Source: an uncultured Pelagibacteraceae bacterium (GTDB lineage: Bacteria > Pseudomonadota > Alphaproteobacteria > Pelagibacterales > Pelagibacteraceae). From it: a stretch of DNA of 58,906 nt. The notes under the pieces are model-generated. The model did no database searches, was not told the DNA's origin, and saw only the letters and a program-made list of their open reading frames with translations. A program made the position numbers and the translations under genes. Shown piece by piece: positions 1 through 58,906 of this stretch; position 1 is the stretch's first letter; the number at the start of each line of letters is the position of its first letter. The stretch lies in contig CACGHX010000005.1 of assembly GCA_902573065.1 (NCBI GenBank), positions 1 to 58,906 of the forward strand. Direction: 5' to 3'.

Positions 1-400
1 TGGTTTTTATTTCCATGCAATTACCGTTTGGATCCGCTAAAAACATTGTTTCCTGTTCTATATCCTCGCCCTTAAATCTAATATAGGGTGGGTCAATAAA
101 TTTTATATTTTTATCAATAAGACGTTGTTTTAAATTTTTAAAAGTTTTTGCATCTAAGTGTACTCCAAAGTGTGGCACCGTAACATTTCCCATATCTACG
201 TTGTGTCTTTCGCTAGTACTTTTCTGATTTGGATCAGTTGCATGTAAAGTTAACTCGTTTCCCCAAAAGTTTATATCTGCCCAAGCATCAGGGTATTTAA
301 ATTCAGCGTTTCCTCTCTCACATCCTAAAACTTCACAATAAAATTTTATTGCTTTATCTAAATCACCTGCAGGTATAGCTAAATGAAATCTATTTTCCAT
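1..400 (-). CDS. VOC (glyoxalase/bleomycin-resistance) family protein, 3' end cut by window
   Basis: The 133 residues in the window begin [20 protein letters not shown] and show a vicinal-oxygen-chelate fold signature: an early HLAIP strand with a metal-ligand-like His, a central VTVPHFGVHLD strand, and FLADPNGNCMEIK near the end. Such proteins bind a metal and act as glyoxalases, dioxygenases or resistance proteins. The substrate cannot be read from the sequence. The ATG overlaps the sufB stop codon by one base (TAATG), so it is probably translationally coupled to the iron-sulfur operon. The stop codon lies outside the window. Confidence 0.8.
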   Translation of the reverse strand, partial: MENRFHLAIPAGDLDKAIKFYCEVLGCERGNAEFKYPDAWADINFWGNELTLHATDPNQKSTSERHNVDMGNVTVPHFGVHLDAKTFKNLKQRLIDKNIKFIDPPYIRFKGEDIEQETMFLADPNGNCMEIKT

Positions 401-1836
401 TAACCAACACTCCCTTCAAGACTAATACCAACCAGCTTTTGAGCCTCAACTGCAAATTCCATTGGCAATTGCTGTAACACTTCTTTACAAAAACCATTTA
501 CTATCAAACTTACTGCTTCTTCTTGATTGAGCCCTCTTTGATTACAGTAATAAAGTTGTTCCTCATTTATTTTTGAGGTTGTGGCTTCATGTTCAACTGT
601 TGATGAAAAATTTTTGTTTTTAATATATGGAACGGTATGTGCCCCACACTTATTTCCCATCAATAATGAGTCACATTGAGTGTAATTTCTAGAGTTGGAA
701 GCTTTTCTAGAAATATCTACTAATCCCCTATAGGTATTGTCTGCTTGACCTGCTGATATTCCTTTAGAAATAATTTTACTCCTAGTATTTTTACCCAAAT
801 GTATCATCTTTGTCCCTGTATCCGCTTTCTGATGATTATTAGTAATTGCAATTGAGTAAAACTCACCAACTGAGTTATCACCCTGAAGAATACAGCTAGG
901 ATATTTCCAGGTTATGGCTGAACCTGTTTCAACCTGTGTCCAAGAAATTTTTGAATTTTTTCCTCTACATGCGCCTCTTTTAGTTACAAAATTATATATA
1001 CCACCTTTTCCTTCTTTATCACCTGGATACCAATTTTGAACTGTCGAATATTTAATTTCGGCATCATCTAAAGCAACTAATTCTACATTGGCAGCATGTA
1101 ACTGATTTTCATCTCTCATTGGCGCGGTACATCCTTCCAAGTAACTCACGTAACTTCCTTTGTCTGCTATAATCAAGGTTCTCTCGAACTGGCCAGTGTC
1201 GGACGCGTTGATTCTAAAATACGTAGATAACTCCATTGGACACTTAACATTTGGCGGTATGTAAACAAATGAACCGTCAGTAAAAACTGCTGAGTTTAGT
1301 GTTGCGAAATAGTGATCGGTGATTGGTATTACAGATCCTAAATATTTTTTTACTAAATCTGGATGTTTTTGAATCGCTTCAGAAATAGAACAAAATATAA
1401 TACCTTTTTTTGTTAATTCTTCTTTATAAGTCGTTGCAACTGAAACTGAGTCAAAGACTGCATCAACAGCAACCCCGCTTAATCTTTTTTGTTCTTGCAA
1501 TGGAATACCTAACTTTTTATAGGTTTCTAACAATTTTGGATCTACTTCGTTTAAACTTTTGGGTTTTTCTGAAGCTGATTTAGGTGCTGAGTAATAATAT
1601 AGATCTTGATAATCTATTTTTGGATATTTTGGTTTTTGCCAATCTGGTTCTTTCAAATTTTTTAATCTTTCAAAGGCTTTTAATCTCCATTTTAACATCC
1701 ATTCAGGTTCTTTTTTCATTTTAGAAATAAATTTTATAGATTTTTCGCTTAAACCTTTCGGAGCTTTTATGCTTTCTATATCTGTTGTGAAACCGTATTT
1801 ATAATCTTGATTTGTGTTTATATTTTGATTTTTCAT
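400..1836 (-). CDS. sufB: Fe-S cluster assembly scaffold protein SufB
   Basis: A 478-residue protein of normal SufB length. SufB pairs with SufC and SufD to form the cytosolic scaffold on which iron-sulfur clusters are built. Typical segments are visible: [16 protein letters not shown] near 190-200, YLEGCTAP, the beta-helix core with [19 protein letters not shown], and a C-terminal [12 protein letters not shown] whose Cys matches the conserved scaffold cysteine of the family. The start overlaps the iscR stop by one base (TAATG). The usual next genes, sufC and sufD, do not follow directly; a VOC protein gene does. Confidence 0.97.
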
Positions 1837-2261
1837 TAGTTCAAACCTTGATTATTTTGTTTTAATAAATCGCTCAAACTTTTATTTTCAAAAAATGTAT
1901 TTATATGCTGTTCTAAATCATCCCAAAGATTGTGTGTGATACATTTTGTATTTTTGCCGTTACATCCTTTTTTAGAATCTTTTTTACAATTTAAAGTTTT
2001 TACTTTTTCATCAACTGCAAAAATTATATTTGATAGTTTTATTTCCTTTGGATTTTTATCCAATACATAACCACCGGAAGGTCCCCTAACACTTTTAACA
2101 AGTTTGCCATTTTTAAGTTTTGCAAATAGTTGTTCTAAATAAGATAAAGAGATGTTTTGTCTTAAAGATATATCATTTAGACTTACTGGTTTCCCATTCT
2201 GGAACAAAGCTAAATCTGCCATTGCCATTACAGCGTATCTGCCTTTAGTTGTGAGCTTCAT
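1836..2261 (-). CDS. iscR: Rrf2-family iron-sulfur regulator, IscR-like
   Basis: A 141-residue Rrf2 protein with an N-terminal winged helix ([18 protein letters not shown]; the wing carries RGPSGGYVL near 59-67). It has three Cys (92, 100, 107) plus His110, matching the 2Fe-2S ligand pattern of IscR, although the spacing (seven and six residues between cysteines) is slightly wider than in E. coli. IscR senses cluster status and controls isc/suf genes. As first gene of the operon with sufB it probably autoregulates. The ligand set favours IscR over NsrR or RirA, but the exact subclass is inferred. Confidence 0.88.
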
Positions 2262-2283
2262 ATAATCCTTTGTTTATCAATAA

Positions 2284-2312
2284 TATTTAATAATCCCTAG
2301 TAAAATAGTCAA
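2284..2312 (-). promoter_or_regulatory. Possible iscR-suf promoter with IscR-site-like sequence
   Basis: On the minus strand TTGACT (2312-2307) is followed after 16-17 bases by TTAAAT/TAAATA, a plausible sigma-70 promoter about 25 bases upstream of iscR. The segment GACTATTTTACTAG partly resembles the GACT-N5-AGTC core of type 1 IscR sites, which would fit autoregulation. AT-rich background makes chance matches common. Confidence 0.35.
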
Positions 2313-2370
2313 CTTCAATAATAAATAAATTTGCCACATTAAAAACGTGCTATAAATCTATTTTTTTTTT

Positions 2371-2389
2371 GAAAATAATTATCATTATT
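2371..2389. promoter_or_regulatory. Fur-box-like sequence
   Basis: Read on the minus strand, the 19-mer AATAATGATAATTATTTTC matches the classical E. coli Fur consensus (GATAATGATAATCATTATC) at 16 of 19 positions. It ends 8 bases before the ATG of the hydrolase gene and lies in the gap shared with iscR-sufB. Iron control of one or both directions is inferred. Low G+C raises the chance-match rate. Confidence 0.4.
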
Positions 2390-2396
2390 ATTTATT

Positions 2397-3053
2397 ATGA
2401 AACAAAAAAGTGTAGAAATTTTCATTCCTGGACCAAGTGGAAGATTAGAAGGAAAGTATTTTAAAAATAATAGAAAAAATTCTCCAGTAGCAATTATTTT
2501 ACAACCTCATCCTCAATATGGTGGAACAATGAATAATAGAATTGTTCAAGAAACTTACAATATATTTGTAAAAAATAATTTTTCAGTTTTAAGAATAAAT
2601 TTTAGAGGTGTGGGAAAAAGTGAAGGTACCTTTGATAATGGTCAAGGTGAACTTTCGGATGCTGCAGCCGCACTAGATTGGATTGAAAGAGAAAATCAAG
2701 ATTATAGCCAGTGTTGGGTTTCAGGTTTTTCTTTTGGTTCTTTAATATGTATGCAATTAATAATGAGGAGACCGGAAGTAAACAAATTTATAGCTATTGC
2801 TCCACAGCCAAATGTTTACGATTTTACATTTTTAGCTCCTTGTCCATCATCTGGGCAAGTTGTTTTTGGTGAAAAAGATGAGCTAGTATCAAAAGAAAGT
2901 ATAAATGAATTAAATAATAGATTAAAATCACAGAAAGGTATCGAGGTTATATTTTCTGAAATAAAAGGAGCAAATCATTTTTTTAAAGATAAAGAAGAAG
3001 ATTTGAGAAAAACTATTGATAAATATATTAAGGATAAAACAAAACTTATTTAA
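2397..3053 (+). CDS. Alpha/beta hydrolase (small cytosolic hydrolase)
   Basis: A 218-residue single-domain alpha/beta hydrolase. The nucleophile elbow is GFSFG (Ser112), the oxyanion-side motif is QPHPQYGG near 36-43, RGVGKSEG lies near 70-77, Asp161 sits in GEKDE and His194 in GANHFF, giving a complete Ser-Asp-His triad. It resembles the short YcjY/Atu1826-like hydrolases of alphaproteobacteria, whose substrates are mostly unknown. It is divergent from iscR-sufB with a Fur-like box just before its start. Its 3' end overlaps the convergent anmK gene by 8 bases. Confidence 0.85.
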   Translation: MKQKSVEIFIPGPSGRLEGKYFKNNRKNSPVAIILQPHPQYGGTMNNRIVQETYNIFVKNNFSVLRINFRGVGKSEGTFDNGQGELSDAAAALDWIERENQDYSQCWVSGFSFGSLICMQLIMRRPEVNKFIAIAPQPNVYDFTFLAPCPSSGQVVFGEKDELVSKESINELNNRLKSQKGIEVIFSEIKGANHFFKDKEEDLRKTIDKYIKDKTKLI

Positions 3054-4167
3054 ATTTAATCAAAGTTCCACCTACGGTAGGTTTTGAGCAGCCCGTTGTA
3101 TTTGGAAAAGATATTGGCTCATTAATTACATTTCGTATTGCTAAAAAACCAAATGCTTGAGACTCCACGAAATCACCGTCTACACCATAATCGTCGATTG
3201 GCTGTAACACGATATTTTTTAAAGTTCTTTTTTTAATCCTGTCTAAAAGAGATTTATTTTTTCTACCTCCGCCACAAATTAAAACTCTGAAAAGTTTTTC
3301 TCGTACTTCTGATAACAAGGAAAATAAAGCTGCGCCTATAATTCTTCCGGTAAAATCTGTTAATGTTGCAGCCCCATCCTCAAGAGATAATCCTCTTGCA
3401 AATGAGATATCAAAATCATTTACGTCTAACGATAGTGTTTTTTTATTAGATCTATTTGAATAAAGCTCTTGTGCTTGCTCTAGTATAATTTCATTAGTTT
3501 TTCCAATAGATGCAAGTTTTCCATCCTCATCAAATTTTTTATTTGAGTTTTTTCTAACCCATGCATCTATCAAACAATTTCCAGGTCCTATATCCCTACT
3601 TGTAAAATCATATGGATAATAATTCCCAACTACTGTTACATTTGATATTCCTCCAATATTAAGCACACAAGATGGTACATTAATTTTTTTTTGTTTTAAA
3701 ATTAACTGGTGAAAAATTGGAGTTAAAGGTGCACCCTCACCACCATTTTTAATATCATTTTCTCTAAAATTATAAACAATATTTTTCTTAGTTAATTTTG
3801 ATAGTAAATTTCCATCACCAAGTTGAACAGAAATTTTTTGTTCTGAATTATGATAAATGGTTTGCCCATGAAAACCTACTAAATCTATTTCATTACTTTT
3901 TGAAATTTCACCGACGACCTCAACATGGAACATTGTTATTTTTCTTTCTAAATTTTTAAGTTCTTTTGAAAAGGTTTTTAAGTCTTTTGTGTTATTTATC
4001 TTTTCTTTGAGAGAATGAATTGTTTCATAGACATCATCATTATATTTGTAATATTTATTAAATAATACTTCATATTTAGACGCTCCATCTGATCTAATTA
4101 TAGATGCATCAACTCCATCCCCGGACGTACCGCTCATTAAACCCAAAGATGTATATTCTTTACTCAT
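3046..4167 (-). CDS. anmK: Anhydro-N-acetylmuramic acid kinase
   Basis: A 373-residue protein of the expected length. AnmK phosphorylates and hydrolyses 1,6-anhydro-MurNAc to MurNAc-6-phosphate in cell-wall recycling. It begins with the nucleotide-binding motif GLMSGTSGDGVDASI, followed by GFHGQTIYH, the NIGGISNVT segment, the RDIGPGNCLIDAW motif holding the catalytic Asp, and FRVLICGGGRKN near the end. It is divergent from tyrS with a 57-base gap that must hold both promoters. The 3' end overlaps the hydrolase gene by 8 bases. Confidence 0.95.
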   Translation of the reverse strand: MSKEYTSLGLMSGTSGDGVDASIIRSDGASKYEVLFNKYYKYNDDVYETIHSLKEKINNTKDLKTFSKELKNLERKITMFHVEVVGEISKSNEIDLVGFHGQTIYHNSEQKISVQLGDGNLLSKLTKKNIVYNFRENDIKNGGEGAPLTPIFHQLILKQKKINVPSCVLNIGGISNVTVVGNYYPYDFTSRDIGPGNCLIDAWVRKNSNKKFDEDGKLASIGKTNEIILEQAQELYSNRSNKKTLSLDVNDFDISFARGLSLEDGAATLTDFTGRIIGAALFSLLSEVREKLFRVLICGGGRKNKSLLDRIKKRTLKNIVLQPIDDYGVDGDFVESQAFGFLAIRNVINEPISFPNTTGCSKPTVGGTLIKFK

Positions 4168-4224
4168 ATTTATATTTATTTATAGCTATTTTAGTATAAT
4201 AGTAGGTTTAACATATAAAATTCT

Positions 4225-5466
4225 ATGAAAAATAGCTTTTTATCTGAAATGAAATCTCGTGGTTATCTTAATCAATGCACTGATTTAGATAATCTTGAGA
4301 AAATTTCTAAAGAAAAAACAATAAAAGCCTATATTGGATTTGATTGCACAGCTCCTAGTTTGCACGTTGGAAGTTTACTCCAGATTATGATTTTAAGACT
4401 TCTCCAAAAGTATGGTCATCAACCTATTGTGTTATTAGGCGGTGGAACTACACTTATTGGTGATCCCTCTGGTAAAGACACAACTAGGAAAATTTTAAAA
4501 CAAAAGGATATTAAAAAAAATATCACAAGTATTAAAAAACTTTTTGAAAAATTGTTATTCTCTAAAAGTAAGAAAACTAAACCAATTTTTGTCGATAATT
4601 ATCAGTGGCTTTCTAAACTAAAATATATCGATTTCCTAAGAGACATAGGTAAACATTTTACATTAAATAAAATGCTCACTTTCGAAAGTGTTAAATTGAG
4701 ATTAGACCGCGAACAATCACTAAGTTATACAGAATTCAATTATATGATTTTACAGGCCTACGACTTTTACCAATTGTATAAGAAACATGATTGTATTTTA
4801 CAAATGGGTGGTTCAGATCAGTGGGGCAATATAGTAAATGGTGTCGAATTAATAAGACGAATTCTACAAAAAGATTCATATGGATTAACAACCCCTCTTA
4901 TCACTTTATCGTCAGGTGCTAAAATGGGAAAAACAGAAAAAGGTGCTGTTTGGTTAGATAAAAAAATGTTTTCACCATATGAGTATTGGCAATTTTGGAG
5001 AAATACATCAGATGGAGATGTTAAAAAATTTTTAAATTATTTTACAGAAATAGAAACTAACGATTTATCTCAAAAAATTGATAAAGAAAAAAATATTAAT
5101 AACTTGAAAATTCTTTTAGCAAATGAAGCAACAACTTTAATGCATGGTGCAAAAGCTGCCAAAGATAGTGCAGATACTGCCAAGGAAACATTTGTGAAAG
5201 GTGGTCTGGGTAAAAATATACCAGAAAAAAAAATGAGTAATAAAGAATTTATTCAAGGTGTAAATATTATAGATTTATTTTTTCAAAATAAATTAGTGCA
5301 ATCAAAAAGCGAGGCTAGAAGAATTTTAAAAAATAATGGGATAAGAATAAACGATAATATTATAAGTGATGAAAAAAAAATTATAAATATGAATGATGTT
5401 TCTAATGATAATTTTATAAAACTGTCAATTGGAAAGAAAAATCACCTAAAAATAAAAATTATTTAG
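4225..5466 (+). CDS. tyrS: Tyrosine--tRNA ligase
   Basis: A 413-residue class I aminoacyl-tRNA synthetase that charges tRNA-Tyr. The HIGH-type motif is HVGS (47-50) within GFDCTAPSLHVGS, tyrosine recognition lies in QAYDFYQLYKKHDCILQMGGSDQWGN, and the KMSKS-type loop is KMGKT (233-237). An S4-like RNA-binding domain occupies the last 60-70 residues (QSKSEARRILKNNGIRIN). It overlaps the convergent AsmA-like gene by 8 bases. Confidence 0.97.
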   Translation: MKNSFLSEMKSRGYLNQCTDLDNLEKISKEKTIKAYIGFDCTAPSLHVGSLLQIMILRLLQKYGHQPIVLLGGGTTLIGDPSGKDTTRKILKQKDIKKNITSIKKLFEKLLFSKSKKTKPIFVDNYQWLSKLKYIDFLRDIGKHFTLNKMLTFESVKLRLDREQSLSYTEFNYMILQAYDFYQLYKKHDCILQMGGSDQWGNIVNGVELIRRILQKDSYGLTTPLITLSSGAKMGKTEKGAVWLDKKMFSPYEYWQFWRNTSDGDVKKFLNYFTEIETNDLSQKIDKEKNINNLKILLANEATTLMHGAKAAKDSADTAKETFVKGGLGKNIPEKKMSNKEFIQGVNIIDLFFQNKLVQSKSEARRILKNNGIRINDNIISDEKKIINMNDVSNDNFIKLSIGKKNHLKIKII

Positions 5467-7279
5467 CGTTTTTTTTTTTATATTCTTCAAGTGTACGAGT
5501 AATAAATCTTGGTGTTAATGTTTTTACAGGATTTACAGTTGTTTTTAAATTGTCAGTAGGTCCTTTTATTTTAAAACTTACACCAAATAATCCATCTCCT
5601 GTTTTTTTTCCGATTAAAATATCTCCTATAACAGGAATTTTTGAAACTAAAGTGTTTAGAGTCTTGGCAGGCACTAAAGTACCTCTTAAACTTAAAATAT
5701 CTTTTCTTTTATCAAAATATCCATCAATCAAAATTGAAATTGAGGGACCAATAAGAAAAATTTCTTTTATTTCCATCCAGCCATTTTTAGTTTCATATTG
5801 AATAGATAATTTATCAAAACTTATTCCATCTCCTTTTAATGCGTCTGTTAAACCCTTTAAATCTGCAAGACTAAGTAATTTTGCGAAACCTGGAGCTTGA
5901 TTAATTTTAAAATTTTCTATTAGTAAATTTCCTAATGATTTTTCTTTACTTGAGTTAGAGAGATAAAATAAATTTCCTCCTTCTAAGCCCTCAAAAAATT
6001 CATAACTATTTACCAATGGCTTAGCTTCATCAGAATAAATTTCTAAAATACTGTTGCCTGTCGTATCTTCTTTTTTAATTGATATATCTAAAAATTTATT
6101 TTTACTGAATTCACTTTTAGCAGAAATTTTTTCTAATTTACCTCTCTTTATAAGCCCAACTAATCTAAATTTATTCAGTGGGATATCGGAACTAGTCAGT
6201 ACTTCCTTAAAATCAATTTCAATATTTTTAGAAATACTACTTAAAATATTTTTTTTATTTTCTTGGTTGTTTAATTCTTTAATTAATGATCTTCCGTCAA
6301 ATATATCTCCATCGATAATAATGGCTTTTCTATTTAAAATTTTAAAATCATTGTTAATTTTATTATTCTTACTTGTTTTTATTTTCAAATTCTTAAAATC
6401 CAAGATTTCTAAATTTTTATTTAAAATAAAATTGTTTAATACAACCTCATTATTATCATTTGAAAAAATCAATTTCTGTATATGAATTTTTTTATTTTTT
6501 TTGATTGAAAGATCGCTTTTAATACTAAAAGTGTCACCTTTATTAAATTTTTTATTTATAATTGGTATTGTTTCTTGATCGCTTTGAAATATTATTTTAG
6601 AATTTAATTTTAAACTAGTCGTGCGTTTGTTATTTAATATATCAACCTTTCCATTATCAATATTTATATTATCATACTTTGCAAATAAATTATAAATTTT
6701 AATTATTTCATTTTTATATAAAAAATTTAATTTTAAATTTGATAATTTATATTTTGTGTTCGACCCAATATTAGTATCCTTTACTATTCCATTCAGAGTG
6801 AAATCTTTTACCAAGAAAGCATTATCAAAACTAAAACTAGATTTTAATTTGATTTTTAATGTATCAATTTCTTTGATATAATCTTTGTATACTTTGTCAA
6901 TTTTAATTTGTGAAATATAATTTTTAATTAAATTAATTCCGAAAAATTTTGTTTCAGCATTTACATTATTTATACTTATTTCATTTTTAATGAGTGATAA
7001 TATACTTATATTTGCTCTTAAAACTTCTAAAGGTATTTGAATAGATTTATATTGGACTTCTGGATTAATAAATTTAACAAAAAGTGTTAGTTTTTTTATA
7101 TTTAAAAAAATTGAAATTTCATCAAATTCTAAATTGACCTCTTTTTTATTATTATTTATTTCCGACTGAATAATTTTATTAAATCTATCTGTTTGATAAC
7201 CATAAAAAGATAAGAATACTATGAGAGACGAAAATAAAATTATAATAATAGCAAATAAAGAAATTAAAAATTTTTTCAT
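5459..7279 (-). CDS. AsmA-like envelope protein, shortened
   Basis: A 606-residue protein with one N-terminal membrane anchor (about residues 3-28) and a long beta-rich, Lys/Asn-rich body. The C-terminal part (GNLLIENFKINQAPGFAKLL, FDKLSIQYETKNGWMEIKE, then GLFGVSFKIKGPTDNLKTTV) is typical of the AsmA-like C-terminal region in alphaproteobacterial proteins related to AsmA, YhdP and TamB, which act in phospholipid traffic to the outer membrane. Relatives are often near 1000 residues or longer, so this looks trimmed. Its start overlaps the prfB stop by 4 bases. Confidence 0.75.
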   Translation of the reverse strand: MKKFLISLFAIIIILFSSLIVFLSFYGYQTDRFNKIIQSEINNNKKEVNLEFDEISIFLNIKKLTLFVKFINPEVQYKSIQIPLEVLRANISILSLIKNEISINNVNAETKFFGINLIKNYISQIKIDKVYKDYIKEIDTLKIKLKSSFSFDNAFLVKDFTLNGIVKDTNIGSNTKYKLSNLKLNFLYKNEIIKIYNLFAKYDNINIDNGKVDILNNKRTTSLKLNSKIIFQSDQETIPIINKKFNKGDTFSIKSDLSIKKNKKIHIQKLIFSNDNNEVVLNNFILNKNLEILDFKNLKIKTSKNNKINNDFKILNRKAIIIDGDIFDGRSLIKELNNQENKKNILSSISKNIEIDFKEVLTSSDIPLNKFRLVGLIKRGKLEKISAKSEFSKNKFLDISIKKEDTTGNSILEIYSDEAKPLVNSYEFFEGLEGGNLFYLSNSSKEKSLGNLLIENFKINQAPGFAKLLSLADLKGLTDALKGDGISFDKLSIQYETKNGWMEIKEIFLIGPSISILIDGYFDKRKDILSLRGTLVPAKTLNTLVSKIPVIGDILIGKKTGDGLFGVSFKIKGPTDNLKTTVNPVKTLTPRFITRTLEEYKKKNAK

Positions 7280-8374
7280 TGAATCGTTTTTCCAAATATT
7301 CCCGACTCTATGAATTTATCAATATTTCCATTTAATACTTCATCTGGATTTGTATCTTCAGTTTTGAACCTTAAATCTTTTACCAATCTATAGGGCTGTA
7401 AAACATATGATCTTATTTGGTGTCCCCAACCAATATCAGTTTTAGAATCAATTTGGTTTTGATTTTTTTCTTCTCTTTTTTGTATTTCATATTCATAAAG
7501 TCTTGCTTTAAGCATTTTAAAACATGTTTCCTTATTTTTGTGTTGAGATCTTTCATTTTGACATTGGACAACAATTTTGGTTGGTAAGTGAGTAATTCTA
7601 ACAGCGCTATCAGTCGTATTTACATGCTGCCCTCCAGCCCCACTAGATCTGTAAGTATCAATTCTTAAATCCTTTTCGTCGATATTGATATCTATTTCAT
7701 CTTCAACTGATGGATAAATCCATATACTAGCAAAACTTGTGTGTCTTCTAGCGCCCGAATCGAAAGGAGATATTCTCACTAATCGATGTACTCCGGACTC
7801 TTTTTTCATTAGTCCGTACAAATTTTCACCGGTAACTTTTAATGTGCAAGACTTAATTCCTGCCTCCTCCCCTTTGTGTTCACTTATTAATTCATAACCA
7901 AATCTTTTTTTATCAAACCATTTTAGATACATTCTTCTAAGCATATCAGCCCAATCTTGGCTTTCTGTACCTCCAGCGCCAGCATGGATTTCTATGTATA
8001 TATCAAGTTTGTCATTTTCACCTGACAAGAAGCATTTAATTTCAAAATTTTTAATTTCTTTTAAGATATTTAAAATTTTGTTTGAACAATCATTTAATAT
8101 TTCCTGATTTTTTTCTTCTATCGCAAGCTTATTTAGATCCTTTAAATTGCTTATTTCTACGAGTGAGTGATCATAAAAATTGACAATATTTTCTAGAAAG
8201 TTTTTTTCTTTAGTAATTTTTTTTGATTTTTTTCCGTCTTTCCAAAAATCTTTTTTTAAAATTTCTTGATTTAGATCAAGAATTCTTTTCTTAACCCTAT
8301 TGGTATCAAAGATACCCCCTGATATTATTTAAGGATTTTTCAGATAGTAAAATATTTTTATCAAAATTGTCCAT
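7276..8374 (-). CDS. prfB: Peptide chain release factor 2, expressed by programmed +1 frameshift
   Basis: Two frames form a 365-residue RF2. Frame one starts at the ATG at 8374 (MDNFDKNILLSEKSLNNIRG) and reads 22 codons to an in-frame TGA at 8308-8306. A +1 shift there continues as DTNRVKKRI into the long frame. Domain motifs match RF2: SPF at about 202-204 (reads UGA/UAA) and GGQ at about 247-249 (peptidyl-tRNA hydrolysis). The long frame's first in-frame TTG at 8028 is internal and not the start. The ATG overlaps the stop of the upstream mrcA gene (TAATG). Confidence 0.96.
8306..8320 (-). promoter_or_regulatory. prfB: prfB programmed +1 frameshift site
   Basis: The minus strand reads AGGGGGTATCTTTGA: a Shine-Dalgarno-like AGGGGG (8320-8315), then TAT, the slippery CTT (8311-8309) and TGA (8308-8306). 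This matches the E. coli prfB site through the TGA; the following base is T rather than C. Low RF2 stalls termination at UGA and promotes slippage, giving autoregulation. The mechanism is established for the family; its operation here is inferred. Confidence 0.95.
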
Positions 8375-10722
8375 TAGTAGAATCTCCTAAATTTATTATA
8401 TTTACCATAGTTTTCTCCAATACTTAAATTTTTAACCTTGATATCTTGAACAGTTTTCTCTTTAAATGCCTCTATTATTGCTTTTTTATTATTAAAGCTA
8501 ACATCTTCGCCAGTTTTGTAATCTACTGGAAAAAAATAAATATTTGATGGACTTTTAAAAGGTTTTATATCCTCTTTATAAAGAGCACGCTCTATAAATT
8601 CTTTGAATATTGGAAGTGCAGCTTTTGAACCAGTTTCGAATTTACCAAGTGATTTAGGTTCATCATATCCAATGTAAACACCTATTGCTAAATCAGAAGT
8701 AAAGCCTATAAACCAAGCATCAAAATTTTTATTTGTTGTTCCTGTTTTTCCTGCAAGTGGAACTTTTAAAGTTCTAAGTTTTTTTCCTGTTCCTCTTTCA
8801 ACAACACCCTCTAAAATTGATGTCATTTGATAAGCAGTCTCTTCACTAATAACTTGTTTGTTTTTATCTATTATTTTTGGAACAAAATCCTGATCAAGTT
8901 TTACAATTTCACATCCTTCACATTGTCTTTTATCAAAATTGTAAATAGTTTTACCTCTTCTATCTTGTATTCGGGTAATTAAATTTGGATTAATTTTTTT
9001 TCCTCCATTAACAAAAGAACAATATGCGTTTGTAATTTTTAGGAGTGTTGTTTCATTTGAACCTAGAGATACAGATAATAGCTCTGGTACATCTTCGTAA
9101 ACGCCTAAATCTTTTGAAATTTTGGCTATTTTATCAAAACCTAACTGTTGTGCCACTCTAACTGTCATTAAATTTCTTGATTTTTCAACACCCATTCTTA
9201 ATGTTGATGGACCATAAAATTTTTTTCCATAGTTTTGTGGTTTCCATTTTTTTAATCCTTCACCTTGTTTACTAACAAAAGGAGCATCTAGTATTAATGA
9301 GTTTGGCAGAAATCCATTTTCTAAAGCTGCAGCATATACTATTGGTTTGAAAGCTGAACCTGGTTGTCTTTTTGCTTGAGTTGCTCTGTTAAATTCACTT
9401 GATACAAAACTATATCCTCCTACCAAAGCCTTAACTTTTCCATTAAAAGGATCCATAACAACAATCCCTCCATTGACTTTTGGAAGTTGTTTTAAAGTCC
9501 ATATATCACTTGATTTTTTTTGGACAAATATAATATCTCCATCACTAAGTAATTCATTGAAGTTTTTCTTTCCAGTCCATTTTAAACCCTCAAATAAAAT
9601 TTTTCCTTTTAAATTTTTATTTAAAATTTTTATTTCTGTAAGATATTTTTCTACCCTTATAATCTGTGCTATTTCCCAATTAAGTGTTTTATCAATTTTT
9701 AGATTATTAACTTTGTTCTGCCAATCTTTATCTTTATACACATTTATAATTGGACCTCTCCATCCTTGACGTTTGTCGTATGACTCAATTCCAGATCTTA
9801 AAGCATTTAAGGCGGCAATCTGGTATTTGCCATTCAATGGCGTGCTGATTGACAGGCCTTCTGAGTATACTTTTTTAAACCCATACTCAGTATTAATAAT
9901 CCTTCTCACCTCTTCAGTAAAAGATTGGGCTTCTTCAACTAATAAAACTTTTCTTTTATTTAATTTAATATTCTTTTTTAAAAATATTTTTAAATCTTTT
10001 TTTGAAATGTAACCATTTTCCTCAAGATTTTTTAGAACCAAGTCTCTTCTTTTTTTTGCTAAATCTTTATTTTTATAAGGATTATATTTGCTTGGAGCTT
10101 TAGGTAATGCCGCTAAGAGAGCTGCTTCATTATAATCTAATTCTCTAACAGATTTATTAAAATATTCTAAACTTGCTGATGCAACACCGTATGTTCCTTG
10201 GCCTAAATAAATCTCATTAAGATACAGCTCAAGTATTCTATTTTTAGAGTAAGATTTCTCAATACGAAATGCTAAAATTGCTTCTTTAATTTTCCGTCTT
10301 AACGAAACTTCGCTTGTAAGTAAAAAATTCTTAGCAACTTGTTGTGTTATAGTTGAGGCGCCCTCAAGCCTTTTGCCTTGAACAATATTTTCAATATTAT
10401 TTAAAACTGCTCTGGTTATACCTTTTGCGTCGACACCCGGATGAACAAAAAAATTTTTATCTTCTGCTGAAAGAAATGAGTTTATAACAACATCGGGTAT
10501 AGACTCTATCGGAATAAAAAGTCGTTTTTGAATTGCGTATTCGGCGATTAATTCACCTGAGTCACCGTAAACGCGGCTCGATACAGGCGGTTCATAATTT
10601 GCTAACTTTTTATAATCTGGTAAACCTGAAGAAAAATACCAAAAAGCTGAAAAAATCATGAAAAATATAAATAAAAAAAATGATATTAAAATTTTAGTTA
10701 AATGATTAAGTGTTTTTTTCAT
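8374..10722 (-). CDS. mrcA: Penicillin-binding protein 1A (bifunctional peptidoglycan synthase)
   Basis: A 782-residue class A PBP anchored by one N-terminal helix (about 10-30). The glycosyltransferase (GT51) domain carries SAEDKNFFVHPGVDAKGI with its catalytic Glu, then GASTITQQVAKN and LYLNEIYLGQGTYGVA. The transpeptidase domain carries Ser456 in GSAFK, SRN as the second motif, and KTGTT. The OB-like insert between the domains is the class A PBP1A form. It polymerises and crosslinks periplasmic peptidoglycan. It is followed without a gap by prfB. Confidence 0.95.
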   Translation of the reverse strand: MKKTLNHLTKILISFFLFIFFMIFSAFWYFSSGLPDYKKLANYEPPVSSRVYGDSGELIAEYAIQKRLFIPIESIPDVVINSFLSAEDKNFFVHPGVDAKGITRAVLNNIENIVQGKRLEGASTITQQVAKNFLLTSEVSLRRKIKEAILAFRIEKSYSKNRILELYLNEIYLGQGTYGVASASLEYFNKSVRELDYNEAALLAALPKAPSKYNPYKNKDLAKKRRDLVLKNLEENGYISKKDLKIFLKKNIKLNKRKVLLVEEAQSFTEEVRRIINTEYGFKKVYSEGLSISTPLNGKYQIAALNALRSGIESYDKRQGWRGPIINVYKDKDWQNKVNNLKIDKTLNWEIAQIIRVEKYLTEIKILNKNLKGKILFEGLKWTGKKNFNELLSDGDIIFVQKKSSDIWTLKQLPKVNGGIVVMDPFNGKVKALVGGYSFVSSEFNRATQAKRQPGSAFKPIVYAAALENGFLPNSLILDAPFVSKQGEGLKKWKPQNYGKKFYGPSTLRMGVEKSRNLMTVRVAQQLGFDKIAKISKDLGVYEDVPELLSVSLGSNETTLLKITNAYCSFVNGGKKINPNLITRIQDRRGKTIYNFDKRQCEGCEIVKLDQDFVPKIIDKNKQVISEETAYQMTSILEGVVERGTGKKLRTLKVPLAGKTGTTNKNFDAWFIGFTSDLAIGVYIGYDEPKSLGKFETGSKAALPIFKEFIERALYKEDIKPFKSPSNIYFFPVDYKTGEDVSFNNKKAIIEAFKEKTVQDIKVKNLSIGENYGKYNKFRRFY

Positions 10723-10887
10723 GCTTTAAAGTTGAATAATATCTACCTAATTTGGGCGATCTTAAGGCATATTTAATAATAGAATAACTGTATTTTTTGA
10801 AAAAAAAATGTATAGTAATCGTATGTGTATCAAAAATAAAATTTACAACAAATTTTCAAACAAATTTATGAATGGATTAAACTTATT

Positions 10888-12693
10888 ATGGAAAAAAATT
10901 TATATATCGATGCTTCGCATCCAGAAGAAACTAGAGTTGTACTCAAATCAAAATCTCATATTGAAGAATATGAGTATGAGAACAAAAAGAGTTTAAATCA
11001 AAAAAGTAATATCTATTTAGGAAAGATTAGTAGAGTAGAACCTTCTCTTCAAGCTGCTTTTGTTAATTACGGAAGAGAGAGACATGGCTTTTTAGCTTTT
11101 AATGATATTCAATCTGATTATTACCAAATTCCCAAGGAAGACAAAGAGGAACTAAAAAAGGCTGAAGAAAAAATTAGAGAGGATCTAAAAGAAGAAAGCC
11201 AGGACACTGAGGTCAAAACAAAAAATAATTCTGAAGAGGAACAAAATATAAATAGTTTAGAGAGTAGTGTTAACACTGAAAATAAAGTAACCAGCTCAGA
11301 AAATTCTGAAAGGACAAGAGAAAAACTTAAAAACAGATATGGTGTAAGGAAATATCGAATCCAAGAAGTAATTAGGCCTGGCCAAGTAATTTTAATTCAA
11401 ATTAATAAAGAGGAGAGAGGTCAAAAAGGTGCGGCTCTTACTACATTTATTTCTCTTGCGGGAAAATACATTGTTCTAATGCCAAATACTGCGAAAGGTG
11501 GTGGGATTTCAAGAAAAATTATTAATCATGAGGATAGAAATCAAATTAGAAAAATGCTTAGAGAAATTGAGATTCCTAAAAGTATGGGTTTAATAGTTAG
11601 AACAGCTGGATCAAGAAAAACTAAAAAAGAAATTCAGAATGATCTTCAAAATACAATAGGTTTATGGGAGTCTATAAAAGAAAAAGCAGTTGAGTCAACT
11701 GCACCTATTTTAATACACGAGGAGGGAGATGTTATCAAAAGAGCTCTCCGAGATATTTATGATAATGATACAAAATATGTTCATGTTGAGGGTAATGATG
11801 GATATCAAAAAGCCAAATTATTTATGAAACAATTTATGCCTAGAAACGCAAAAATGGTTAAAAAATATAAAGGAAAAATTCCCCTATTTCATAGCGAAAA
11901 TATTGAAAAAGATTTAAATAAGATATTTGAACCTGTCGTTAGACTAAAGTCTGGAGGTTATTTGGTAATAAGTCCTACAGAAGCTTTAGTTGCTATTGAT
12001 GTTAACTCTGGACAATCAACAAAAGAACTTAATATTGAGAAAACTGCAGTTAATACAAATATTGAGGCTGCTGAGGAAATTGCAAGACAAATTAAAATTA
12101 GGGACTTATCGGGGCTTATCGTAATTGACTTTATAGATATGATAAATTTTCATAACAAAAGAACTGTAGAGAGAAAAATTAGAGACAAACTTAAAAATGA
12201 TAGGGCCAGAATACAGACTGGAAGAATAAGTAATTTTGGTCTGATGGAGATGACTCGGCAAAGACTTAGGGAAAGTTTCATCAAATGGGAAACTATTCTT
12301 TCGCTAGAGTCTTTTGGTTTAAAAATTATAAAAAAAATTGAAATGTTGGCATTTTCAAAAAAAACAAAAATAGTTATGGCTTATGTACCGGATAAAGTTG
12401 CATCCTATCTTAATTCAGATCTTAAAAAAGAACTTTCTTTTTTTGAAAAGAAATACAAATTTAAAATAAATATTACAGCTGATAGTCAGTTAATAATACC
12501 TGAATACAAGATTCATCTTCTGAATAAGAATAAAAAAATTATTGAAAAATTTGAAAACTTAAAAAATACCAATGAGTCCAAAGGAAATGATGTCCGAAAA
12601 ATTAAAGTTTTTCCTTCTGAAAAAGGTAAGAAAAAAAAAGATACGCTTGGAAGAATATTGTGGGTTAGAAAAAAAAGAAGAAAATCAAATTAA
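10888..12693 (+). CDS. rne: Ribonuclease E/G family endoribonuclease lacking the zinc link
   Basis: A 601-residue RNase E/G. The N-terminus ([13 protein letters not shown]) and S1 domain are present, with a charged low-complexity insert at about 75-150 like other alphaproteobacterial RNase E. The catalytic metal-binding aspartates are Asp371 (AIDVNSGQ) and Asp414 (VIDFIDM), spaced 43 residues as in E. coli. The zinc-link CPxC motif expected soon after MTRQRLRES (about 463-475) is missing; the sequence runs straight into LESFGLKII. The C-terminal scaffold is reduced to a short basic tail. An ATG at 10888 matches the family N-terminus. Confidence 0.93.
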
Positions 12694-13458
12694 CCCTTTT
12701 TTTGGACTACTGGCTGATCCGTAATTTTGCAAAACCATCCTTCCAGCTAAATAAGATTTTCTTCCAGCTACTACTGCATTTTTCATGGACTCGGCCATTA
12801 AAATTGGATTTCTAGCTTTTGCAATTGCAGTATTAATTAAAACACCGTCACAACCTAACTCCATTGCTATTGAAGCATCTGATGCTGTACCAATACCTGC
12901 ATCAACAATGACTGGAACTTTAGAATTGTTTTTTATTAAAGAAATATTTAATTTATTTGGAATTCCTCTTCCAGAACCTATTGGCGAAGCCAAAGGCATA
13001 ATTGCCGAGGCACCTGCATCTTCTAATTTTTTTGCCATTATAGGATCATCTGAACAATAAACCATAACTTGAAAGCCTTCTTTTACCAAAACTTTCGTTG
13101 AATTTAATGTTTCAATCATATTTGGGTAAAGCGTTTTTTTATCACCTAGAACTTCTAATTTTACAAGTTTCCATCCACCCATCTCTCTTGCAAGTCGTAA
13201 CGTTCTTAAAGCGTCTTTGGAATTAAAACATCCGGCGGTATTTGGTAAGTATATAATTTTTTTTGGATCTAAATAATCCATCAATATAGGTTTCTTCTTA
13301 TCTAGAATATTTACTCTTCTAACTGCCACTGTCACCATATCTGCACCTGAAGCTTTGATAGCTTTTGCAGTTTCTCTAAAACTTTTATATTTACCAGTAC
13401 CCACAATTAAACGAGATCTGAGTTTATATTTGCCAATTTTTAGAAAATCTTTTTTCAC
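12685..13458 (-). CDS. thiG: Thiazole synthase ThiG
   Basis: A 257-residue TIM-barrel enzyme that condenses deoxyxylulose phosphate, dehydroglycine and ThiS-thiocarboxylate into the thiamine thiazole. Visible motifs are RLIVGTGKY near the start, [20 protein letters not shown], the Schiff-base Lys region [22 protein letters not shown] and [11 protein letters not shown]. It starts at GTG, overlapping the thiS TAG stop by one base, and the GGAGG encoding the ThiS C-terminus doubles as its ribosome site. The 3' end overlaps rne by 9 bases. Confidence 0.95.
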
Positions 13459-13661
13459 TATCCTCCTCCAATAAAATGTACAATTTCAATTTTGTCTCTA
13501 TTTTTAATTTTTTTCTTTTTATAGTTCTCCTTAGGTAAAATTAAACCATTAAGCTCAATGGCTACACTTTTTTCATTTAGTTTATGCTTTTTTAAAAGAT
13601 CTTTAATACTCAAATTCTCTTTAATTTTTAGCTTTTTCCCATTTAATTGTATTTTTGCCAT
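13458..13661 (-). CDS. thiS: Sulfur carrier protein ThiS
   Basis: A 67-residue ubiquitin-like protein ([20 protein letters not shown], then [15 protein letters not shown]) ending in FIGGG. The C-terminal Gly-Gly is adenylated and thiocarboxylated to deliver sulfur for thiazole formation. It is followed directly by thiG with a one-base overlap. Only 33 bases separate it from the divergent aroQ, leaving no room for a TPP riboswitch. Confidence 0.92.
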
Positions 13662-13694
13662 AATTGAGATAATTTAAATTTCTATTATATCAAA

Positions 13695-14141
13695 ATGAGA
13701 CAAAAAATTCTTGTAATTAATGGTCCAAATTTAAATTTACTTGGTACAAGGGAAAAAGAAAAATATGGCCAATCTTCACTTGAGGATATTAAAAAAAAAT
13801 GTAAAAGCCACGCAGATAAGCTAGGTTTAGATATTGAATTTAAACAGTCTAATGTTGAAGGTGAAATTGTAAATTTTATACAAGAAACAAGACAGAAATA
13901 TAATGGTATAATAATAAATGCCGGCGGATATACTCACACATCGGTTGCAATACTTGATGCTTTACTAGCTGTTAAAAAACCAACAATCGAGTTACATATA
14001 ACAAATATTTACAAAAGAGAGGATTTCAGGCATAAATCACTCATAAGCAAAGCTGCTGATGGTATTATTTGCGGATTAGGTGCAGATGGTTATGTTATGG
14101 CGCTTGATGGTATAAAAAAAATTATAAAAAATGAAAATTGA
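13695..14141 (+). CDS. aroQ: 3-dehydroquinate dehydratase, type II
   Basis: A 148-residue type II dehydroquinase, third step of the shikimate pathway. The signature NGPNLNLLGTREKEKYG carries the Arg and Tyr of the flexible active-site lid, followed by QSNVEGEIVNFIQ, INAGGYTHTSVAILDAL and ELHITNIYKREDFRHKS (catalytic His region). It overlaps accB by 11 bases and forms an operon aroQ-accB-accC, a gene order common in Proteobacteria. Confidence 0.97.
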   Translation: MRQKILVINGPNLNLLGTREKEKYGQSSLEDIKKKCKSHADKLGLDIEFKQSNVEGEIVNFIQETRQKYNGIIINAGGYTHTSVAILDALLAVKKPTIELHITNIYKREDFRHKSLISKAADGIICGLGADGYVMALDGIKKIIKNEN

Positions 14142-14538
14142 TAAAAAATTAATAAAAGAGCTTAAAGATTATTTAGACGAATTCAATTTATCGGAAATTG
14201 AGTATCAAGATGGAACAAAAAAGGTTAAAGTTGCAAAGAGCATCTCAGGAATAGCAAATATTTCACCTATTAAACCTAATATTCCTCCTAAAAAAGATGA
14301 AACAGGAACAAAAATAACTTCTCCAATAATCGGAACAGCGTATTTAGCTCCAGAACCTGGTGCTAAAAAATTTGTTGAAGTTGGTGATAAAATAAAAAAA
14401 GGACAAACAGTTATGATCGTAGAAGCTATGAAGACTATGAATCATGTACCCTCAACATTTGATGGGATTGTTAAAAAAATTCTAGTTCAAGATGGTGAAG
14501 CTGTTGAGTTCGGTCAAACACTAGTCCTTTTAAAATAA
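14131..14538 (+). CDS. accB: Biotin carboxyl carrier protein of acetyl-CoA carboxylase
   Basis: A 135-residue BCCP. The C-terminal biotinyl domain has the motif EAMKTM with Lys101 as the biotin attachment site. A Pro/Lys-rich linker (about 46-60) joins it to a short N-terminal helical region. It carries the carboxyl group between biotin carboxylase and carboxyltransferase in the first step of fatty acid synthesis. The next gene, accC, starts 4 bases after it. Confidence 0.96.
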   Translation: MKIDKKLIKELKDYLDEFNLSEIEYQDGTKKVKVAKSISGIANISPIKPNIPPKKDETGTKITSPIIGTAYLAPEPGAKKFVEVGDKIKKGQTVMIVEAMKTMNHVPSTFDGIVKKILVQDGEAVEFGQTLVLLK

Positions 14539-14541
14539 CAA

Positions 14542-15879
14542 ATGTTTAAAAAAGTTTTAATAGCAAATAGAGGAGAAATTGCTGTACGGGTCATTAGAGC
14601 TTGTAAAGAATGGGGTATTGGAACTGTAGCTGTTCACTCAGATGTAGATGCTGACTCGATGCATGTAAGATTAGCTGATGAAAGTGTTTGCATAGGATCT
14701 CATCAACCACAAAATAGTTATTTAAATATGGCGGCTATAATGTCTGCAGTCGATGTAACAGGTGCTGAAGCAATTCACCCAGGATATGGATTTTTATCTG
14801 AAAATTATAAATTTGCTGAGATAGTTGAAAAACATAAAATTAAATTTATTGGACCTAAAGCTGAAATAATAAAAAAAATGGGTGATAAAATTCAAGCAAA
14901 AATAATTGCTAAAGAAAAAGGTTTGCCAGTTATTGAGGGTTCAGACGGTGGTGTTAAAGATCTAAAGCAAGCTAGAGAAATCTGTAAAAAAATTGGTTAT
15001 CCGGTTTTAATTAAGGCATCTGGCGGTGGTGGTGGAAAGGGAATGAAAATAGTTGATGAGGAAAGTAAATTAGAAGAGTTATATTCATTGGCTCGTTTAG
15101 AAGCAAAAAAATATTTTGGAAACGACGAAGTTTATATTGAGAAATATTTTAAAAACCCTAGACACATTGAGGTTCAAGTACTATCAGGAAAAAATAGAAC
15201 AGTTCATTTGAATGAGAGAGATTGTAGTGTTCAAAGAAAACATCAAAAATTAATTGAGGAAACTCCAAGTCCAGTCTTAGATAATAAAACAAGATCTGAT
15301 CTATTGAACAAAACAATAAAAATGGTTGAGGCTATAGGTTATGAGGGTGCTGGAACGGTAGAGTATATTTACGAAAATGGAAAATTTTATTTTTTAGAAA
15401 TGAATACGCGAATTCAAGTTGAACATCCTGTTACAGAAGTACAAACTGGTATTGATATAGTTAAAGAACAAATATGGATAGCACACTCAGGTCAAACTGC
15501 ATTAGAACAAAGTGATATAAGTGCAAGGGGACACACTATAGAGTGTAGAATAAATGCTGAGGATCCATCTAAAAATTTCCAGCCTAGTCCAGGTATAATT
15601 TCTGTATGTCACCAACCATCAGGGTTTAGAACTAGAGTTGATGGTTCTATATTCCAAGGTTGTAAAATTACGCCCTTTTATGACAGCTTAATATGTAAAT
15701 TAATTTGTAAAGGAAGAAATAGAACAGAAGCAATTCAAAGAACAATGAGATCTTTGAATGAATTTGTTATCGAGGGTGTCACAACCACTATTGATTTACA
15801 TAAAAGAATTTTAGCTCATGAAAAATTTGTATCATCTGATTTTGATACTAATTGGCTAGCTAAAGAAAAGTTTTATTAA
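14542..15879 (+). CDS. accC: Biotin carboxylase of acetyl-CoA carboxylase
   Basis: A 445-residue ATP-grasp enzyme that carboxylates biotin on AccB using bicarbonate and ATP. It shows KVLIANRGEIAVRVIRAC at the N-terminus, the Gly-rich ATP loop KASGGGGGKGMKIV near 157-170, HIEVQVL, the catalytic EMNTRIQVEHPVTE near 288-301, and CRINAEDP. Length is typical for the free-standing bacterial subunit. It is the last gene of aroQ-accB-accC. Confidence 0.97.
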   Translation: MFKKVLIANRGEIAVRVIRACKEWGIGTVAVHSDVDADSMHVRLADESVCIGSHQPQNSYLNMAAIMSAVDVTGAEAIHPGYGFLSENYKFAEIVEKHKIKFIGPKAEIIKKMGDKIQAKIIAKEKGLPVIEGSDGGVKDLKQAREICKKIGYPVLIKASGGGGGKGMKIVDEESKLEELYSLARLEAKKYFGNDEVYIEKYFKNPRHIEVQVLSGKNRTVHLNERDCSVQRKHQKLIEETPSPVLDNKTRSDLLNKTIKMVEAIGYEGAGTVEYIYENGKFYFLEMNTRIQVEHPVTEVQTGIDIVKEQIWIAHSGQTALEQSDISARGHTIECRINAEDPSKNFQPSPGIISVCHQPSGFRTRVDGSIFQGCKITPFYDSLICKLICKGRNRTEAIQRTMRSLNEFVIEGVTTTIDLHKRILAHEKFVSSDFDTNWLAKEKFY

Positions 15880-15929
15880 TTGATTATTAAATTGAAAAAT
15901 AATATTTTAAATGATATTTAATTAGAGAT

Positions 15930-16013
15930 ATGGGATACCCAAAAAAACACAGAGGAAGACGTAAAATTGGCTCAAAAAAGAGAAGGGCTCGAAGAAGAAA
16001 TAAGAAAAGATAA
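15930..16013 (+). CDS. 27-residue, extremely basic mini-protein, possibly ribosome-associated
   Basis: The ORF runs from ATG at 15930 to TAA at 16011 and encodes 27 residues, beginning MGYPKKHRGRRKIG and ending RRRNKKR. It has 16 Lys/Arg, one His and no acidic residue. The composition recalls tiny ribosomal proteins such as bTHX (also starting MG, with an RG-KI segment) or the COX24/AURKAIP1 basic peptide, but similarity is weak and by eye only. An AGAGAT lies just upstream. It sits between accC and a membrane protein on the same strand. Confidence 0.55.
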   Translation: MGYPKKHRGRRKIGSKKRRARRRNKKR

Positions 16014-16024
16014 ATTGTCTTAGA

Positions 16025-16723
16025 ATGGAATTTATAACTCAAATCAGAAAATTGAGTTTATGGATATTTATTATTCCTTTGGTTGCAGTAAATCTTTGTT
16101 TATTTATTTCTGTAAATTTTCATATTTTTGAAAACACCTTTTTAACTGTAGATCATATTGGTAGATCAAACCCAGTATTTCCTTACATTGATGGTGGAGT
16201 TTCAATAAGTAGAACAGCCAGAACATATCCGGCATATTTAGTATTTAAACCATCTATGATATTTGCATCATTGTTACTAATTTTATATTGGATTAAAACA
16301 AATAAGTTAATAAATACTTTTCAAAATTCAAAAAAAAATAACCTTTTTAAAACATTTGGAATACTATCTGCTATTTTTTTAATAATTCATTCAATTTTTT
16401 TAGGGGTAAAGTTTGATTATGATGTTTATAAATTTTTTAGAAGATTTGTTTTGTTTTTTTTTATTATTTTTGAAATAGTCGCACAATCATTACTTGTCTT
16501 TAGATTGTTCAAATTAAAATCATTACTTAAAAATTATTTTAATAATTACGTTCTAATTCTTAAAATTATTTTAGTTACAATTTTAGTTGTTGTTGCTATT
16601 TTAAGTCTCCCTATAGTTGTAACAAGTGGAAACGTGTACTTTAAGCATGCTTTAGAATGGAATTATTTTGTTGGAGTAATTCTTTTTTATTTGTTTACCT
16701 ATCTGTTTTGGAAAAGAATTTAG
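16025..16723 (+). CDS. Multi-pass membrane protein, possibly Frag1/DRAM/Sfk1-like
   Basis: A 232-residue protein with about six hydrophobic segments (near 12-32, 75-90, 108-128, 135-157, 177-198 and 213-230). After the first helix there is a periplasmic-like loop with FPYIDGGVSISRTARTYPA, reminiscent of the conserved first loop in Frag1/DRAM/Sfk1 and PGAP2 membrane proteins. That assignment rests on topology and this loop only. No catalytic motif is visible. It starts 11 bases after the basic mini-ORF, so the two may be cotranscribed. Confidence 0.6.
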   Translation: MEFITQIRKLSLWIFIIPLVAVNLCLFISVNFHIFENTFLTVDHIGRSNPVFPYIDGGVSISRTARTYPAYLVFKPSMIFASLLLILYWIKTNKLINTFQNSKKNNLFKTFGILSAIFLIIHSIFLGVKFDYDVYKFFRRFVLFFFIIFEIVAQSLLVFRLFKLKSLLKNYFNNYVLILKIILVTILVVVAILSLPIVVTSGNVYFKHALEWNYFVGVILFYLFTYLFWKRI

Positions 16724-16729
16724 TTTAAA

Positions 16730-16905
16730 AACTGCCGTCTACACACCTTTCGGTGCGCAGACTTTAGTTTTGGCTCGTCGTTAATGCGCTACCGCCAAGC
16801 CTCCCGTTCCACTATTTTAGCGCTACTCAGTGGAACTTTCTGCCCTTTAAGCTTGAACCTCTCGGTTTTTCCTTAAATGGCCAGTTGAGAGTTGCCCCTC
16901 AATTC
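16730..16905 (-). ncRNA. Candidate structured non-coding RNA, unassigned family
   Basis: Read on the minus strand this compact region folds into a closing helix (16879-16886 with 16730-16736, one bulge) around four hairpins: 16846-16877 (outer 6 bp, inner 4 bp, GAGA loop), 16806-16836 (8 bp), 16772-16801 (8 of 9 bp) and 16737-16762 (11 bp, GAAA loop). GNRA loops appear only on the minus strand. Loops of the second and third hairpins hold UAGCGC and GCGCUA, which could form a 6-bp kissing contact. A 5-bp stem at 16885-16902 competes with the closing helix. It is clearly more GC-rich than its surroundings and lies just downstream of mnmA. Confidence 0.65.
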
Positions 16906-16972
16906 ATTTATTAAATTATTACATCTAGAAAAAAATAGGTATCACTTTTTAGTTGTTTTAATTTACTGTCTG

Positions 16973-18106
16973 TTAATTGTGTGGATAATTTTTGTTTTCT
17001 GTTTTTTCGATCCAACCGCCACCAAGAACTCTTTCACCAATACTGTCTTTTGAATATATAACACAAGCTTGTCCTGGTGATATTCCTTTTTCATCTTGTA
17101 ATATTTCTACTTCTGCAGAATTATTTTTTATTGTAACTTTAGCATCAAGTAGTTTTCCTGTTGATCTTACTTTAATTAAAACTTTTTTTTCAAAATTTTT
17201 AGTGTCAGCTAAAAGATTTATATCCCTCAAAAATAATTTTTTAATATTTAAAAAATCCTGCGTTCCAACGACGATTGAATTATCTTTTGCTTTTATATCA
17301 ATTACGTAAAGTGGATCAGGATTCGAGATTTTAATACCTTTCCTTTGACCAATGGTATAATTAATAATTCCATCGTGCGTTCCCAATTTTTCACCTTTAA
17401 TATTAAATATGTCACCTTTTTGGAATGATTGCGGCCTATATCGCTCTATCACTGAAGCATAGTTACCGTTAGGAACAAAGCATATATCTTGACTATCTGG
17501 TTTTGTTGCTACATTAAGATTTAATTTATTTGCAATATTTCTTGTTTCGGACTTATTGATTAAACCCAAGGGAAATCGTAAATAATCTAATTGATTTTGA
17601 GTTGTGCTAAAAAGAAAATAACTTTGATCTCGTTCCTTATCCTCTGCTCTATACATTCTGCCTGATCCATTATTCTCATGTCTTAAAACATAATGTCCAG
17701 TAATTAATGCGTCAGCCTTAAGTTCTTTTGAAAATTTAAATAAATCTCTAAATTTTACTGTTTGGTTACATTGAACGCACGGGATTGGTGTTTCTCCAGC
17801 AACATAACTATTGATAAAAGAGTCTATTACTTCAGTTTTAAATTTCTTTTGATAGTAAAGAATTTTGTGTTCAATATTAAGAGTATCAGACACTCTTTTT
17901 GCATCGATAATATCTCTACCTGCACAACATTGTCTACCTGATACAGATGTTTTCGATTCATCATACAATTTTAATGTTATTCCTGTTACATTATATCCTT
18001 GCTCTTTCATCAATCCTGCTACAACTGATGAGTCTACTCCTCCAGACATTGCAACAACAACTTTTGTGTCTTTGGGTGACTTTTTTATACCTAGAGAGTT
18101 AATCAT
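16973..18106 (-). CDS. mnmA: tRNA-specific 2-thiouridylase MnmA
   Basis: A 377-residue enzyme that thiolates U34 in the wobble position of tRNA-Lys, -Glu and -Gln. The ATP PP-loop is SGGVDSS (21-27). Conserved cysteines are in PCVQCNQ (110 and 113) and DSQDICF (209), the catalytic/persulfide pair of the family. [12 protein letters not shown] and YTIGQRKGI are also present. An extra Cys pair at 60-61 ([13 protein letters not shown]) is seen in alphaproteobacterial MnmA. It is divergent from the DUF3553 gene. Confidence 0.96.
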
Positions 18107-18144
18107 AAAATGTTATATAATATAAAAATTTATAATTTTCCATT

Positions 18145-18321
18145 ATGCAATATGAATTAGAGCCTGGTAATTTTGTAATAAACCCCTCTCAAAAAGACTG
18201 GGGGACTGGCCAGATACAGTCTATTATTAAGAATAAGGCAACAATTAATTTTGAAAATGCTGGAAAAAAAGTGATTAATTTAAACAATATCAACTTAAAA
18301 AAAATTCTATATGAAAAATGA
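18145..18321 (+). CDS. DUF3553 family small protein
   Basis: A 58-residue ORF (MQYELEPGNFVINPSQKDWG onward). The pattern PGxxVxNPxxxDWGxGQIQS followed by TINFENAGKKVIN matches the DUF3553 family, short beta-rich proteins common in alphaproteobacteria whose role is unknown. The start ATG at 18145 gives the full family length. It overlaps cysQ by 11 bases on the same strand, so it is likely cotranscribed with it. Confidence 0.85.
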   Translation: MQYELEPGNFVINPSQKDWGTGQIQSIIKNKATINFENAGKKVINLNNINLKKILYEK

Positions 18322-19090
18322 AGATTTAAAAGCGATAGCAGAATCCTTAATTGAAACAACTGAAAAAGCAGGAAAAAAAACAATTGAATTATATGAAATG
18401 GGCTTAAAAATTATAAAAAAACCAGATGACTCGCCTGTTACTAATGGGGACCTTGAAGTTGATAAAATGCTAAAAGAAAAAATTAAAAAATTGACACCTA
18501 ATATACCAATTATTTCTGAAGAGTCTGTAGATCTGAAAATTAAAAATACTTTTAAAACTTTTTGGCTCCTAGATCCCATAGACGGGACAAAAGAATATAT
18601 ATCAGGAAAAGATATTTACACCTTAAATGCAGGATTGATAATTGATTGTTTACCCTCACTTGGAATAATTGGTGTTCCAAAAAAAAATAGATTGTTTTAT
18701 TCATATGGGAAAGGAGATTCATACTTGATTGAAAAAAATAAAAAAATAAAATTAAATTGTGCAAAAAAAACAACAAAAAATAAAATTTTTGCTCTCACAA
18801 ATAGAGAAAAACCTTCTAGCGATATTTTAAATAAATTAAATGAATTTGGAGTAAATTCATTTTTAAAAATAAGTAGCTCGTACAAATATTGTTTAATTGC
18901 TAATGGTGAATATGATTTGTATGTGGACAAGGTAAGAGCGAATGAATGGGATGATGCAGCTGGGCATGCTATTGCTGAACATGCAGGAGCTATTGTTACT
19001 AATATGGAAGGTCAATCTTTTAGATATGGAAAAAAAGATTATAAAAACCCAACAATACTTATTAGAAGAGGTAAAGATTTAAATGTTTAA
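18311..19090 (+). CDS. cysQ: 3'(2'),5'-bisphosphate nucleotidase CysQ
   Basis: A 259-residue member of the inositol monophosphatase-like, Mg-dependent, Li-sensitive phosphatases. The metal-binding motifs are present: DSPVTNGDLEVDK, ISEES, LDPIDGTKEYISG and the C-terminal WDDAAGHAIAEHAGA. CysQ removes the 3'-phosphate from pAp/PAPS released in sulfate assimilation or acyl-carrier-protein loading. Many SAR11 strains lack assimilatory sulfate reduction, so pAp from ACP maturation may be the main substrate here (inference). It overlaps DUF3553 upstream and a mini membrane ORF downstream. Confidence 0.93.
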   Translation: MKNEDLKAIAESLIETTEKAGKKTIELYEMGLKIIKKPDDSPVTNGDLEVDKMLKEKIKKLTPNIPIISEESVDLKIKNTFKTFWLLDPIDGTKEYISGKDIYTLNAGLIIDCLPSLGIIGVPKKNRLFYSYGKGDSYLIEKNKKIKLNCAKKTTKNKIFALTNREKPSSDILNKLNEFGVNSFLKISSSYKYCLIANGEYDLYVDKVRANEWDDAAGHAIAEHAGAIVTNMEGQSFRYGKKDYKNPTILIRRGKDLNV

Positions 19091-19220
19091 GACAATTGCT
19101 ATTATAGTTATTTCAGTTTCTATATTTGGACTAGTTTTATTTGTATTTGTAAAAAATTTAATGAAAAGAAGAATTGAATATTATTTAAAATTAAATGAAA
19201 AAAAGAAGAAAACTAAATAA
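19083..19220 (+). CDS. 45-residue single-pass membrane mini-protein
   Basis: This short ORF starts inside the end of cysQ (8-base overlap) and stops at TAA 19218-19220. It encodes one hydrophobic helix (about 4-24: TIAIIVISVSIFGLVLFVFV) followed by a strongly basic tail ending EKKKKTK, the topology of a small inner-membrane protein with a cytoplasmic tail. No family is recognised. The 8-base overlap with the convergent recX repeats a junction seen elsewhere in this window, which supports it being a real gene end. Confidence 0.55.
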   Translation: MFKTIAIIVISVSIFGLVLFVFVKNLMKRRIEYYLKLNEKKKKTK

Positions 19221-19773
19221 GTTTTAATAACTTCTTGAATTCTTTTTCTTCCATTGAAAGTAATTTTTTTGAAATATCGTAACTAAATCCAGATCTTGCT
19301 AAAACACCCATATCCTTTTTATAAAAAAGCTCTCTGTTAGCTCCAGGTCGCATTGGACCAATTCTTTTTTTCTTACATATTTTAATCGCTGAAACAAAAT
19401 CAGGATCAGATTTTTCATTTTTTATTTTATCTATACTGTTTTTTATAAATTTTTCCTCAAGTCCTTTACTTTTTAACGAATATGAAATTTTATTTAATGA
19501 ATAACCTCTTCTATAAAGATTTCTTGCTTTAGAATCAGAATATAAAGCATCATTAAGATAGTTGTTTTTTTCTAAACCAACTACTATTTTATCAATTATT
19601 TCGGAAACTTCTTTTCTATTTTTTGAGCCTTGGAATTTAGTTAAATATTTCTTTAAAAGAAAAGTTTTAGTTTGTTGTCTAGACGGGTTATATTTTTCAA
19701 TATATGAATAAGCTAAATCCCTTAGTTTGATAGTCAAATCTTCAAAATCTTTTTTGTTTGATATTGGATCCAT
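19213..19773 (-). CDS. recX: Regulatory protein RecX
   Basis: A 186-residue RecX-like protein, which modulates RecA filament growth by binding in the filament groove. It is a string of three-helix repeats: LRDLAYSYIEKYNPSRQQTK, a middle VVGLEKNNYLNDALYSDSKARNLYRRGYS repeat split by KISYSLKSKGLEEKFI, and a C-terminal GVLARSGFSYDISKKLL repeat. Sequence is diverged from E. coli RecX but the spacing and the RxGYS-type motif fit. No recA gene is adjacent. Confidence 0.85.
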   Translation of the reverse strand: MDPISNKKDFEDLTIKLRDLAYSYIEKYNPSRQQTKTFLLKKYLTKFQGSKNRKEVSEIIDKIVVGLEKNNYLNDALYSDSKARNLYRRGYSLNKISYSLKSKGLEEKFIKNSIDKIKNEKSDPDFVSAIKICKKKRIGPMRPGANRELFYKKDMGVLARSGFSYDISKKLLSMEEKEFKKLLKLI

Positions 19774-19797
19774 AGCTTTTATATTGTAAAAGATTCT

Positions 19798-20268
19798 ATG
19801 GTTAATGATCTTCTACAATTTTTAAATTACGAAAATATTTATCTAATTGCAAATATTGGCGTAATCCCATGTTGGCTTTTATTAATTTTTTTTCCTAAAG
19901 CAATATTAACAAATATTTTTGTAAAATCTGTTGTAATCCCATCTTTATTATCCACAGCATATATTTTTATTGCCTATCAAATTTATACAACAGAGAATAT
20001 TTTTGAAATTTTTAATCTTTATCTTGGTTTGGACGAACTTTATTCTTTGTATTCTAATGAAGGTTTTTTATTAATTTTTTGGCTACATTTTTTAACAATT
20101 AATCTTTTTGCAGGAAACTGGATTGCAAATGATGCTCAAAACTTTTTAGTATCGAGACCTTTTGTAATAATTTCATTGATTACAACTTATTTTACAGGTC
20201 CTTTGGGTCTTGTATTGTATTGGTTAATAAGAATTTTTTATTCAAAAAAAATTAATTATTATGACTAA
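19798..20268 (+). CDS. ABA4-like membrane protein (DUF4281)
   Basis: A 156-residue protein with four membrane helices (near 12-32, 38-60, 88-108 and 120-150). The motifs FLHFLTINLFAGNWIANDA-like (residues about 96-115) and FTGPLGLVLYWLIR near 138-151 are characteristic of the ABA4-like family, named after a plant protein needed for neoxanthin formation; bacterial functions are unknown. It overlaps the next gene by 8 bases and begins a four-gene same-strand group. Confidence 0.8.
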   Translation: MVNDLLQFLNYENIYLIANIGVIPCWLLLIFFPKAILTNIFVKSVVIPSLLSTAYIFIAYQIYTTENIFEIFNLYLGLDELYSLYSNEGFLLIFWLHFLTINLFAGNWIANDAQNFLVSRPFVIISLITTYFTGPLGLVLYWLIRIFYSKKINYYD

Positions 20269-20848
20269 ATCTATTGAGTTTTATTTCGACTTTAGTAGTC
20301 CGTATGCTTATCTTGGTTTTAAGGAAATTAAAAAATATGAAAAAAAATATCCTTTTCAAATTAAATATATGCCAATATTTTTAGGTGGACTTCATAATTC
20401 TGCGGGCATAACGCCTGCAGCATTTAACAAGATAAAATCTAAGTATATGGTTCAGGACACAAAATTAGTCGCGAACAAAAAAAATATTAAATTTAGTTTC
20501 AATTCTTATTTTCCGATAAAAACAGTAAATTTTATGAGAGGTGCTATAATTGCAAAGGATGATAATTATGAAAAAATTTATGTTGAGAAAATTTTCGATT
20601 CCATTTGGAGAGATGGGTTAAATATGAACGATAATATTATAATTAATAAGGTGTTAAAAAATTTAGATTTAAATCCTAGTATCTTTTTTGGAAAAGTTTC
20701 AGAAATAAAAATTAAAGATAAATTAAAAAAATTAACAAATGATGCGTTAAAAAAAGGAATATTTGGTGCTCCTACTTATTACGTTAATAGAAAAATCTTT
20801 TTTGGTCAAGATAGATTGAGCTATGCAATTGATGAGATTAAAAAATAA
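20261..20848 (+). CDS. 2-hydroxychromene-2-carboxylate isomerase-like (DsbA-fold, kappa GST type)
   Basis: A 195-residue thioredoxin-fold protein. The N-terminus EFYFDFSSPYAYLGF carries the Ser that replaces the CxxC of DsbA and activates glutathione in this family. FPIKTVNFMRGAIIA and the C-terminal GIFGAPTYYVNRKIFFGQDRL are also typical. The known enzyme isomerises an intermediate of naphthalene breakdown with glutathione; in this organism the substrate is unknown. It ends TAATG, overlapping the next start by one base. Confidence 0.88.
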   Translation: MTKSIEFYFDFSSPYAYLGFKEIKKYEKKYPFQIKYMPIFLGGLHNSAGITPAAFNKIKSKYMVQDTKLVANKKNIKFSFNSYFPIKTVNFMRGAIIAKDDNYEKIYVEKIFDSIWRDGLNMNDNIIINKVLKNLDLNPSIFFGKVSEIKIKDKLKKLTNDALKKGIFGAPTYYVNRKIFFGQDRLSYAIDEIKK

Positions 20849-21876
20849 TGAGAGAAGTTAAATCTAAAAAAAATAATCCTTTTAAAAACTTTTTTATAAA
20901 GATTTGTAGATTTTTTGGATTAGAGTTAATAGACCAAAGCAATTTTTCAATACCAACCTCTAACAAGTCTATGAATGATACTTTAAGTGTGCCTGGAGAA
21001 AAATCAATTACTCTACCGATGGGTAAAATAAACATTACAAGACATGTGAAATCATTAAATATTATTTTAAGAACCTGCATGTCGGTTAATATGCTTACTC
21101 AATCAAAAAAAAGAATTTTTGAAAAGGATAAGGAGGAGTATACCAAAAGAACACTTATTTCATTAATTAATAGTGTTCATTATGCTAAAGATTTTTTTAA
21201 AAATGTAAAATTTAAAATACATATAATTGATCATAACTCCTCAAAAAATCAAATTAATGATATTAAAACAATTTTAGATAAATCAAATTTAAATTTTGAA
21301 ATTTTAAATTTAAAATTTGAAGAGTATTCAAATCTTATAGAAAAAATCAACGAAGAAGAAAAAGAAGTAACAAATAATCAAAAATCAAATATGTCGAATA
21401 TTCATCAATCATTAATTCTTTCTAAAGAAGCATGTGAAGATCTTACTTATTTTGTTGAAGACGATTATATTCACGAAAAAAATAGTCTTGCAGAAATGCT
21501 TTTTGCTTATGAAAAGATAGCTTCACTTACAAAAAAAGAATTAATTATTTGCCCTACAGATTATCCATTTCTTTATAATCAAAATGAAAGTACCAAAATT
21601 TTTTTAGGTGATAAAAAGCACTGGCGTCAAACAGACCAGACATTATGTACATTTTTAACTAGTAAAGAAATTATCGATAGATATTGGGATCAAATTATTA
21701 GTATGTGTAAATTTGAGCACTACCCTTTTGAAAAACCATTACATAATATTTATAAAAAAGAATTATGTATATCACCAATACCCTCACTAGCAGTTCATTT
21801 TACAAACATAAACTCGATTTACGGTTTGTCTCCAAATGTAGATTGGAAGAGGTTGTGGGATGAAAATTCAAGTTAA
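20848..21876 (+). CDS. Uncharacterised protein, possible GT-A type glycosyltransferase
   Basis: A 342-residue protein with no family I can name with certainty. After a basic N-terminus, the region 70-135 (LNIILRTCMSVNML, then KFKIHIIDHNSS) looks like the first Rossmann strand of a GT-A fold, and YFVEDDYIHE at 201-210 resembles an acidic DxD metal site. Later segments LIICPTDYPFLYN, HWRQTDQTLCTFLTSKEII and LCISPIPSLAVHF would fit acceptor-site elements. No membrane helix is visible. It overlaps both the upstream isomerase (1 base) and the downstream bcp (17 bases). Confidence 0.55.
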   Translation: MREVKSKKNNPFKNFFIKICRFFGLELIDQSNFSIPTSNKSMNDTLSVPGEKSITLPMGKINITRHVKSLNIILRTCMSVNMLTQSKKRIFEKDKEEYTKRTLISLINSVHYAKDFFKNVKFKIHIIDHNSSKNQINDIKTILDKSNLNFEILNLKFEEYSNLIEKINEEEKEVTNNQKSNMSNIHQSLILSKEACEDLTYFVEDDYIHEKNSLAEMLFAYEKIASLTKKELIICPTDYPFLYNQNESTKIFLGDKKHWRQTDQTLCTFLTSKEIIDRYWDQIISMCKFEHYPFEKPLHNIYKKELCISPIPSLAVHFTNINSIYGLSPNVDWKRLWDENSS

Positions 21877-22321
21877 TAAAAAAGCAATAAATTTTAAGTT
21901 ACAGTCTACATCAGGTAAAGTTTTTAATTTATCAGATGTAAAAAACGGGTTGGTTGTTTACTTTTATCCAAAAGATAATACTCCTGGATGCACTCTGGAA
22001 ACTAAAGATTTTTCATTGCTTTATAAGAAATTTAAATCACTTAAGTACGAGGTTGTAGGTATATCTAAGGATAATATGGAAAGTCATATAAAGTTCAAAA
22101 AAAAATTCAAAGTTCCTTTCCATCTCCTCTCTGATGAAAAGATTCAAGTACAAAAAAAATATGGTATCTGGGGGCCTAAATCTTTTATGGGCAAAAAGTT
22201 TATGGGAACAATTAGGTCAACAATTGTTATTGATAAAGGCAAAATTATAAAAGTATGGTCAAATGTTAGAGTTAAAGATCATGCAAATGAAGTTCTTAAT
22301 TTTATAAAATCATCAAAATAA
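21860..22321 (+). CDS. bcp: Thioredoxin-dependent peroxiredoxin (Bcp/PrxQ)
   Basis: A 153-residue AhpC/TSA-fold peroxidase that reduces hydrogen peroxide and alkyl hydroperoxides. The peroxidatic Cys lies in YPKDNTPGCTLETKDF; the usual nearby resolving Cys five residues later is absent (LETKD), so it is the one-Cys form within the Bcp family. Also seen are GISKDNMESHIKFKKKF, HLLSDEKIQVQKKYG and TIVIDKGKII. It overlaps the preceding gene by 17 bases and ends at a GC-rich hairpin. Confidence 0.93.
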   Translation: MKIQVNKKAINFKLQSTSGKVFNLSDVKNGLVVYFYPKDNTPGCTLETKDFSLLYKKFKSLKYEVVGISKDNMESHIKFKKKFKVPFHLLSDEKIQVQKKYGIWGPKSFMGKKFMGTIRSTIVIDKGKIIKVWSNVRVKDHANEVLNFIKSSK

Positions 22322-22322
22322 A

Positions 22323-22344
22323 AAGGCCCGATCTCTCGGGCCTT
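22323..22344 (-). terminator. Rho-independent terminator, distal copy
   Basis: Perfect 9-bp stem AAGGCCCGA/TCGGGCCTT with a 4-base loop. On the minus strand it runs into TTTTTATTTT-like sequence, so it best terminates transcription coming from amtB. It follows bcp directly and may also act on the plus strand, where no U-tract follows. Confidence 0.75.
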
Positions 22345-22384
22345 ATATTACCTAAACTTTAGGGAAGGTAATCTACTAAAAAGT

Positions 22385-22410
22385 AAGGCCCGGACTAAAA
22401 ACCGGGCCTT
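22385..22410 (-). terminator. Rho-independent terminator, proximal copy
   Basis: Perfect 9-bp stem AAGGCCCGG/CCGGGCCTT with an 8-base loop, followed on the minus strand by ACTTTTTAG. It lies 35 bases after the amtB stop codon. The U-tract is poorer than that of the distal copy, so partial read-through is possible. Confidence 0.65.
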
Positions 22411-22444
22411 AAATTATCTCCTAAACGAAGGGAGGGAGAGTTAT

Positions 22445-23737
22445 TTAATCTCTTATACCGTAAGCGATTACACCAACCTCGGACTTATCAGTTCCAAGCC
22501 TTTCAGCTTCTTTACTGATTCTTATTCCAATAGTCATTTTCATAATTGACCATACGATGTATGATACTACGAAAACGAAAACTACTACTGAAATCGTTCC
22601 TAGGAATTGTGAACCAAAACCTACTTCTGTATTTGTAAATGGAACTGCTAATGTACCCCATACTCCAGCAACTAAGTGTGCAGGAATAGCACCAACAACA
22701 TCATCTATTTTCATTTTGTATAATAGTTTTGTTGAGTAGTACATTAATACACCAGCTATTGCTCCAATCACGATTGCAGCAAGTGGGCTTGGTGCTAAAG
22801 GTTCCGCTGTTATACCAACTAAACCAGCTATCGCACCATTAAGCATCATGACTACGTCAGTTTTACCACCGGCAAGTCTTGATACTGTAGCAGCGGCTAA
22901 TACTCCACCACCTGCAGCTAAGTTTGTATTAATATATATTGTTGCAACAGAGCTTACGTCTTCTAATGTTCCAGCAGCTAATTGTGAACCACCGTTGAAT
23001 CCAAACCAACCTAACCAAAGTATAAATACTCCAAGTGTTGCTAATGGAATTGAAGAAGCCGCAAAAGGTGCCATAGCTTTTACGCCACCTCCTGAAGTAA
23101 ATCTTCCAGATCTCGCACCAAGTACTATTGCACCGGCAAGAGCAGCAGCTCCTCCAGCAGCATGCACTAATGTTGAACCTGCAAAATCAGAAAAACCAGC
23201 AGCTGATAACCAACCACCGCCCCACTGCCATCCCATTTCAATTGGATAAATAAATCCAGTTAAAATAGCTGCAAATAAGAAGAATGGCCAAATTTTAATT
23301 CTTTCAGCCAATGTTCCTGATACGATTGACATTGTTGTTGCACAGAATACCATTTGGAAAAACCAATCTGATCCATCAGAATAACCTGTTTCTAATGATG
23401 ATGCGTCACTCCAAGAAGAGAATGAACCTATATATCCACCTTCTGGTATACCGTATGCTAAATTGTATCCAACTAACCAGAACATTACTCCGGCAATTGA
23501 ATATAAACCTATATTTTTTGCACAGATTGCTGATACACTTTTAGATGTTACCAACCCTGATTCAAGCATAGCAAAACCTGCTGCCATCCACATGACCAGA
23601 AAACCTGACATTAAAAATAATATTGTATTAAATATGTATTGTACTTCCGCCGATACAGTCGTATTTGCGTACCCTAGACCAGCAAAACTGAAATAGAGTG
23701 CTGTACCTGCAAAAAAGTAACCAAGTATTTTTTTCAT
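22445..23737 (-). CDS. amtB: Ammonium transporter AmtB
   Basis: A 430-residue Amt protein with a signal-like first segment (MKKILGYFFAGTALYFSFAG) and eleven predicted membrane helices. The twin pore histidines are visible in STLVHAAGG and GAIPAHLVAGVWG, and the Phe gate lies in FFQMVFCATTMS. It channels ammonium/ammonia into the cell. The ATG at 23737 has a perfect AGGAGG five to six bases upstream, so an upstream in-frame TTG at 23755 is not used. No glnK gene is adjacent. Confidence 0.96.
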   Translation of the reverse strand: MKKILGYFFAGTALYFSFAGLGYANTTVSAEVQYIFNTILFLMSGFLVMWMAAGFAMLESGLVTSKSVSAICAKNIGLYSIAGVMFWLVGYNLAYGIPEGGYIGSFSSWSDASSLETGYSDGSDWFFQMVFCATTMSIVSGTLAERIKIWPFFLFAAILTGFIYPIEMGWQWGGGWLSAAGFSDFAGSTLVHAAGGAAALAGAIVLGARSGRFTSGGGVKAMAPFAASSIPLATLGVFILWLGWFGFNGGSQLAAGTLEDVSSVATIYINTNLAAGGGVLAAATVSRLAGGKTDVVMMLNGAIAGLVGITAEPLAPSPLAAIVIGAIAGVLMYYSTKLLYKMKIDDVVGAIPAHLVAGVWGTLAVPFTNTEVGFGSQFLGTISVVVFVFVVSYIVWSIMKMTIGIRISKEAERLGTDKSEVGVIAYGIRD

Positions 23738-23845
23738 ACTTCCTCCTTTGTTCAAACTAAATTCTTAAATGATTGATTGAAAAAGAGTTACGTTAAGTGA
23801 CGTTGTGAGTTATGCAGTTTTTGCAAGGGGTGCGGCGTTTTCAAG

Positions 23846-23876
23846 CAATCCCCAAAATCTTAGATTTCAGGGATTG
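23846..23876 (-). terminator. Long hairpin after the HU gene, terminator-like without U-tract
   Basis: A 13-bp stem (CAATCCC...GGGATTG arms with two G-U pairs in the minus-strand RNA) closes a 5-base loop and begins 10 bases after the HU stop. No U-run follows on either strand, so it may be a processing or 3'-stabilising hairpin rather than an intrinsic terminator. Confidence 0.5.
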
Positions 23877-23886
23877 TTGAATTAGG

Positions 23887-24162
23887 TTACTTATTGAACA
23901 TATCTTTCAAACTTTTCGCCGGAAGGAATTTAACCTTCTGTGATGCGCTAATTTGAATTTGTTCACCAGTTCTAGGGTTTCTACCAATTCTGGCTTTTCT
24001 TTTGGCTACTTTATATGTACCAAAACCAGCGATTTTAACCGGTTCGTCACTTTTTAAACAATCCAGTATTATCTGGGTAATTGTATCAAAAGTTCTCTCC
24101 GCGTCTGCTTTGCTTTGGCTTAAAGTAGAAGCAATCTTATTAACTAGTTGTTTTTTGTTCAT
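23887..24162 (-). CDS. hup: DNA-binding protein HU
   Basis: A 91-residue HU/IHF-family protein. MNKKQLVNKIASTL at the N-terminus, GFGTYKVAKRKARIGRNPRTG (arm with the conserved RNPxTG, residues about 46-66) and FLPAKSLKDMFNK at the C-terminus are the standard HU signature. It bends and compacts DNA as a dimer. An AGGGG precedes the ATG. It is flanked by unusually long untranslated regions for this genome, with hairpins on both sides. Confidence 0.96.
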   Translation of the reverse strand: MNKKQLVNKIASTLSQSKADAERTFDTITQIILDCLKSDEPVKIAGFGTYKVAKRKARIGRNPRTGEQIQISASQKVKFLPAKSLKDMFNK

Positions 24163-24208
24163 TTATGCCCCTTTTTATTGATATTTTGAATTTGTCTAAA
24201 AACTTAGG

Positions 24209-24282
24209 AAAATCAACAATTATTTAGTGTTTTTTTGACATATTAACACTATATATTGTGGATATTAAAAACTGTTGATTTT
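24209..24282. repeat. Nested inverted repeats between rseP and HU
   Basis: Outer arms AAAATCAACA (24209-24218) and TGTTGATTTT (24273-24282) are perfect 10-bp complements. Inside them AGTGTT (24226-24231) and AACACT (24245-24250) are also complementary. The element lies 47-120 bases upstream of HU and 39 bases downstream of rseP. It could be an HU leader structure, an operator, or an rseP 3' end. Confidence 0.4.
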
Positions 24283-24320
24283 ATTAGCTTTTTTAAGGTA
24301 CTGAAAAATATTAGATAAAT

Positions 24321-25418
24321 CTACCAAGTATTTATATCGTTAAAAGTTGTGAAAAGCATCAATGAAACTAATAAAAATAGCCCGATTCGAAAAAAACCCT
24401 CTTGAGTTTTTTGTGATAATGGTCTCCCAAGTATTTTTTCAAATAGAAAAAACATCAAATGTCCTCCATCTAATAAAGGTATAGGAAACAAATTAATTAA
24501 TCCTAAGCTTATGGATATATAAGCAATTGTAGTGATAAAAGCTAATAAACCAAACTCAGCAACTTGACCTGATATTTTCGCGATTTTAATTGGTCCTCCT
24601 AGTTGAGAGGTGTCGGCCTTACCAGCTATCATTGAGCCCACGTAACTTAAAGTCGTTTTAGTTACAAACCATATTTCCTGGACTGAATAATAGATTGCTG
24701 AAGCTAGTCCTAGCTTTTTTTGATTTATTTCATTTGAAGCTGGTGTAATTGAAATACCTATTATTTTTTTTTTGATAGAGTTGCCGAAAGCATCTTTTGC
24801 ATCTATAGATTTAGTATCAGTTTTAAAAGTAATTTCTCTATCGTTTCTTAATACTGTAATATCAATGGTATCTGATGAGCTTGTATTTATAAATGTAGAA
24901 ACCTCTCTAATACTTAAAATTTTATTATTATTTATTGATAAAATAATGTCATCTTTCATTAAGCCAGCTTTATCTGCTGGACCATCGATAGTAATTTTAT
25001 CGATCTTAGGCTGTGTAAAATCTTTTCCTACAAACATGTAAATTGATGTGAAGATAGCTATTGCTAATAAAAAATTTGCCAATGGACCTCCAAAAACTAT
25101 TAACGCCCTTTGATAAAGAGGTTTTGTAATAAATAACTTTTCTTGATCTTCTTTACTGTATTTTTTTAAAATTTCAACTTGTTCTGCTTGGCTAAAAACA
25201 TTTCTGTCACCAAAAAATTTTACATAACCTCCTAAAGGGATTAGACAAAATTTCCATCTTGTTCCACTTTTATCATTAAACCCGAATAACTCTTTACCAA
25301 AACCAATTGAAAAATCGGTAACACCAACTTTATATTTTCTAGCAAAATAATAGTGTCCATATTCATGTATAAAAACGACTACTGTAATTAAAATAACAAA
25401 AGGTATTATAAAGTTCAT
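24321..25418 (-). CDS. rseP: Site-2 (RseP-type) zinc metalloprotease
   Basis: A 365-residue intramembrane protease. The zinc-binding HEYGH is in the first helix (about 18-22), a PDZ domain covers roughly 115-190 (PADKAGLMKDDIILSINN), and the third zinc ligand is in PIPLLDGGH near 315. It cleaves anti-sigma factors or signal-peptide remnants in the membrane. The ATG at 25418 overlaps the rhomboid stop in ATGA, which I prefer over an upstream TTG. It is coupled to a second intramembrane protease instead of the usual bamA neighbourhood. Confidence 0.93.
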   Translation of the reverse strand: MNFIIPFVILITVVVFIHEYGHYYFARKYKVGVTDFSIGFGKELFGFNDKSGTRWKFCLIPLGGYVKFFGDRNVFSQAEQVEILKKYSKEDQEKLFITKPLYQRALIVFGGPLANFLLAIAIFTSIYMFVGKDFTQPKIDKITIDGPADKAGLMKDDIILSINNNKILSIREVSTFINTSSSDTIDITVLRNDREITFKTDTKSIDAKDAFGNSIKKKIIGISITPASNEINQKKLGLASAIYYSVQEIWFVTKTTLSYVGSMIAGKADTSQLGGPIKIAKISGQVAEFGLLAFITTIAYISISLGLINLFPIPLLDGGHLMFFLFEKILGRPLSQKTQEGFFRIGLFLLVSLMLFTTFNDINTW

Positions 25419-26140
25419 TGTTCCCAAGGTCCTTTTTTCTTTATATTTTTAGTTGTCTTTTTAAAATTGTTTTTTGTGGATTTATTAAAAAATAATATCA
25501 AAATAACTCCAGAGATAAAACCTCCAATATGTGCGGCATAGGCGACCCCTCCTACTGATGAAGATGAAAGAAAAGAATTTATAAACTGTAATATGAACCA
25601 AAATCCGAGAACATATAAAGCTCTTATTTTAAGAAGCTGGCTGAAAAAACCAAATGGTATTAAAACTAAAACTCTGGCATTAGGATAATTTATTAAATAA
25701 GCTCCTAGAACTCCGCCAATAGCTCCACTAGCGCCTATCATCGGAATTTGAGAATTTACATCTATTAAAACCTGGGACATGGCTGCTCCAATCCCGCAGA
25801 CGAAATAAAAAATCACAAAATTTAATGTTCCTAAATCATCTTCTATATTGTCTGCAAAAATCCACAAATACAACATATTACCTATCAGATGCATCCAGCC
25901 TCCGTGCATAAACATTGAGGTAAAAATTGTACCTATTGGCGATATTCTGTTTAGATCACTAGGTAATTGATCTATGCCCATTAGAACGGATGGAATTAAT
26001 CCATAAGAATATGTGAAGTCTCTTAATTCATTCTCACTTAGTCCAATTTGGGCTAAAAAAATAAGAACACAAAAACCAATTATACCATAGCTCACAATTG
26101 GTCTTGAACTAGTTGGATTATCATCCTTTAATGGAATCAT
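25415..26140 (-). CDS. Rhomboid family intramembrane serine protease
   Basis: A 241-residue protein with six or seven membrane helices. The catalytic Ser is in GASGAIGGVLGAY and the His in AAHIGGFISG; HGGWMHLIGNMLYLWIFAD supplies the conserved His-Asn of helix 2. The long polar loop after helix 1 matches the L1 loop region. Substrates are unknown. It is followed by rseP with a 4-base overlap, so two membrane proteases are made from one transcript. Confidence 0.93.
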   Translation of the reverse strand: MIPLKDDNPTSSRPIVSYGIIGFCVLIFLAQIGLSENELRDFTYSYGLIPSVLMGIDQLPSDLNRISPIGTIFTSMFMHGGWMHLIGNMLYLWIFADNIEDDLGTLNFVIFYFVCGIGAAMSQVLIDVNSQIPMIGASGAIGGVLGAYLINYPNARVLVLIPFGFFSQLLKIRALYVLGFWFILQFINSFLSSSSVGGVAYAAHIGGFISGVILILFFNKSTKNNFKKTTKNIKKKGPWEQ

Positions 26141-26221
26141 AGTTTTTTCTACTCTTTTTAGCTATATTATGGATATTTTAAACATTTGATTTTATCAACC
26201 CTTAATTGTAGAATTAACGCT

Positions 26222-26533
26222 ATGAGCGAAAAAACTTCAGTTCTACTTTCAGACGTAACTGTAAGAGGTAACGTTGTTGAGAAAGAAAAACTAATGACTG
26301 ATGCGAAAATAGACGGTGATGTATCAGCGGATAAACTTCAAACCTTCGAGGGTTCAGAAATAAAAGGTAATATAAATTCGTCTGATGTTAGTTTAGGTGG
26401 AACTTTGAGAGGGAATATTAAATCAGACAAAATCAGAATTAAATCAACTGCTGATGTAGATGGTGTTTTGAACCAAAAAAACTTATCTATCGAAGATGGG
26501 GCAAAACTAAAAATAAAGGCTGAAACTTACTAA
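26222..26533 (+). CDS. Bactofilin (polymer-forming cytoskeletal protein)
   Basis: A 103-residue protein of repeating beta strands (VRGNVVEKEKL, IDGDVSADKLQ, EIKGNINSSDV, TLRGNIKSDKI, DVDGVLNQKNL), the right-handed beta-helix pattern of bactofilins, which polymerise into filaments affecting shape or stalks. The ATG at 26222 begins the family-like MSEKTSVLLSDV; an upstream TTG would add an atypical tail. It is shorter than most bactofilins, lacking long disordered ends. One base separates its stop from that of lysR. Confidence 0.85.
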   Translation: MSEKTSVLLSDVTVRGNVVEKEKLMTDAKIDGDVSADKLQTFEGSEIKGNINSSDVSLGGTLRGNIKSDKIRIKSTADVDGVLNQKNLSIEDGAKLKIKAETY

Positions 26534-26534
26534 T

Positions 26535-27425
26535 CTAAAATTTCCATTCATTTACCTTACTAAACAAAAAATTTCTAAAAGCCTGAACCTTTCCAACATT
26601 TTTTAATGATTGCGGATAAACAAAATGGGCTTCTGTTAATGGTCCCTCAACCTCTGGTAAGACTTTAGTTATGTTTGGTATATTAATAGTAATATAATCT
26701 GGTAAGGCAGCTAAACCCACTCCACTCTGAACTGCCAATAATAAACCATAAACACTATTTACCTTCATGACTGGTTTTCTTTTTTTGTTGTCTTTTGATC
26801 CAAGTTTTAAGGCCCAATCAGGATTAAAAACTGGGGATGGTGCACCTCTTCCATAAGTTATGAAGTTATGTTTATTTAAATCAGAGATTTTTTTTGGATG
26901 GCCATTTTTTTCTAGGTATTTAGTTGAACCATAAATATGATAGTGTAAATCAATTAATTTTTTTTGAATATAATTTAATTGTTTTGGACGTCTCATAAAA
27001 ATTCCTATATCTGATTGTCTAGTGCTTAAATCTAATTCTTTATCATCAAAAATAAGTTCTACTTCAAGATCTGGATGAAGACTCATAAATTCCTGTATCC
27101 TAGGTGTAAGCCAAGTTGTGCCAAAACTCACAACCGTCGTTACAGTAAGTTTTCCATTAATCTTATCTTTATCTTCACTTAAAGTTGACTCAACATCTTT
27201 AAGTTTTGAAATAACATCATTAGCTGTTTTATATAAATATTCGCCATTACTTGTTAAAACTAAACCTCTTGCATGTCTTTCAAATAAGTGAATTTTAAGA
27301 TCTTTTTCTAATGATTGAATTTGTCTACTAATTGCTGATTGGCTTAAGTTAAGTATAGTTGACGCATTTGTAAAACTCCCAGCTTCAGCAACTGTATGAA
27401 AAATTTTTAACTTATCCCAATCCAT
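26535..27425 (-). CDS. LysR-family transcriptional regulator
   Basis: A 296-residue LysR protein. The N-terminal winged helix-turn-helix (DWDKLKIFHTVAEAGSFTNA, then LSQSAISRQIQSLE) covers residues 1-60 and the periplasmic-binding-like effector domain about 90-290. It lies 13 bases downstream of acuI on the same strand rather than divergent from a target, so it may be cotranscribed with acuI. The effector is unknown; an acrylate or DMSP-related ligand is only a guess from position. Confidence 0.92.
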   Translation of the reverse strand: MDWDKLKIFHTVAEAGSFTNASTILNLSQSAISRQIQSLEKDLKIHLFERHARGLVLTSNGEYLYKTANDVISKLKDVESTLSEDKDKINGKLTVTTVVSFGTTWLTPRIQEFMSLHPDLEVELIFDDKELDLSTRQSDIGIFMRRPKQLNYIQKKLIDLHYHIYGSTKYLEKNGHPKKISDLNKHNFITYGRGAPSPVFNPDWALKLGSKDNKKRKPVMKVNSVYGLLLAVQSGVGLAALPDYITINIPNITKVLPEVEGPLTEAHFVYPQSLKNVGKVQAFRNFLFSKVNEWKF

Positions 27426-27438
27426 AGATTATTTTTTG

Positions 27439-28434
27439 TTATTTGTTTGTGTTTAATATTGCACGACCTGAAAACTCACCTTTAATTAATTTTGGGTAGG
27501 TTTCTAAAAGCTCATTAAATGATAATTCTTTTGTAAATCCCTGAACCTTTGTAAAATCAATCAATTTTGCTGCTTGTCCCCACACAAATTCTCTTCTCTT
27601 TAAGGATGACCCTGACGAGTCTATACCCCAAAGTTTAACTCCTCTTATAATAAATGGCATTACGGTAGTATTTATTTTATTACCACCTGCATTTCCGCAT
27701 GCTGCAACTATTCCACCAGGTTTTGTTTGAGCAAAAATTTTTGTTAATGCTGGACCACCGACAGTATCAACAACACCATCCCAAATACCTTTCTCTAGTA
27801 ATTTGCTTTCACCCTCAAACTCTTTTCTTTCTATAATATTTTTTGCACCTAAATCTTTTAAATAATCTTTTTTGTCTTTTTTTCCTGTAACAGCATGTAC
27901 ATCATAACCCATCTTAGATAATACCATTGTAGCAATACTACCAACACCACCTGTTGCTCCTGTAACCAGTACATCTTTAACTTTTGTTCCAAGCAATAAT
28001 TCTTCTTTGGCTTTTACTGCAAAAGAACATAGTAATGCTGTAAAACCTGCAGTGCCTAACATCATAGATTTTTTGTTATCTAAATCTTTTGGCATTTTAA
28101 CTAAAAAATTAGAGTCAACTTTTGCGTATTGTGAAAAACCGCCGAAATAACTTTCACCTACTCTAAATCCAGTTAAAATTACGTTGTCGTCTTTTTTGAA
28201 TTTATCGTCAGCACTTTCGACAACAACTCCCGAAAAATCTATTCCAGGAACAAAGGGAAATTTCCTTACTATTCTTCCTCCATCCTTCAAGATCATAGCG
28301 TCTTTGTAGTTGAGGCTGGAATAGTCTACCTTCACTAAAACATTTCCATCTTTAAGAGACTCTTTATCTATCTCTTTTACTTCGCGAGTAAATTTTTCAT
28401 TTTGATTATCAATAACAATTGCTTTGAATTTCAT
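27439..28434 (-). CDS. acuI: Acrylyl-CoA reductase / YhdH-type quinone oxidoreductase
   Basis: A 331-residue zinc-independent medium-chain dehydrogenase. SSLNYKDAMILKDGGRIVRKFPFVPGIDFSG at the start and the NADPH-binding VLVTGATGGVGSIAT (about 155-168), plus LWGIDSSGSSLKRRE, are signatures of the YhdH/AcuI group. AcuI reduces acrylyl-CoA to propionyl-CoA, detoxifying acrylate from DMSP in marine bacteria. AcuI and YhdH are close, so the substrate is inferred. It is followed by a lysR gene. Confidence 0.85.
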   Translation of the reverse strand: MKFKAIVIDNQNEKFTREVKEIDKESLKDGNVLVKVDYSSLNYKDAMILKDGGRIVRKFPFVPGIDFSGVVVESADDKFKKDDNVILTGFRVGESYFGGFSQYAKVDSNFLVKMPKDLDNKKSMMLGTAGFTALLCSFAVKAKEELLLGTKVKDVLVTGATGGVGSIATMVLSKMGYDVHAVTGKKDKKDYLKDLGAKNIIERKEFEGESKLLEKGIWDGVVDTVGGPALTKIFAQTKPGGIVAACGNAGGNKINTTVMPFIIRGVKLWGIDSSGSSLKRREFVWGQAAKLIDFTKVQGFTKELSFNELLETYPKLIKGEFSGRAILNTNK

Positions 28435-28504
28435 AGAAAATTACATGATCTTACATGTGACAAATTAATATGACAAATATTTTCTTTTAAGCGTATTATT
28501 TTTA

Positions 28505-28705
28505 ATGAAAAAATTACCGTATTATATAAGATTAAGTATAATTATTATCATATTAATATCACCAATTCCTGCTTTTCAGATCGGATGGTACTTTTTAGGA
28601 AAAAAGGACGGTCTTTTATTTGCATTTTGCTATGGAATCTTTGCAGTATCTTTTGCGTGTTACAAATTTTATTTAGATAATTGGAGAGATGAGGATGAAG
28701 ATTAA
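28505..28705 (+). CDS. Small two-helix membrane protein
   Basis: A 66-residue protein with two hydrophobic segments (about 8-30, and 36-53) and an acidic C-terminal tail (NWRDEDED). No family is recognised. It is divergent from acuI with a 70-base gap and its stop overlaps the convergent folE stop by 4 bases (TTAA). The clean ATG, full coding use of the gap and positive N-terminus argue for a real gene. Confidence 0.65.
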   Translation: MKKLPYYIRLSIIIIILISPIPAFQIGWYFLGKKDGLLFAFCYGIFAVSFACYKFYLDNWRDEDED

Positions 28706-29319
28706 CGTTTTTGTGAAATATAATTCAAAAATCTATTTTGAAAGCTTAAATCATTTTTGAACTTACCTAAAAAATAATTTGTAATTGTAGTTGCTTTTTC
28801 TTTTTTAATTCCTCTCATTGTCATACACTGATGTGTGGAGTCTATTGTAACAGCAACTCCGTGTGCATCTAAACCTTTCATCAAAGTTTCTGCTATTTGC
28901 ATTGTTAATCTCTCTTGAGTTTGTAATCTTTTTGAAAATACTTCTACAACTCTAGCAAGCTTACTTAAACCAACAACTCTTTTGTTTGGAAGATAAGCCA
29001 CGTGAGCCACACCTATAATTGGAGCCATATGATGTTCGCAATGACTTTGCACTGAAATATTTTTTTGCAGAACCATATCATCATAACCATTTACGTCGCC
29101 AAAAGTTTTTAACAATTCTGAAGTAATTTCTTGTTTGTACCCTTTAAAATATTCTTTAAAAGCCTTTGTTACCCTTCTAGGTGTTTCACGTAACCCTTCT
29201 CTGTCAGGATTTTCACCGATCCATCTTAAAATAGTTCTAAAAGCTTCTTGAGCTTCTTTGTCAGAAACTTCTGATTTTTCCTTTAAAATTGTAGTGTTTA
29301 AGTTTTTAACTATTTTCAT
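28702..29319 (-). CDS. folE: GTP cyclohydrolase I
   Basis: A 205-residue enzyme converting GTP to dihydroneopterin triphosphate, the first step of folate synthesis. NPDREGLRETPRRVTKAF, the zinc and active-site segment SHCEHHMAPIIGVAHVAYLP, KRVVGLSKLARVVEVFSKRLQTQERLT and the second zinc Cys in THQCMTMRG are all present, so it is the classical zinc-dependent FolE. It is divergent from hisI. Confidence 0.97.
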   Translation of the reverse strand: MKIVKNLNTTILKEKSEVSDKEAQEAFRTILRWIGENPDREGLRETPRRVTKAFKEYFKGYKQEITSELLKTFGDVNGYDDMVLQKNISVQSHCEHHMAPIIGVAHVAYLPNKRVVGLSKLARVVEVFSKRLQTQERLTMQIAETLMKGLDAHGVAVTIDSTHQCMTMRGIKKEKATTITNYFLGKFKNDLSFQNRFLNYISQKR

Positions 29320-29396
29320 AATATTAAAAATTAATATATAATAAATACTACTAATGCAAATTTCAAATTCTGAAATAATTCAACTTAACTATAAAA

Positions 29397-29864
29397 ATGT
29401 TTAAAAAAAGAGAAAATGTCGCGGAAATAGAAGAGGGAAACCTATTGTCTCCAAAATTTGATAACAATGGTCTTATACCGGTCATAGCAACTGATCACCA
29501 AACAAATGAAGTATTGATGCAAGGATTTATGAATGAAGATGCTCTAAAAAAAACAATCGAAACAAAAGAAGCTCACTATTGGAGTAGATCTAGAAAAAAA
29601 GTTTGGCACAAAGGAGAAACAAGTGGATTCGTACAAAAAGTCGTTGAACTCAGAATTGATGATGATCAAGACTCTATTTGGATGACGGTAGATATTGGTG
29701 ATGGTGCAAGTTGCCATGTTGGATACAAATCTTGTTTTTACAGATCTGTACCTCTTGGTAAAATTCAAGATATCGAAAAAATAAAGATGGAATTTAAAGA
29801 AAAGAAGAAAAAATTTGATCCTAATAAAGTTTATAAAGATAAACCAAATCCAACTAAAATTTGA
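29397..29864 (+). CDS. hisI: Phosphoribosyl-AMP cyclohydrolase
   Basis: A 155-residue enzyme of histidine biosynthesis that opens the adenine ring of PR-AMP. The motifs EVLMQGFMNEDALKKT, AHYWSRSRKKVWHKGETSG and the metal-binding end DGASCHVGYKSCFYRS (zinc cysteines) are complete. There is no fused HisE domain; the C-terminal extension is a Lys-rich tail. It stands apart from other his genes. A 16-codon ORF at 29354 overlaps its start. Confidence 0.96.
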   Translation: MFKKRENVAEIEEGNLLSPKFDNNGLIPVIATDHQTNEVLMQGFMNEDALKKTIETKEAHYWSRSRKKVWHKGETSGFVQKVVELRIDDDQDSIWMTVDIGDGASCHVGYKSCFYRSVPLGKIQDIEKIKMEFKEKKKKFDPNKVYKDKPNPTKI

Positions 29865-29870
29865 ATAATA

Positions 29871-30386
29871 TTATTTAAATAAGACAACTAATAAAAATAA
29901 TAATATCGCTTGTAAAAACCAACAAACAACTACAACACCTAAAGCTTTCCACAAGCTTTTATAATCAAGAGCCTGTCTCACACCCACAACCATACAAGCA
30001 AGCATCCATAATGATGAGCCAATAAATGTTACAGTCATTAATTCTGGTGTAAAACCAAAAACTCTTATTAAGCCTGGTGCACTTGAAAAACCAATTGTTC
30101 TCAATAATTCACCGTGATTACTTTTTGTTTCTTTGTCAGGAAATAATTTTGTTCCAACAATGTAAATCAAAAAAGCCCAAAAATACCAACTGGCTAGAGA
30201 GAGTAAGGGCCCTAAAAGAAAATTTGAAGCACCTAAATGGATTGCACCAATCCCAGCAGCTAAACTTGAGAGTACAACAACTGATGCGGCTTGGAAAGTT
30301 GCTGATTTATCATGTTCAACTTCCTCGTATAAATCTGGATCAATTTTAATTGCCCGATATATTCTATTTATAAAACTTTTTTTCAT
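29871..30386 (-). CDS. Yip1-family membrane protein
   Basis: A 171-residue protein with about four or five membrane helices after a short acidic-basic N-terminus (IKIDPDLYEEVEHDKSATFQAA). The arrangement, with GTKLFPDKETKSNHGELLRTIGFSSAPGLIRVFG between helices, matches alphaproteobacterial Yip1 domain proteins of unknown role. It is transcribed after tspO with a 19-base gap. Confidence 0.75.
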   Translation of the reverse strand: MKKSFINRIYRAIKIDPDLYEEVEHDKSATFQAASVVVLSSLAAGIGAIHLGASNFLLGPLLSLASWYFWAFLIYIVGTKLFPDKETKSNHGELLRTIGFSSAPGLIRVFGFTPELMTVTFIGSSLWMLACMVVGVRQALDYKSLWKALGVVVVCWFLQAILLFLLVVLFK

Positions 30387-30405
30387 TCAGAATACTTTTT
30401 TTAAA

Positions 30406-30870
30406 TTAGTTAAGATATAAAATACTTGTATTAAGCAACAATGCAAAGGAAGACCATAACAAATATGGGATCATTAGTAAAAAACTTAATTTGGTAGTTT
30501 TATAGTACATCTTCATCAGCCAGATTATAAAAAATAGTATTATTAGCAAATTTAATAGTGCCAAGAAGATTTGATGAAAACCAAAAAAAATAATGCTCCA
30601 AGTTGAATTAAAAAAAATATGAAAGAAATAGATTTTAACTGTTTTCTTATCTCTAAAATTGATCCAATTTATCCAAATAGCTAAGGACATTAAAATATAT
30701 AAACTCGTCCAAACTGGACCAAAAACTGATGCTGGAGGACTGAATGATGGTCTAATTAATTGGGAATACCACGGTTCTTTATAAATTGATGTAACAACTC
30801 CACCTATTGCGGATGCTGAAAACGTAATTAAAACAATAATTAATAAAGATAGATATTTATTATTTAACAT
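30406..30870 (-). CDS. tspO: TspO/MBR family tryptophan-rich sensory protein
   Basis: A 154-residue five-helix membrane protein. The loop EPWYSQLIRPSFSPPASVFGPVWTSLYI (about 32-59) is the hallmark of TspO/peripheral benzodiazepine receptors, which bind tetrapyrroles. NSTWSIIFFGFHQ lies in helix 3. In Rhodobacter TspO tunes photosynthesis genes in response to oxygen; the role here is unknown. It is divergent from the SDR gene. Confidence 0.92.
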   Translation of the reverse strand: MLNNKYLSLLIIVLITFSASAIGGVVTSIYKEPWYSQLIRPSFSPPASVFGPVWTSLYILMSLAIWINWINFRDKKTVKIYFFHIFFNSTWSIIFFGFHQIFLALLNLLIILFFIIWLMKMYYKTTKLSFLLMIPYLLWSSFALLLNTSILYLN

Positions 30871-30891
30871 AAGTATGAGATATAATTTATT

Positions 30892-31644
30892 ATGAGCGAA
30901 AACCAGAAAAAAGTTTGGATTACAGGAGCTAGTAGCGGAATAGGTAAAGCAACTGCTGAAAAATTTGCAAAAGAAAACTGGAAAGTTGCAATTTCTGCTA
31001 GAAGAGAAGATCTTTTAAATGAAATGGCAAAAGATCAAAATATTTTTGCTTTTCCAATGGATGTAACTGATCAGAATAAAACAGAGGAAACTTTTAATAA
31101 AATTATAAAAGAGTTTGGTGGTTTAGATTTATGTATATTTAGCTCAGGTACTTACGAAAGAAAATCAGAAAAAGGGTTAAGTGTAGATAATGTGAAAACA
31201 GTGATGGAAGTAAACTTTCTAGGTGTTGTTGGTTGTGTAAAAGCAGTTCAAGAATACTTTATTAATAAAAAAAGTGGTCATATTTCAATTGTTTCATCAC
31301 CTGTTGGTTACAGAGGTTTACCAAAATCATCTGGTTATACTGCATCAAAAGCTTCCTTGAATAATTTTACCCAAGGAATATATTTTGATTTTAAAAAGTT
31401 TAATGTGAGAGTTACTTTGATTTCCCCAGGATTTATCAAGACTGCTTTAACAGATAAAAACGAATTTAAGATGCCATTTCTAAAAGATACTAAATATGCT
31501 GCTGATAAGATATATGATGGTTTAATTAATAAACAATCATTCGAGATTATATTCCCACCTCAAATAGCTTTTATTTATAAAGTCTTTCAGATTTTACCAA
31601 ATAGGGTTTATAATTTTTTGATAAATAAATTTGTTAATCGTTAA
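30892..31644 (+). CDS. Short-chain dehydrogenase/reductase
   Basis: A 250-residue classical SDR. The NAD(P)-binding motif TGASSGIGKA is at about 10-19, FSSGT replaces the usual NNAG, the catalytic Ser is in SIVSSPVGYRG and the Tyr-Lys pair in SGYTASKAS. The substrate cannot be deduced. It sits next to the lipid-modification operon (opposite strand, 1-base gap between stops), and SDR genes often accompany that cluster in other bacteria. Confidence 0.88.
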   Translation: MSENQKKVWITGASSGIGKATAEKFAKENWKVAISARREDLLNEMAKDQNIFAFPMDVTDQNKTEETFNKIIKEFGGLDLCIFSSGTYERKSEKGLSVDNVKTVMEVNFLGVVGCVKAVQEYFINKKSGHISIVSSPVGYRGLPKSSGYTASKASLNNFTQGIYFDFKKFNVRVTLISPGFIKTALTDKNEFKMPFLKDTKYAADKIYDGLINKQSFEIIFPPQIAFIYKVFQILPNRVYNFLINKFVNR

Positions 31645-31645
31645 T

Positions 31646-32170
31646 TTAATTTTTAACAAAAACCACGGTCAAATCAGCTACTCTAAAACCAAACTTTGTC
31701 ATTTTAGCTCGGTTAATTGCAATGGTATCACTTTGTTTAAATATCCAATCGTCAAATGTGATTTTTATTTCTTTTCCTTTTACAGGGACAAGTAAAACAT
31801 ACTCTAATTTAAAAGCTGATCCATAAGAAAAACCTTTTGCTGTTCCAACAACATCTGCAGCCGTACCTTCATAATTATGTTCGTCTTTTTTTGTAATTTT
31901 CCATTGTCTAGTTTGAACTTCACCATCTGACCAATTAAATTTTTCGTTAAGAATTAATTGTTTGCCGTCCCACTTACCATCTAGATCTGCTGAAAATTGT
32001 CTAGTAACTTTACCTCCTCTGTTTTGAAGTACGCCATACGCTTTAACATTTCCATTTAGAAATTCTTCAATAATTAATCTTGGTTTTTGATTTTTAAAGT
32101 CTTCTGGTTTCATTCCTGCTACACAATTCGTTAAAAATAATGTTAAAAATAAAGTTAAAATATATCTCAT
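31646..32170 (-). CDS. DUF3833 family lipoprotein-like protein
   Basis: A 174-residue protein with a short hydrophobic signal ending LFLTNCVAG, a lipobox-like Cys at position 16 with Asn at -1 instead of Gly/Ala/Ser. The body (IEEFLNGNVKAYGVLQNRGGKVTRQF, WDGKQLILNEKF, RQWKI) matches DUF3833, a family typically encoded beside Cfa-like methyltransferases and DUF1365 proteins. It is the last gene of a four-gene operon, 3 bases after the methyltransferase. Confidence 0.85.
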   Translation of the reverse strand: MRYILTLFLTLFLTNCVAGMKPEDFKNQKPRLIIEEFLNGNVKAYGVLQNRGGKVTRQFSADLDGKWDGKQLILNEKFNWSDGEVQTRQWKITKKDEHNYEGTAADVVGTAKGFSYGSAFKLEYVLLVPVKGKEIKITFDDWIFKQSDTIAINRAKMTKFGFRVADLTVVFVKN

Positions 32171-32173
32171 TTT

Positions 32174-33361
32174 TTATTCATTCCTAAATGAAAATTGTAT
32201 TAAATCAATATTTTTAGCTCTAAAACCGGCTTCACAATAAGAAAAATAAAAATCCCAGATTTTTTTAAATGAATTATCAAAACCTTGTTGTGAAATATTA
32301 TTCCAAGAACCTATGAAGTTCTCTCTCCATTTTCTCAGCGTATGTGAGTAGTGTATTCCGTAAGAATTATATCCTCTCAAAGTTAGTCCGGTTTTCTTTG
32401 TGTAATCCTTTATTGATTGTAAGGAAGGTAAAAAACCTCCAGGAAAAATATATTTTTGTATAAAATCCTGATTCTTTTTGTATCTATCAAAAAGTTCATC
32501 TTTAATAATAATAGCTTGGATAGCCCCGACTCCATTCGGTTTAAGATTATTCTTAATTGTTTTAAAATATCTATTTAAATTCTTCTCTCCAACTGCTTCA
32601 ATCATTTCTATAGAGGCTATTGCATCATATTTATCTTTTAAATCTCTATAATCTAAAAATTTTACTTTAACTTTATTTTGCAAACCTAAAAGGTTTATTC
32701 TTTTTTTTGTAAACTCAAATTGTTTTTGTGAAATCGTAATACAATCAAGTTGAACATCATAATTTTTTGCAAGATGTTCAGCGAAACCGCCCCATCCACA
32801 TCCTATTTCTAAAATTTTATCTCCTGGTTTTGGCTGTATTAAATTTATAAGTTTATTGTATTTATTAATTTGAGCTTTTTCTAATTCTTCACCGGGTTTA
32901 TTAAAAATACCACACGAATAAGTCAATGTTTTATCTAACCAAGTAGAAAAAAATTCATTACCTAAATCATAATGTTTTGAAATATCTTTAACACTTTTTT
33001 TCTTTGTGTTTGATATAAAAAGTTTTTTAAAAATACTGTTTATGCTTGAAATATTTAATATTCCTGAAAATTCGTGAGTTATATTTATATTTTTTGCAGT
33101 TAGTTCAATTAATGAAGGTAAATTTAAGGTCTCAAATTCATTTCTAATATAACTCTCCCCTAAAGCACTACTGCCTCCCCTTATAATATTAAAATAAAAT
33201 TTTGGATTGTGGATTTTAATTTCTGCTGATAAAAAACTTTCTTGATTTCCAAATTGATGTATTTTTCCATCGTAGTTTTCTAGTGTAAGCTTTCCATGCT
33301 TAATATGGTTTAATTTCTTTAAAACGAAATTTTCAGAGATTTTATAAGGGCTAAGATTCAT
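32174..33361 (-). CDS. cfa: Cyclopropane-fatty-acid synthase-like methyltransferase
   Basis: A 395-residue SAM-dependent methyltransferase acting on phospholipid acyl chains. KDISKHYDLGNEFFSTWLD, TYSCGIF, the SAM-binding motif ILEIGCGWGGFAEHLA (about 183-198), ISQKQFEFTKKR and FIQKYIFPGGFLPS are conserved Cfa features. It could make cyclopropane rings, or methyl-branched precursors of furan fatty acids as related enzymes do. Its start overlaps the DUF1365 stop by 4 bases. Confidence 0.88.
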   Translation of the reverse strand: MNLSPYKISENFVLKKLNHIKHGKLTLENYDGKIHQFGNQESFLSAEIKIHNPKFYFNIIRGGSSALGESYIRNEFETLNLPSLIELTAKNINITHEFSGILNISSINSIFKKLFISNTKKKSVKDISKHYDLGNEFFSTWLDKTLTYSCGIFNKPGEELEKAQINKYNKLINLIQPKPGDKILEIGCGWGGFAEHLAKNYDVQLDCITISQKQFEFTKKRINLLGLQNKVKVKFLDYRDLKDKYDAIASIEMIEAVGEKNLNRYFKTIKNNLKPNGVGAIQAIIIKDELFDRYKKNQDFIQKYIFPGGFLPSLQSIKDYTKKTGLTLRGYNSYGIHYSHTLRKWRENFIGSWNNISQQGFDNSFKKIWDFYFSYCEAGFRAKNIDLIQFSFRNE

Positions 33362-34119
33362 TTTTCTATAGATAAATTGTTTTTAATTTTCGAATTTTTT
33401 TTGACAAGTTTAACGCCTTTCTTCCACAACCTTAATGCTTCAAAATGTATCGCCATTATAATTTTTATTGTCATCATTGGGTGTTTAAAGAAATTTTGAA
33501 CTAATTTTTTTGTGGATATTTGTTCTTTTTTTCCGATCTGACATGCTGAAAGTAGCATCCCTTTATCGTCAGTTTGTTTAATAAATATACTTAAAGTTTC
33601 CTTTGGTTCGGCTAATCTAAAATTATAAGCAGTTTCCATCTCTATGAATGGTGATACATAAAATTTTTTATTACAAGTTTGTGTAATTATTTTTTCATTT
33701 TTTTGAACTGGAAAAATATAGGTATGTTGCTCATTAAAGGTATTCTTTACTTCATAAAGTATTGCTCTTAATTCATTATTTTCGTTATAACAATAAAAAA
33801 TACTCAAAGGATTAAAAACGTAACCAAAAATTCTTGGAAAACATAAGAGTTTAATCTTTGTAACTTTAAAATTTATATTATATTTTTTTAAATTTTTTGT
33901 AACCCAGTCCCTAAGGTTTCCGCCATCTCTGTCACCATGATCTTTGTTATAAAAACTAAATATATTAAATTTATTAAATGAAAAAATTGAAATTTTATTT
34001 TGTAGATCTTTAAGTTCATCTAAATCGAAGAAAATAGAAAAAGTTTTATATGAAAAAAAATGTCTTTTCGGTTTAAATCTTCGATGCGTTACTATACCTT
34101 TGTATATACAAGTCTCCAT
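33358..34119 (-). CDS. DUF1365 family protein
   Basis: A 253-residue protein matching DUF1365: CIYKGIVTHRRFKPKRHFFSY at the start, then FSFYNKDHGDRDGGNLRDWV, PRIFGYVFNPLSIFYCY and KKFYVSPFIEMETAYNF. The biochemical role is not known, but the family is nearly always encoded between an FAD oxidoreductase and a Cfa-like enzyme. I place the start at the ATG at 34119 because GAGGG lies six bases upstream; it overlaps the previous gene by 47 bases. Confidence 0.88.
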   Translation of the reverse strand: METCIYKGIVTHRRFKPKRHFFSYKTFSIFFDLDELKDLQNKISIFSFNKFNIFSFYNKDHGDRDGGNLRDWVTKNLKKYNINFKVTKIKLLCFPRIFGYVFNPLSIFYCYNENNELRAILYEVKNTFNEQHTYIFPVQKNEKIITQTCNKKFYVSPFIEMETAYNFRLAEPKETLSIFIKQTDDKGMLLSACQIGKKEQISTKKLVQNFFKHPMMTIKIIMAIHFEALRLWKKGVKLVKKNSKIKNNLSIEK

Positions 34120-35359
34120 CATTTCCCTCAAATTGTTTTAGCATTTCCAGTGAGGATTTTAATCCATCCTCATGAAAACCGTAACCAAAATAACTTCCTG
34201 AAAACCAAACTCTTTTTTTTCCTTGCAGATCTTTTAAACGGTTTTGCATCTCAAAACTTTTATTGTTTAAATATGGATGAGTGAAATTTATTTTTTTAAT
34301 GACTTTATCGTCTTTAATTTTAGTAATTGGATTTAAAGTAAGAAAATAATTATTTTTTGTATCAAGATTTTGAAGTTTATTTAGCCAATATGTGACACAT
34401 GTTTTTGTTAAATCTTTATTTGATATAGAATTCCAACTCGACCAGGCATTTTTTTTATTGGGCATCAAATCTACATCTGTATGTAAATATGCTTCGTTAG
34501 ATATGTATGAAAAACCATTTAGAATTTCTTTTTCATCATTTGAAGGATGATCAATAAGTTTTAAACTTTGATCAGCATGACATGACAATACTACATGATC
34601 GTAATCTCTATATTCGCCCAATGTATTAATGAGAATTCTAACATTATTATCACTTCTTATAATTTTTTTTATTTCATAATTTTTAAAATATTCTCCATTA
34701 ATTTTTTCTAAAACTTTAGAAACATAATTTCTACTTCTGTTTGTAACCGTGTACCACTGAGGTCTATTTTTTAATTTAAAAAGACCGTGGTTATTAAAAA
34801 AATTTAAAAATAATTCAAATGGTATATCTCTAGCCTTAGAAAATGGCATAGACCAAATTGCAGCTACCATTGGTATTATATGATAATTAATGAAGTATTT
34901 TGAAATTTTTGAATTATCTAAATAATTTCCTAATGTGATATTTTTTAAATCTTTTTTTAATAAAACTGGTGCTGTTTTATAAAATGATATGATTTCATAA
35001 ATCATTTTTATAAAATTAAAGTTAAAAAGATTATTTTTTCTTGCAAATAATGAATTAAATCCGGTTCCTCCGTATTCTATGCTCGAGTCCTTTACGGAAA
35101 CTGAAAAAGACATATCGCTTTTCTCATAGGGTACTTTCAACTCTTCAAAAAAATTTATTAAATTTGGATAAGTAATTTTGTTAAAAACAATAAAACCAAG
35201 GTCCACTGGTATTTTTTTATTTGTCTCCTTTATATCGAAAGTATAAGAATGTCCTCCGAAATGATCATCTTTTTCAAAAAGATCAACTTCATGCTTTTTT
35301 GACAAATAGTAGGCAGATGATAATCCTGAAATTCCAGATCCAATAACTGCAATATTCAT
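34073..35359 (-). CDS. FAD-dependent amine-oxidase-like oxidoreductase
   Basis: A 428-residue flavoprotein. The N-terminus IAVIGSGISGLSSAYYLS followed by VDLFEKDDHFGGHSYT is the dinucleotide-binding fold of the amine oxidase/protoporphyrinogen oxidase group, and GFIVFNKITYPNL, VVLSCHADQSLKLI and FSGSYFGYGFHEDGLKSSLEM near the end match the subgroup clustered with DUF1365 and Cfa. A desaturase or oxidase role on acyl chains is inferred from context. First gene of the operon, 10 bases upstream of gcvP's stop. Confidence 0.88.
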   Translation of the reverse strand: MNIAVIGSGISGLSSAYYLSKKHEVDLFEKDDHFGGHSYTFDIKETNKKIPVDLGFIVFNKITYPNLINFFEELKVPYEKSDMSFSVSVKDSSIEYGGTGFNSLFARKNNLFNFNFIKMIYEIISFYKTAPVLLKKDLKNITLGNYLDNSKISKYFINYHIIPMVAAIWSMPFSKARDIPFELFLNFFNNHGLFKLKNRPQWYTVTNRSRNYVSKVLEKINGEYFKNYEIKKIIRSDNNVRILINTLGEYRDYDHVVLSCHADQSLKLIDHPSNDEKEILNGFSYISNEAYLHTDVDLMPNKKNAWSSWNSISNKDLTKTCVTYWLNKLQNLDTKNNYFLTLNPITKIKDDKVIKKINFTHPYLNNKSFEMQNRLKDLQGKKRVWFSGSYFGYGFHEDGLKSSLEMLKQFEGNDGDLYIQRYSNASKI

Positions 35360-35368
35360 TATTTATAA

Positions 35369-38236
35369 TTATGCAGCTTCATCTTTATATTCATCCATAG
35401 TAGGACATGAACACACAAGATTACGATCCCCAAATACATTGTCCACTCTTGCTACTGGGGCCCAATATTTATTATTTTTTATGTATTCAGTTGGAAAAGC
35501 TGCTTCTTCTCTTGAATAAGCATGTTTCCACTCAGTTGAAGCTAATTCAACATAAGTATGAGGAGCATTTTTAAGTGGATTGTCTATTTTATCAAATTTA
35601 GCCGACTCAACTAAATTTATTTCTTTTTTTATTTTAATAAATGCATTACAAAATTTATCTATTTCCTCTAAATTTTCACTCTCCGTCGGCTCAATCATAA
35701 TTGTACCGGCAACTGGCCATGACATAGTTGGTGCGTGGTAACCAAAATCAATTAATCTCTTTGCTAGATCCTCTTCGGATATTCCTGAGCTTGCTTTAAT
35801 TGGTCTAATATCAATTATGCATTCGTGCGCGACATTATCATTTTTGCCAGTATAAAGAACTTTATAATCTTTAGATAATTTTTTTGAAATGTAATTTGCA
35901 TTTAATATTGAAACTTGTGAAGCTTTTTTCAACCCTTCCGCACCCATCATCTTTATGTACATCCAAGATATTGGAAGTATACTTGAACTACCCCAAGGCG
36001 CGGCTGAAACAGCTCCCATTCCATTCTTAGGACCAGCTTCTTTAATAATTTCATGTGTCGGTAAAAAATCAGCTAAATGCTTAGAGCAAGCTATTGGTCC
36101 CATTCCAGGTCCGCCACCACCGTGAGGTATGCAGAATGTTTTGTGCAAATTAATATGACAAACATCAGGTCCGAATTTCCCTGGTTTTGCTATACCCACA
36201 AGTGCATTTAGATTAGCTCCATCCATATAAACTTGTCCGCCGTGCTTATGAATAATATCACAAATTTCCATGATTTTTTCTTCAAATACTCCGTGAGTAG
36301 AAGGATATGTAACCATTAATGCAGCTAAATCTTTTGAGTGTTTTTCAGCTTTATTTTTAAGATCGTTTATATCGACGTTTCCATCATCGTCACAATTGAC
36401 TACAACCACTTTCATTCCACACATTTGAGCACTAGCTGGATTAGTTCCATGAGCTGAGTCTGGGATCAGACAAACGTTACGATTTTCTTGTTTATTATTC
36501 TTATGGAATTTTCTTATAGTCATTAGACCTGCATACTCTCCTTGTGCGCCAGAGTTAGGTTGTAAAGAGACTGCGTCATATCCAGTAATTTCTTTTAAAT
36601 CATTTATTAAATCCTTAAAAAGAATCTTATAACCTTCCATCTGATTTGTAGGAACAAAAGGATGTGGAAGTGAAAACTCCTTCCATGTAATAGGAATTAA
36701 TTCAGCTGTTGCGTTGAGCTTCATGGTACAAGATCCTAAAGCAATCATTGACCTATTTAGTGCAATATCACAGTCTTCGAGTTTCTTTAAATATCTAAGC
36801 ATTTCAGTCTCAGAATGATATTTGTTAAAAACTGGATGAGTTAAGTATTTTGAAGTTCTTAAAAGGTTTTTTGGAAGATTGTCTAATTCAACCTTTGCAT
36901 CTTGCTTAATTGTCTTAGAAATTCCAAATAATTTTAATAATATATTTACATCATCAAGTTTTTTTGCTTCATCAAAAGCAACTGATAAATGCTCTTTATC
37001 AACTTTTCTTAAGTTAATATTTTCTTTTAATGCAGCCTCATAAATAGAATTTGTTTTTTCATTGGTTTTTATAGTAACGGTATCAAAAAAATAATCTGAT
37101 AAAATTTTGTAACCACCAGATTTAATATTATCAGCGAAAATTTTAGCTAATTTAGAAGTTCTGTTAGCTATTTTAAGTATTCCTTCTGGTCCGTGATAAA
37201 TTGCAAAAGCAGCGGAAATGATAGCTAATAAAGCTTGAGCGGTACAAATGTTACTTGTGGCTTTATCTCTTCTAATGTGCTGCTCCCTAGTTTGTAAAGA
37301 AAGTCTGTAAGCTTTTTTTCCGTGTCTATCTTTTGATACACCTATAATTCTCCCTGGCATTGATCTTTTAAATTCTTCCTTGGTAGCAAAAAATGCTGCA
37401 TGTGGGCCACCATATCCCATTGGGATACCAAATCTTTGAGCACTACCAACAGCAATGTCAGCACCGAGTTCTGCTGGCGTTTTTAATCTGGCTAGCGCTA
37501 ATAAATCACAAACCAATATAGCTTTTCCATTTTTTTTGTGTATTAGACTAATGCTTTCACTAGGATCATTTATTTCACCTAATGTTCCCGGATAAGACAA
37601 CACTCCACAAATAATATCGTCACTAATTTTTGTAAGTTCTTTTTTTTCGTCACCTATGATCAATTCTAAACCGAATGGGTTTGTTCTTGTCTTTATAAGA
37701 TCAATTGTCTGAGGATTACAATTATTTGAAATAAATATTTTTTTCGAGTTAGTCTTATTTAATCTTTGGCTTAAACCTACTGCTTCTGCTGTTGCTGTTG
37801 CCTCATCTAATAAAGAGGCATTAGCAATATCCATACCTGTTAAGTCAATTATTGATTGTTGAAAATTTAAAAGCATTTCAAGTCTGCCTTGCGCTACTTC
37901 AGGCTGATAAGGTGTATAAGAAGTATACCATCCAGGGTTTTCTAAAATATTTCTTAAAATTACGTTAGGTGTAATTGAGTTATAATATCCCATTCCTATA
38001 AAATTTCTAAAAATTTTATTTTTTTTAGATATAGATTTTAATTTTTTTAAAGCATCGTTTTCTGACATCGGCTGGTCAATTTTTAGTTCATCTTTCAATA
38101 AGATCTTTTCCGGCACAGTGTTTTCCATCAGATCGTCAAGCGACTTATATCCTATGTATTGCAACATTTTAGATTGATCTTCTTCTGAAGGACCAATATG
38201 TCTTTTAATAAATTCTTTTGAATTATCGTCAATCAT
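35369..38236 (-). CDS. gcvP: Glycine dehydrogenase (decarboxylating), P protein
   Basis: A 955-residue single-chain P protein, fusing the two homologous halves that are separate in some bacteria. It decarboxylates glycine with PLP and passes the aminomethyl group to lipoylated GcvH. RHIGPSEEDQSKML opens the protein; the PLP Lys is at about residue 700 in NLHKTFCIPHGGGGPG; DSAHGTNPASA and MSWPVAGTIMIEPTESE follow. It overlaps the gcvH stop by one base (TAATG) and is last in gcvT-gcvH-gcvP. Confidence 0.97.
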   Translation of the reverse strand: MIDDNSKEFIKRHIGPSEEDQSKMLQYIGYKSLDDLMENTVPEKILLKDELKIDQPMSENDALKKLKSISKKNKIFRNFIGMGYYNSITPNVILRNILENPGWYTSYTPYQPEVAQGRLEMLLNFQQSIIDLTGMDIANASLLDEATATAEAVGLSQRLNKTNSKKIFISNNCNPQTIDLIKTRTNPFGLELIIGDEKKELTKISDDIICGVLSYPGTLGEINDPSESISLIHKKNGKAILVCDLLALARLKTPAELGADIAVGSAQRFGIPMGYGGPHAAFFATKEEFKRSMPGRIIGVSKDRHGKKAYRLSLQTREQHIRRDKATSNICTAQALLAIISAAFAIYHGPEGILKIANRTSKLAKIFADNIKSGGYKILSDYFFDTVTIKTNEKTNSIYEAALKENINLRKVDKEHLSVAFDEAKKLDDVNILLKLFGISKTIKQDAKVELDNLPKNLLRTSKYLTHPVFNKYHSETEMLRYLKKLEDCDIALNRSMIALGSCTMKLNATAELIPITWKEFSLPHPFVPTNQMEGYKILFKDLINDLKEITGYDAVSLQPNSGAQGEYAGLMTIRKFHKNNKQENRNVCLIPDSAHGTNPASAQMCGMKVVVVNCDDDGNVDINDLKNKAEKHSKDLAALMVTYPSTHGVFEEKIMEICDIIHKHGGQVYMDGANLNALVGIAKPGKFGPDVCHINLHKTFCIPHGGGGPGMGPIACSKHLADFLPTHEIIKEAGPKNGMGAVSAAPWGSSSILPISWMYIKMMGAEGLKKASQVSILNANYISKKLSKDYKVLYTGKNDNVAHECIIDIRPIKASSGISEEDLAKRLIDFGYHAPTMSWPVAGTIMIEPTESENLEEIDKFCNAFIKIKKEINLVESAKFDKIDNPLKNAPHTYVELASTEWKHAYSREEAAFPTEYIKNNKYWAPVARVDNVFGDRNLVCSCPTMDEYKDEAA

Positions 38237-38616
38237 TAGCTAGGGTTCTCCGCACAAAATTTATCATAATCTGCTTTGTTCATTAATGTGTCAAATTCAG
38301 ATTTATCTTTAACTTTTATTTTAAAAAACCAACTTGCTCCCTCAGGGTCAGAGTTTACATTCCCTGGGTCATCCACTATTGATTTATTTCCCTCTAAAAC
38401 TTCTCCTGAGATTGGAGAATAAACATCACTAGCTGCTTTAGTGGACTCAACAATTGCAGCTTGACTATCTTTCTCTACTGATTTACCTGCTTCAGGTACT
38501 TCAACAAAAACAATGTCCCCTAACATTTCAGTAGCATGTTTTGTAATACCCACAGTTGCAGTATCGCCATCAAGTGAAACCCACTCATGTTTTTTTGAAA
38601 ATTTTTTTTCACTCAT
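38236..38616 (-). CDS. gcvH: Glycine cleavage system H protein
   Basis: A 126-residue lipoyl carrier. [20 protein letters not shown] at the N-terminus, [13 protein letters not shown], and the lipoylation motif [13 protein letters not shown] with Lys60 as attachment site. It shuttles the aminomethyl intermediate between the P, T and L proteins. Encoded between gcvT (9-base gap) and gcvP (one-base overlap), downstream of the glycine riboswitch. Confidence 0.97.
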
Positions 38617-38625
38617 TTTTTCCTC

Positions 38626-39714
38626 CTATTTAACATAGCTTTTTTTATAAAATGGTAACTTAGAAACCACTGCATCATGTTTTTTTCCTCTTACTTCTAA
38701 CAAAATTCTATTATCAATCTCAGAAAATTTACTTTGAATATAGCCCATAGCAACAGGTGCATTAACACTTGGGCCAAATGTTCCACTAGTTACTACACCA
38801 ATCTCATCACCAGAAGATGAGAATATTTTAGTGCCTTCTCTTGCTATAACTTTTCCAGATGGTTTAATACCAACTCTTATTTTTGAAACACCATTTTTTA
38901 AATCGTTTTGTATATTTTCCCAACCTTTAAAACCACCCTCTTCTCTTCTTCTTTTTGAAATCGCCCATTTTAAATTTGCCTGGATAGGACTAATATCTTG
39001 GTTTAGTTCATGACCATATAGACACAAACCTGCTTCTAATCTAAGTGTATCTCTCGCTCCAAGACCTATTGGTTTGGCTCCTTTATTAGACAGAAGTTTT
39101 GTAAAATTTTCTGCATTTGTGTTTGGTAAAGAAATTTCAAAACCATCTTCACCTGTATAACCTGATCTTGTGACATAAATTTTTTTTCCTTGAAATTTAA
39201 AGTAATCTCCGTTCATGAACTTAAGTTGTTTTATACCTGGGATTATAGCTTCTAGAATAGTTTCTGACTTTGGACCTTGTAAAGCTAAAAGAGAGAGATC
39301 TTTTTTTAGTTCATATTTACTATCTGAATCTAAGCATTTTGCAATTTCTTTAGTGTCATTATCCTTACATGCTGCATTCAATATAATATTAAAACCTCCC
39401 TCAACTCTAGTGATAATTAGGTCATCAATCACTCCGCCTTTATCATTTATCAAAAAAGAATATTTAGATTGATTTATTTTAATTTCTTTGAAATCTAAGG
39501 GAATGATTTTTTCTAAATTTTGTTCTAATGATTTGCTTCCTGAAATAAAAAGCTGCCCCATATGTGAGACGTCAAAAAAACCTGCAGTCTGTCGTGTACT
39601 TATATGTTCCTTAACAATACCATCTTTGTATTGAATTGGCATTTCATATCCAGCAAAAGCAACAAACTTTGCTCCTAAGTTTTTATGAAAATTATATAAA
39701 ACTGTTTTTTCCAT
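38626..39714 (-). CDS. gcvT: Glycine cleavage system aminomethyltransferase, T protein
   Basis: A 362-residue folate-dependent enzyme that makes 5,10-methylene-tetrahydrofolate and ammonia from the H-protein intermediate. FVAFAGYEMPIQYKDGIVKEH, FDVSHMGQ, YTGEDGFEIS, GLGARDTLRLEAGLCLYGHEL and VTSGTFGPS are classic motifs. It is the first gene of the operon and its leader holds a tandem glycine riboswitch that ends about 22 bases before the ATG. Confidence 0.97.
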   Translation of the reverse strand: MEKTVLYNFHKNLGAKFVAFAGYEMPIQYKDGIVKEHISTRQTAGFFDVSHMGQLFISGSKSLEQNLEKIIPLDFKEIKINQSKYSFLINDKGGVIDDLIITRVEGGFNIILNAACKDNDTKEIAKCLDSDSKYELKKDLSLLALQGPKSETILEAIIPGIKQLKFMNGDYFKFQGKKIYVTRSGYTGEDGFEISLPNTNAENFTKLLSNKGAKPIGLGARDTLRLEAGLCLYGHELNQDISPIQANLKWAISKRRREEGGFKGWENIQNDLKNGVSKIRVGIKPSGKVIAREGTKIFSSSGDEIGVVTSGTFGPSVNAPVAMGYIQSKFSEIDNRILLEVRGKKHDAVVSKLPFYKKSYVK

Positions 39715-39736
39715 ATTTGTAATAACCCTTTATTTT

Positions 39737-39886
39737 CCCCATCTGTCTAAGAACCTGAGAGATTTGCTCCTTCGGTGAGGCCTAAGCCTGCTTTCCAGAG
39801 TTATTACAATAACGGTCCTTTTGCCTGAGAGTTTCCAGGGAGGTTGCTCCTTCGGCGCTATATTTAAATAGTCTCTCCCGTTATGC
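39737..39886 (-). ncRNA. Tandem glycine riboswitch in the gcvT leader
   Basis: Two glycine aptamers are recognisable on the minus strand. The first has GGGAGAGA, GCCGAAGGAGCAA and AAACTCTCAGGCAAAAGGAC (39880-39813); the second has CTCTGGAAAGC, CACCGAAGGAGCAA and ATCTCTCAGG (39803-39754). The core words GCCGAAGGAGCAA and CTCTCAGG recur in both. The second ends next to the gcvT ribosome site, so glycine likely switches expression on. Glycine riboswitches before gcvT are known in SAR11. Confidence 0.95.
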
Positions 39887-39913
39887 TTTCTTATAACACA
39901 ATATTTGAATTAA

Positions 39914-40771
39914 TTATACTTTTTTATAATCTAAACTTTTCATGACTACTGCGGAAAGAATAATTATACCGCCAATTAGTACACTTATTGGTGGTATTTC
40001 ATTATAAAATAGCCAAACCCATATTGGGGCAAATATAGACTCCATTAGCATTAATAAACCAACCATTACTGCAGGTGTTGTCCTGGAACCTATTGTTATA
40101 AAAATAAAACCAAAAGCTAATTGAGGAACACCAAGTAAAAATGCTAACCAAATATCTTTTGTGGATATAGCAAAATTTTCGAGTAAAAATAAACCATACA
40201 AGCAACTTAATATACCCGCGTAAAATACTGCGGGTATCATATCCACTTTTGGATATTTTCTTATTATTAAAACTAAAACTGAAAAGTTAATTGGAATAGT
40301 CAAAGCGGCTAGATTTCCCTTTAAAGATCCGGTCCCAAGTGAATCACCAATCATCAAAGTTACGCCGATCATTGCTAACATAATTGCAACATATCCTCGC
40401 GGTGAAATTTTTTCTTTTAAAAAAATATACGCCACTATCGGTAAAAAAACTGTTTGAGTACTAATAATAAAAACTACATTAGCAACAGTCGTTTCCATCA
40501 TTGAATACATGTAAGCAACAAAATTAGTTGATAGAAATACTCCGCCTATAAGACCAGGCACTCCTGCTTCTTTAATTTTTTTAAATGTCTTTTTTCTATA
40601 AGTTAACAAAATAAAAGCTATTAACACCCAGAGAAAAAATATTGATCTATAAAAAAGAATTTGCCAGATACTGGCACTTTCAAAAGTTCTTAAAATTAGA
40701 CCACCCCAGCTTAGACAAAATCCGCCTGTAAGAATAAGTAGAGGTCCAGGTATTTTATAAACAAAATTCAT
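39914..40771 (-). CDS. EamA/DMT-family transporter
   Basis: A 285-residue protein with ten membrane helices in two EamA repeats (about 10-135 and 150-283). The features GGFCLSWGGLILR, FLSTNFVAYMYSMMETTVANVVFI and PIVAYIFLKEKISPRG are typical of drug/metabolite exporters of the RhaT/YdcZ type. It starts one base after the pxpC stop, so it may export or import a compound linked to 5-oxoproline or amino acid metabolism. Substrate unknown. Confidence 0.88.
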   Translation of the reverse strand: MNFVYKIPGPLLILTGGFCLSWGGLILRTFESASIWQILFYRSIFFLWVLIAFILLTYRKKTFKKIKEAGVPGLIGGVFLSTNFVAYMYSMMETTVANVVFIISTQTVFLPIVAYIFLKEKISPRGYVAIMLAMIGVTLMIGDSLGTGSLKGNLAALTIPINFSVLVLIIRKYPKVDMIPAVFYAGILSCLYGLFLLENFAISTKDIWLAFLLGVPQLAFGFIFITIGSRTTPAVMVGLLMLMESIFAPIWVWLFYNEIPPISVLIGGIIILSAVVMKSLDYKKV

Positions 40772-41695
40772 TTAGAATTTTCTTACATAGTCTTGAAAAG
40801 CATTTTCTGCAACAGCCAAATTGACCAATTTAAATTTAACAATTGTACCTGGAGTTTTTTGAACTAATTTATCATAGTCAGCGGTTATCACATTGGCTAT
40901 TTTTGGATATCCGCCAATGGTTGGGTGATCTGAAAGAAGAATTATAGGTTGGCCATCACCGGGGACTTGAATTGATCCTTTTGTTATCCCTTCAGATTTT
41001 ATATTTTTATTTACTGTGTTTTCAAGTTTAACACCTTCTAATCTCATTCCCATTCGATCAGTTAGTTTTGTAACTTTATACTCTTTTGAAAAAAAATCAT
41101 CTTGGCTATTTTTTGAAAAGTAATGAACTTGTAAGCCATTCATTACTCTAATGACATTATCTTTATCAAAATCAAATTCAATTTTCTTTAATTTATTTGT
41201 TTGATGGGATTTTCTAAAAAAAATTTTATCATCAATTTTTAGTTTGTTTCCATTATTTGGACCAATTTTTGCTTTAACTAACGTAGATACACTTCCTTTG
41301 ATCTCTTCAATTTTAAATCCACCAAATATTGAAAAATAACCATATACAGAATTAATTGTTGATAAAATATCAATCTTATCTCCATAAGAAATTTGGAAAC
41401 TTTCATTAGATTTTCCTTTTATTATTTCACCATTTTTTTTGATTAAATTAAAATTAACTTTTCCTGAAATAGCTACCAATGCATTTTCTCCATTCATCTC
41501 AAGTAATGGTCCCTGATATGCAAATTCTAAAGCCCCTTCTGATATTTTGTTATCAACTAATTTATTTGAATTACAAAATGATAATTGATCCATACAGCCA
41601 CTTGCAACAATACCAAGATGCTGTAATCCAAATCTACCTAAATCTTGAAAAGTTGAATTAATACCTGGTCTTAATACTTTAAAATAATTATTCAT
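40772..41695 (-). CDS. pxpC: 5-oxoprolinase subunit C (biotin-dependent carboxyltransferase-like)
   Basis: A 307-residue KipA/AHS2-domain protein. RPGINSTFQDLGRFGLQHLGI near the start, NALVAISGKVNF, the segment YKVTKLTDRMGMRLEG, and GSIQVPGDGQPIILLSDHPTIGGYPKIA are family signatures. With PxpA and PxpB it hydrolyses 5-oxoproline to glutamate using ATP. It overlaps pxpB by 8 bases and is followed immediately by the EamA transporter gene. Confidence 0.93.
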   Translation of the reverse strand: MNNYFKVLRPGINSTFQDLGRFGLQHLGIVASGCMDQLSFCNSNKLVDNKISEGALEFAYQGPLLEMNGENALVAISGKVNFNLIKKNGEIIKGKSNESFQISYGDKIDILSTINSVYGYFSIFGGFKIEEIKGSVSTLVKAKIGPNNGNKLKIDDKIFFRKSHQTNKLKKIEFDFDKDNVIRVMNGLQVHYFSKNSQDDFFSKEYKVTKLTDRMGMRLEGVKLENTVNKNIKSEGITKGSIQVPGDGQPIILLSDHPTIGGYPKIANVITADYDKLVQKTPGTIVKFKLVNLAVAENAFQDYVRKF

Positions 41696-42377
41696 TTTTA
41701 AATAAAGTGAATTCTTTTTTTGATATAGACTTAAATTTTACGGTATCTCCAGGTGATAAAATACTTGTGTTTGTTTTATTTATATTAAAAAGCTCGAATG
41801 GAGTTCGTCCAATTATATTCCATCCACCTGGGCTTTCGAACGTGTATATTGTGCAGAACTTTTCGACTATACCCACAGAACCTTTATTAATTCTTATACG
41901 TGGTGTATCTAACCTATCGTGATAAAGACTTTCACTGAGGTCGCCAAGAAAAGGTTGTCCTGGTACAAAACCTATCATATAAACGAAAAAATTTGTATCA
42001 AGATGTTTGGATACTATTTCTTTAAAATTCAATTTAGTTTTTTGTTCTAACCTTTTTATATCTAAAGCAAACTCCTCGTCATAACATATTGGGATTTCAA
42101 CAATTTTATTTTTTTCAGGTAAATTTATTTTTGAATAATCACTACTTTTAATAAATTCAATTATTTCATTTGATTTGATTTGTCCTAATTCAAAATTGAT
42201 TATTAATTTATTATACGATGGGGTGTAATTTAATATTCCTTTAATTTTACTTTTATTTACTGAGTCTTGAATAAAATTAAAAAGTTTTATTACTTCTTTA
42301 TTTGTGTTTTTATTGACTTCATCACCGAAATCACAAGTGATGCCACAGTCTCCAATATTACTTATTTTTTTCAACAT
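41688..42377 (-). CDS. pxpB: 5-oxoprolinase subunit B
   Basis: A 229-residue KipI/AHS1-domain protein. GDCGITCDFGDEVN near the N-terminus, EIPICYDEEFALDIKRLEQ, FFVYMIGFVPGQPFLGDL and GSVGIVEKFCTIYTFESPGGWNIIGRTP are diagnostic. It forms a complex with PxpC and, with PxpA, recycles 5-oxoproline, a spontaneous product of glutamine and glutamate. Divergent from pxpA with a 37-base gap, so the three subunits share one intergenic region. Confidence 0.93.
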   Translation of the reverse strand: MLKKISNIGDCGITCDFGDEVNKNTNKEVIKLFNFIQDSVNKSKIKGILNYTPSYNKLIINFELGQIKSNEIIEFIKSSDYSKINLPEKNKIVEIPICYDEEFALDIKRLEQKTKLNFKEIVSKHLDTNFFVYMIGFVPGQPFLGDLSESLYHDRLDTPRIRINKGSVGIVEKFCTIYTFESPGGWNIIGRTPFELFNINKTNTSILSPGDTVKFKSISKKEFTLFKNE

Positions 42378-42414
42378 AAATTGATATAATAGATATTATA
42401 TAAAGGTTTAAAAT

Positions 42415-43188
42415 ATGGAAATTAATATTAATTGCGATCTAGGAGAAACCTCAAAGTTCTGTTCCACAGAAAACGACCCTTTATTATTGGGTATAGTTAA
42501 TTCAGCTAATGTTGCTTGTGGGTACCACGCTGGAGACGAACCTACCATGAAAAAAACAGTAGAAATTTCAAAAAAAAATGGTGTTAGCATAGGCGCCCAT
42601 CCATCATTTAATGACCCAGAAAATTTTGGTAGAAAAAGGTTAAATCTAACTTCTAAAGAAATTAATAAATTAATAATAGACCAAATTAATATTTTATCCG
42701 AAATTGCTGAAAAAAATTCAATGAAAGTTACACATGTTAAACCTCATGGTGCATTAAATAATATGGCTTGTGAGGATTTTGAATTAGCAAGCATAATTTC
42801 TAAATCTATCATAGATGTAAATAAAGATTTAATTTTTTTAGTTCCTACAGGATCACAAATGGTAAAGGCGGGGAAAAAACTTAATATGAAAGTAGCAGCA
42901 GAAATTTTTGCTGATAGAAATTATGAAGACGATGGTAATTTAGTTTCAAGGTCGAAAAAAAATGCACTTATTACAGATCCAGATGAAGCAAAAAAACATG
43001 TCGTTAAAATGGTTCAAAATCAGGCTTTAAATTGTTTTTCGGGTAAACAAATCCCATGCGAAATTGATTCTGTTTGTGTACATGGTGATGGTAAGAGTGC
43101 TGTTCAAACAGCTCAAGAGATTAAAAATGGATTAATAAATTCAAAAGTTTCATTAAAATCATTAGATCAATTAAAGAAATTTATATAA
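42415..43188 (+). CDS. pxpA: 5-oxoprolinase subunit A (LamB/YcsF family)
   Basis: A 257-residue protein of the LamB/YcsF family. INCDLGETSKF at the start, NSANVACGYHAGDEPTMKKT, GVSIGAHPSFNDPENFGRK, THVKPHGALNN and VAAEIFADRNYEDDGNLVSR are the conserved metal and substrate segments. It completes the ATP-dependent 5-oxoprolinase with PxpB and PxpC, here encoded divergently rather than in one operon. Its stop is 2 bases from the guaA stop. Confidence 0.94.
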   Translation: MEININCDLGETSKFCSTENDPLLLGIVNSANVACGYHAGDEPTMKKTVEISKKNGVSIGAHPSFNDPENFGRKRLNLTSKEINKLIIDQINILSEIAEKNSMKVTHVKPHGALNNMACEDFELASIISKSIIDVNKDLIFLVPTGSQMVKAGKKLNMKVAAEIFADRNYEDDGNLVSRSKKNALITDPDEAKKHVVKMVQNQALNCFSGKQIPCEIDSVCVHGDGKSAVQTAQEIKNGLINSKVSLKSLDQLKKFI

Positions 43189-43190
43189 TT

Positions 43191-44738
43191 TTATTCCAAT
43201 TCAATAGTGCTAGGAGGTTTAGAAGTCACGTCGTAAAGAACTCTATTTATTCCATTTACAGAGTTGATAATTCTATTAGATACCTTCTGAATAAAAGTTT
43301 TATCAAAATTATAAAAGTCTGCGGTCATGCCATCATGTGAAGTAACTGCTCTTAACATGCATGTATATTCATAAGTTCTGCTGTCTCCCATGACACCAAC
43401 AGTTTTTAAGGGAAGTAATGCTGCATAGGCCTGCCAAATCTTATGATAAAGATTTGATTTTTTTAATTCATCAATAAATATAAAATCTGCTTCCTGTAAA
43501 ACTTTAATTTTATATTTTGAAATTTTACCTGGTATCCTTATGGCTAGACCAGGCCCTGGAAAAGGATGTCTTTGAAGTATAGATTTTGGAACTGATAATT
43601 CTTTTCCTAATTTTCTTACTTCATCTTTAAATAGTGTTTGCAAAGGTTCTACTAATGAAAATTTCAGATTTTTTGGTAGTCCTCCTACGTTATGATGTGA
43701 CTTAATTTTTGAAGTTGGACTTCCAGTGACAGACCTGCTTTCTATCAAATCTGGATATAAAGTACCTTGAGCTAAAAACTTAATTTTTTTTGCCTTTCTT
43801 TCAAAAAGCTTTATAAAAAGTTTACCAATGATTTTTCTTTTCAATTCAGGATCAGTAACATTTTTTAATTTACTTAAAAAAAGTTTTGAAGCATCAACAT
43901 AAATTAAATTAGATTTTAATTTTTTTTTAAAAGTTTTTACAACTTCTTTTTCCTCGTTTTTTCTTAGAAGACCAGTATTTATAAACACACATTTTAATTT
44001 TTTACCGATTGCTTTGTTTAATAAAAATGCAACCACACTACTATCAACACCTCCTGATAAAGCACATATGACTTTTTCATTTTTTACTTTGTTTTTGATA
44101 TCATTAATTATTAAATCTTTTTGTTTTCTAAGACTCCACATTTTTTTTGTGTGGCATATGTTCAATACAAAATTACTTAAAAGAATTTTTCCATTTTCAG
44201 TATGAGTAACTTCAGGATGAAACTGTACTCCGTAAAGCTTTCTCTTTTCATTTGAGATAATTGCAAATTTTGAGTTTTGCGTTGAAGCTATTTTTTTAAA
44301 TCCACTGGGTATTTTTGTTACAATATCTTGATGGCTCATCCAAACAGAGTTATTTTTATTTTTAAAAAAATTTTGAGTTAAAGAACATCTTTTGTCACTT
44401 TTAATTTGTGCAAATCCAAATTCTCTTGTTTTTGATATTTTTACCTTGCCTCCAAATTTCTTTGCTAATATTTGATGTCCATAGCAAATTCCAAGAATAG
44501 GTTTTTTTAAATTTAAAATATTATCAGTAAGATTTAAAGAATTAGATTTAGTTATAGTTAAAGGCCCTCCGGATAGAATTATTCCTTTAATAAATTTATT
44601 TTGTTTGATTTTTTTTGCTTTATTAAAATTAATTATTTCGGAGTAAACTCCAATCTCTCTAACTTTTCTTGCGATTAATTGTGTAACTTGCGATCCAAAA
44701 TCTATAATAATTATTTTTTCTAAATTGTCTTGATCCAT
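43191..44738 (-). CDS. guaA: GMP synthase (glutamine-hydrolysing)
   Basis: A 515-residue enzyme converting XMP to GMP. The class I glutaminase domain has Cys85 in [10 protein letters not shown] and [14 protein letters not shown]; the synthetase domain has the PP-loop ALSGGVDSS and [21 protein letters not shown]; the dimerisation domain ends with [10 protein letters not shown]. Lys-rich substitutions reflect the AT-rich genome. It lies 3 bases after guaB, forming guaB-guaA. Confidence 0.97.
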
Positions 44739-44741
44739 TTT

Positions 44742-45803
44742 TTATTTTATGACTTGGTCCACATTGTGAACCATACTTTCATAAAAACCAGCTTTACTAA
44801 TTTTCACGAACTCTCCTCTTTTTTGTAAATCATTAATTGTCTTGGCTCCTAAATATCCCATCGAAGATCTCAATCCACCAGTTAAATTATAAATAATTTT
44901 ATTAACTGGGCCTTTGAATTTTACAATTCCCTCTACACCTTCTGGAACAAATTTAGAAATATCTTTGAATTTTTTTTGATAGTATCTGTCTGCTGAGCCG
45001 ACCGACATAGCACCAGCTGATCCCATACCTCTAAAAGTTTTATATAATTTTCCTTTACGCTTTAAAATTTTTCCGGGGCTTTCTGTTGTTCCTGAAAAAA
45101 GTGATCCAATCATTACAGCATCAGCCCCAGCAGCAATGGCTTTAGCTAAATCACCTGAAAATTTTATTCCTCCATCTGAAATAATTTTAGTTTTACTTTT
45201 TCCTAATGCTTTTTTTACATCTAATATTGCGCTTAACTGTGGTACTCCAACCCCAGCAACAAGTCTCGTTGTGCATATCGATCCTGGTCCAATTCCAACT
45301 TTTACTATATCAACCCCACAACTCGCTAAAAATTTAGCAGCCTTCCCAGTAGCAATGTTGCCTGCGCAAAGTGGTATTTTTTTTGTAATTTTTTTTATAT
45401 TATAAATCATTTTGGAAACTTTTTGTGTATGACCATGAGCTGTATCTATTACAATCATATCAACTTTTGCTTCTATAAGTTTTTTCGCTCTATCTAAGTC
45501 ATTGTTATTAACGCCTATAGCAGCACCTACTAAAAAATTTGCCTTTTTAACTTTCTTAATTTCACTAACTTGCATATCAGCTGATAGGTTTCTATGGACA
45601 ACTCCAATTCCTCCCATCTTGGCAATAGCTACTGCCATTTTAGACTCGGTTACAGTATCCATTGCAGATGATATCAGTGGGATCTTCAATTTCAGTTTTT
45701 TGTGCAAAGTGATTTTTGTAATGGTTTCGTTGGGTACGACTGAAGACTGTTGTGGTACAAGGCTTACGTCATCAAATGTGAGCGAATCTTTTATACTTCC
45801 CAT
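44742..45803 (-). CDS. guaB: IMP dehydrogenase lacking CBS domains
   Basis: A 353-residue IMP dehydrogenase, about 130 residues shorter than the usual 480-500. The catalytic barrel is intact: LTFDDVSLVPQQSSV, ISSAMDTVTES, VKVGIGPGSICTTR with the catalytic Cys177, DGGIKFSGDLAKAIAAGADAVMIGS, the flap RGMGSAGAM and SADRYYQ. At about residue 85-90 the sequence runs from EIKKVKKANF straight into LVGAAIGV, the point where other enzymes insert two CBS domains. It makes XMP for GuaA. Loss of CBS should remove ATP/GTP allostery (family knowledge). Confidence 0.95.
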   Translation of the reverse strand: MGSIKDSLTFDDVSLVPQQSSVVPNETITKITLHKKLKLKIPLISSAMDTVTESKMAVAIAKMGGIGVVHRNLSADMQVSEIKKVKKANFLVGAAIGVNNNDLDRAKKLIEAKVDMIVIDTAHGHTQKVSKMIYNIKKITKKIPLCAGNIATGKAAKFLASCGVDIVKVGIGPGSICTTRLVAGVGVPQLSAILDVKKALGKSKTKIISDGGIKFSGDLAKAIAAGADAVMIGSLFSGTTESPGKILKRKGKLYKTFRGMGSAGAMSVGSADRYYQKKFKDISKFVPEGVEGIVKFKGPVNKIIYNLTGGLRSSMGYLGAKTINDLQKRGEFVKISKAGFYESMVHNVDQVIK

Positions 45804-45911
45804 ATTTAACTATATATAAAATATTCATGAATCCAATCAGATTATTGCTGCGACTTAAATAACATTGGATATAATAAAGAAATTAAATAAAGTTTAATAT
45901 TACTTATAAAC

Positions 45912-46406
45912 ATGTTTAAAAAAATATTTATAATCTTAATAGCAACATTTATTTTCGCTCAGTATTTAGGTGTTTCTCATGGGGCGGGAAGTGATAGCAG
46001 CAGTAATAGTGGTTCAGATAACTATATGGATCAGTACAAAACTGCGAAGCAGTTTATTTCAAGAGCTGAAAAACTTGAGAAAAAAGATAAAATTGATAGA
46101 GCGACTAAGTTATATGCTAAAGCTTTAGACAAATTACAGGAAGCTCATAAGCAAGATAGAAACAATCCAGATATTTTAAATTATCTTGGCTTTACACTAA
46201 GAAAAACTGGAAAATTTGAGGAAGCTGAAAAACATTACTTGGCTGGTCTCAAAATAAAACCAAATCATAATGGTATTAACGAATACTTAGGTGAATTATA
46301 CGTCAAAACAGGTAGAGTTGAACTAGCTAAAGAAAGATTGGCTGTATTAAAAAATTGTAATTGTGAAGAATACGCTGAACTTAAAGAAGTAATAGAAAAA
46401 AATTAA
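45912..46406 (+). CDS. Secreted TPR-repeat protein
   Basis: A 164-residue protein with an N-terminal signal peptide (about 1-24) followed by a Ser/Asn/Gly-rich stretch and two to three tetratricopeptide repeats (about 50-140: IDRATKLYAKALDKLQEAHK, then ILNYLGFTLRKTGKFEEAEK, then INEYLGELYVKTGRVELAKE). A C-terminal NCNCEEY may bind metal or form a disulfide. Likely a periplasmic scaffold. It is followed without gap by a DoxX gene. Confidence 0.8.
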   Translation: MFKKIFIILIATFIFAQYLGVSHGAGSDSSSNSGSDNYMDQYKTAKQFISRAEKLEKKDKIDRATKLYAKALDKLQEAHKQDRNNPDILNYLGFTLRKTGKFEEAEKHYLAGLKIKPNHNGINEYLGELYVKTGRVELAKERLAVLKNCNCEEYAELKEVIEKN

Positions 46407-46793
46407 ATGCACATAGTTGAAGTTTTAGGAAGAATATTTATATCTTCATTGTTCATTATTGAAGCTATTAGAAAATTTTTTTCTCCTGATGAAGGCATGA
46501 TGTATATGTCTCAATACGGTGTTCCCGAAGTTCTTTTTTATCCATCGTTAGTCTTTGAATTTATAGTTCCATTAGTTTTAATAGCAGGTTTTAAAACTAG
46601 AATTGTGGCTTCGATTTTACTTTTATTTGTTTTAACAGTTACACTTATTTTTCACACCGATTTCAGTAATAGTATGCAGTTAATATCTTTTTTGAAAAAT
46701 ACCGCTATTATGGGAGGACTATTAATAATCATTTCAAACAAACCACAAATGTGTAGTATTGATTATTATTTAGAATCAAAAAAAGGTAATTAA
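46407..46793 (+). CDS. DoxX family membrane protein
   Basis: A 128-residue four-helix protein. GRIFISSLFIIEAIRKFFSP at the N-terminus, YGVPEVLFYPSLVFEFIVPLVLIAGFKTRIVAS in the middle and LISFLKNTAIMGGLLII in the last helix match DoxX-like proteins, a family linked to respiratory or redox functions without a firm bacterial mechanism. It starts one base after the TPR gene stop, so the two are cotranscribed. Confidence 0.85.
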   Translation: MHIVEVLGRIFISSLFIIEAIRKFFSPDEGMMYMSQYGVPEVLFYPSLVFEFIVPLVLIAGFKTRIVASILLLFVLTVTLIFHTDFSNSMQLISFLKNTAIMGGLLIIISNKPQMCSIDYYLESKKGN

Positions 46794-46795
46794 TT

Positions 46796-47239
46796 TTGCC
46801 AAAAGAAAAAGATATTTATAAATTATTTAAACCACAACTTACTCCTAAAGAAATGCTAGAGCTTGGCGTCTTTGGTGGATCATACTTTAAAGATAAAGAG
46901 ATGAAAGAATTTCCTACGTCATGGTTTAAGAAAGCTAAACTAAGTAAAAGTTTTGATGTTGAATTAAATAGATTCAAAATAAAATCAGGATTACCAAGAG
47001 AGGAATGGATTAAAAAGGGGTGGATTTTTAAAGAAGATCCGCTTGGTTGGTTTCAGTGGTATTGCAGATATTCAAATGGCAGAAGAATTAAAGGTATGGA
47101 TGAAGTTCAAATTCAAAGATGGTTAAATTTTACAAGACACGTAAAGGCAATAGCAAAAAATTGTGAAAAGAATGATTTATCTTGTAGAAGAAGACAAAGA
47201 CAAGCAATACTTCAATGGGCTTACGATCCGTTCATTTGA
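46796..47239 (+). CDS. Conserved hypothetical protein, Trp/Cys-rich, no named function
   Basis: A 147-residue soluble-looking protein starting at TTG, 2 bases after the DoxX gene. Apparent core motifs are LELGVFGGSYFKD, EFPTSWFKKA, EEWIKKGWIFKEDPLGWFQWYCRY, DEVQIQRWLNFTRH and CRRRQRQAILQWAYDP. I recall similar unannotated proteins in other bacteria but cannot name a family. The spacing of Trp, Arg and Cys looks like a compact nucleic-acid or cofactor site; this is speculation. It overlaps dctM (convergent) by 8 bases. Confidence 0.6.
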   Translation: MPKEKDIYKLFKPQLTPKEMLELGVFGGSYFKDKEMKEFPTSWFKKAKLSKSFDVELNRFKIKSGLPREEWIKKGWIFKEDPLGWFQWYCRYSNGRRIKGMDEVQIQRWLNFTRHVKAIAKNCEKNDLSCRRRQRQAILQWAYDPFI

Positions 47240-48542
47240 GTGGTTGTATCATTTGCTCGGGAAGCCATAAGGCTAACTGCGGAAAAGAAATAATAATAAC
47301 TACTGCTAAAATCATTAAAAGAAATAACGGAAAAGCACTTCTTGCTATAAAGCCCATATCTCTTTTTGCCATTCCTTGAAGGACAAATAAATTAAAACCA
47401 ACTGGTGGAGTAATTTGAGCCATCTCAACAACTATAACTAAATAAATTCCAAACCAAATCATATCAAACCCTGCTTGTCGTATCATAGGTTCAATAATTG
47501 CCATGGTAAGAACTACAGCAGATATTCCATCCAAAAACATTCCAAGAATTATATAAAAAATTGTTAAAACTAAAAGTAACATATAAGGAGATAACTGAAG
47601 CGTATCTATAAAGACTGCTAAGTTTTTAGGAAGGCCTGTAAACGCCATTGCCAATGTTAAAAAAGAAGAGCCAGCCAAAATAAAAGCTATCATACAAGAA
47701 GTCTTGGTTGCTCCTAATAATGACTTACTAAAAGACTCCTTGGTTAAACTTTTCTGAAAAAAAGATAAAACTAATGCACCTAATACACCAAGCGACGCTG
47801 CTTCTGTAGCTGTAGCTATACCAGCATAAATTGATCCGATTACTGCAAAAATTAAAAGTATGACTGGTAATAATTGCCCAGATTGTTTTACTTTATCTAT
47901 AAATGAAAAGTCTTCACTTATCACTGGCATTATTTTTTTATTTTTAAGGGACCAGCCAACTACATAAATCATGAACAATAGAGCAAGACCAATACCCGGG
48001 ATTATTCCAGCTATAAAAAGCTTAGCTATAGACTCTTCAACCGTAACACCATAAATAATTAATATTATTGAAGGCGGGATCAAAAGTCCTAAAGTTCCTG
48101 AACCTGCTAAGGTTCCAAGCAGAAATCTCTCAGGATAATTTCTTTTTCTTAATTCTGGGATAGACATTTTCCCAACTGTTGCAACGGTTGCTGCTGATGA
48201 TCCAGAAATAGCTGCAAATATTGCACAACCTAAAATATTTACATGTATCAATCCTCCAGGTAATTTTGATAACCAAGGGGATAAACCTTTAAACAAATTT
48301 TCTGAAAGTTTAGTTCTAAATAAAATTTCACCCATCCAAACAAAAAGTGGTAAAGCTGTTAACGACCAAGATGAGGCCATGCTCCACATAGTTGTTGCCA
48401 TTGCATCTCCTACTGGTCGAGAAGTAAACATAATCATTCCAATAGTCGAAACTCCAATCATGCTTATTCCAACCCAAATTCCTGAGCCAAGAAAAAATAG
48501 AAGTACACCAATAAAAAATATTGTTAAATAAACTTCAGTCAT
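47232..48542 (-). CDS. dctM: TRAP transporter large membrane subunit DctM
   Basis: A 436-residue protein with about 12 membrane helices. ALPLFVWMGEILFRTKLSENLF, GCAIFAAISGSSAATVATVGKMSIPELRKRNYPERFLLGTLAGSGTLGLLIPPS (two Gly/Ser-rich re-entrant regions) and TPPVGFNLFVLQG are DctM hallmarks. It transports the substrate using the sodium gradient with DctQ and DctP. It overlaps dctQ by 8 bases. Confidence 0.95.
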   Translation of the reverse strand: MTEVYLTIFFIGVLLFFLGSGIWVGISMIGVSTIGMIMFTSRPVGDAMATTMWSMASSWSLTALPLFVWMGEILFRTKLSENLFKGLSPWLSKLPGGLIHVNILGCAIFAAISGSSAATVATVGKMSIPELRKRNYPERFLLGTLAGSGTLGLLIPPSIILIIYGVTVEESIAKLFIAGIIPGIGLALLFMIYVVGWSLKNKKIMPVISEDFSFIDKVKQSGQLLPVILLIFAVIGSIYAGIATATEAASLGVLGALVLSFFQKSLTKESFSKSLLGATKTSCMIAFILAGSSFLTLAMAFTGLPKNLAVFIDTLQLSPYMLLLVLTIFYIILGMFLDGISAVVLTMAIIEPMIRQAGFDMIWFGIYLVIVVEMAQITPPVGFNLFVLQGMAKRDMGFIARSAFPLFLLMILAVVIIISFPQLALWLPEQMIQPLK

Positions 48543-49026
48543 ATGATTTAGCTGTAAAAATTTTTATAAAATTATGTACTATACAAATAAAAAAAATGAT
48601 GGAACCTATTGCTACTCCAGTTTGTGGTATCCAAAGTAAAATTTCGTCTGCACCTTGACTTCTCTCAGCTAATTGAATTGATACAAACCACATTTTGATA
48701 AAGTAAAAAGCTAAAAAACCTGAAAAAAAAGTTGATACAGCTAAACACCAAATCGTTAAAAATTTTAATAATTTCCCTTTTGCCTTTTCTAAAAATAAAG
48801 TAATTCGAATGTGGGCGTTCTCGTTAAACGTATAGGCAAGCGCTAAGAATGATGCAGATGCTAAACTATATCCGGAATACTCAGTCAAACCACGTATATA
48901 GAATCCAAAAATTCTAGATGTGATCCCTAAAACTATAGTACATAAAATTAGTATTAAAAATATTGCCGCAAGATATCCAGAAGCTCTATAAAAAGAATTT
49001 AGAAATTTATCTAATTTTTGAAGCAT
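48535..49026 (-). CDS. dctQ: TRAP transporter small membrane subunit DctQ
   Basis: A 163-residue four-helix protein with RIFGFYIRGLTEYSGYSLASASFLALAYTFNENAHIRITLF, the standard DctQ central region. It pairs with DctM in the membrane. Its ATG is directly next to a 10-bp hairpin (49027-49054), and no clear ribosome site lies in the unpaired sequence before it, so translation may depend on opening that hairpin. Confidence 0.93.
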   Translation of the reverse strand: MLQKLDKFLNSFYRASGYLAAIFLILILCTIVLGITSRIFGFYIRGLTEYSGYSLASASFLALAYTFNENAHIRITLFLEKAKGKLLKFLTIWCLAVSTFFSGFLAFYFIKMWFVSIQLAERSQGADEILLWIPQTGVAIGSIIFFICIVHNFIKIFTAKSYD

Positions 49027-49054
49027 AAAGGCCGTAACCTATTATACGGCCTTT
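49027..49054 (-). promoter_or_regulatory. Intercistronic hairpin touching the dctQ start codon
   Basis: Ten-base arms AAAGGCCGTA (49027-49036) and TACGGCCTTT (49045-49054) are perfectly complementary with an 8-base loop. On the minus strand the stem ends in TTT immediately before ATG of dctQ. It lies 15 bases after the dctP stop. It could hold dctP mRNA 3' ends (raising binding protein over membrane subunits) or block dctQ initiation. Confidence 0.6.
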
Positions 49055-49069
49055 TTGCTCAAATAAAAT

Positions 49070-50041
49070 TTATTTATATGCTGATAATACAGCCTGTCCT
49101 CTTGAACCTGCTTTACTTGACCATTCTTTAGCCATAGTAGCACCTACTTTTTCAAAATGACTTTGTAGAGAGGCGTTTACTTTGCCTACTACCATACCTG
49201 CATCTGCTAAAGCTTTTTTGTCTGCAACGTTACCTTGTTTGGATAAGTTCCAGCCTTTTCTTTCAGCTAAAGCTGCTTGGCTCATTACCATTTTCTTTGT
49301 TGCATCATCTAGCTTGTTCCAAGCTTTTTTATTTGCAACAACCATATTTTTTGGAAACCAAGCTGCAATATCATAAAAATATTTCACACCATTTTCCCAA
49401 ATTTTACTATTCTTACCTGTTGTTGGTGATGTAATCATGCTTTCTACCATTCCAGTTGAAAACGCCTGACTAATCGCAACAGCTTCAAGTTTAGTTGGTT
49501 TCATCCCAGTAAGTTCTGCAATTCTTATTGTTGCAGAGTTATAAGCTCTAAATTTTAGACCTTTAAGATCACTAACAGAATTTATTGCTTTTTTACTGTA
49601 CAATCCTTGGGCTGGCCACGGAACTGCGTAAAGGAAAACTAATCCCTTTTCATCTAATCCCTTAACCAACGCTGGTTTCGATGCTTTGTAAAGTTTCTCA
49701 GCATCAGAATATGTTTGAGCAACGAAAGGTATTGAATCCACTTCTAGTAAAGGATCAAAACTTCCATGTGCTGACATAAATCTTTCACCTATTTGTGTTT
49801 GTCCAGTTTGTACAGCTCTTAAGATAGCTCCACCTTTGAACAATGACCCACCTGGGTGAGTTTTAATAGTAAGTTTGCCGCCTGACTTATCAGTTACTGC
49901 TTTTGCAAATTCCGCCGCATTTTGCGAATGGAAGTTACCTGCTCCATAAGCTAAAGCCATATTCCATGTCTCCGCTTGAACAGAACCTATACTAATAAGT
50001 AAAGAGGTTAATATTATACTAATTTTCTTAATTATATTCAT
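49070..50041 (-). CDS. dctP: TRAP transporter substrate-binding protein DctP
   Basis: A 323-residue periplasmic protein with a signal peptide ending near residue 23 (SIGSVQA). GNFHSQNAAEFAKAVTDKSGGKLTIKTHPGGSLFKGGAILRAVQTGQTQIG, the Arg-containing FRAYNSATIRIAELTGMKPTKLEAVAISQAF and the C-terminal helix region are typical of DctP. The conserved Arg near 160 suggests a carboxylate ligand. A strong AGGGGGG precedes the ATG. First gene of dctP-dctQ-dctM. Confidence 0.95.
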   Translation of the reverse strand: MNIIKKISIILTSLLISIGSVQAETWNMALAYGAGNFHSQNAAEFAKAVTDKSGGKLTIKTHPGGSLFKGGAILRAVQTGQTQIGERFMSAHGSFDPLLEVDSIPFVAQTYSDAEKLYKASKPALVKGLDEKGLVFLYAVPWPAQGLYSKKAINSVSDLKGLKFRAYNSATIRIAELTGMKPTKLEAVAISQAFSTGMVESMITSPTTGKNSKIWENGVKYFYDIAAWFPKNMVVANKKAWNKLDDATKKMVMSQAALAERKGWNLSKQGNVADKKALADAGMVVGKVNASLQSHFEKVGATMAKEWSSKAGSRGQAVLSAYK

Positions 50042-50158
50042 TTTCCCCCCTATAATTAATTTGAGCTATTTCACATTCCCATAGAGTAAATTGCAAGGTA
50101 AATTTTAGTAAATATTTCTTTAAAGAAGCCCAATAAACGAATATAAATAGCCCCTCAA

Positions 50159-50797
50159 ATGGAAAATATCCTACTTCCCAAAGTTATAATTTTTTTTCAA
50201 ATAGTTTTTATTGATATTGTTATGGCTGCTGATAATGCGATCATAATAGGTTTAATTGCATCTTCATTTGCGGCTAAAGATAGAAAAAGAATTATTCTTC
50301 TTGGAGTTTTTGGGGCTTTTCTTTTCAGAGTAATTTTTGCTGCAATTACAGTACAGCTTTTACAATATCCAATTCTTAAAGTAATAGGTGGTGCATTATT
50401 AATTTGGATTGTGGTTAAATTAATAAAAGATTTAGAACTTTTTGATGCTTTAAAAACATCAAAGCAACAAAGTCCAACAAAACCTAAAAAGCCACCATCA
50501 TTTGCGTCTGCTGTTTATGCGATTGTGGTTGCTGATGTAACATTAAGTTTTGACAATGTTTTAGGTGTGGCCGCAGCTGCAAAAAATGAAACTGAACTAT
50601 TAATATTTGGATTATTGTTATCAGTATTACTTGTTGGAACTGTAGCAACTTTTTTTGCAAATTATATCAAAAATCACAAATGGGTTGGCGTTCTTGGATT
50701 AGTAGTAATATTATTTGTAGCACTTCAATTAATTTTGGGTGGTACAAATGAGATTTATCCAGGAACTTTGCCTGAATTTATTTTAAAAATTATTTAG
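50159..50797 (+). CDS. TerC-family integral membrane protein
   Basis: A 212-residue protein with about seven membrane helices. The conserved acidic metal sites IDIVMAADNAIIIG and ADVTLSFDNVLGVAAAA are present, and the cytoplasmic linker (about 98-117) is Lys/Pro-rich. TerC/YceF relatives export manganese or help load secreted metalloproteins. Its stop overlaps the convergent tctA stop by 8 bases. Confidence 0.9.
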   Translation: MENILLPKVIIFFQIVFIDIVMAADNAIIIGLIASSFAAKDRKRIILLGVFGAFLFRVIFAAITVQLLQYPILKVIGGALLIWIVVKLIKDLELFDALKTSKQQSPTKPKKPPSFASAVYAIVVADVTLSFDNVLGVAAAAKNETELLIFGLLLSVLLVGTVATFFANYIKNHKWVGVLGLVVILFVALQLILGGTNEIYPGTLPEFILKII

Positions 50798-52286
50798 TTT
50801 TAAGACTTTGATAAGCCTGCCAAGAAACTATTAGGATAGTAAAAACTATTATAACTGCAGTTACTGGTCTTTCCCAAAGAAAACTGAACGAACCATCACT
50901 TATTAGTAAGGATCTTCTTAAATTTTCCTCCATAAGGCCGCCCAAAACAAATGCTAATATTAATGGCGGCATAGGAAATTTATATAAGCGGAGACCGGTA
51001 GCAACAATTGCGATACCTATCATTAAAAATATATCAAATGTATTAAATGACATTAGGTAAATACCTGTGACTGAAAAAAATAAAATCATTGGGATTAAGA
51101 AGGTTCTTGGAACGGCAAGAATTCTAGCGATATATGGTATCAGTGGTAAATTTAATATTAGAAGAACAACCATACCAATATACATGGACATAATAACAGA
51201 CCAAAAAATTTCTGGATTTGTCATGTATAATCTAGGACCAGGTTGAATACCAAATCCTAACAAAGCACCAAGCATAACAGCGGTTGTACCACTTCCTGGA
51301 ATTCCCAAAGTAAGTAATGGAACGAATGATCCAGAGCACGCAGCATTATTTGCTGTTTCAGGTGCTGCTAAACCATGAACACTTCCTTTACCAAATTTCT
51401 CTTTTTCCTCTTTACTCACAAAGTTTCTTTCCATTCCATAGGCTAAGAATGATCCAATGGTTGAACCTGCACCAGGTAATACACCAACAATAAAACCAAT
51501 TATTGAAGATCTTGGAATAGTTTTTAAAGTTTTTTTAGTTTCTTCTTTATCAAGTTTTATAGATCCCAATTCTTTAAGTGAAATGGCTTTAGCTGCGCTA
51601 CTTGGATCTGTTCCCCGTAATATTATCATTAACGCTTCACTCATTGCAAAAGTTGCCATAACAACTAAAACAAAGCTTATTCCATCAGATAAATTCATAT
51701 TATTAAAAACAAATCTTGGTATATCTGACAATGTATCCTGTCCTACTGATGCAAGCATCAAACCAAGAACAGCCATCATCATTGCTTTTAAAAATTGTCC
51801 TTTAGATGAAAAAGCTGCAACAGCAGTCAGGCCTAGAATCATTAAAGCAAAGTAATCTGGAGATCTAAATGATAAACTTACTTTTGATAAACTTGGTGCA
51901 GCAAATAATAAAAAAATTGCTGCAATAGTACCTCCAGCAAAAGAGCTGTAAGCTGCAATCGCTAAAGCTTTACCTGCTTTTCCTTGTTGAGCCATTGGGT
52001 AACCATCAAATGATGTTGCTACCGTTCCAGGAATACCTGGAGCATTAATTAAAATCGAAGAGGTTGATCCACCAAAGACTGCACCATAATAAACTCCGGC
52101 CATCAAAATTAATCCAGTGGCAGGATCAAACCCATAAGTAATTGGTATCATTAAAGCGATTGCCGTCATTGGTCCTAAACCAGGCAACATTCCGATTATA
52201 GTTCCAAAAAAACATCCCATCATTACCATCAATATATTTTTTAATGATAAAGCTGTTTTTAAACCTATTAATATTCCTTCTATCAT
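50790..52286 (-). CDS. tctA: Tripartite tricarboxylate transporter large subunit TctA
   Basis: A 498-residue protein with about 10-12 helices. MLPGLGPMTAIALMIPITYG near 34-53, YGAVFGGSTSSILINAPGIPG and the repeat-like VGVLPGAGSTIGSFLAYGMER plus AAPETANNAACSGSFVPLLTLGIPGSGT are the duplicated TctA signature. It works with TctB and TctC to import carboxylates. Overlaps the tctB stop by 4 bases (ATGA). Confidence 0.96.
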   Translation of the reverse strand: MIEGILIGLKTALSLKNILMVMMGCFFGTIIGMLPGLGPMTAIALMIPITYGFDPATGLILMAGVYYGAVFGGSTSSILINAPGIPGTVATSFDGYPMAQQGKAGKALAIAAYSSFAGGTIAAIFLLFAAPSLSKVSLSFRSPDYFALMILGLTAVAAFSSKGQFLKAMMMAVLGLMLASVGQDTLSDIPRFVFNNMNLSDGISFVLVVMATFAMSEALMIILRGTDPSSAAKAISLKELGSIKLDKEETKKTLKTIPRSSIIGFIVGVLPGAGSTIGSFLAYGMERNFVSKEEKEKFGKGSVHGLAAPETANNAACSGSFVPLLTLGIPGSGTTAVMLGALLGFGIQPGPRLYMTNPEIFWSVIMSMYIGMVVLLILNLPLIPYIARILAVPRTFLIPMILFFSVTGIYLMSFNTFDIFLMIGIAIVATGLRLYKFPMPPLILAFVLGGLMEENLRRSLLISDGSFSFLWERPVTAVIIVFTILIVSWQAYQSLKTK

Positions 52287-52753
52287 CCAATAATTCCTAA
52301 ATATTTTAAAAATGGGTCTCTAAGATAAATATTTAAAAGTCCATGAAGCAGAAACATAAAAATGGCAACAAATGGGAATGAAAAAATTATCATAAATTTC
52401 CATCTTCTCTCTCCAAGAAAATAATAAGATAAGAGCAAAAAAATTGAAGTAGATACAAAAAATCCTACTCTTAGAATTGTCAATCCATAGAAGATCATAA
52501 TAATGACTAAAAAAATTACCTTTTTATAATCTAAAACTTTATGATCTACTTCTTCTTTAAGTCTTTCTGGTAAAATAATTTTTAATCCAGCAAGAAACAT
52601 TCCTGCATATCCAAGATAGATAGGAAATGTTTTTGCATTAAAAGGTGCGTTTTCATCGAATGAAAATACTTGGATTTGATAAGCGGTATAAAGATAAAAA
52701 GCTGATAAAACAAAGAAGAGCAGCGAGATAATTTTAACTGAACTTATCTTCAC
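52283..52753 (-). CDS. tctB: Tripartite tricarboxylate transporter small subunit TctB
   Basis: A 156-residue four-helix protein with an N-terminal helix and ENAPFNAKTFPIYLGYAGMFLAGLKII, typical of TctB (signature FP near the second helix). Starts at GTG with a strong AAAGGAGGAGC upstream. Lies between tctC (25-base gap) and tctA. Confidence 0.9.
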   Translation of the reverse strand: MKISSVKIISLLFFVLSAFYLYTAYQIQVFSFDENAPFNAKTFPIYLGYAGMFLAGLKIILPERLKEEVDHKVLDYKKVIFLVIIMIFYGLTILRVGFFVSTSIFLLLSYYFLGERRWKFMIIFSFPFVAIFMFLLHGLLNIYLRDPFLKYLGIIG

Positions 52754-52778
52754 TGCTCCTCCTTTAAATCCTTGCGGA

Positions 52779-53756
52779 TTAAATTACTCCAAGTTTTTTC
52801 ATAAGAGCTGTCATCTCTTTAGTTTGAGTTTGTAAAAATTTCACAAACTTTTTGTCTGGATTATAAATATTAACCCAAGCATTTCTTTTTCTAACAGCTT
52901 CCCACTCAGGAGTTTTTTGAACATCACCTAGCATTTTAGCGATTTTCTTTTTATCACCGCTGCTCATACCAGGAGGGCCAAAAAATCCTCTCCAGTTTAC
53001 AAACTGAACGTCGAAACCTTGTTCTTTTAATGTTGGAACGTCAGGTGCATCACTTACTCTTTTAGGTGCAGTGATACCAATTATTCTAACTTGATCTCTT
53101 GCTCCCATAACTTCTCCCAAACCAGTTGAAAGAATTTGAGTTTCTCCTGATAACAATCCTGCTAAAGCTTTTCCTCCAGCATCATAAGGAATATAAACTA
53201 CTTTATTTGGATCAGCTCCTGCTTCTTGAAACGCAAGTGCTCCAATTAAATGGTCCATACTTCCTCTTACTGATCCACCAGCCATTTTCACAGATTTTGG
53301 ATTAGCTTTGTAAGCTGCTACAACATCTTTGAAATTTTTATAAGGTGAGTTCTTTGCTACAGCGATTGCACCGTAATCACCGATAACTCCAGCTATTGGT
53401 ACAACATCTTTGTACGAAAGAACGCCACTACCTTTCACATAACCTTTGTGTCTTGTGATAGATCTTAAAACTAATGGTGTTGATTGAACTAATACAGTTC
53501 CCGCAGGTTTTGTATTAATTAAAAATGATAGAGCTTTACCTCCACCACCACCTGACATGTTTTCAAAAGATGCACTTTTGAGCATACCAGATTTCGTTAA
53601 TGCTTCACCTGTTCCTCTAGCAGTTCCATCCCAACCACCGCCAGCTCCACCACCAATTAAGAAGTGAAGTTTATCAATTGCAAATGATTGTGTTGAAAAA
53701 GATAGGAATAAAACAGACGCAAATAATAAACTAATAAGTTTTCTTATATTTATCAT
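52779..53756 (-). CDS. tctC: Tripartite tricarboxylate transporter substrate-binding protein TctC
   Basis: A 325-residue periplasmic binding protein with a signal peptide cut near residue 26 (STQSFA). IGGGAGGGWDGTARGTGEAL near 34-53 and the second loop GGSVRGSMDHLIGALAFQEAG with VVYIPYDAGGKALAGLLSGETQ match the Bug/TctC fold and its two ligand-binding loops. The substrate is likely a carboxylic acid. An AGGGGG precedes the ATG, as in dctP. Confidence 0.95.
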   Translation of the reverse strand: MINIRKLISLLFASVLFLSFSTQSFAIDKLHFLIGGGAGGGWDGTARGTGEALTKSGMLKSASFENMSGGGGGKALSFLINTKPAGTVLVQSTPLVLRSITRHKGYVKGSGVLSYKDVVPIAGVIGDYGAIAVAKNSPYKNFKDVVAAYKANPKSVKMAGGSVRGSMDHLIGALAFQEAGADPNKVVYIPYDAGGKALAGLLSGETQILSTGLGEVMGARDQVRIIGITAPKRVSDAPDVPTLKEQGFDVQFVNWRGFFGPPGMSSGDKKKIAKMLGDVQKTPEWEAVRKRNAWVNIYNPDKKFVKFLQTQTKEMTALMKKLGVI

Positions 53757-53811
53757 TTTTCCCCCTTTTTATTTAATTTCATATTAGATTTTGAAATAAT
53801 TAAAGAGTCAA

Positions 53812-55314
53812 TTAGAAAATTACTTTATTGCTTCTAGTTCTCAATGATTTTGCCTTAACTTCAACATTAAGTTTATGAAGTTCGCCCGATTTGAGTTTTC
53901 TAAGATCTTGAACAACCTTAATAAATCTATTCGACTCTTTAGGTAAAATAATTCCATTTGTAAGTGTTTGAAACTTTTCGATGTAATTTTCTCTTTCAAA
54001 AGGCCTGTTACCAGCAGGATGCGCATCTGCTACTGATATTTCATCCTCTACCTTTGAGCCATCTTTCATTCTTATAACAACTCTACCCCCGAAACATTTT
54101 TTATTTGGGTCGGGATCGTGATATTTTTTTGTCCATTTTTTATCTTCAAAAGTTTTTATTTTTCTCCATAATTGAACTGTGCTTTTTTTATTAGCCCTTT
54201 TGGGTGTATAAGAATTTACATGGTGCCACTTGCCATCTTCTAACGCTACAGCAAAAATATACATTATAGAGTGATCTAAAGTTTCTCTGCTAGCATTTGG
54301 GTCCATTTTTTGTGGATCCTTAGCTCCAGTCCCGATCACATAGTGAGTATGATGACTTGTATGAATATCTACAGATTTAATTTTTGAGACATTGTCTATA
54401 CTTTCATTCATCCTTCTTGCTAAATCGATAAGTGCTTGTGATTGATATTCTGCTGAGTGTTCTTTTGTATAAGTTTCTAAAATAGCTTTTTTTTCCTCAT
54501 TTATATTTGGAAGTGGGACTGAATATCTGGCCTTGGGTCCTGAAAGTACATAGGCAATTACACTATCCTCCCCCTCATAAATAGGACTAGGCGCTCCCTC
54601 TCCTCTCATGCATCTGTCGACTGCTTCTATTGCTAGTTTTCCAGCATGAGCAGGTGCAAAAGCTTTCCAGCTTGAAATTTCTCCTTTTCTTGATTGTCTA
54701 GTTGATACTGTTGTGTGAAGTGCTTGTTGTACGGATTGATAAATTGTTTCAGTATTTAATTTTAATAAAGTTCCTAAGCCTGCAGCTACACTTGGACCTA
54801 AATGTGCGATGTGATCTATTTTATGTTCATGTAAGCATATTCCTTTAACAAGATTAACTTGAACTTCATAACCTGTTAAAATTCCTCTAATTAAATCTTT
54901 ACCTGATAATTTTTTTTGTTGGGCTACTGCTAGAATTGGAGGGATATTGTCCCCTGGATGACTGTAATCAGCTGCTAAGAATGTATCATGAAAATCTAAT
55001 TCTCTCACTGCAGTTCCATTTGCCCAGGCTGCCCATTCACAATCAAATTTTTTCTTTGGACTTACACCAAATAATGTGGCTCCATTTTTTCTTGGATGAG
55101 CTAAAGCCATTTCTCTTGCAGATATAACTGGTTTTCTATTGAATGAGGCAATAGCAACTGATGCGTTATCAATTATTCTATTGATGACCATATCAATAGC
55201 ATCCTCATTCAACTTGGCTTTATCTGATGCAATCTCAGCAATTTTCCATGCTAACTGTTGTTTTTTTTTTAGTTTTGTTGCTGAAGGGTATACTCTTACT
55301 TTTATATTTCTCAT
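53812..55314 (-). CDS. prpD: 2-methylcitrate dehydratase PrpD (MmgE/PrpD family)
   Basis: A 500-residue MmgE/PrpD protein resembling the actinobacterial PrpD type: [76 protein letters not shown] and [15 protein letters not shown] (residues about 110-340). PrpD dehydrates 2-methylcitrate in propionate oxidation and can act on citrate. Overlaps the haloacid dehalogenase stop by 4 bases, with tctC 55 bases downstream. Confidence 0.88.
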
Positions 55315-55973
55315 TTTAAATCCAATAATTCTTTTAAGTTTTTTACCTCATTTTTTGGTTTATAATCAAGTTTGTCGAATACATTATTTGTTCGATTAAC
55401 CCAAATTGCATTATAACCATAATTTCCACCACCAGAAACATCCCAAGTATTTGCGCTCAAAAAAGTAATTTCTTCTTTTTTCACCTTATATTTATTAATC
55501 GGGATATCGTAAACTTTTGGATCAGGCTTGTATATCTTAACTTCTTCGATTGAGAAAACATCATCAAATAAATTTTCTAGATTGCTATTTTTAACTAAAT
55601 TACTTAATAGGCTTGGTGTTCCATTCGATAGAATAGCAAGTTTTATCGATTTTTTTTTTAATTCTTCAAGAACGCTCTTTACTTCTGGAAAAGTAGAGAG
55701 TTCTTTATAAAGATTTAATAACTCATTCCTCATTGATTTATCTACTTTAAAAGTGAGCATCGACTTATCTAAAGAGTCTTCTGTAATTTGCCAGAAATCT
55801 TTATGTCTTTTCATTAAACTTCTTAACCAAGTATACTCAAGCTGGGTTGTTCTCCAATAATTGGCAAAAGTTTCCCATTTGTCTCCAATTTTATCTTTAC
55901 ACTTTTCAGCTGCTGAGTTCACATCGAATAATGTACCGTAAGCATCAAATACAATAGCCTTTGTATTATTCAT
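55311..55973 (-). CDS. (S)-2-haloacid dehalogenase, HAD type II
   Basis: A 220-residue HAD hydrolase. The nucleophile is Asp10 in FDAYGTLFD; the dehalogenase-specific Arg41 lies in [17 protein letters not shown] is motif II, KPDPKVY gives the Lys, and [10 protein letters not shown] gives the Ser-x-Asn-x-x-Asp set. All active-site residues known for L-2-haloacid dehalogenases can be placed, so halide removal from 2-haloacids is plausible. Encoded 3 bases downstream of acnA and coupled to prpD. Confidence 0.9.
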
Positions 55974-55976
55974 TTT

Positions 55977-58655
55977 TTAATTAAGCATATTTCTTAAAAC
56001 GTATTGGAGAATTCCACCGTTTTTATAATACTCAATTTCATTTTCTGTATCTATTCTTGATAGGAGTTTAATAGTTTTACTTGAACCATCTGCATATTTA
56101 ATTTCACAATTTACTTCTGCTCCAGGATTTATTCCTTTTTCAATATCAATAATAGTAAATAACTCAGTACCTTTAATGTTGAGTTTTTTTCTATCGAAAC
56201 CCTCTTTAAATTGAAGTGGTAAAATTCCCATTCCTACAAGATTTGATCTATGTATCCTCTCGAAACTCTCAGCGATTACAGCTTTTATTCCTAATAATTT
56301 TGTTCCTTTTGCAGCCCAATCTCTTGAAGAGCCTGTTCCGTATTCTTTACCAGCCACTACAACTAAATTTGTCCCTCTTTTTTTATATTCCATTGCAGCT
56401 TCATATACGCTCATTTGTTTTCCATCTGGTTGTAATATTGTAAAACCACCTTCGGTACCTGGAGCCATTTCATTTCTAATCCTAATATTTCCAAATGTTC
56501 CTCTCAACATAACTTCGTGATTGCCCCTTCTAGCCCCGTAAGAATTAAAATCTTTTTGCTGAACCTGATGTTTCATAAAGTAATCGCCAGTTGGGCTATC
56601 TTTTTTAATAGATCCAGCTGGTGAAATATGATCGGTTGTTACAGTATCACCTAATATTAAAAGTGGTCTTGCATCATTGATTTTCTTAAATCCTTCTGGC
56701 TTGTCAGGTAAGTTATCAAAAAAAGGTGGTCTTTTTACATAAGTGGAGCTTTCCTCCCAATTATAAATACTACTTTGGTCTGTTTTAATAGAACTCCATT
56801 CTTTAGGTCCTTCGGAAACATTCGAGTATCTCTTAACAAACATATCGGCATTAATAGATTTTAACATTAACTCTTCGATTTCTTTATTTGAAGGCCAAAT
56901 ATCTTTTAAAAATACATCTTTTCCATTTTGATCTTTACCTAATGAATTTTTATAAAGATCGTGATGCATATTACCTGCTAAAGCATAAGCAACTACTAGA
57001 GGTGGTGATGCTAAGTAATTTGCCTTTACATCTGGATTAATTCTACCTTCAAAGTTTCTGTTACCTGACAATACTGAAACTGCATAAAGATTTTCTTTAT
57101 GTATTGTTTCAGAAATTTCTTTGTCTAAAGGCCCAGAGTTTCCAATACAAGTAGTACAACCGTAGCCAACTAGATTAAAACCTAATTGATCTAAATACTT
57201 ATTTAATCCAGCTTTTTCTAAATAGTCTGTTACGACTTGAGACCCTGGTGCCAATGATGTTTTTACCCATGGTTTTACCTTTAAACCTTTTTCAACAGCT
57301 TTTTTTGCTACTAGTCCAGCACCAATCATAACACTTGGGTTTGATGTATTTGTACAAGAAGTAATCGCACCAATAACAATATCACCATCTTTAATTTTAA
57401 ATTCTTTATTGTTAACTTTAGCTTCTAAAGGAACCTTTCTTTTTGTATTTTCTTTAAATGCTTTATCGAAATCTTTTGCAGCATTTGTTAATAAAACTTT
57501 ATCTTGTGGTCTCTTTGGTCCAGAAATACTTGGAACCACAGAATTTAAATCTAATGAGATTGTATCAGTAAATTCTATTTGATCATTTTGGTTTGACCAT
57601 AGTCCTTGTTCTTTAGAATATTTTTCAACAAGAGAAATTGTATTTTGGTCCCTTCCAGAGAATTTTAAATACTTAATAGTTTCATCATCAATAGGAAAAA
57701 ATCCACAAGTAGCTCCGTATTCAGGCGCCATATTTGCAATTGTTGCTCTATCAGCTAATGTTAAGTTTTTCAGCCCATCACCAAAAAATTCTACAAATTT
57801 TCCAACAACACCCTTTTTTCTTAACATTTGTACAATTGTTAAAACTAAATCACTTGCTGTTGTTCCCTCAGTTAGTTTCCCATTAATTTCAAAACCAATC
57901 ACTTCAGGTATTAACATTGAAATTGGTTGACCTAACATAGCTGCCTCAGCTTCAATACCCCCAACTCCCCAGCCAAGAACTGATAAACCATTTACCATCG
58001 TAGTATGGCTGTCTGTTCCAACTAAAGTATCAGGATAAGCAAATAACTGGCCGTTGGCCTCTGAAGACCAAACAACTTTAGATAAATATTCCAAATTAAC
58101 TTGATGGCAAATACCTGTTCCGGGTGGCACAACTCTGAAATTATTAAACGCACTTTGCCCCCATTTTAAGAAAGAATATCTTTCACCATTTCTATCAAAT
58201 TCCCTTTGTACATTTTTTGAGAAAGAATCTTTTTTTGCATAATTATCGACCATCACTGAATGATCAATAACTAGGTCTACAGTAGAAAGTGGATTGATTT
58301 TATTTGGATCTTTGTTTTTTGATTTTACTGCGTCTCTCATTGCAGCTAGGTCTGCAACGGCTGGTATTCCAGTGTAATCTTGTAATAAAATTCTTGCTGG
58401 CCGATAGGCTATTTCTTGTTTTGAGCTTTTAGTGTTCAACCAGTCTGCAATAGCTTTAATTTGTTTTTTATTTACAGTTAGGTCATCCTCGAATCTTAAT
58501 AAGTTTTCGAGAAGCACTTTGATTGATTTTGGAAGTTTTTTTATATTTTTCAAACCATTCTTTTCAGCTTTTACAAGATTAAAAAAATTATATTTCTTGC
58601 CTGAAACTGTAAGCGTATCTAATGATTGAAATGAATTTTTGCTTTTAAATTCCAT
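55977..58655 (-). CDS. acnA: Aconitate hydratase A
   Basis: An 892-residue aconitase of the IRP/AcnA type, full length. The 4Fe-4S cysteines are Cys434 (SCTNTSN), Cys500 and Cys503 (GYGCTTCIGNSG). RILLQDYTGIPAVADLAAMR, GTDSHTTMVNGLSVLGWGVGGIEAEA, the swivel-domain motif GKEYGTGSSRDWAAKGTKLLG and ESFERIHRSNLVGMG are clear. It isomerises citrate and isocitrate and can hydrate 2-methyl-cis-aconitate, linking it to the adjacent prpD. Confidence 0.97.
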   Translation of the reverse strand: MEFKSKNSFQSLDTLTVSGKKYNFFNLVKAEKNGLKNIKKLPKSIKVLLENLLRFEDDLTVNKKQIKAIADWLNTKSSKQEIAYRPARILLQDYTGIPAVADLAAMRDAVKSKNKDPNKINPLSTVDLVIDHSVMVDNYAKKDSFSKNVQREFDRNGERYSFLKWGQSAFNNFRVVPPGTGICHQVNLEYLSKVVWSSEANGQLFAYPDTLVGTDSHTTMVNGLSVLGWGVGGIEAEAAMLGQPISMLIPEVIGFEINGKLTEGTTASDLVLTIVQMLRKKGVVGKFVEFFGDGLKNLTLADRATIANMAPEYGATCGFFPIDDETIKYLKFSGRDQNTISLVEKYSKEQGLWSNQNDQIEFTDTISLDLNSVVPSISGPKRPQDKVLLTNAAKDFDKAFKENTKRKVPLEAKVNNKEFKIKDGDIVIGAITSCTNTSNPSVMIGAGLVAKKAVEKGLKVKPWVKTSLAPGSQVVTDYLEKAGLNKYLDQLGFNLVGYGCTTCIGNSGPLDKEISETIHKENLYAVSVLSGNRNFEGRINPDVKANYLASPPLVVAYALAGNMHHDLYKNSLGKDQNGKDVFLKDIWPSNKEIEELMLKSINADMFVKRYSNVSEGPKEWSSIKTDQSSIYNWEESSTYVKRPPFFDNLPDKPEGFKKINDARPLLILGDTVTTDHISPAGSIKKDSPTGDYFMKHQVQQKDFNSYGARRGNHEVMLRGTFGNIRIRNEMAPGTEGGFTILQPDGKQMSVYEAAMEYKKRGTNLVVVAGKEYGTGSSRDWAAKGTKLLGIKAVIAESFERIHRSNLVGMGILPLQFKEGFDRKKLNIKGTELFTIIDIEKGINPGAEVNCEIKYADGSSKTIKLLSRIDTENEIEYYKNGGILQYVLRNMLN

Positions 58656-58658
58656 GCC

Positions 58659-58906
58659 CTATACATAGAACAAAATTACGCAAACGATAAGCAAAAAAGA
58701 CATGGTATAGTTAAAATTCGTTATAAATTTTTTACTTGTGGCAAATTTTCTCAAATATTTTCCAATTAAAGACCATGTAGTAATACTTCCAATTGCCATA
58801 AAGAAATAAACCGTGGTGACTATTATAGAGTCTCTTAAATAATTAAATTGAACATCTACAAACGTTGAGACAGTTATCATGGCTACTACAACGCCCTTAG
58901 GATTAA
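58659..58906 (-). CDS. LysE-family exporter, C-terminal fragment
   Basis: The open frame runs off the window's right edge. The first residues visible are NPKGVVVAMITVSTFVD, the conserved NPK motif of LysE/RhtB amino acid exporters, followed by two membrane segments (about 25-45, 60-80) and the stop. The family exports amino acids such as lysine, threonine or homoserine lactones. An internal ATG at 58880 is not the true start, because the frame is open upstream. It ends 3 bases before the acnA start on the same strand. Confidence 0.8.
   Translation of the reverse strand, partial: NPKGVVVAMITVSTFVDVQFNYLRDSIIVTTVYFFMAIGSITTWSLIGKYLRKFATSKKFITNFNYTMSFLLIVCVILFYV

Follow-up and report, generated by a model that had tools for sequence, protein, structure and literature searches.

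Locus and gene content

The window is the whole stretch of DNA that was analysed, 58,906 nt in length. On its minus strand, a structured RNA is found between mnmA, which lies ahead of it on the same strand, and a convergent gene for a predicted membrane protein (Table 1). The initial annotation had described a GC-richer minus-strand element that folds into several hairpins with GNRA-type loops, and this description holds. Folding of the predicted 188-nt transcript gives -70.7 kcal/mol, whereas shuffled sequences average -44.8 (z = -7.3, 0/200 shuffles), so that the fold is well beyond chance. The hairpins first described correspond to P1 to P4 of the RNA family identified below. The coding content is indeed poor, with the longest ORF entirely within the element being 30 aa.

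Table 1. Features at the IMES-2 locus (window positions) and tmRNA-derived repeats elsewhere in the same genome
Feature	Position	Strand	Evidence or remark
Convergent ORF, predicted membrane protein (context)	16025..16723	+	No Pfam match
Intrinsic terminator (A/U arms around the 11-bp GAAA hairpin at 16737-16762; U tract)	16724..16769	-	Terminator scan
IMES-2 RNA core (RF02035)	16770..16909	-	cmscan, 159.8 bits
P4 hairpin	16772..16801	-	Double-sided changes in 7/9 pairs
L4 kissing strand UAGCGC	16786..16791	-	Loop centres complementary to L3 in 46/46 homologues
P3 hairpin	16806..16836	-	Double-sided changes in 8/8 pairs
L3 kissing strand GCGCUA	16818..16823	-	Pairing with L4; corrected mutual information
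P2 hairpin, internal loops and GAGA cap	16840..16884	-	96-98% of cells paired; double-sided changes in 11/15 pairs
P1 hairpin, GCAA loop	16885..16902	-	100% of cells paired in 46 homologues; double-sided changes in 4/7 pairs
Predicted extended -10-like sequence TGTAATAAT	16915..16923	-	Sequence reading; similar TGn-T-rich sequence at the same distance in representatives
Conserved upstream block ACAACTAAAAAGTGAT	16941..16956	-	Fixed distance in all locus types
Putative weaker second box-like repeat ATTAACA	16971..16977	-	In tandem with the first box in most representatives
mnmA, gene ahead of IMES-2 (context)	16973..18106	-	Pfam tRNA_Me_trans
DnaA-box-like repeat TTATCCACA	16980..16988	-	Exact in 16/49 representatives, one mismatch in 23/49
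GGCACCTGGCAACAGAACGCCCCT copies in L282 (G000:C8:25000-31776; positions within L282)	899-942, 2373-2416, 3155-3198, 4940-4983, 6360-6403

Identity of the RNA

The whole window was scanned against Rfam 15, and only two matches were above the gathering score. The first is the IMES-2 motif (RF02035). It was matched by cmscan on the minus strand over positions 1-141 of the 141 in the model, with an E value of 4.5e-42 and a score far above the gathering cut-off of 54.7 bits. The initial annotation had left this RNA unassigned, and the full-length match overturns that view. Each of the four consensus helices is paired in the window copy and shows covariation among homologues. IMES-2 is therefore a family already known, and the window RNA, alike in sequence and structure across the full model, is a catalogued member of it. 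It is present as one copy in the 770-kb partial genome to which the window belongs. The second of the two Rfam matches is a glycine riboswitch aptamer at 39803-39890 on the minus strand.

IMES-1 and IMES-2 belong to one series of names, given to marine environmental sequences, and IMES-2 is reported as abundant or expressed in seawater communities. It was reportedly first described by Weinberg et al. in 2009. IMES-1 (RF02034) had 0 matches in 91 genomes, but the control also had 0. Among the open-licence literature searched, no paper on the function of IMES-2 was found. An RNA like IMES-2 goes unmentioned in the available part of a 2009 survey of Candidatus P., which fits with its absence from that strain.

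The RNA had been set apart from tmRNA, 6S RNA and SRP RNA, and the Rfam scan agrees. There was no match to 6S RNA (RF00013) at the window, nor to alpha tmRNA (RF01849, the split tmRNA model) or bacterial SRP RNA (RF00169) at the IMES-2 locus. RNase P RNA was likewise not matched at the locus in the scan with all Rfam families. The tmRNA of the window genome is located elsewhere (G000:C8). Part of it, GGCACCTGGCAACAGAACGCCCCT, recurs four more times downstream of the tmRNA gene at a spacing of 0.8-1.8 kb, among other repeats. These copies resemble an integration array at tmRNA, and several relatives have weak tmRNA side matches clustered near tmRNA. In other genera, IMES-2 and SRP RNA are both present at separate places. 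For SRP RNA (RF00169), all 31 genomes of g1, the genus of the window, give no match or a very weak one, and the RNA is present in every other genus sampled. The SRP RNA of g1 has probably diverged.

IMES-2 could possibly be a regulator that binds RNA polymerase in place of 6S RNA, as Ms1 does in actinobacteria. It is a stand-alone RNA of 6S-like size, and 6S RNA (RF00013) was found in 0 of 91 Pelagibacterales genomes by a search that was positive in Caulobacter, E. coli, and B. subtilis. However, IMES-2 is made of four short hairpins, without a long bulged hairpin like that of 6S RNA. Genomes that lack IMES-2 also have no detectable 6S RNA, so the gap is not generally filled. Such a substitution appears distinctly unlikely.

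Fold and covariation

Covariation was explored in an alignment of 46 homologues, which were drawn from the window genome, related genomes, and public contigs. With kinship not fully controlled, the Rfam helices together with the L3-L4 helix have 92.3% of cells paired, 32/46 pairs with double-sided changes, and a covariation score of 0.482, compared to 0.193 in shuffles (0/500); slid structures reach no more than 0.106. The four IMES-2 helices covary strongly. Invariant bases are concentrated in the joining and loop segments. P4 columns 126/145 (alignment A1) never form a standard pair, yet they covary strongly (rank 11 of 5,336). This suggests a conserved non-canonical pair.

A kissing contact between the loop sequences UAGCGC and GCGCUA had been proposed. 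Both loops are present and covariation confirms their pairing. The consensus of both L3 and L4 is G(U/C)AGNNC, and the NN centres are complementary in every homologue through six different combinations (CG/CG, CA/UG, UG/CA, UA/UA, UU/AA, and AA/UU). Of 5,336 column pairs ordered by corrected mutual information, the two central kissing ones stand second and third. A self-complementary loop is found in only 32/46 homologues. A homodimer formed through a palindromic loop is thus disfavoured, as 14/46 loops could not pair with themselves.

The covariation is equally compatible with L3-L4 pairing within one molecule and between molecules. IMES-2 might accordingly be an RNA-only homo-oligomer, in which L3 would pair with L4 of another molecule to give dimers, rings, or larger assemblies. 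Homo-oligomers have been demonstrated for GOLLD, ROOL, and OLE. The complementarity of L3 and L4 in 46/46 homologues would serve such an assembly, and there is a precedent in ROOL and GOLLD, whose covariation-detected loop contacts turned out to be intermolecular by cryo-EM (PMC12286853). However, covariation is blind to the difference between intra- and intermolecular pairing. P3 and P4 are adjacent and joined by a short linker, so that an intramolecular contact seems feasible, and IMES-2 is far smaller than GOLLD, ROOL, and OLE. An assembly of this kind is unlikely.

The small stem noted at 16885-16902 does exist. It is P1 of IMES-2, carries compensatory changes, and is formed in 46/46 homologues. 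The initial annotation had also taken this stem to be mutually exclusive with a closing helix, which would give two conformations. In the fold of a longer stretch, the closing helix pairs 16901-16905 with 16716-16720, and its 3' strand lies past the terminator and within the convergent ORF. An equivalent 5-bp helix is possible in just 8/49 representatives. The closing helix, which would need sequence past the terminator, is not conserved, and P1 is formed by all of the sequences; two conformations are therefore not supported.

Transcript and upstream element

The 11-bp GAAA hairpin that was noted initially is present and is an intrinsic terminator. With its T-run, it is the only terminator-like site that the terminator scan found within 16600-17100. 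It falls outside the RF02035 model, which ends ahead of the terminator and, being a covariance model, does not contain the kissing contact. In 49/49 representatives, including distant ones, the RNA is followed by a 3' hairpin that is alike in shape but differs in sequence, and a T-run is present in most. A transcript length of about 185 nt is inferred.

Conserved sequences are also found upstream of the RNA. In every locus type, a ATCAACnAnAAAGTGATA-like block lies about 35-50 nt upstream of IMES-2 and is followed by an extended -10-like sequence. There is one exact copy of the upstream block in the window genome, and it is the copy at IMES-2. Repeats like TTATCCACA, which is the DnaA box consensus, lie about 70-90 nt upstream, ahead of the ATCAACnAnAAAGTGATA-like block, and are more degenerate in 10/49 representatives. 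At loci of the mnmA type, the box and the 3' end of the mnmA reading frame overlap, but the box recurs in the remaining locus types as well. It is possible that DnaA binds at these upstream boxes. An origin of replication at IMES-2 was considered and rejected, as the cumulative GC-skew minimum is at about 140-180 kb and the RNA is at 303 kb in a complete genome (G038; 20-kb stretches sampled). A second RNA under the same promoter was also sought in genomes that lack IMES-2. The motif matches there had no boxes and no structured RNA downstream.

IMES-2 thus reads as an independent gene with its own predicted control region and intrinsic terminator. The predicted promoter region, the terminator, and its U tail would also suit a base-pairing (antisense) small RNA, possibly one that depends on Hfq through the U-rich terminator tail. 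However, the loops covary and are occupied by their mutual pairing. The RNA shows no long single-stranded seed that is conserved; its conserved unpaired bases form short joining segments. An antisense role is therefore rather improbable.

Loci and neighbouring genes

At least four kinds of locus carry IMES-2. The first is that of the window, with mnmA before the RNA and the convergent membrane-protein gene after it. In genus g3, a divergent tyrosine recombinase gene, often a small ORF, IMES-2, and then a gene for an Atl1-like alkyltransferase are found in this order. In g9, a nuclease (SNase) gene precedes IMES-2 and an opposite-strand gene, which is read here as a putative HMCES gene, follows it. 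SelO adjoins IMES-2 in g7. The initial annotation had pointed to SAR11 genomes and to the 3' side of mnmA. The SAR11 host is confirmed and the position by mnmA is correct for the window, but it is not general, as the three other kinds of locus occur in other genera. No diverged RNA was found at mnmA in genomes that lack IMES-2.

The complex fold is directly followed by a terminator, as it would be in a cis-acting leader or riboswitch whose expression platform is the 3' hairpin. In g3, atl1 is the next gene on the same strand. However, in the mnmA and SNase types, two of the four, the gene that comes next downstream is encoded on the opposite strand. Because the neighbours vary and the downstream gene has the opposite strand in these two types, a cis role is highly improbable.

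The g3 locus exists in two versions. The order of integrase, orf9, and atl1 is found either with IMES-2, with an orf9-atl1 gap of about 285 nt, or without it, with a gap of about 6 nt. The tyrosine recombinase is kept at both occupied and empty sites, so its presence does not mark it as the mover of IMES-2. In the RNA tree, which has few columns and weak support, the g3 type is nested inside the mnmA type. This suggests that IMES-2 relocated between loci. A selfish or mobile RNA cassette, kept by transposition and not by a cellular role, would be found at several types of locus, as seen here for four, and at a site that is both occupied and empty beside a tyrosine recombinase. However, IMES-2 is always present as one copy per genome, the recombinase also occurs at empty sites, the structure is under strong constraint, and neither target duplications nor ends were identified. 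A mobile cassette appears very unlikely.

Distribution

The RF02035 model was matched in 62/149 relatives and in 12/24 genera, and every match listed was in f1, the family of the window. A wider model was built here and found IMES-2 in 131/248 genomes of the order, once in each. These genomes were drawn at a completeness of at least 85%, and the window's own genome, which is 74% complete, was also included. The named records that have IMES-2 are Pelagibacteraceae. When 386 genomes of the class Alphaproteobacteria were sampled, the matches were confined to three SAR11 genomes, all of family f1.

No IMES-2 was found in g5, in g12, or in the sister family among the genomes of the order searched. 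Genus g3 is split. IMES-2 either scores high or is absent, except for one partial match at a contig end, and roughly half of the g3 genomes that are near-complete lack it. In g1 and g2, three genomes in which IMES-2 was not found (G010, G025, and G031) also have no mnmA in the assembly, so the absence there may be due to incompleteness. The absence of IMES-2 in near-complete g3 genomes, g5, g12, and the sister family indicates that it is not universally needed.

A phage origin was rejected. There was no match in the phage collection, and pattern matches in viral contigs failed the model, except for one truncated contig end. This is L250:2022-2149 (IMGVR_UViG_3300012518_000315), where the final 128 nt of the contig are a truncated IMES-2 fused inside a DNA methyltransferase ORF. 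L250 itself is short and carries a T4-like clamp loader gene. The fragment is probably a contig-end assembly chimera, but it could be a real phage-borne copy.

Proposed role

The varied neighbours, the conserved joining and loop bases, and the mutually engaged loops favour a trans-acting RNA that binds protein. The upstream element travels with IMES-2 across the locus types, which also speaks for this reading. The leading reading, which is tentative and given a probability of roughly 0.4, is that IMES-2 may be a compact RNA that acts in trans, most likely by binding a protein, with its own tuned transcription. It would act as a tertiary-folded RNA. Its hairpins may be held together by the GNRA-type caps and the kissing loops, and the bases that are invariant in the joining and loop segments would then form a surface, most likely for protein binding, as a scaffold or a sequestering RNA. 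Transcription could be tuned by a factor at the conserved upstream block, possibly DnaA. A joint version, in which an RNA-only homo-oligomer would form in SAR11 cells through intermolecular L3-L4 pairing and its synthesis would be tied to the replication initiator DnaA through the tandem upstream boxes, is very unlikely.

For IMES-2, the loop contact, the SAR11 host range, and the upstream element are shown here computationally. A single-copy RNA in a defined SAR11 family, with one locus that is occupied or empty within a genus, provides natural comparisons and candidate hosts. The L3-L4 contact, backed by covariation, poses a simple question: is one molecule held together or are several joined?

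Comparison with known systems

6S RNA and Ms1 are stand-alone RNAs of a size similar to IMES-2. Their architecture differs from that of IMES-2, which does not match the 6S model (RF00013). GOLLD, ROOL, and OLE are bacterial RNAs that share covarying loop-loop contacts with IMES-2 (PMC12286853). Such a contact is present in IMES-2, but it is not diagnostic, being common to many monomeric RNAs. GOLLD, ROOL, and OLE are much larger than IMES-2 and are not homologous to it.
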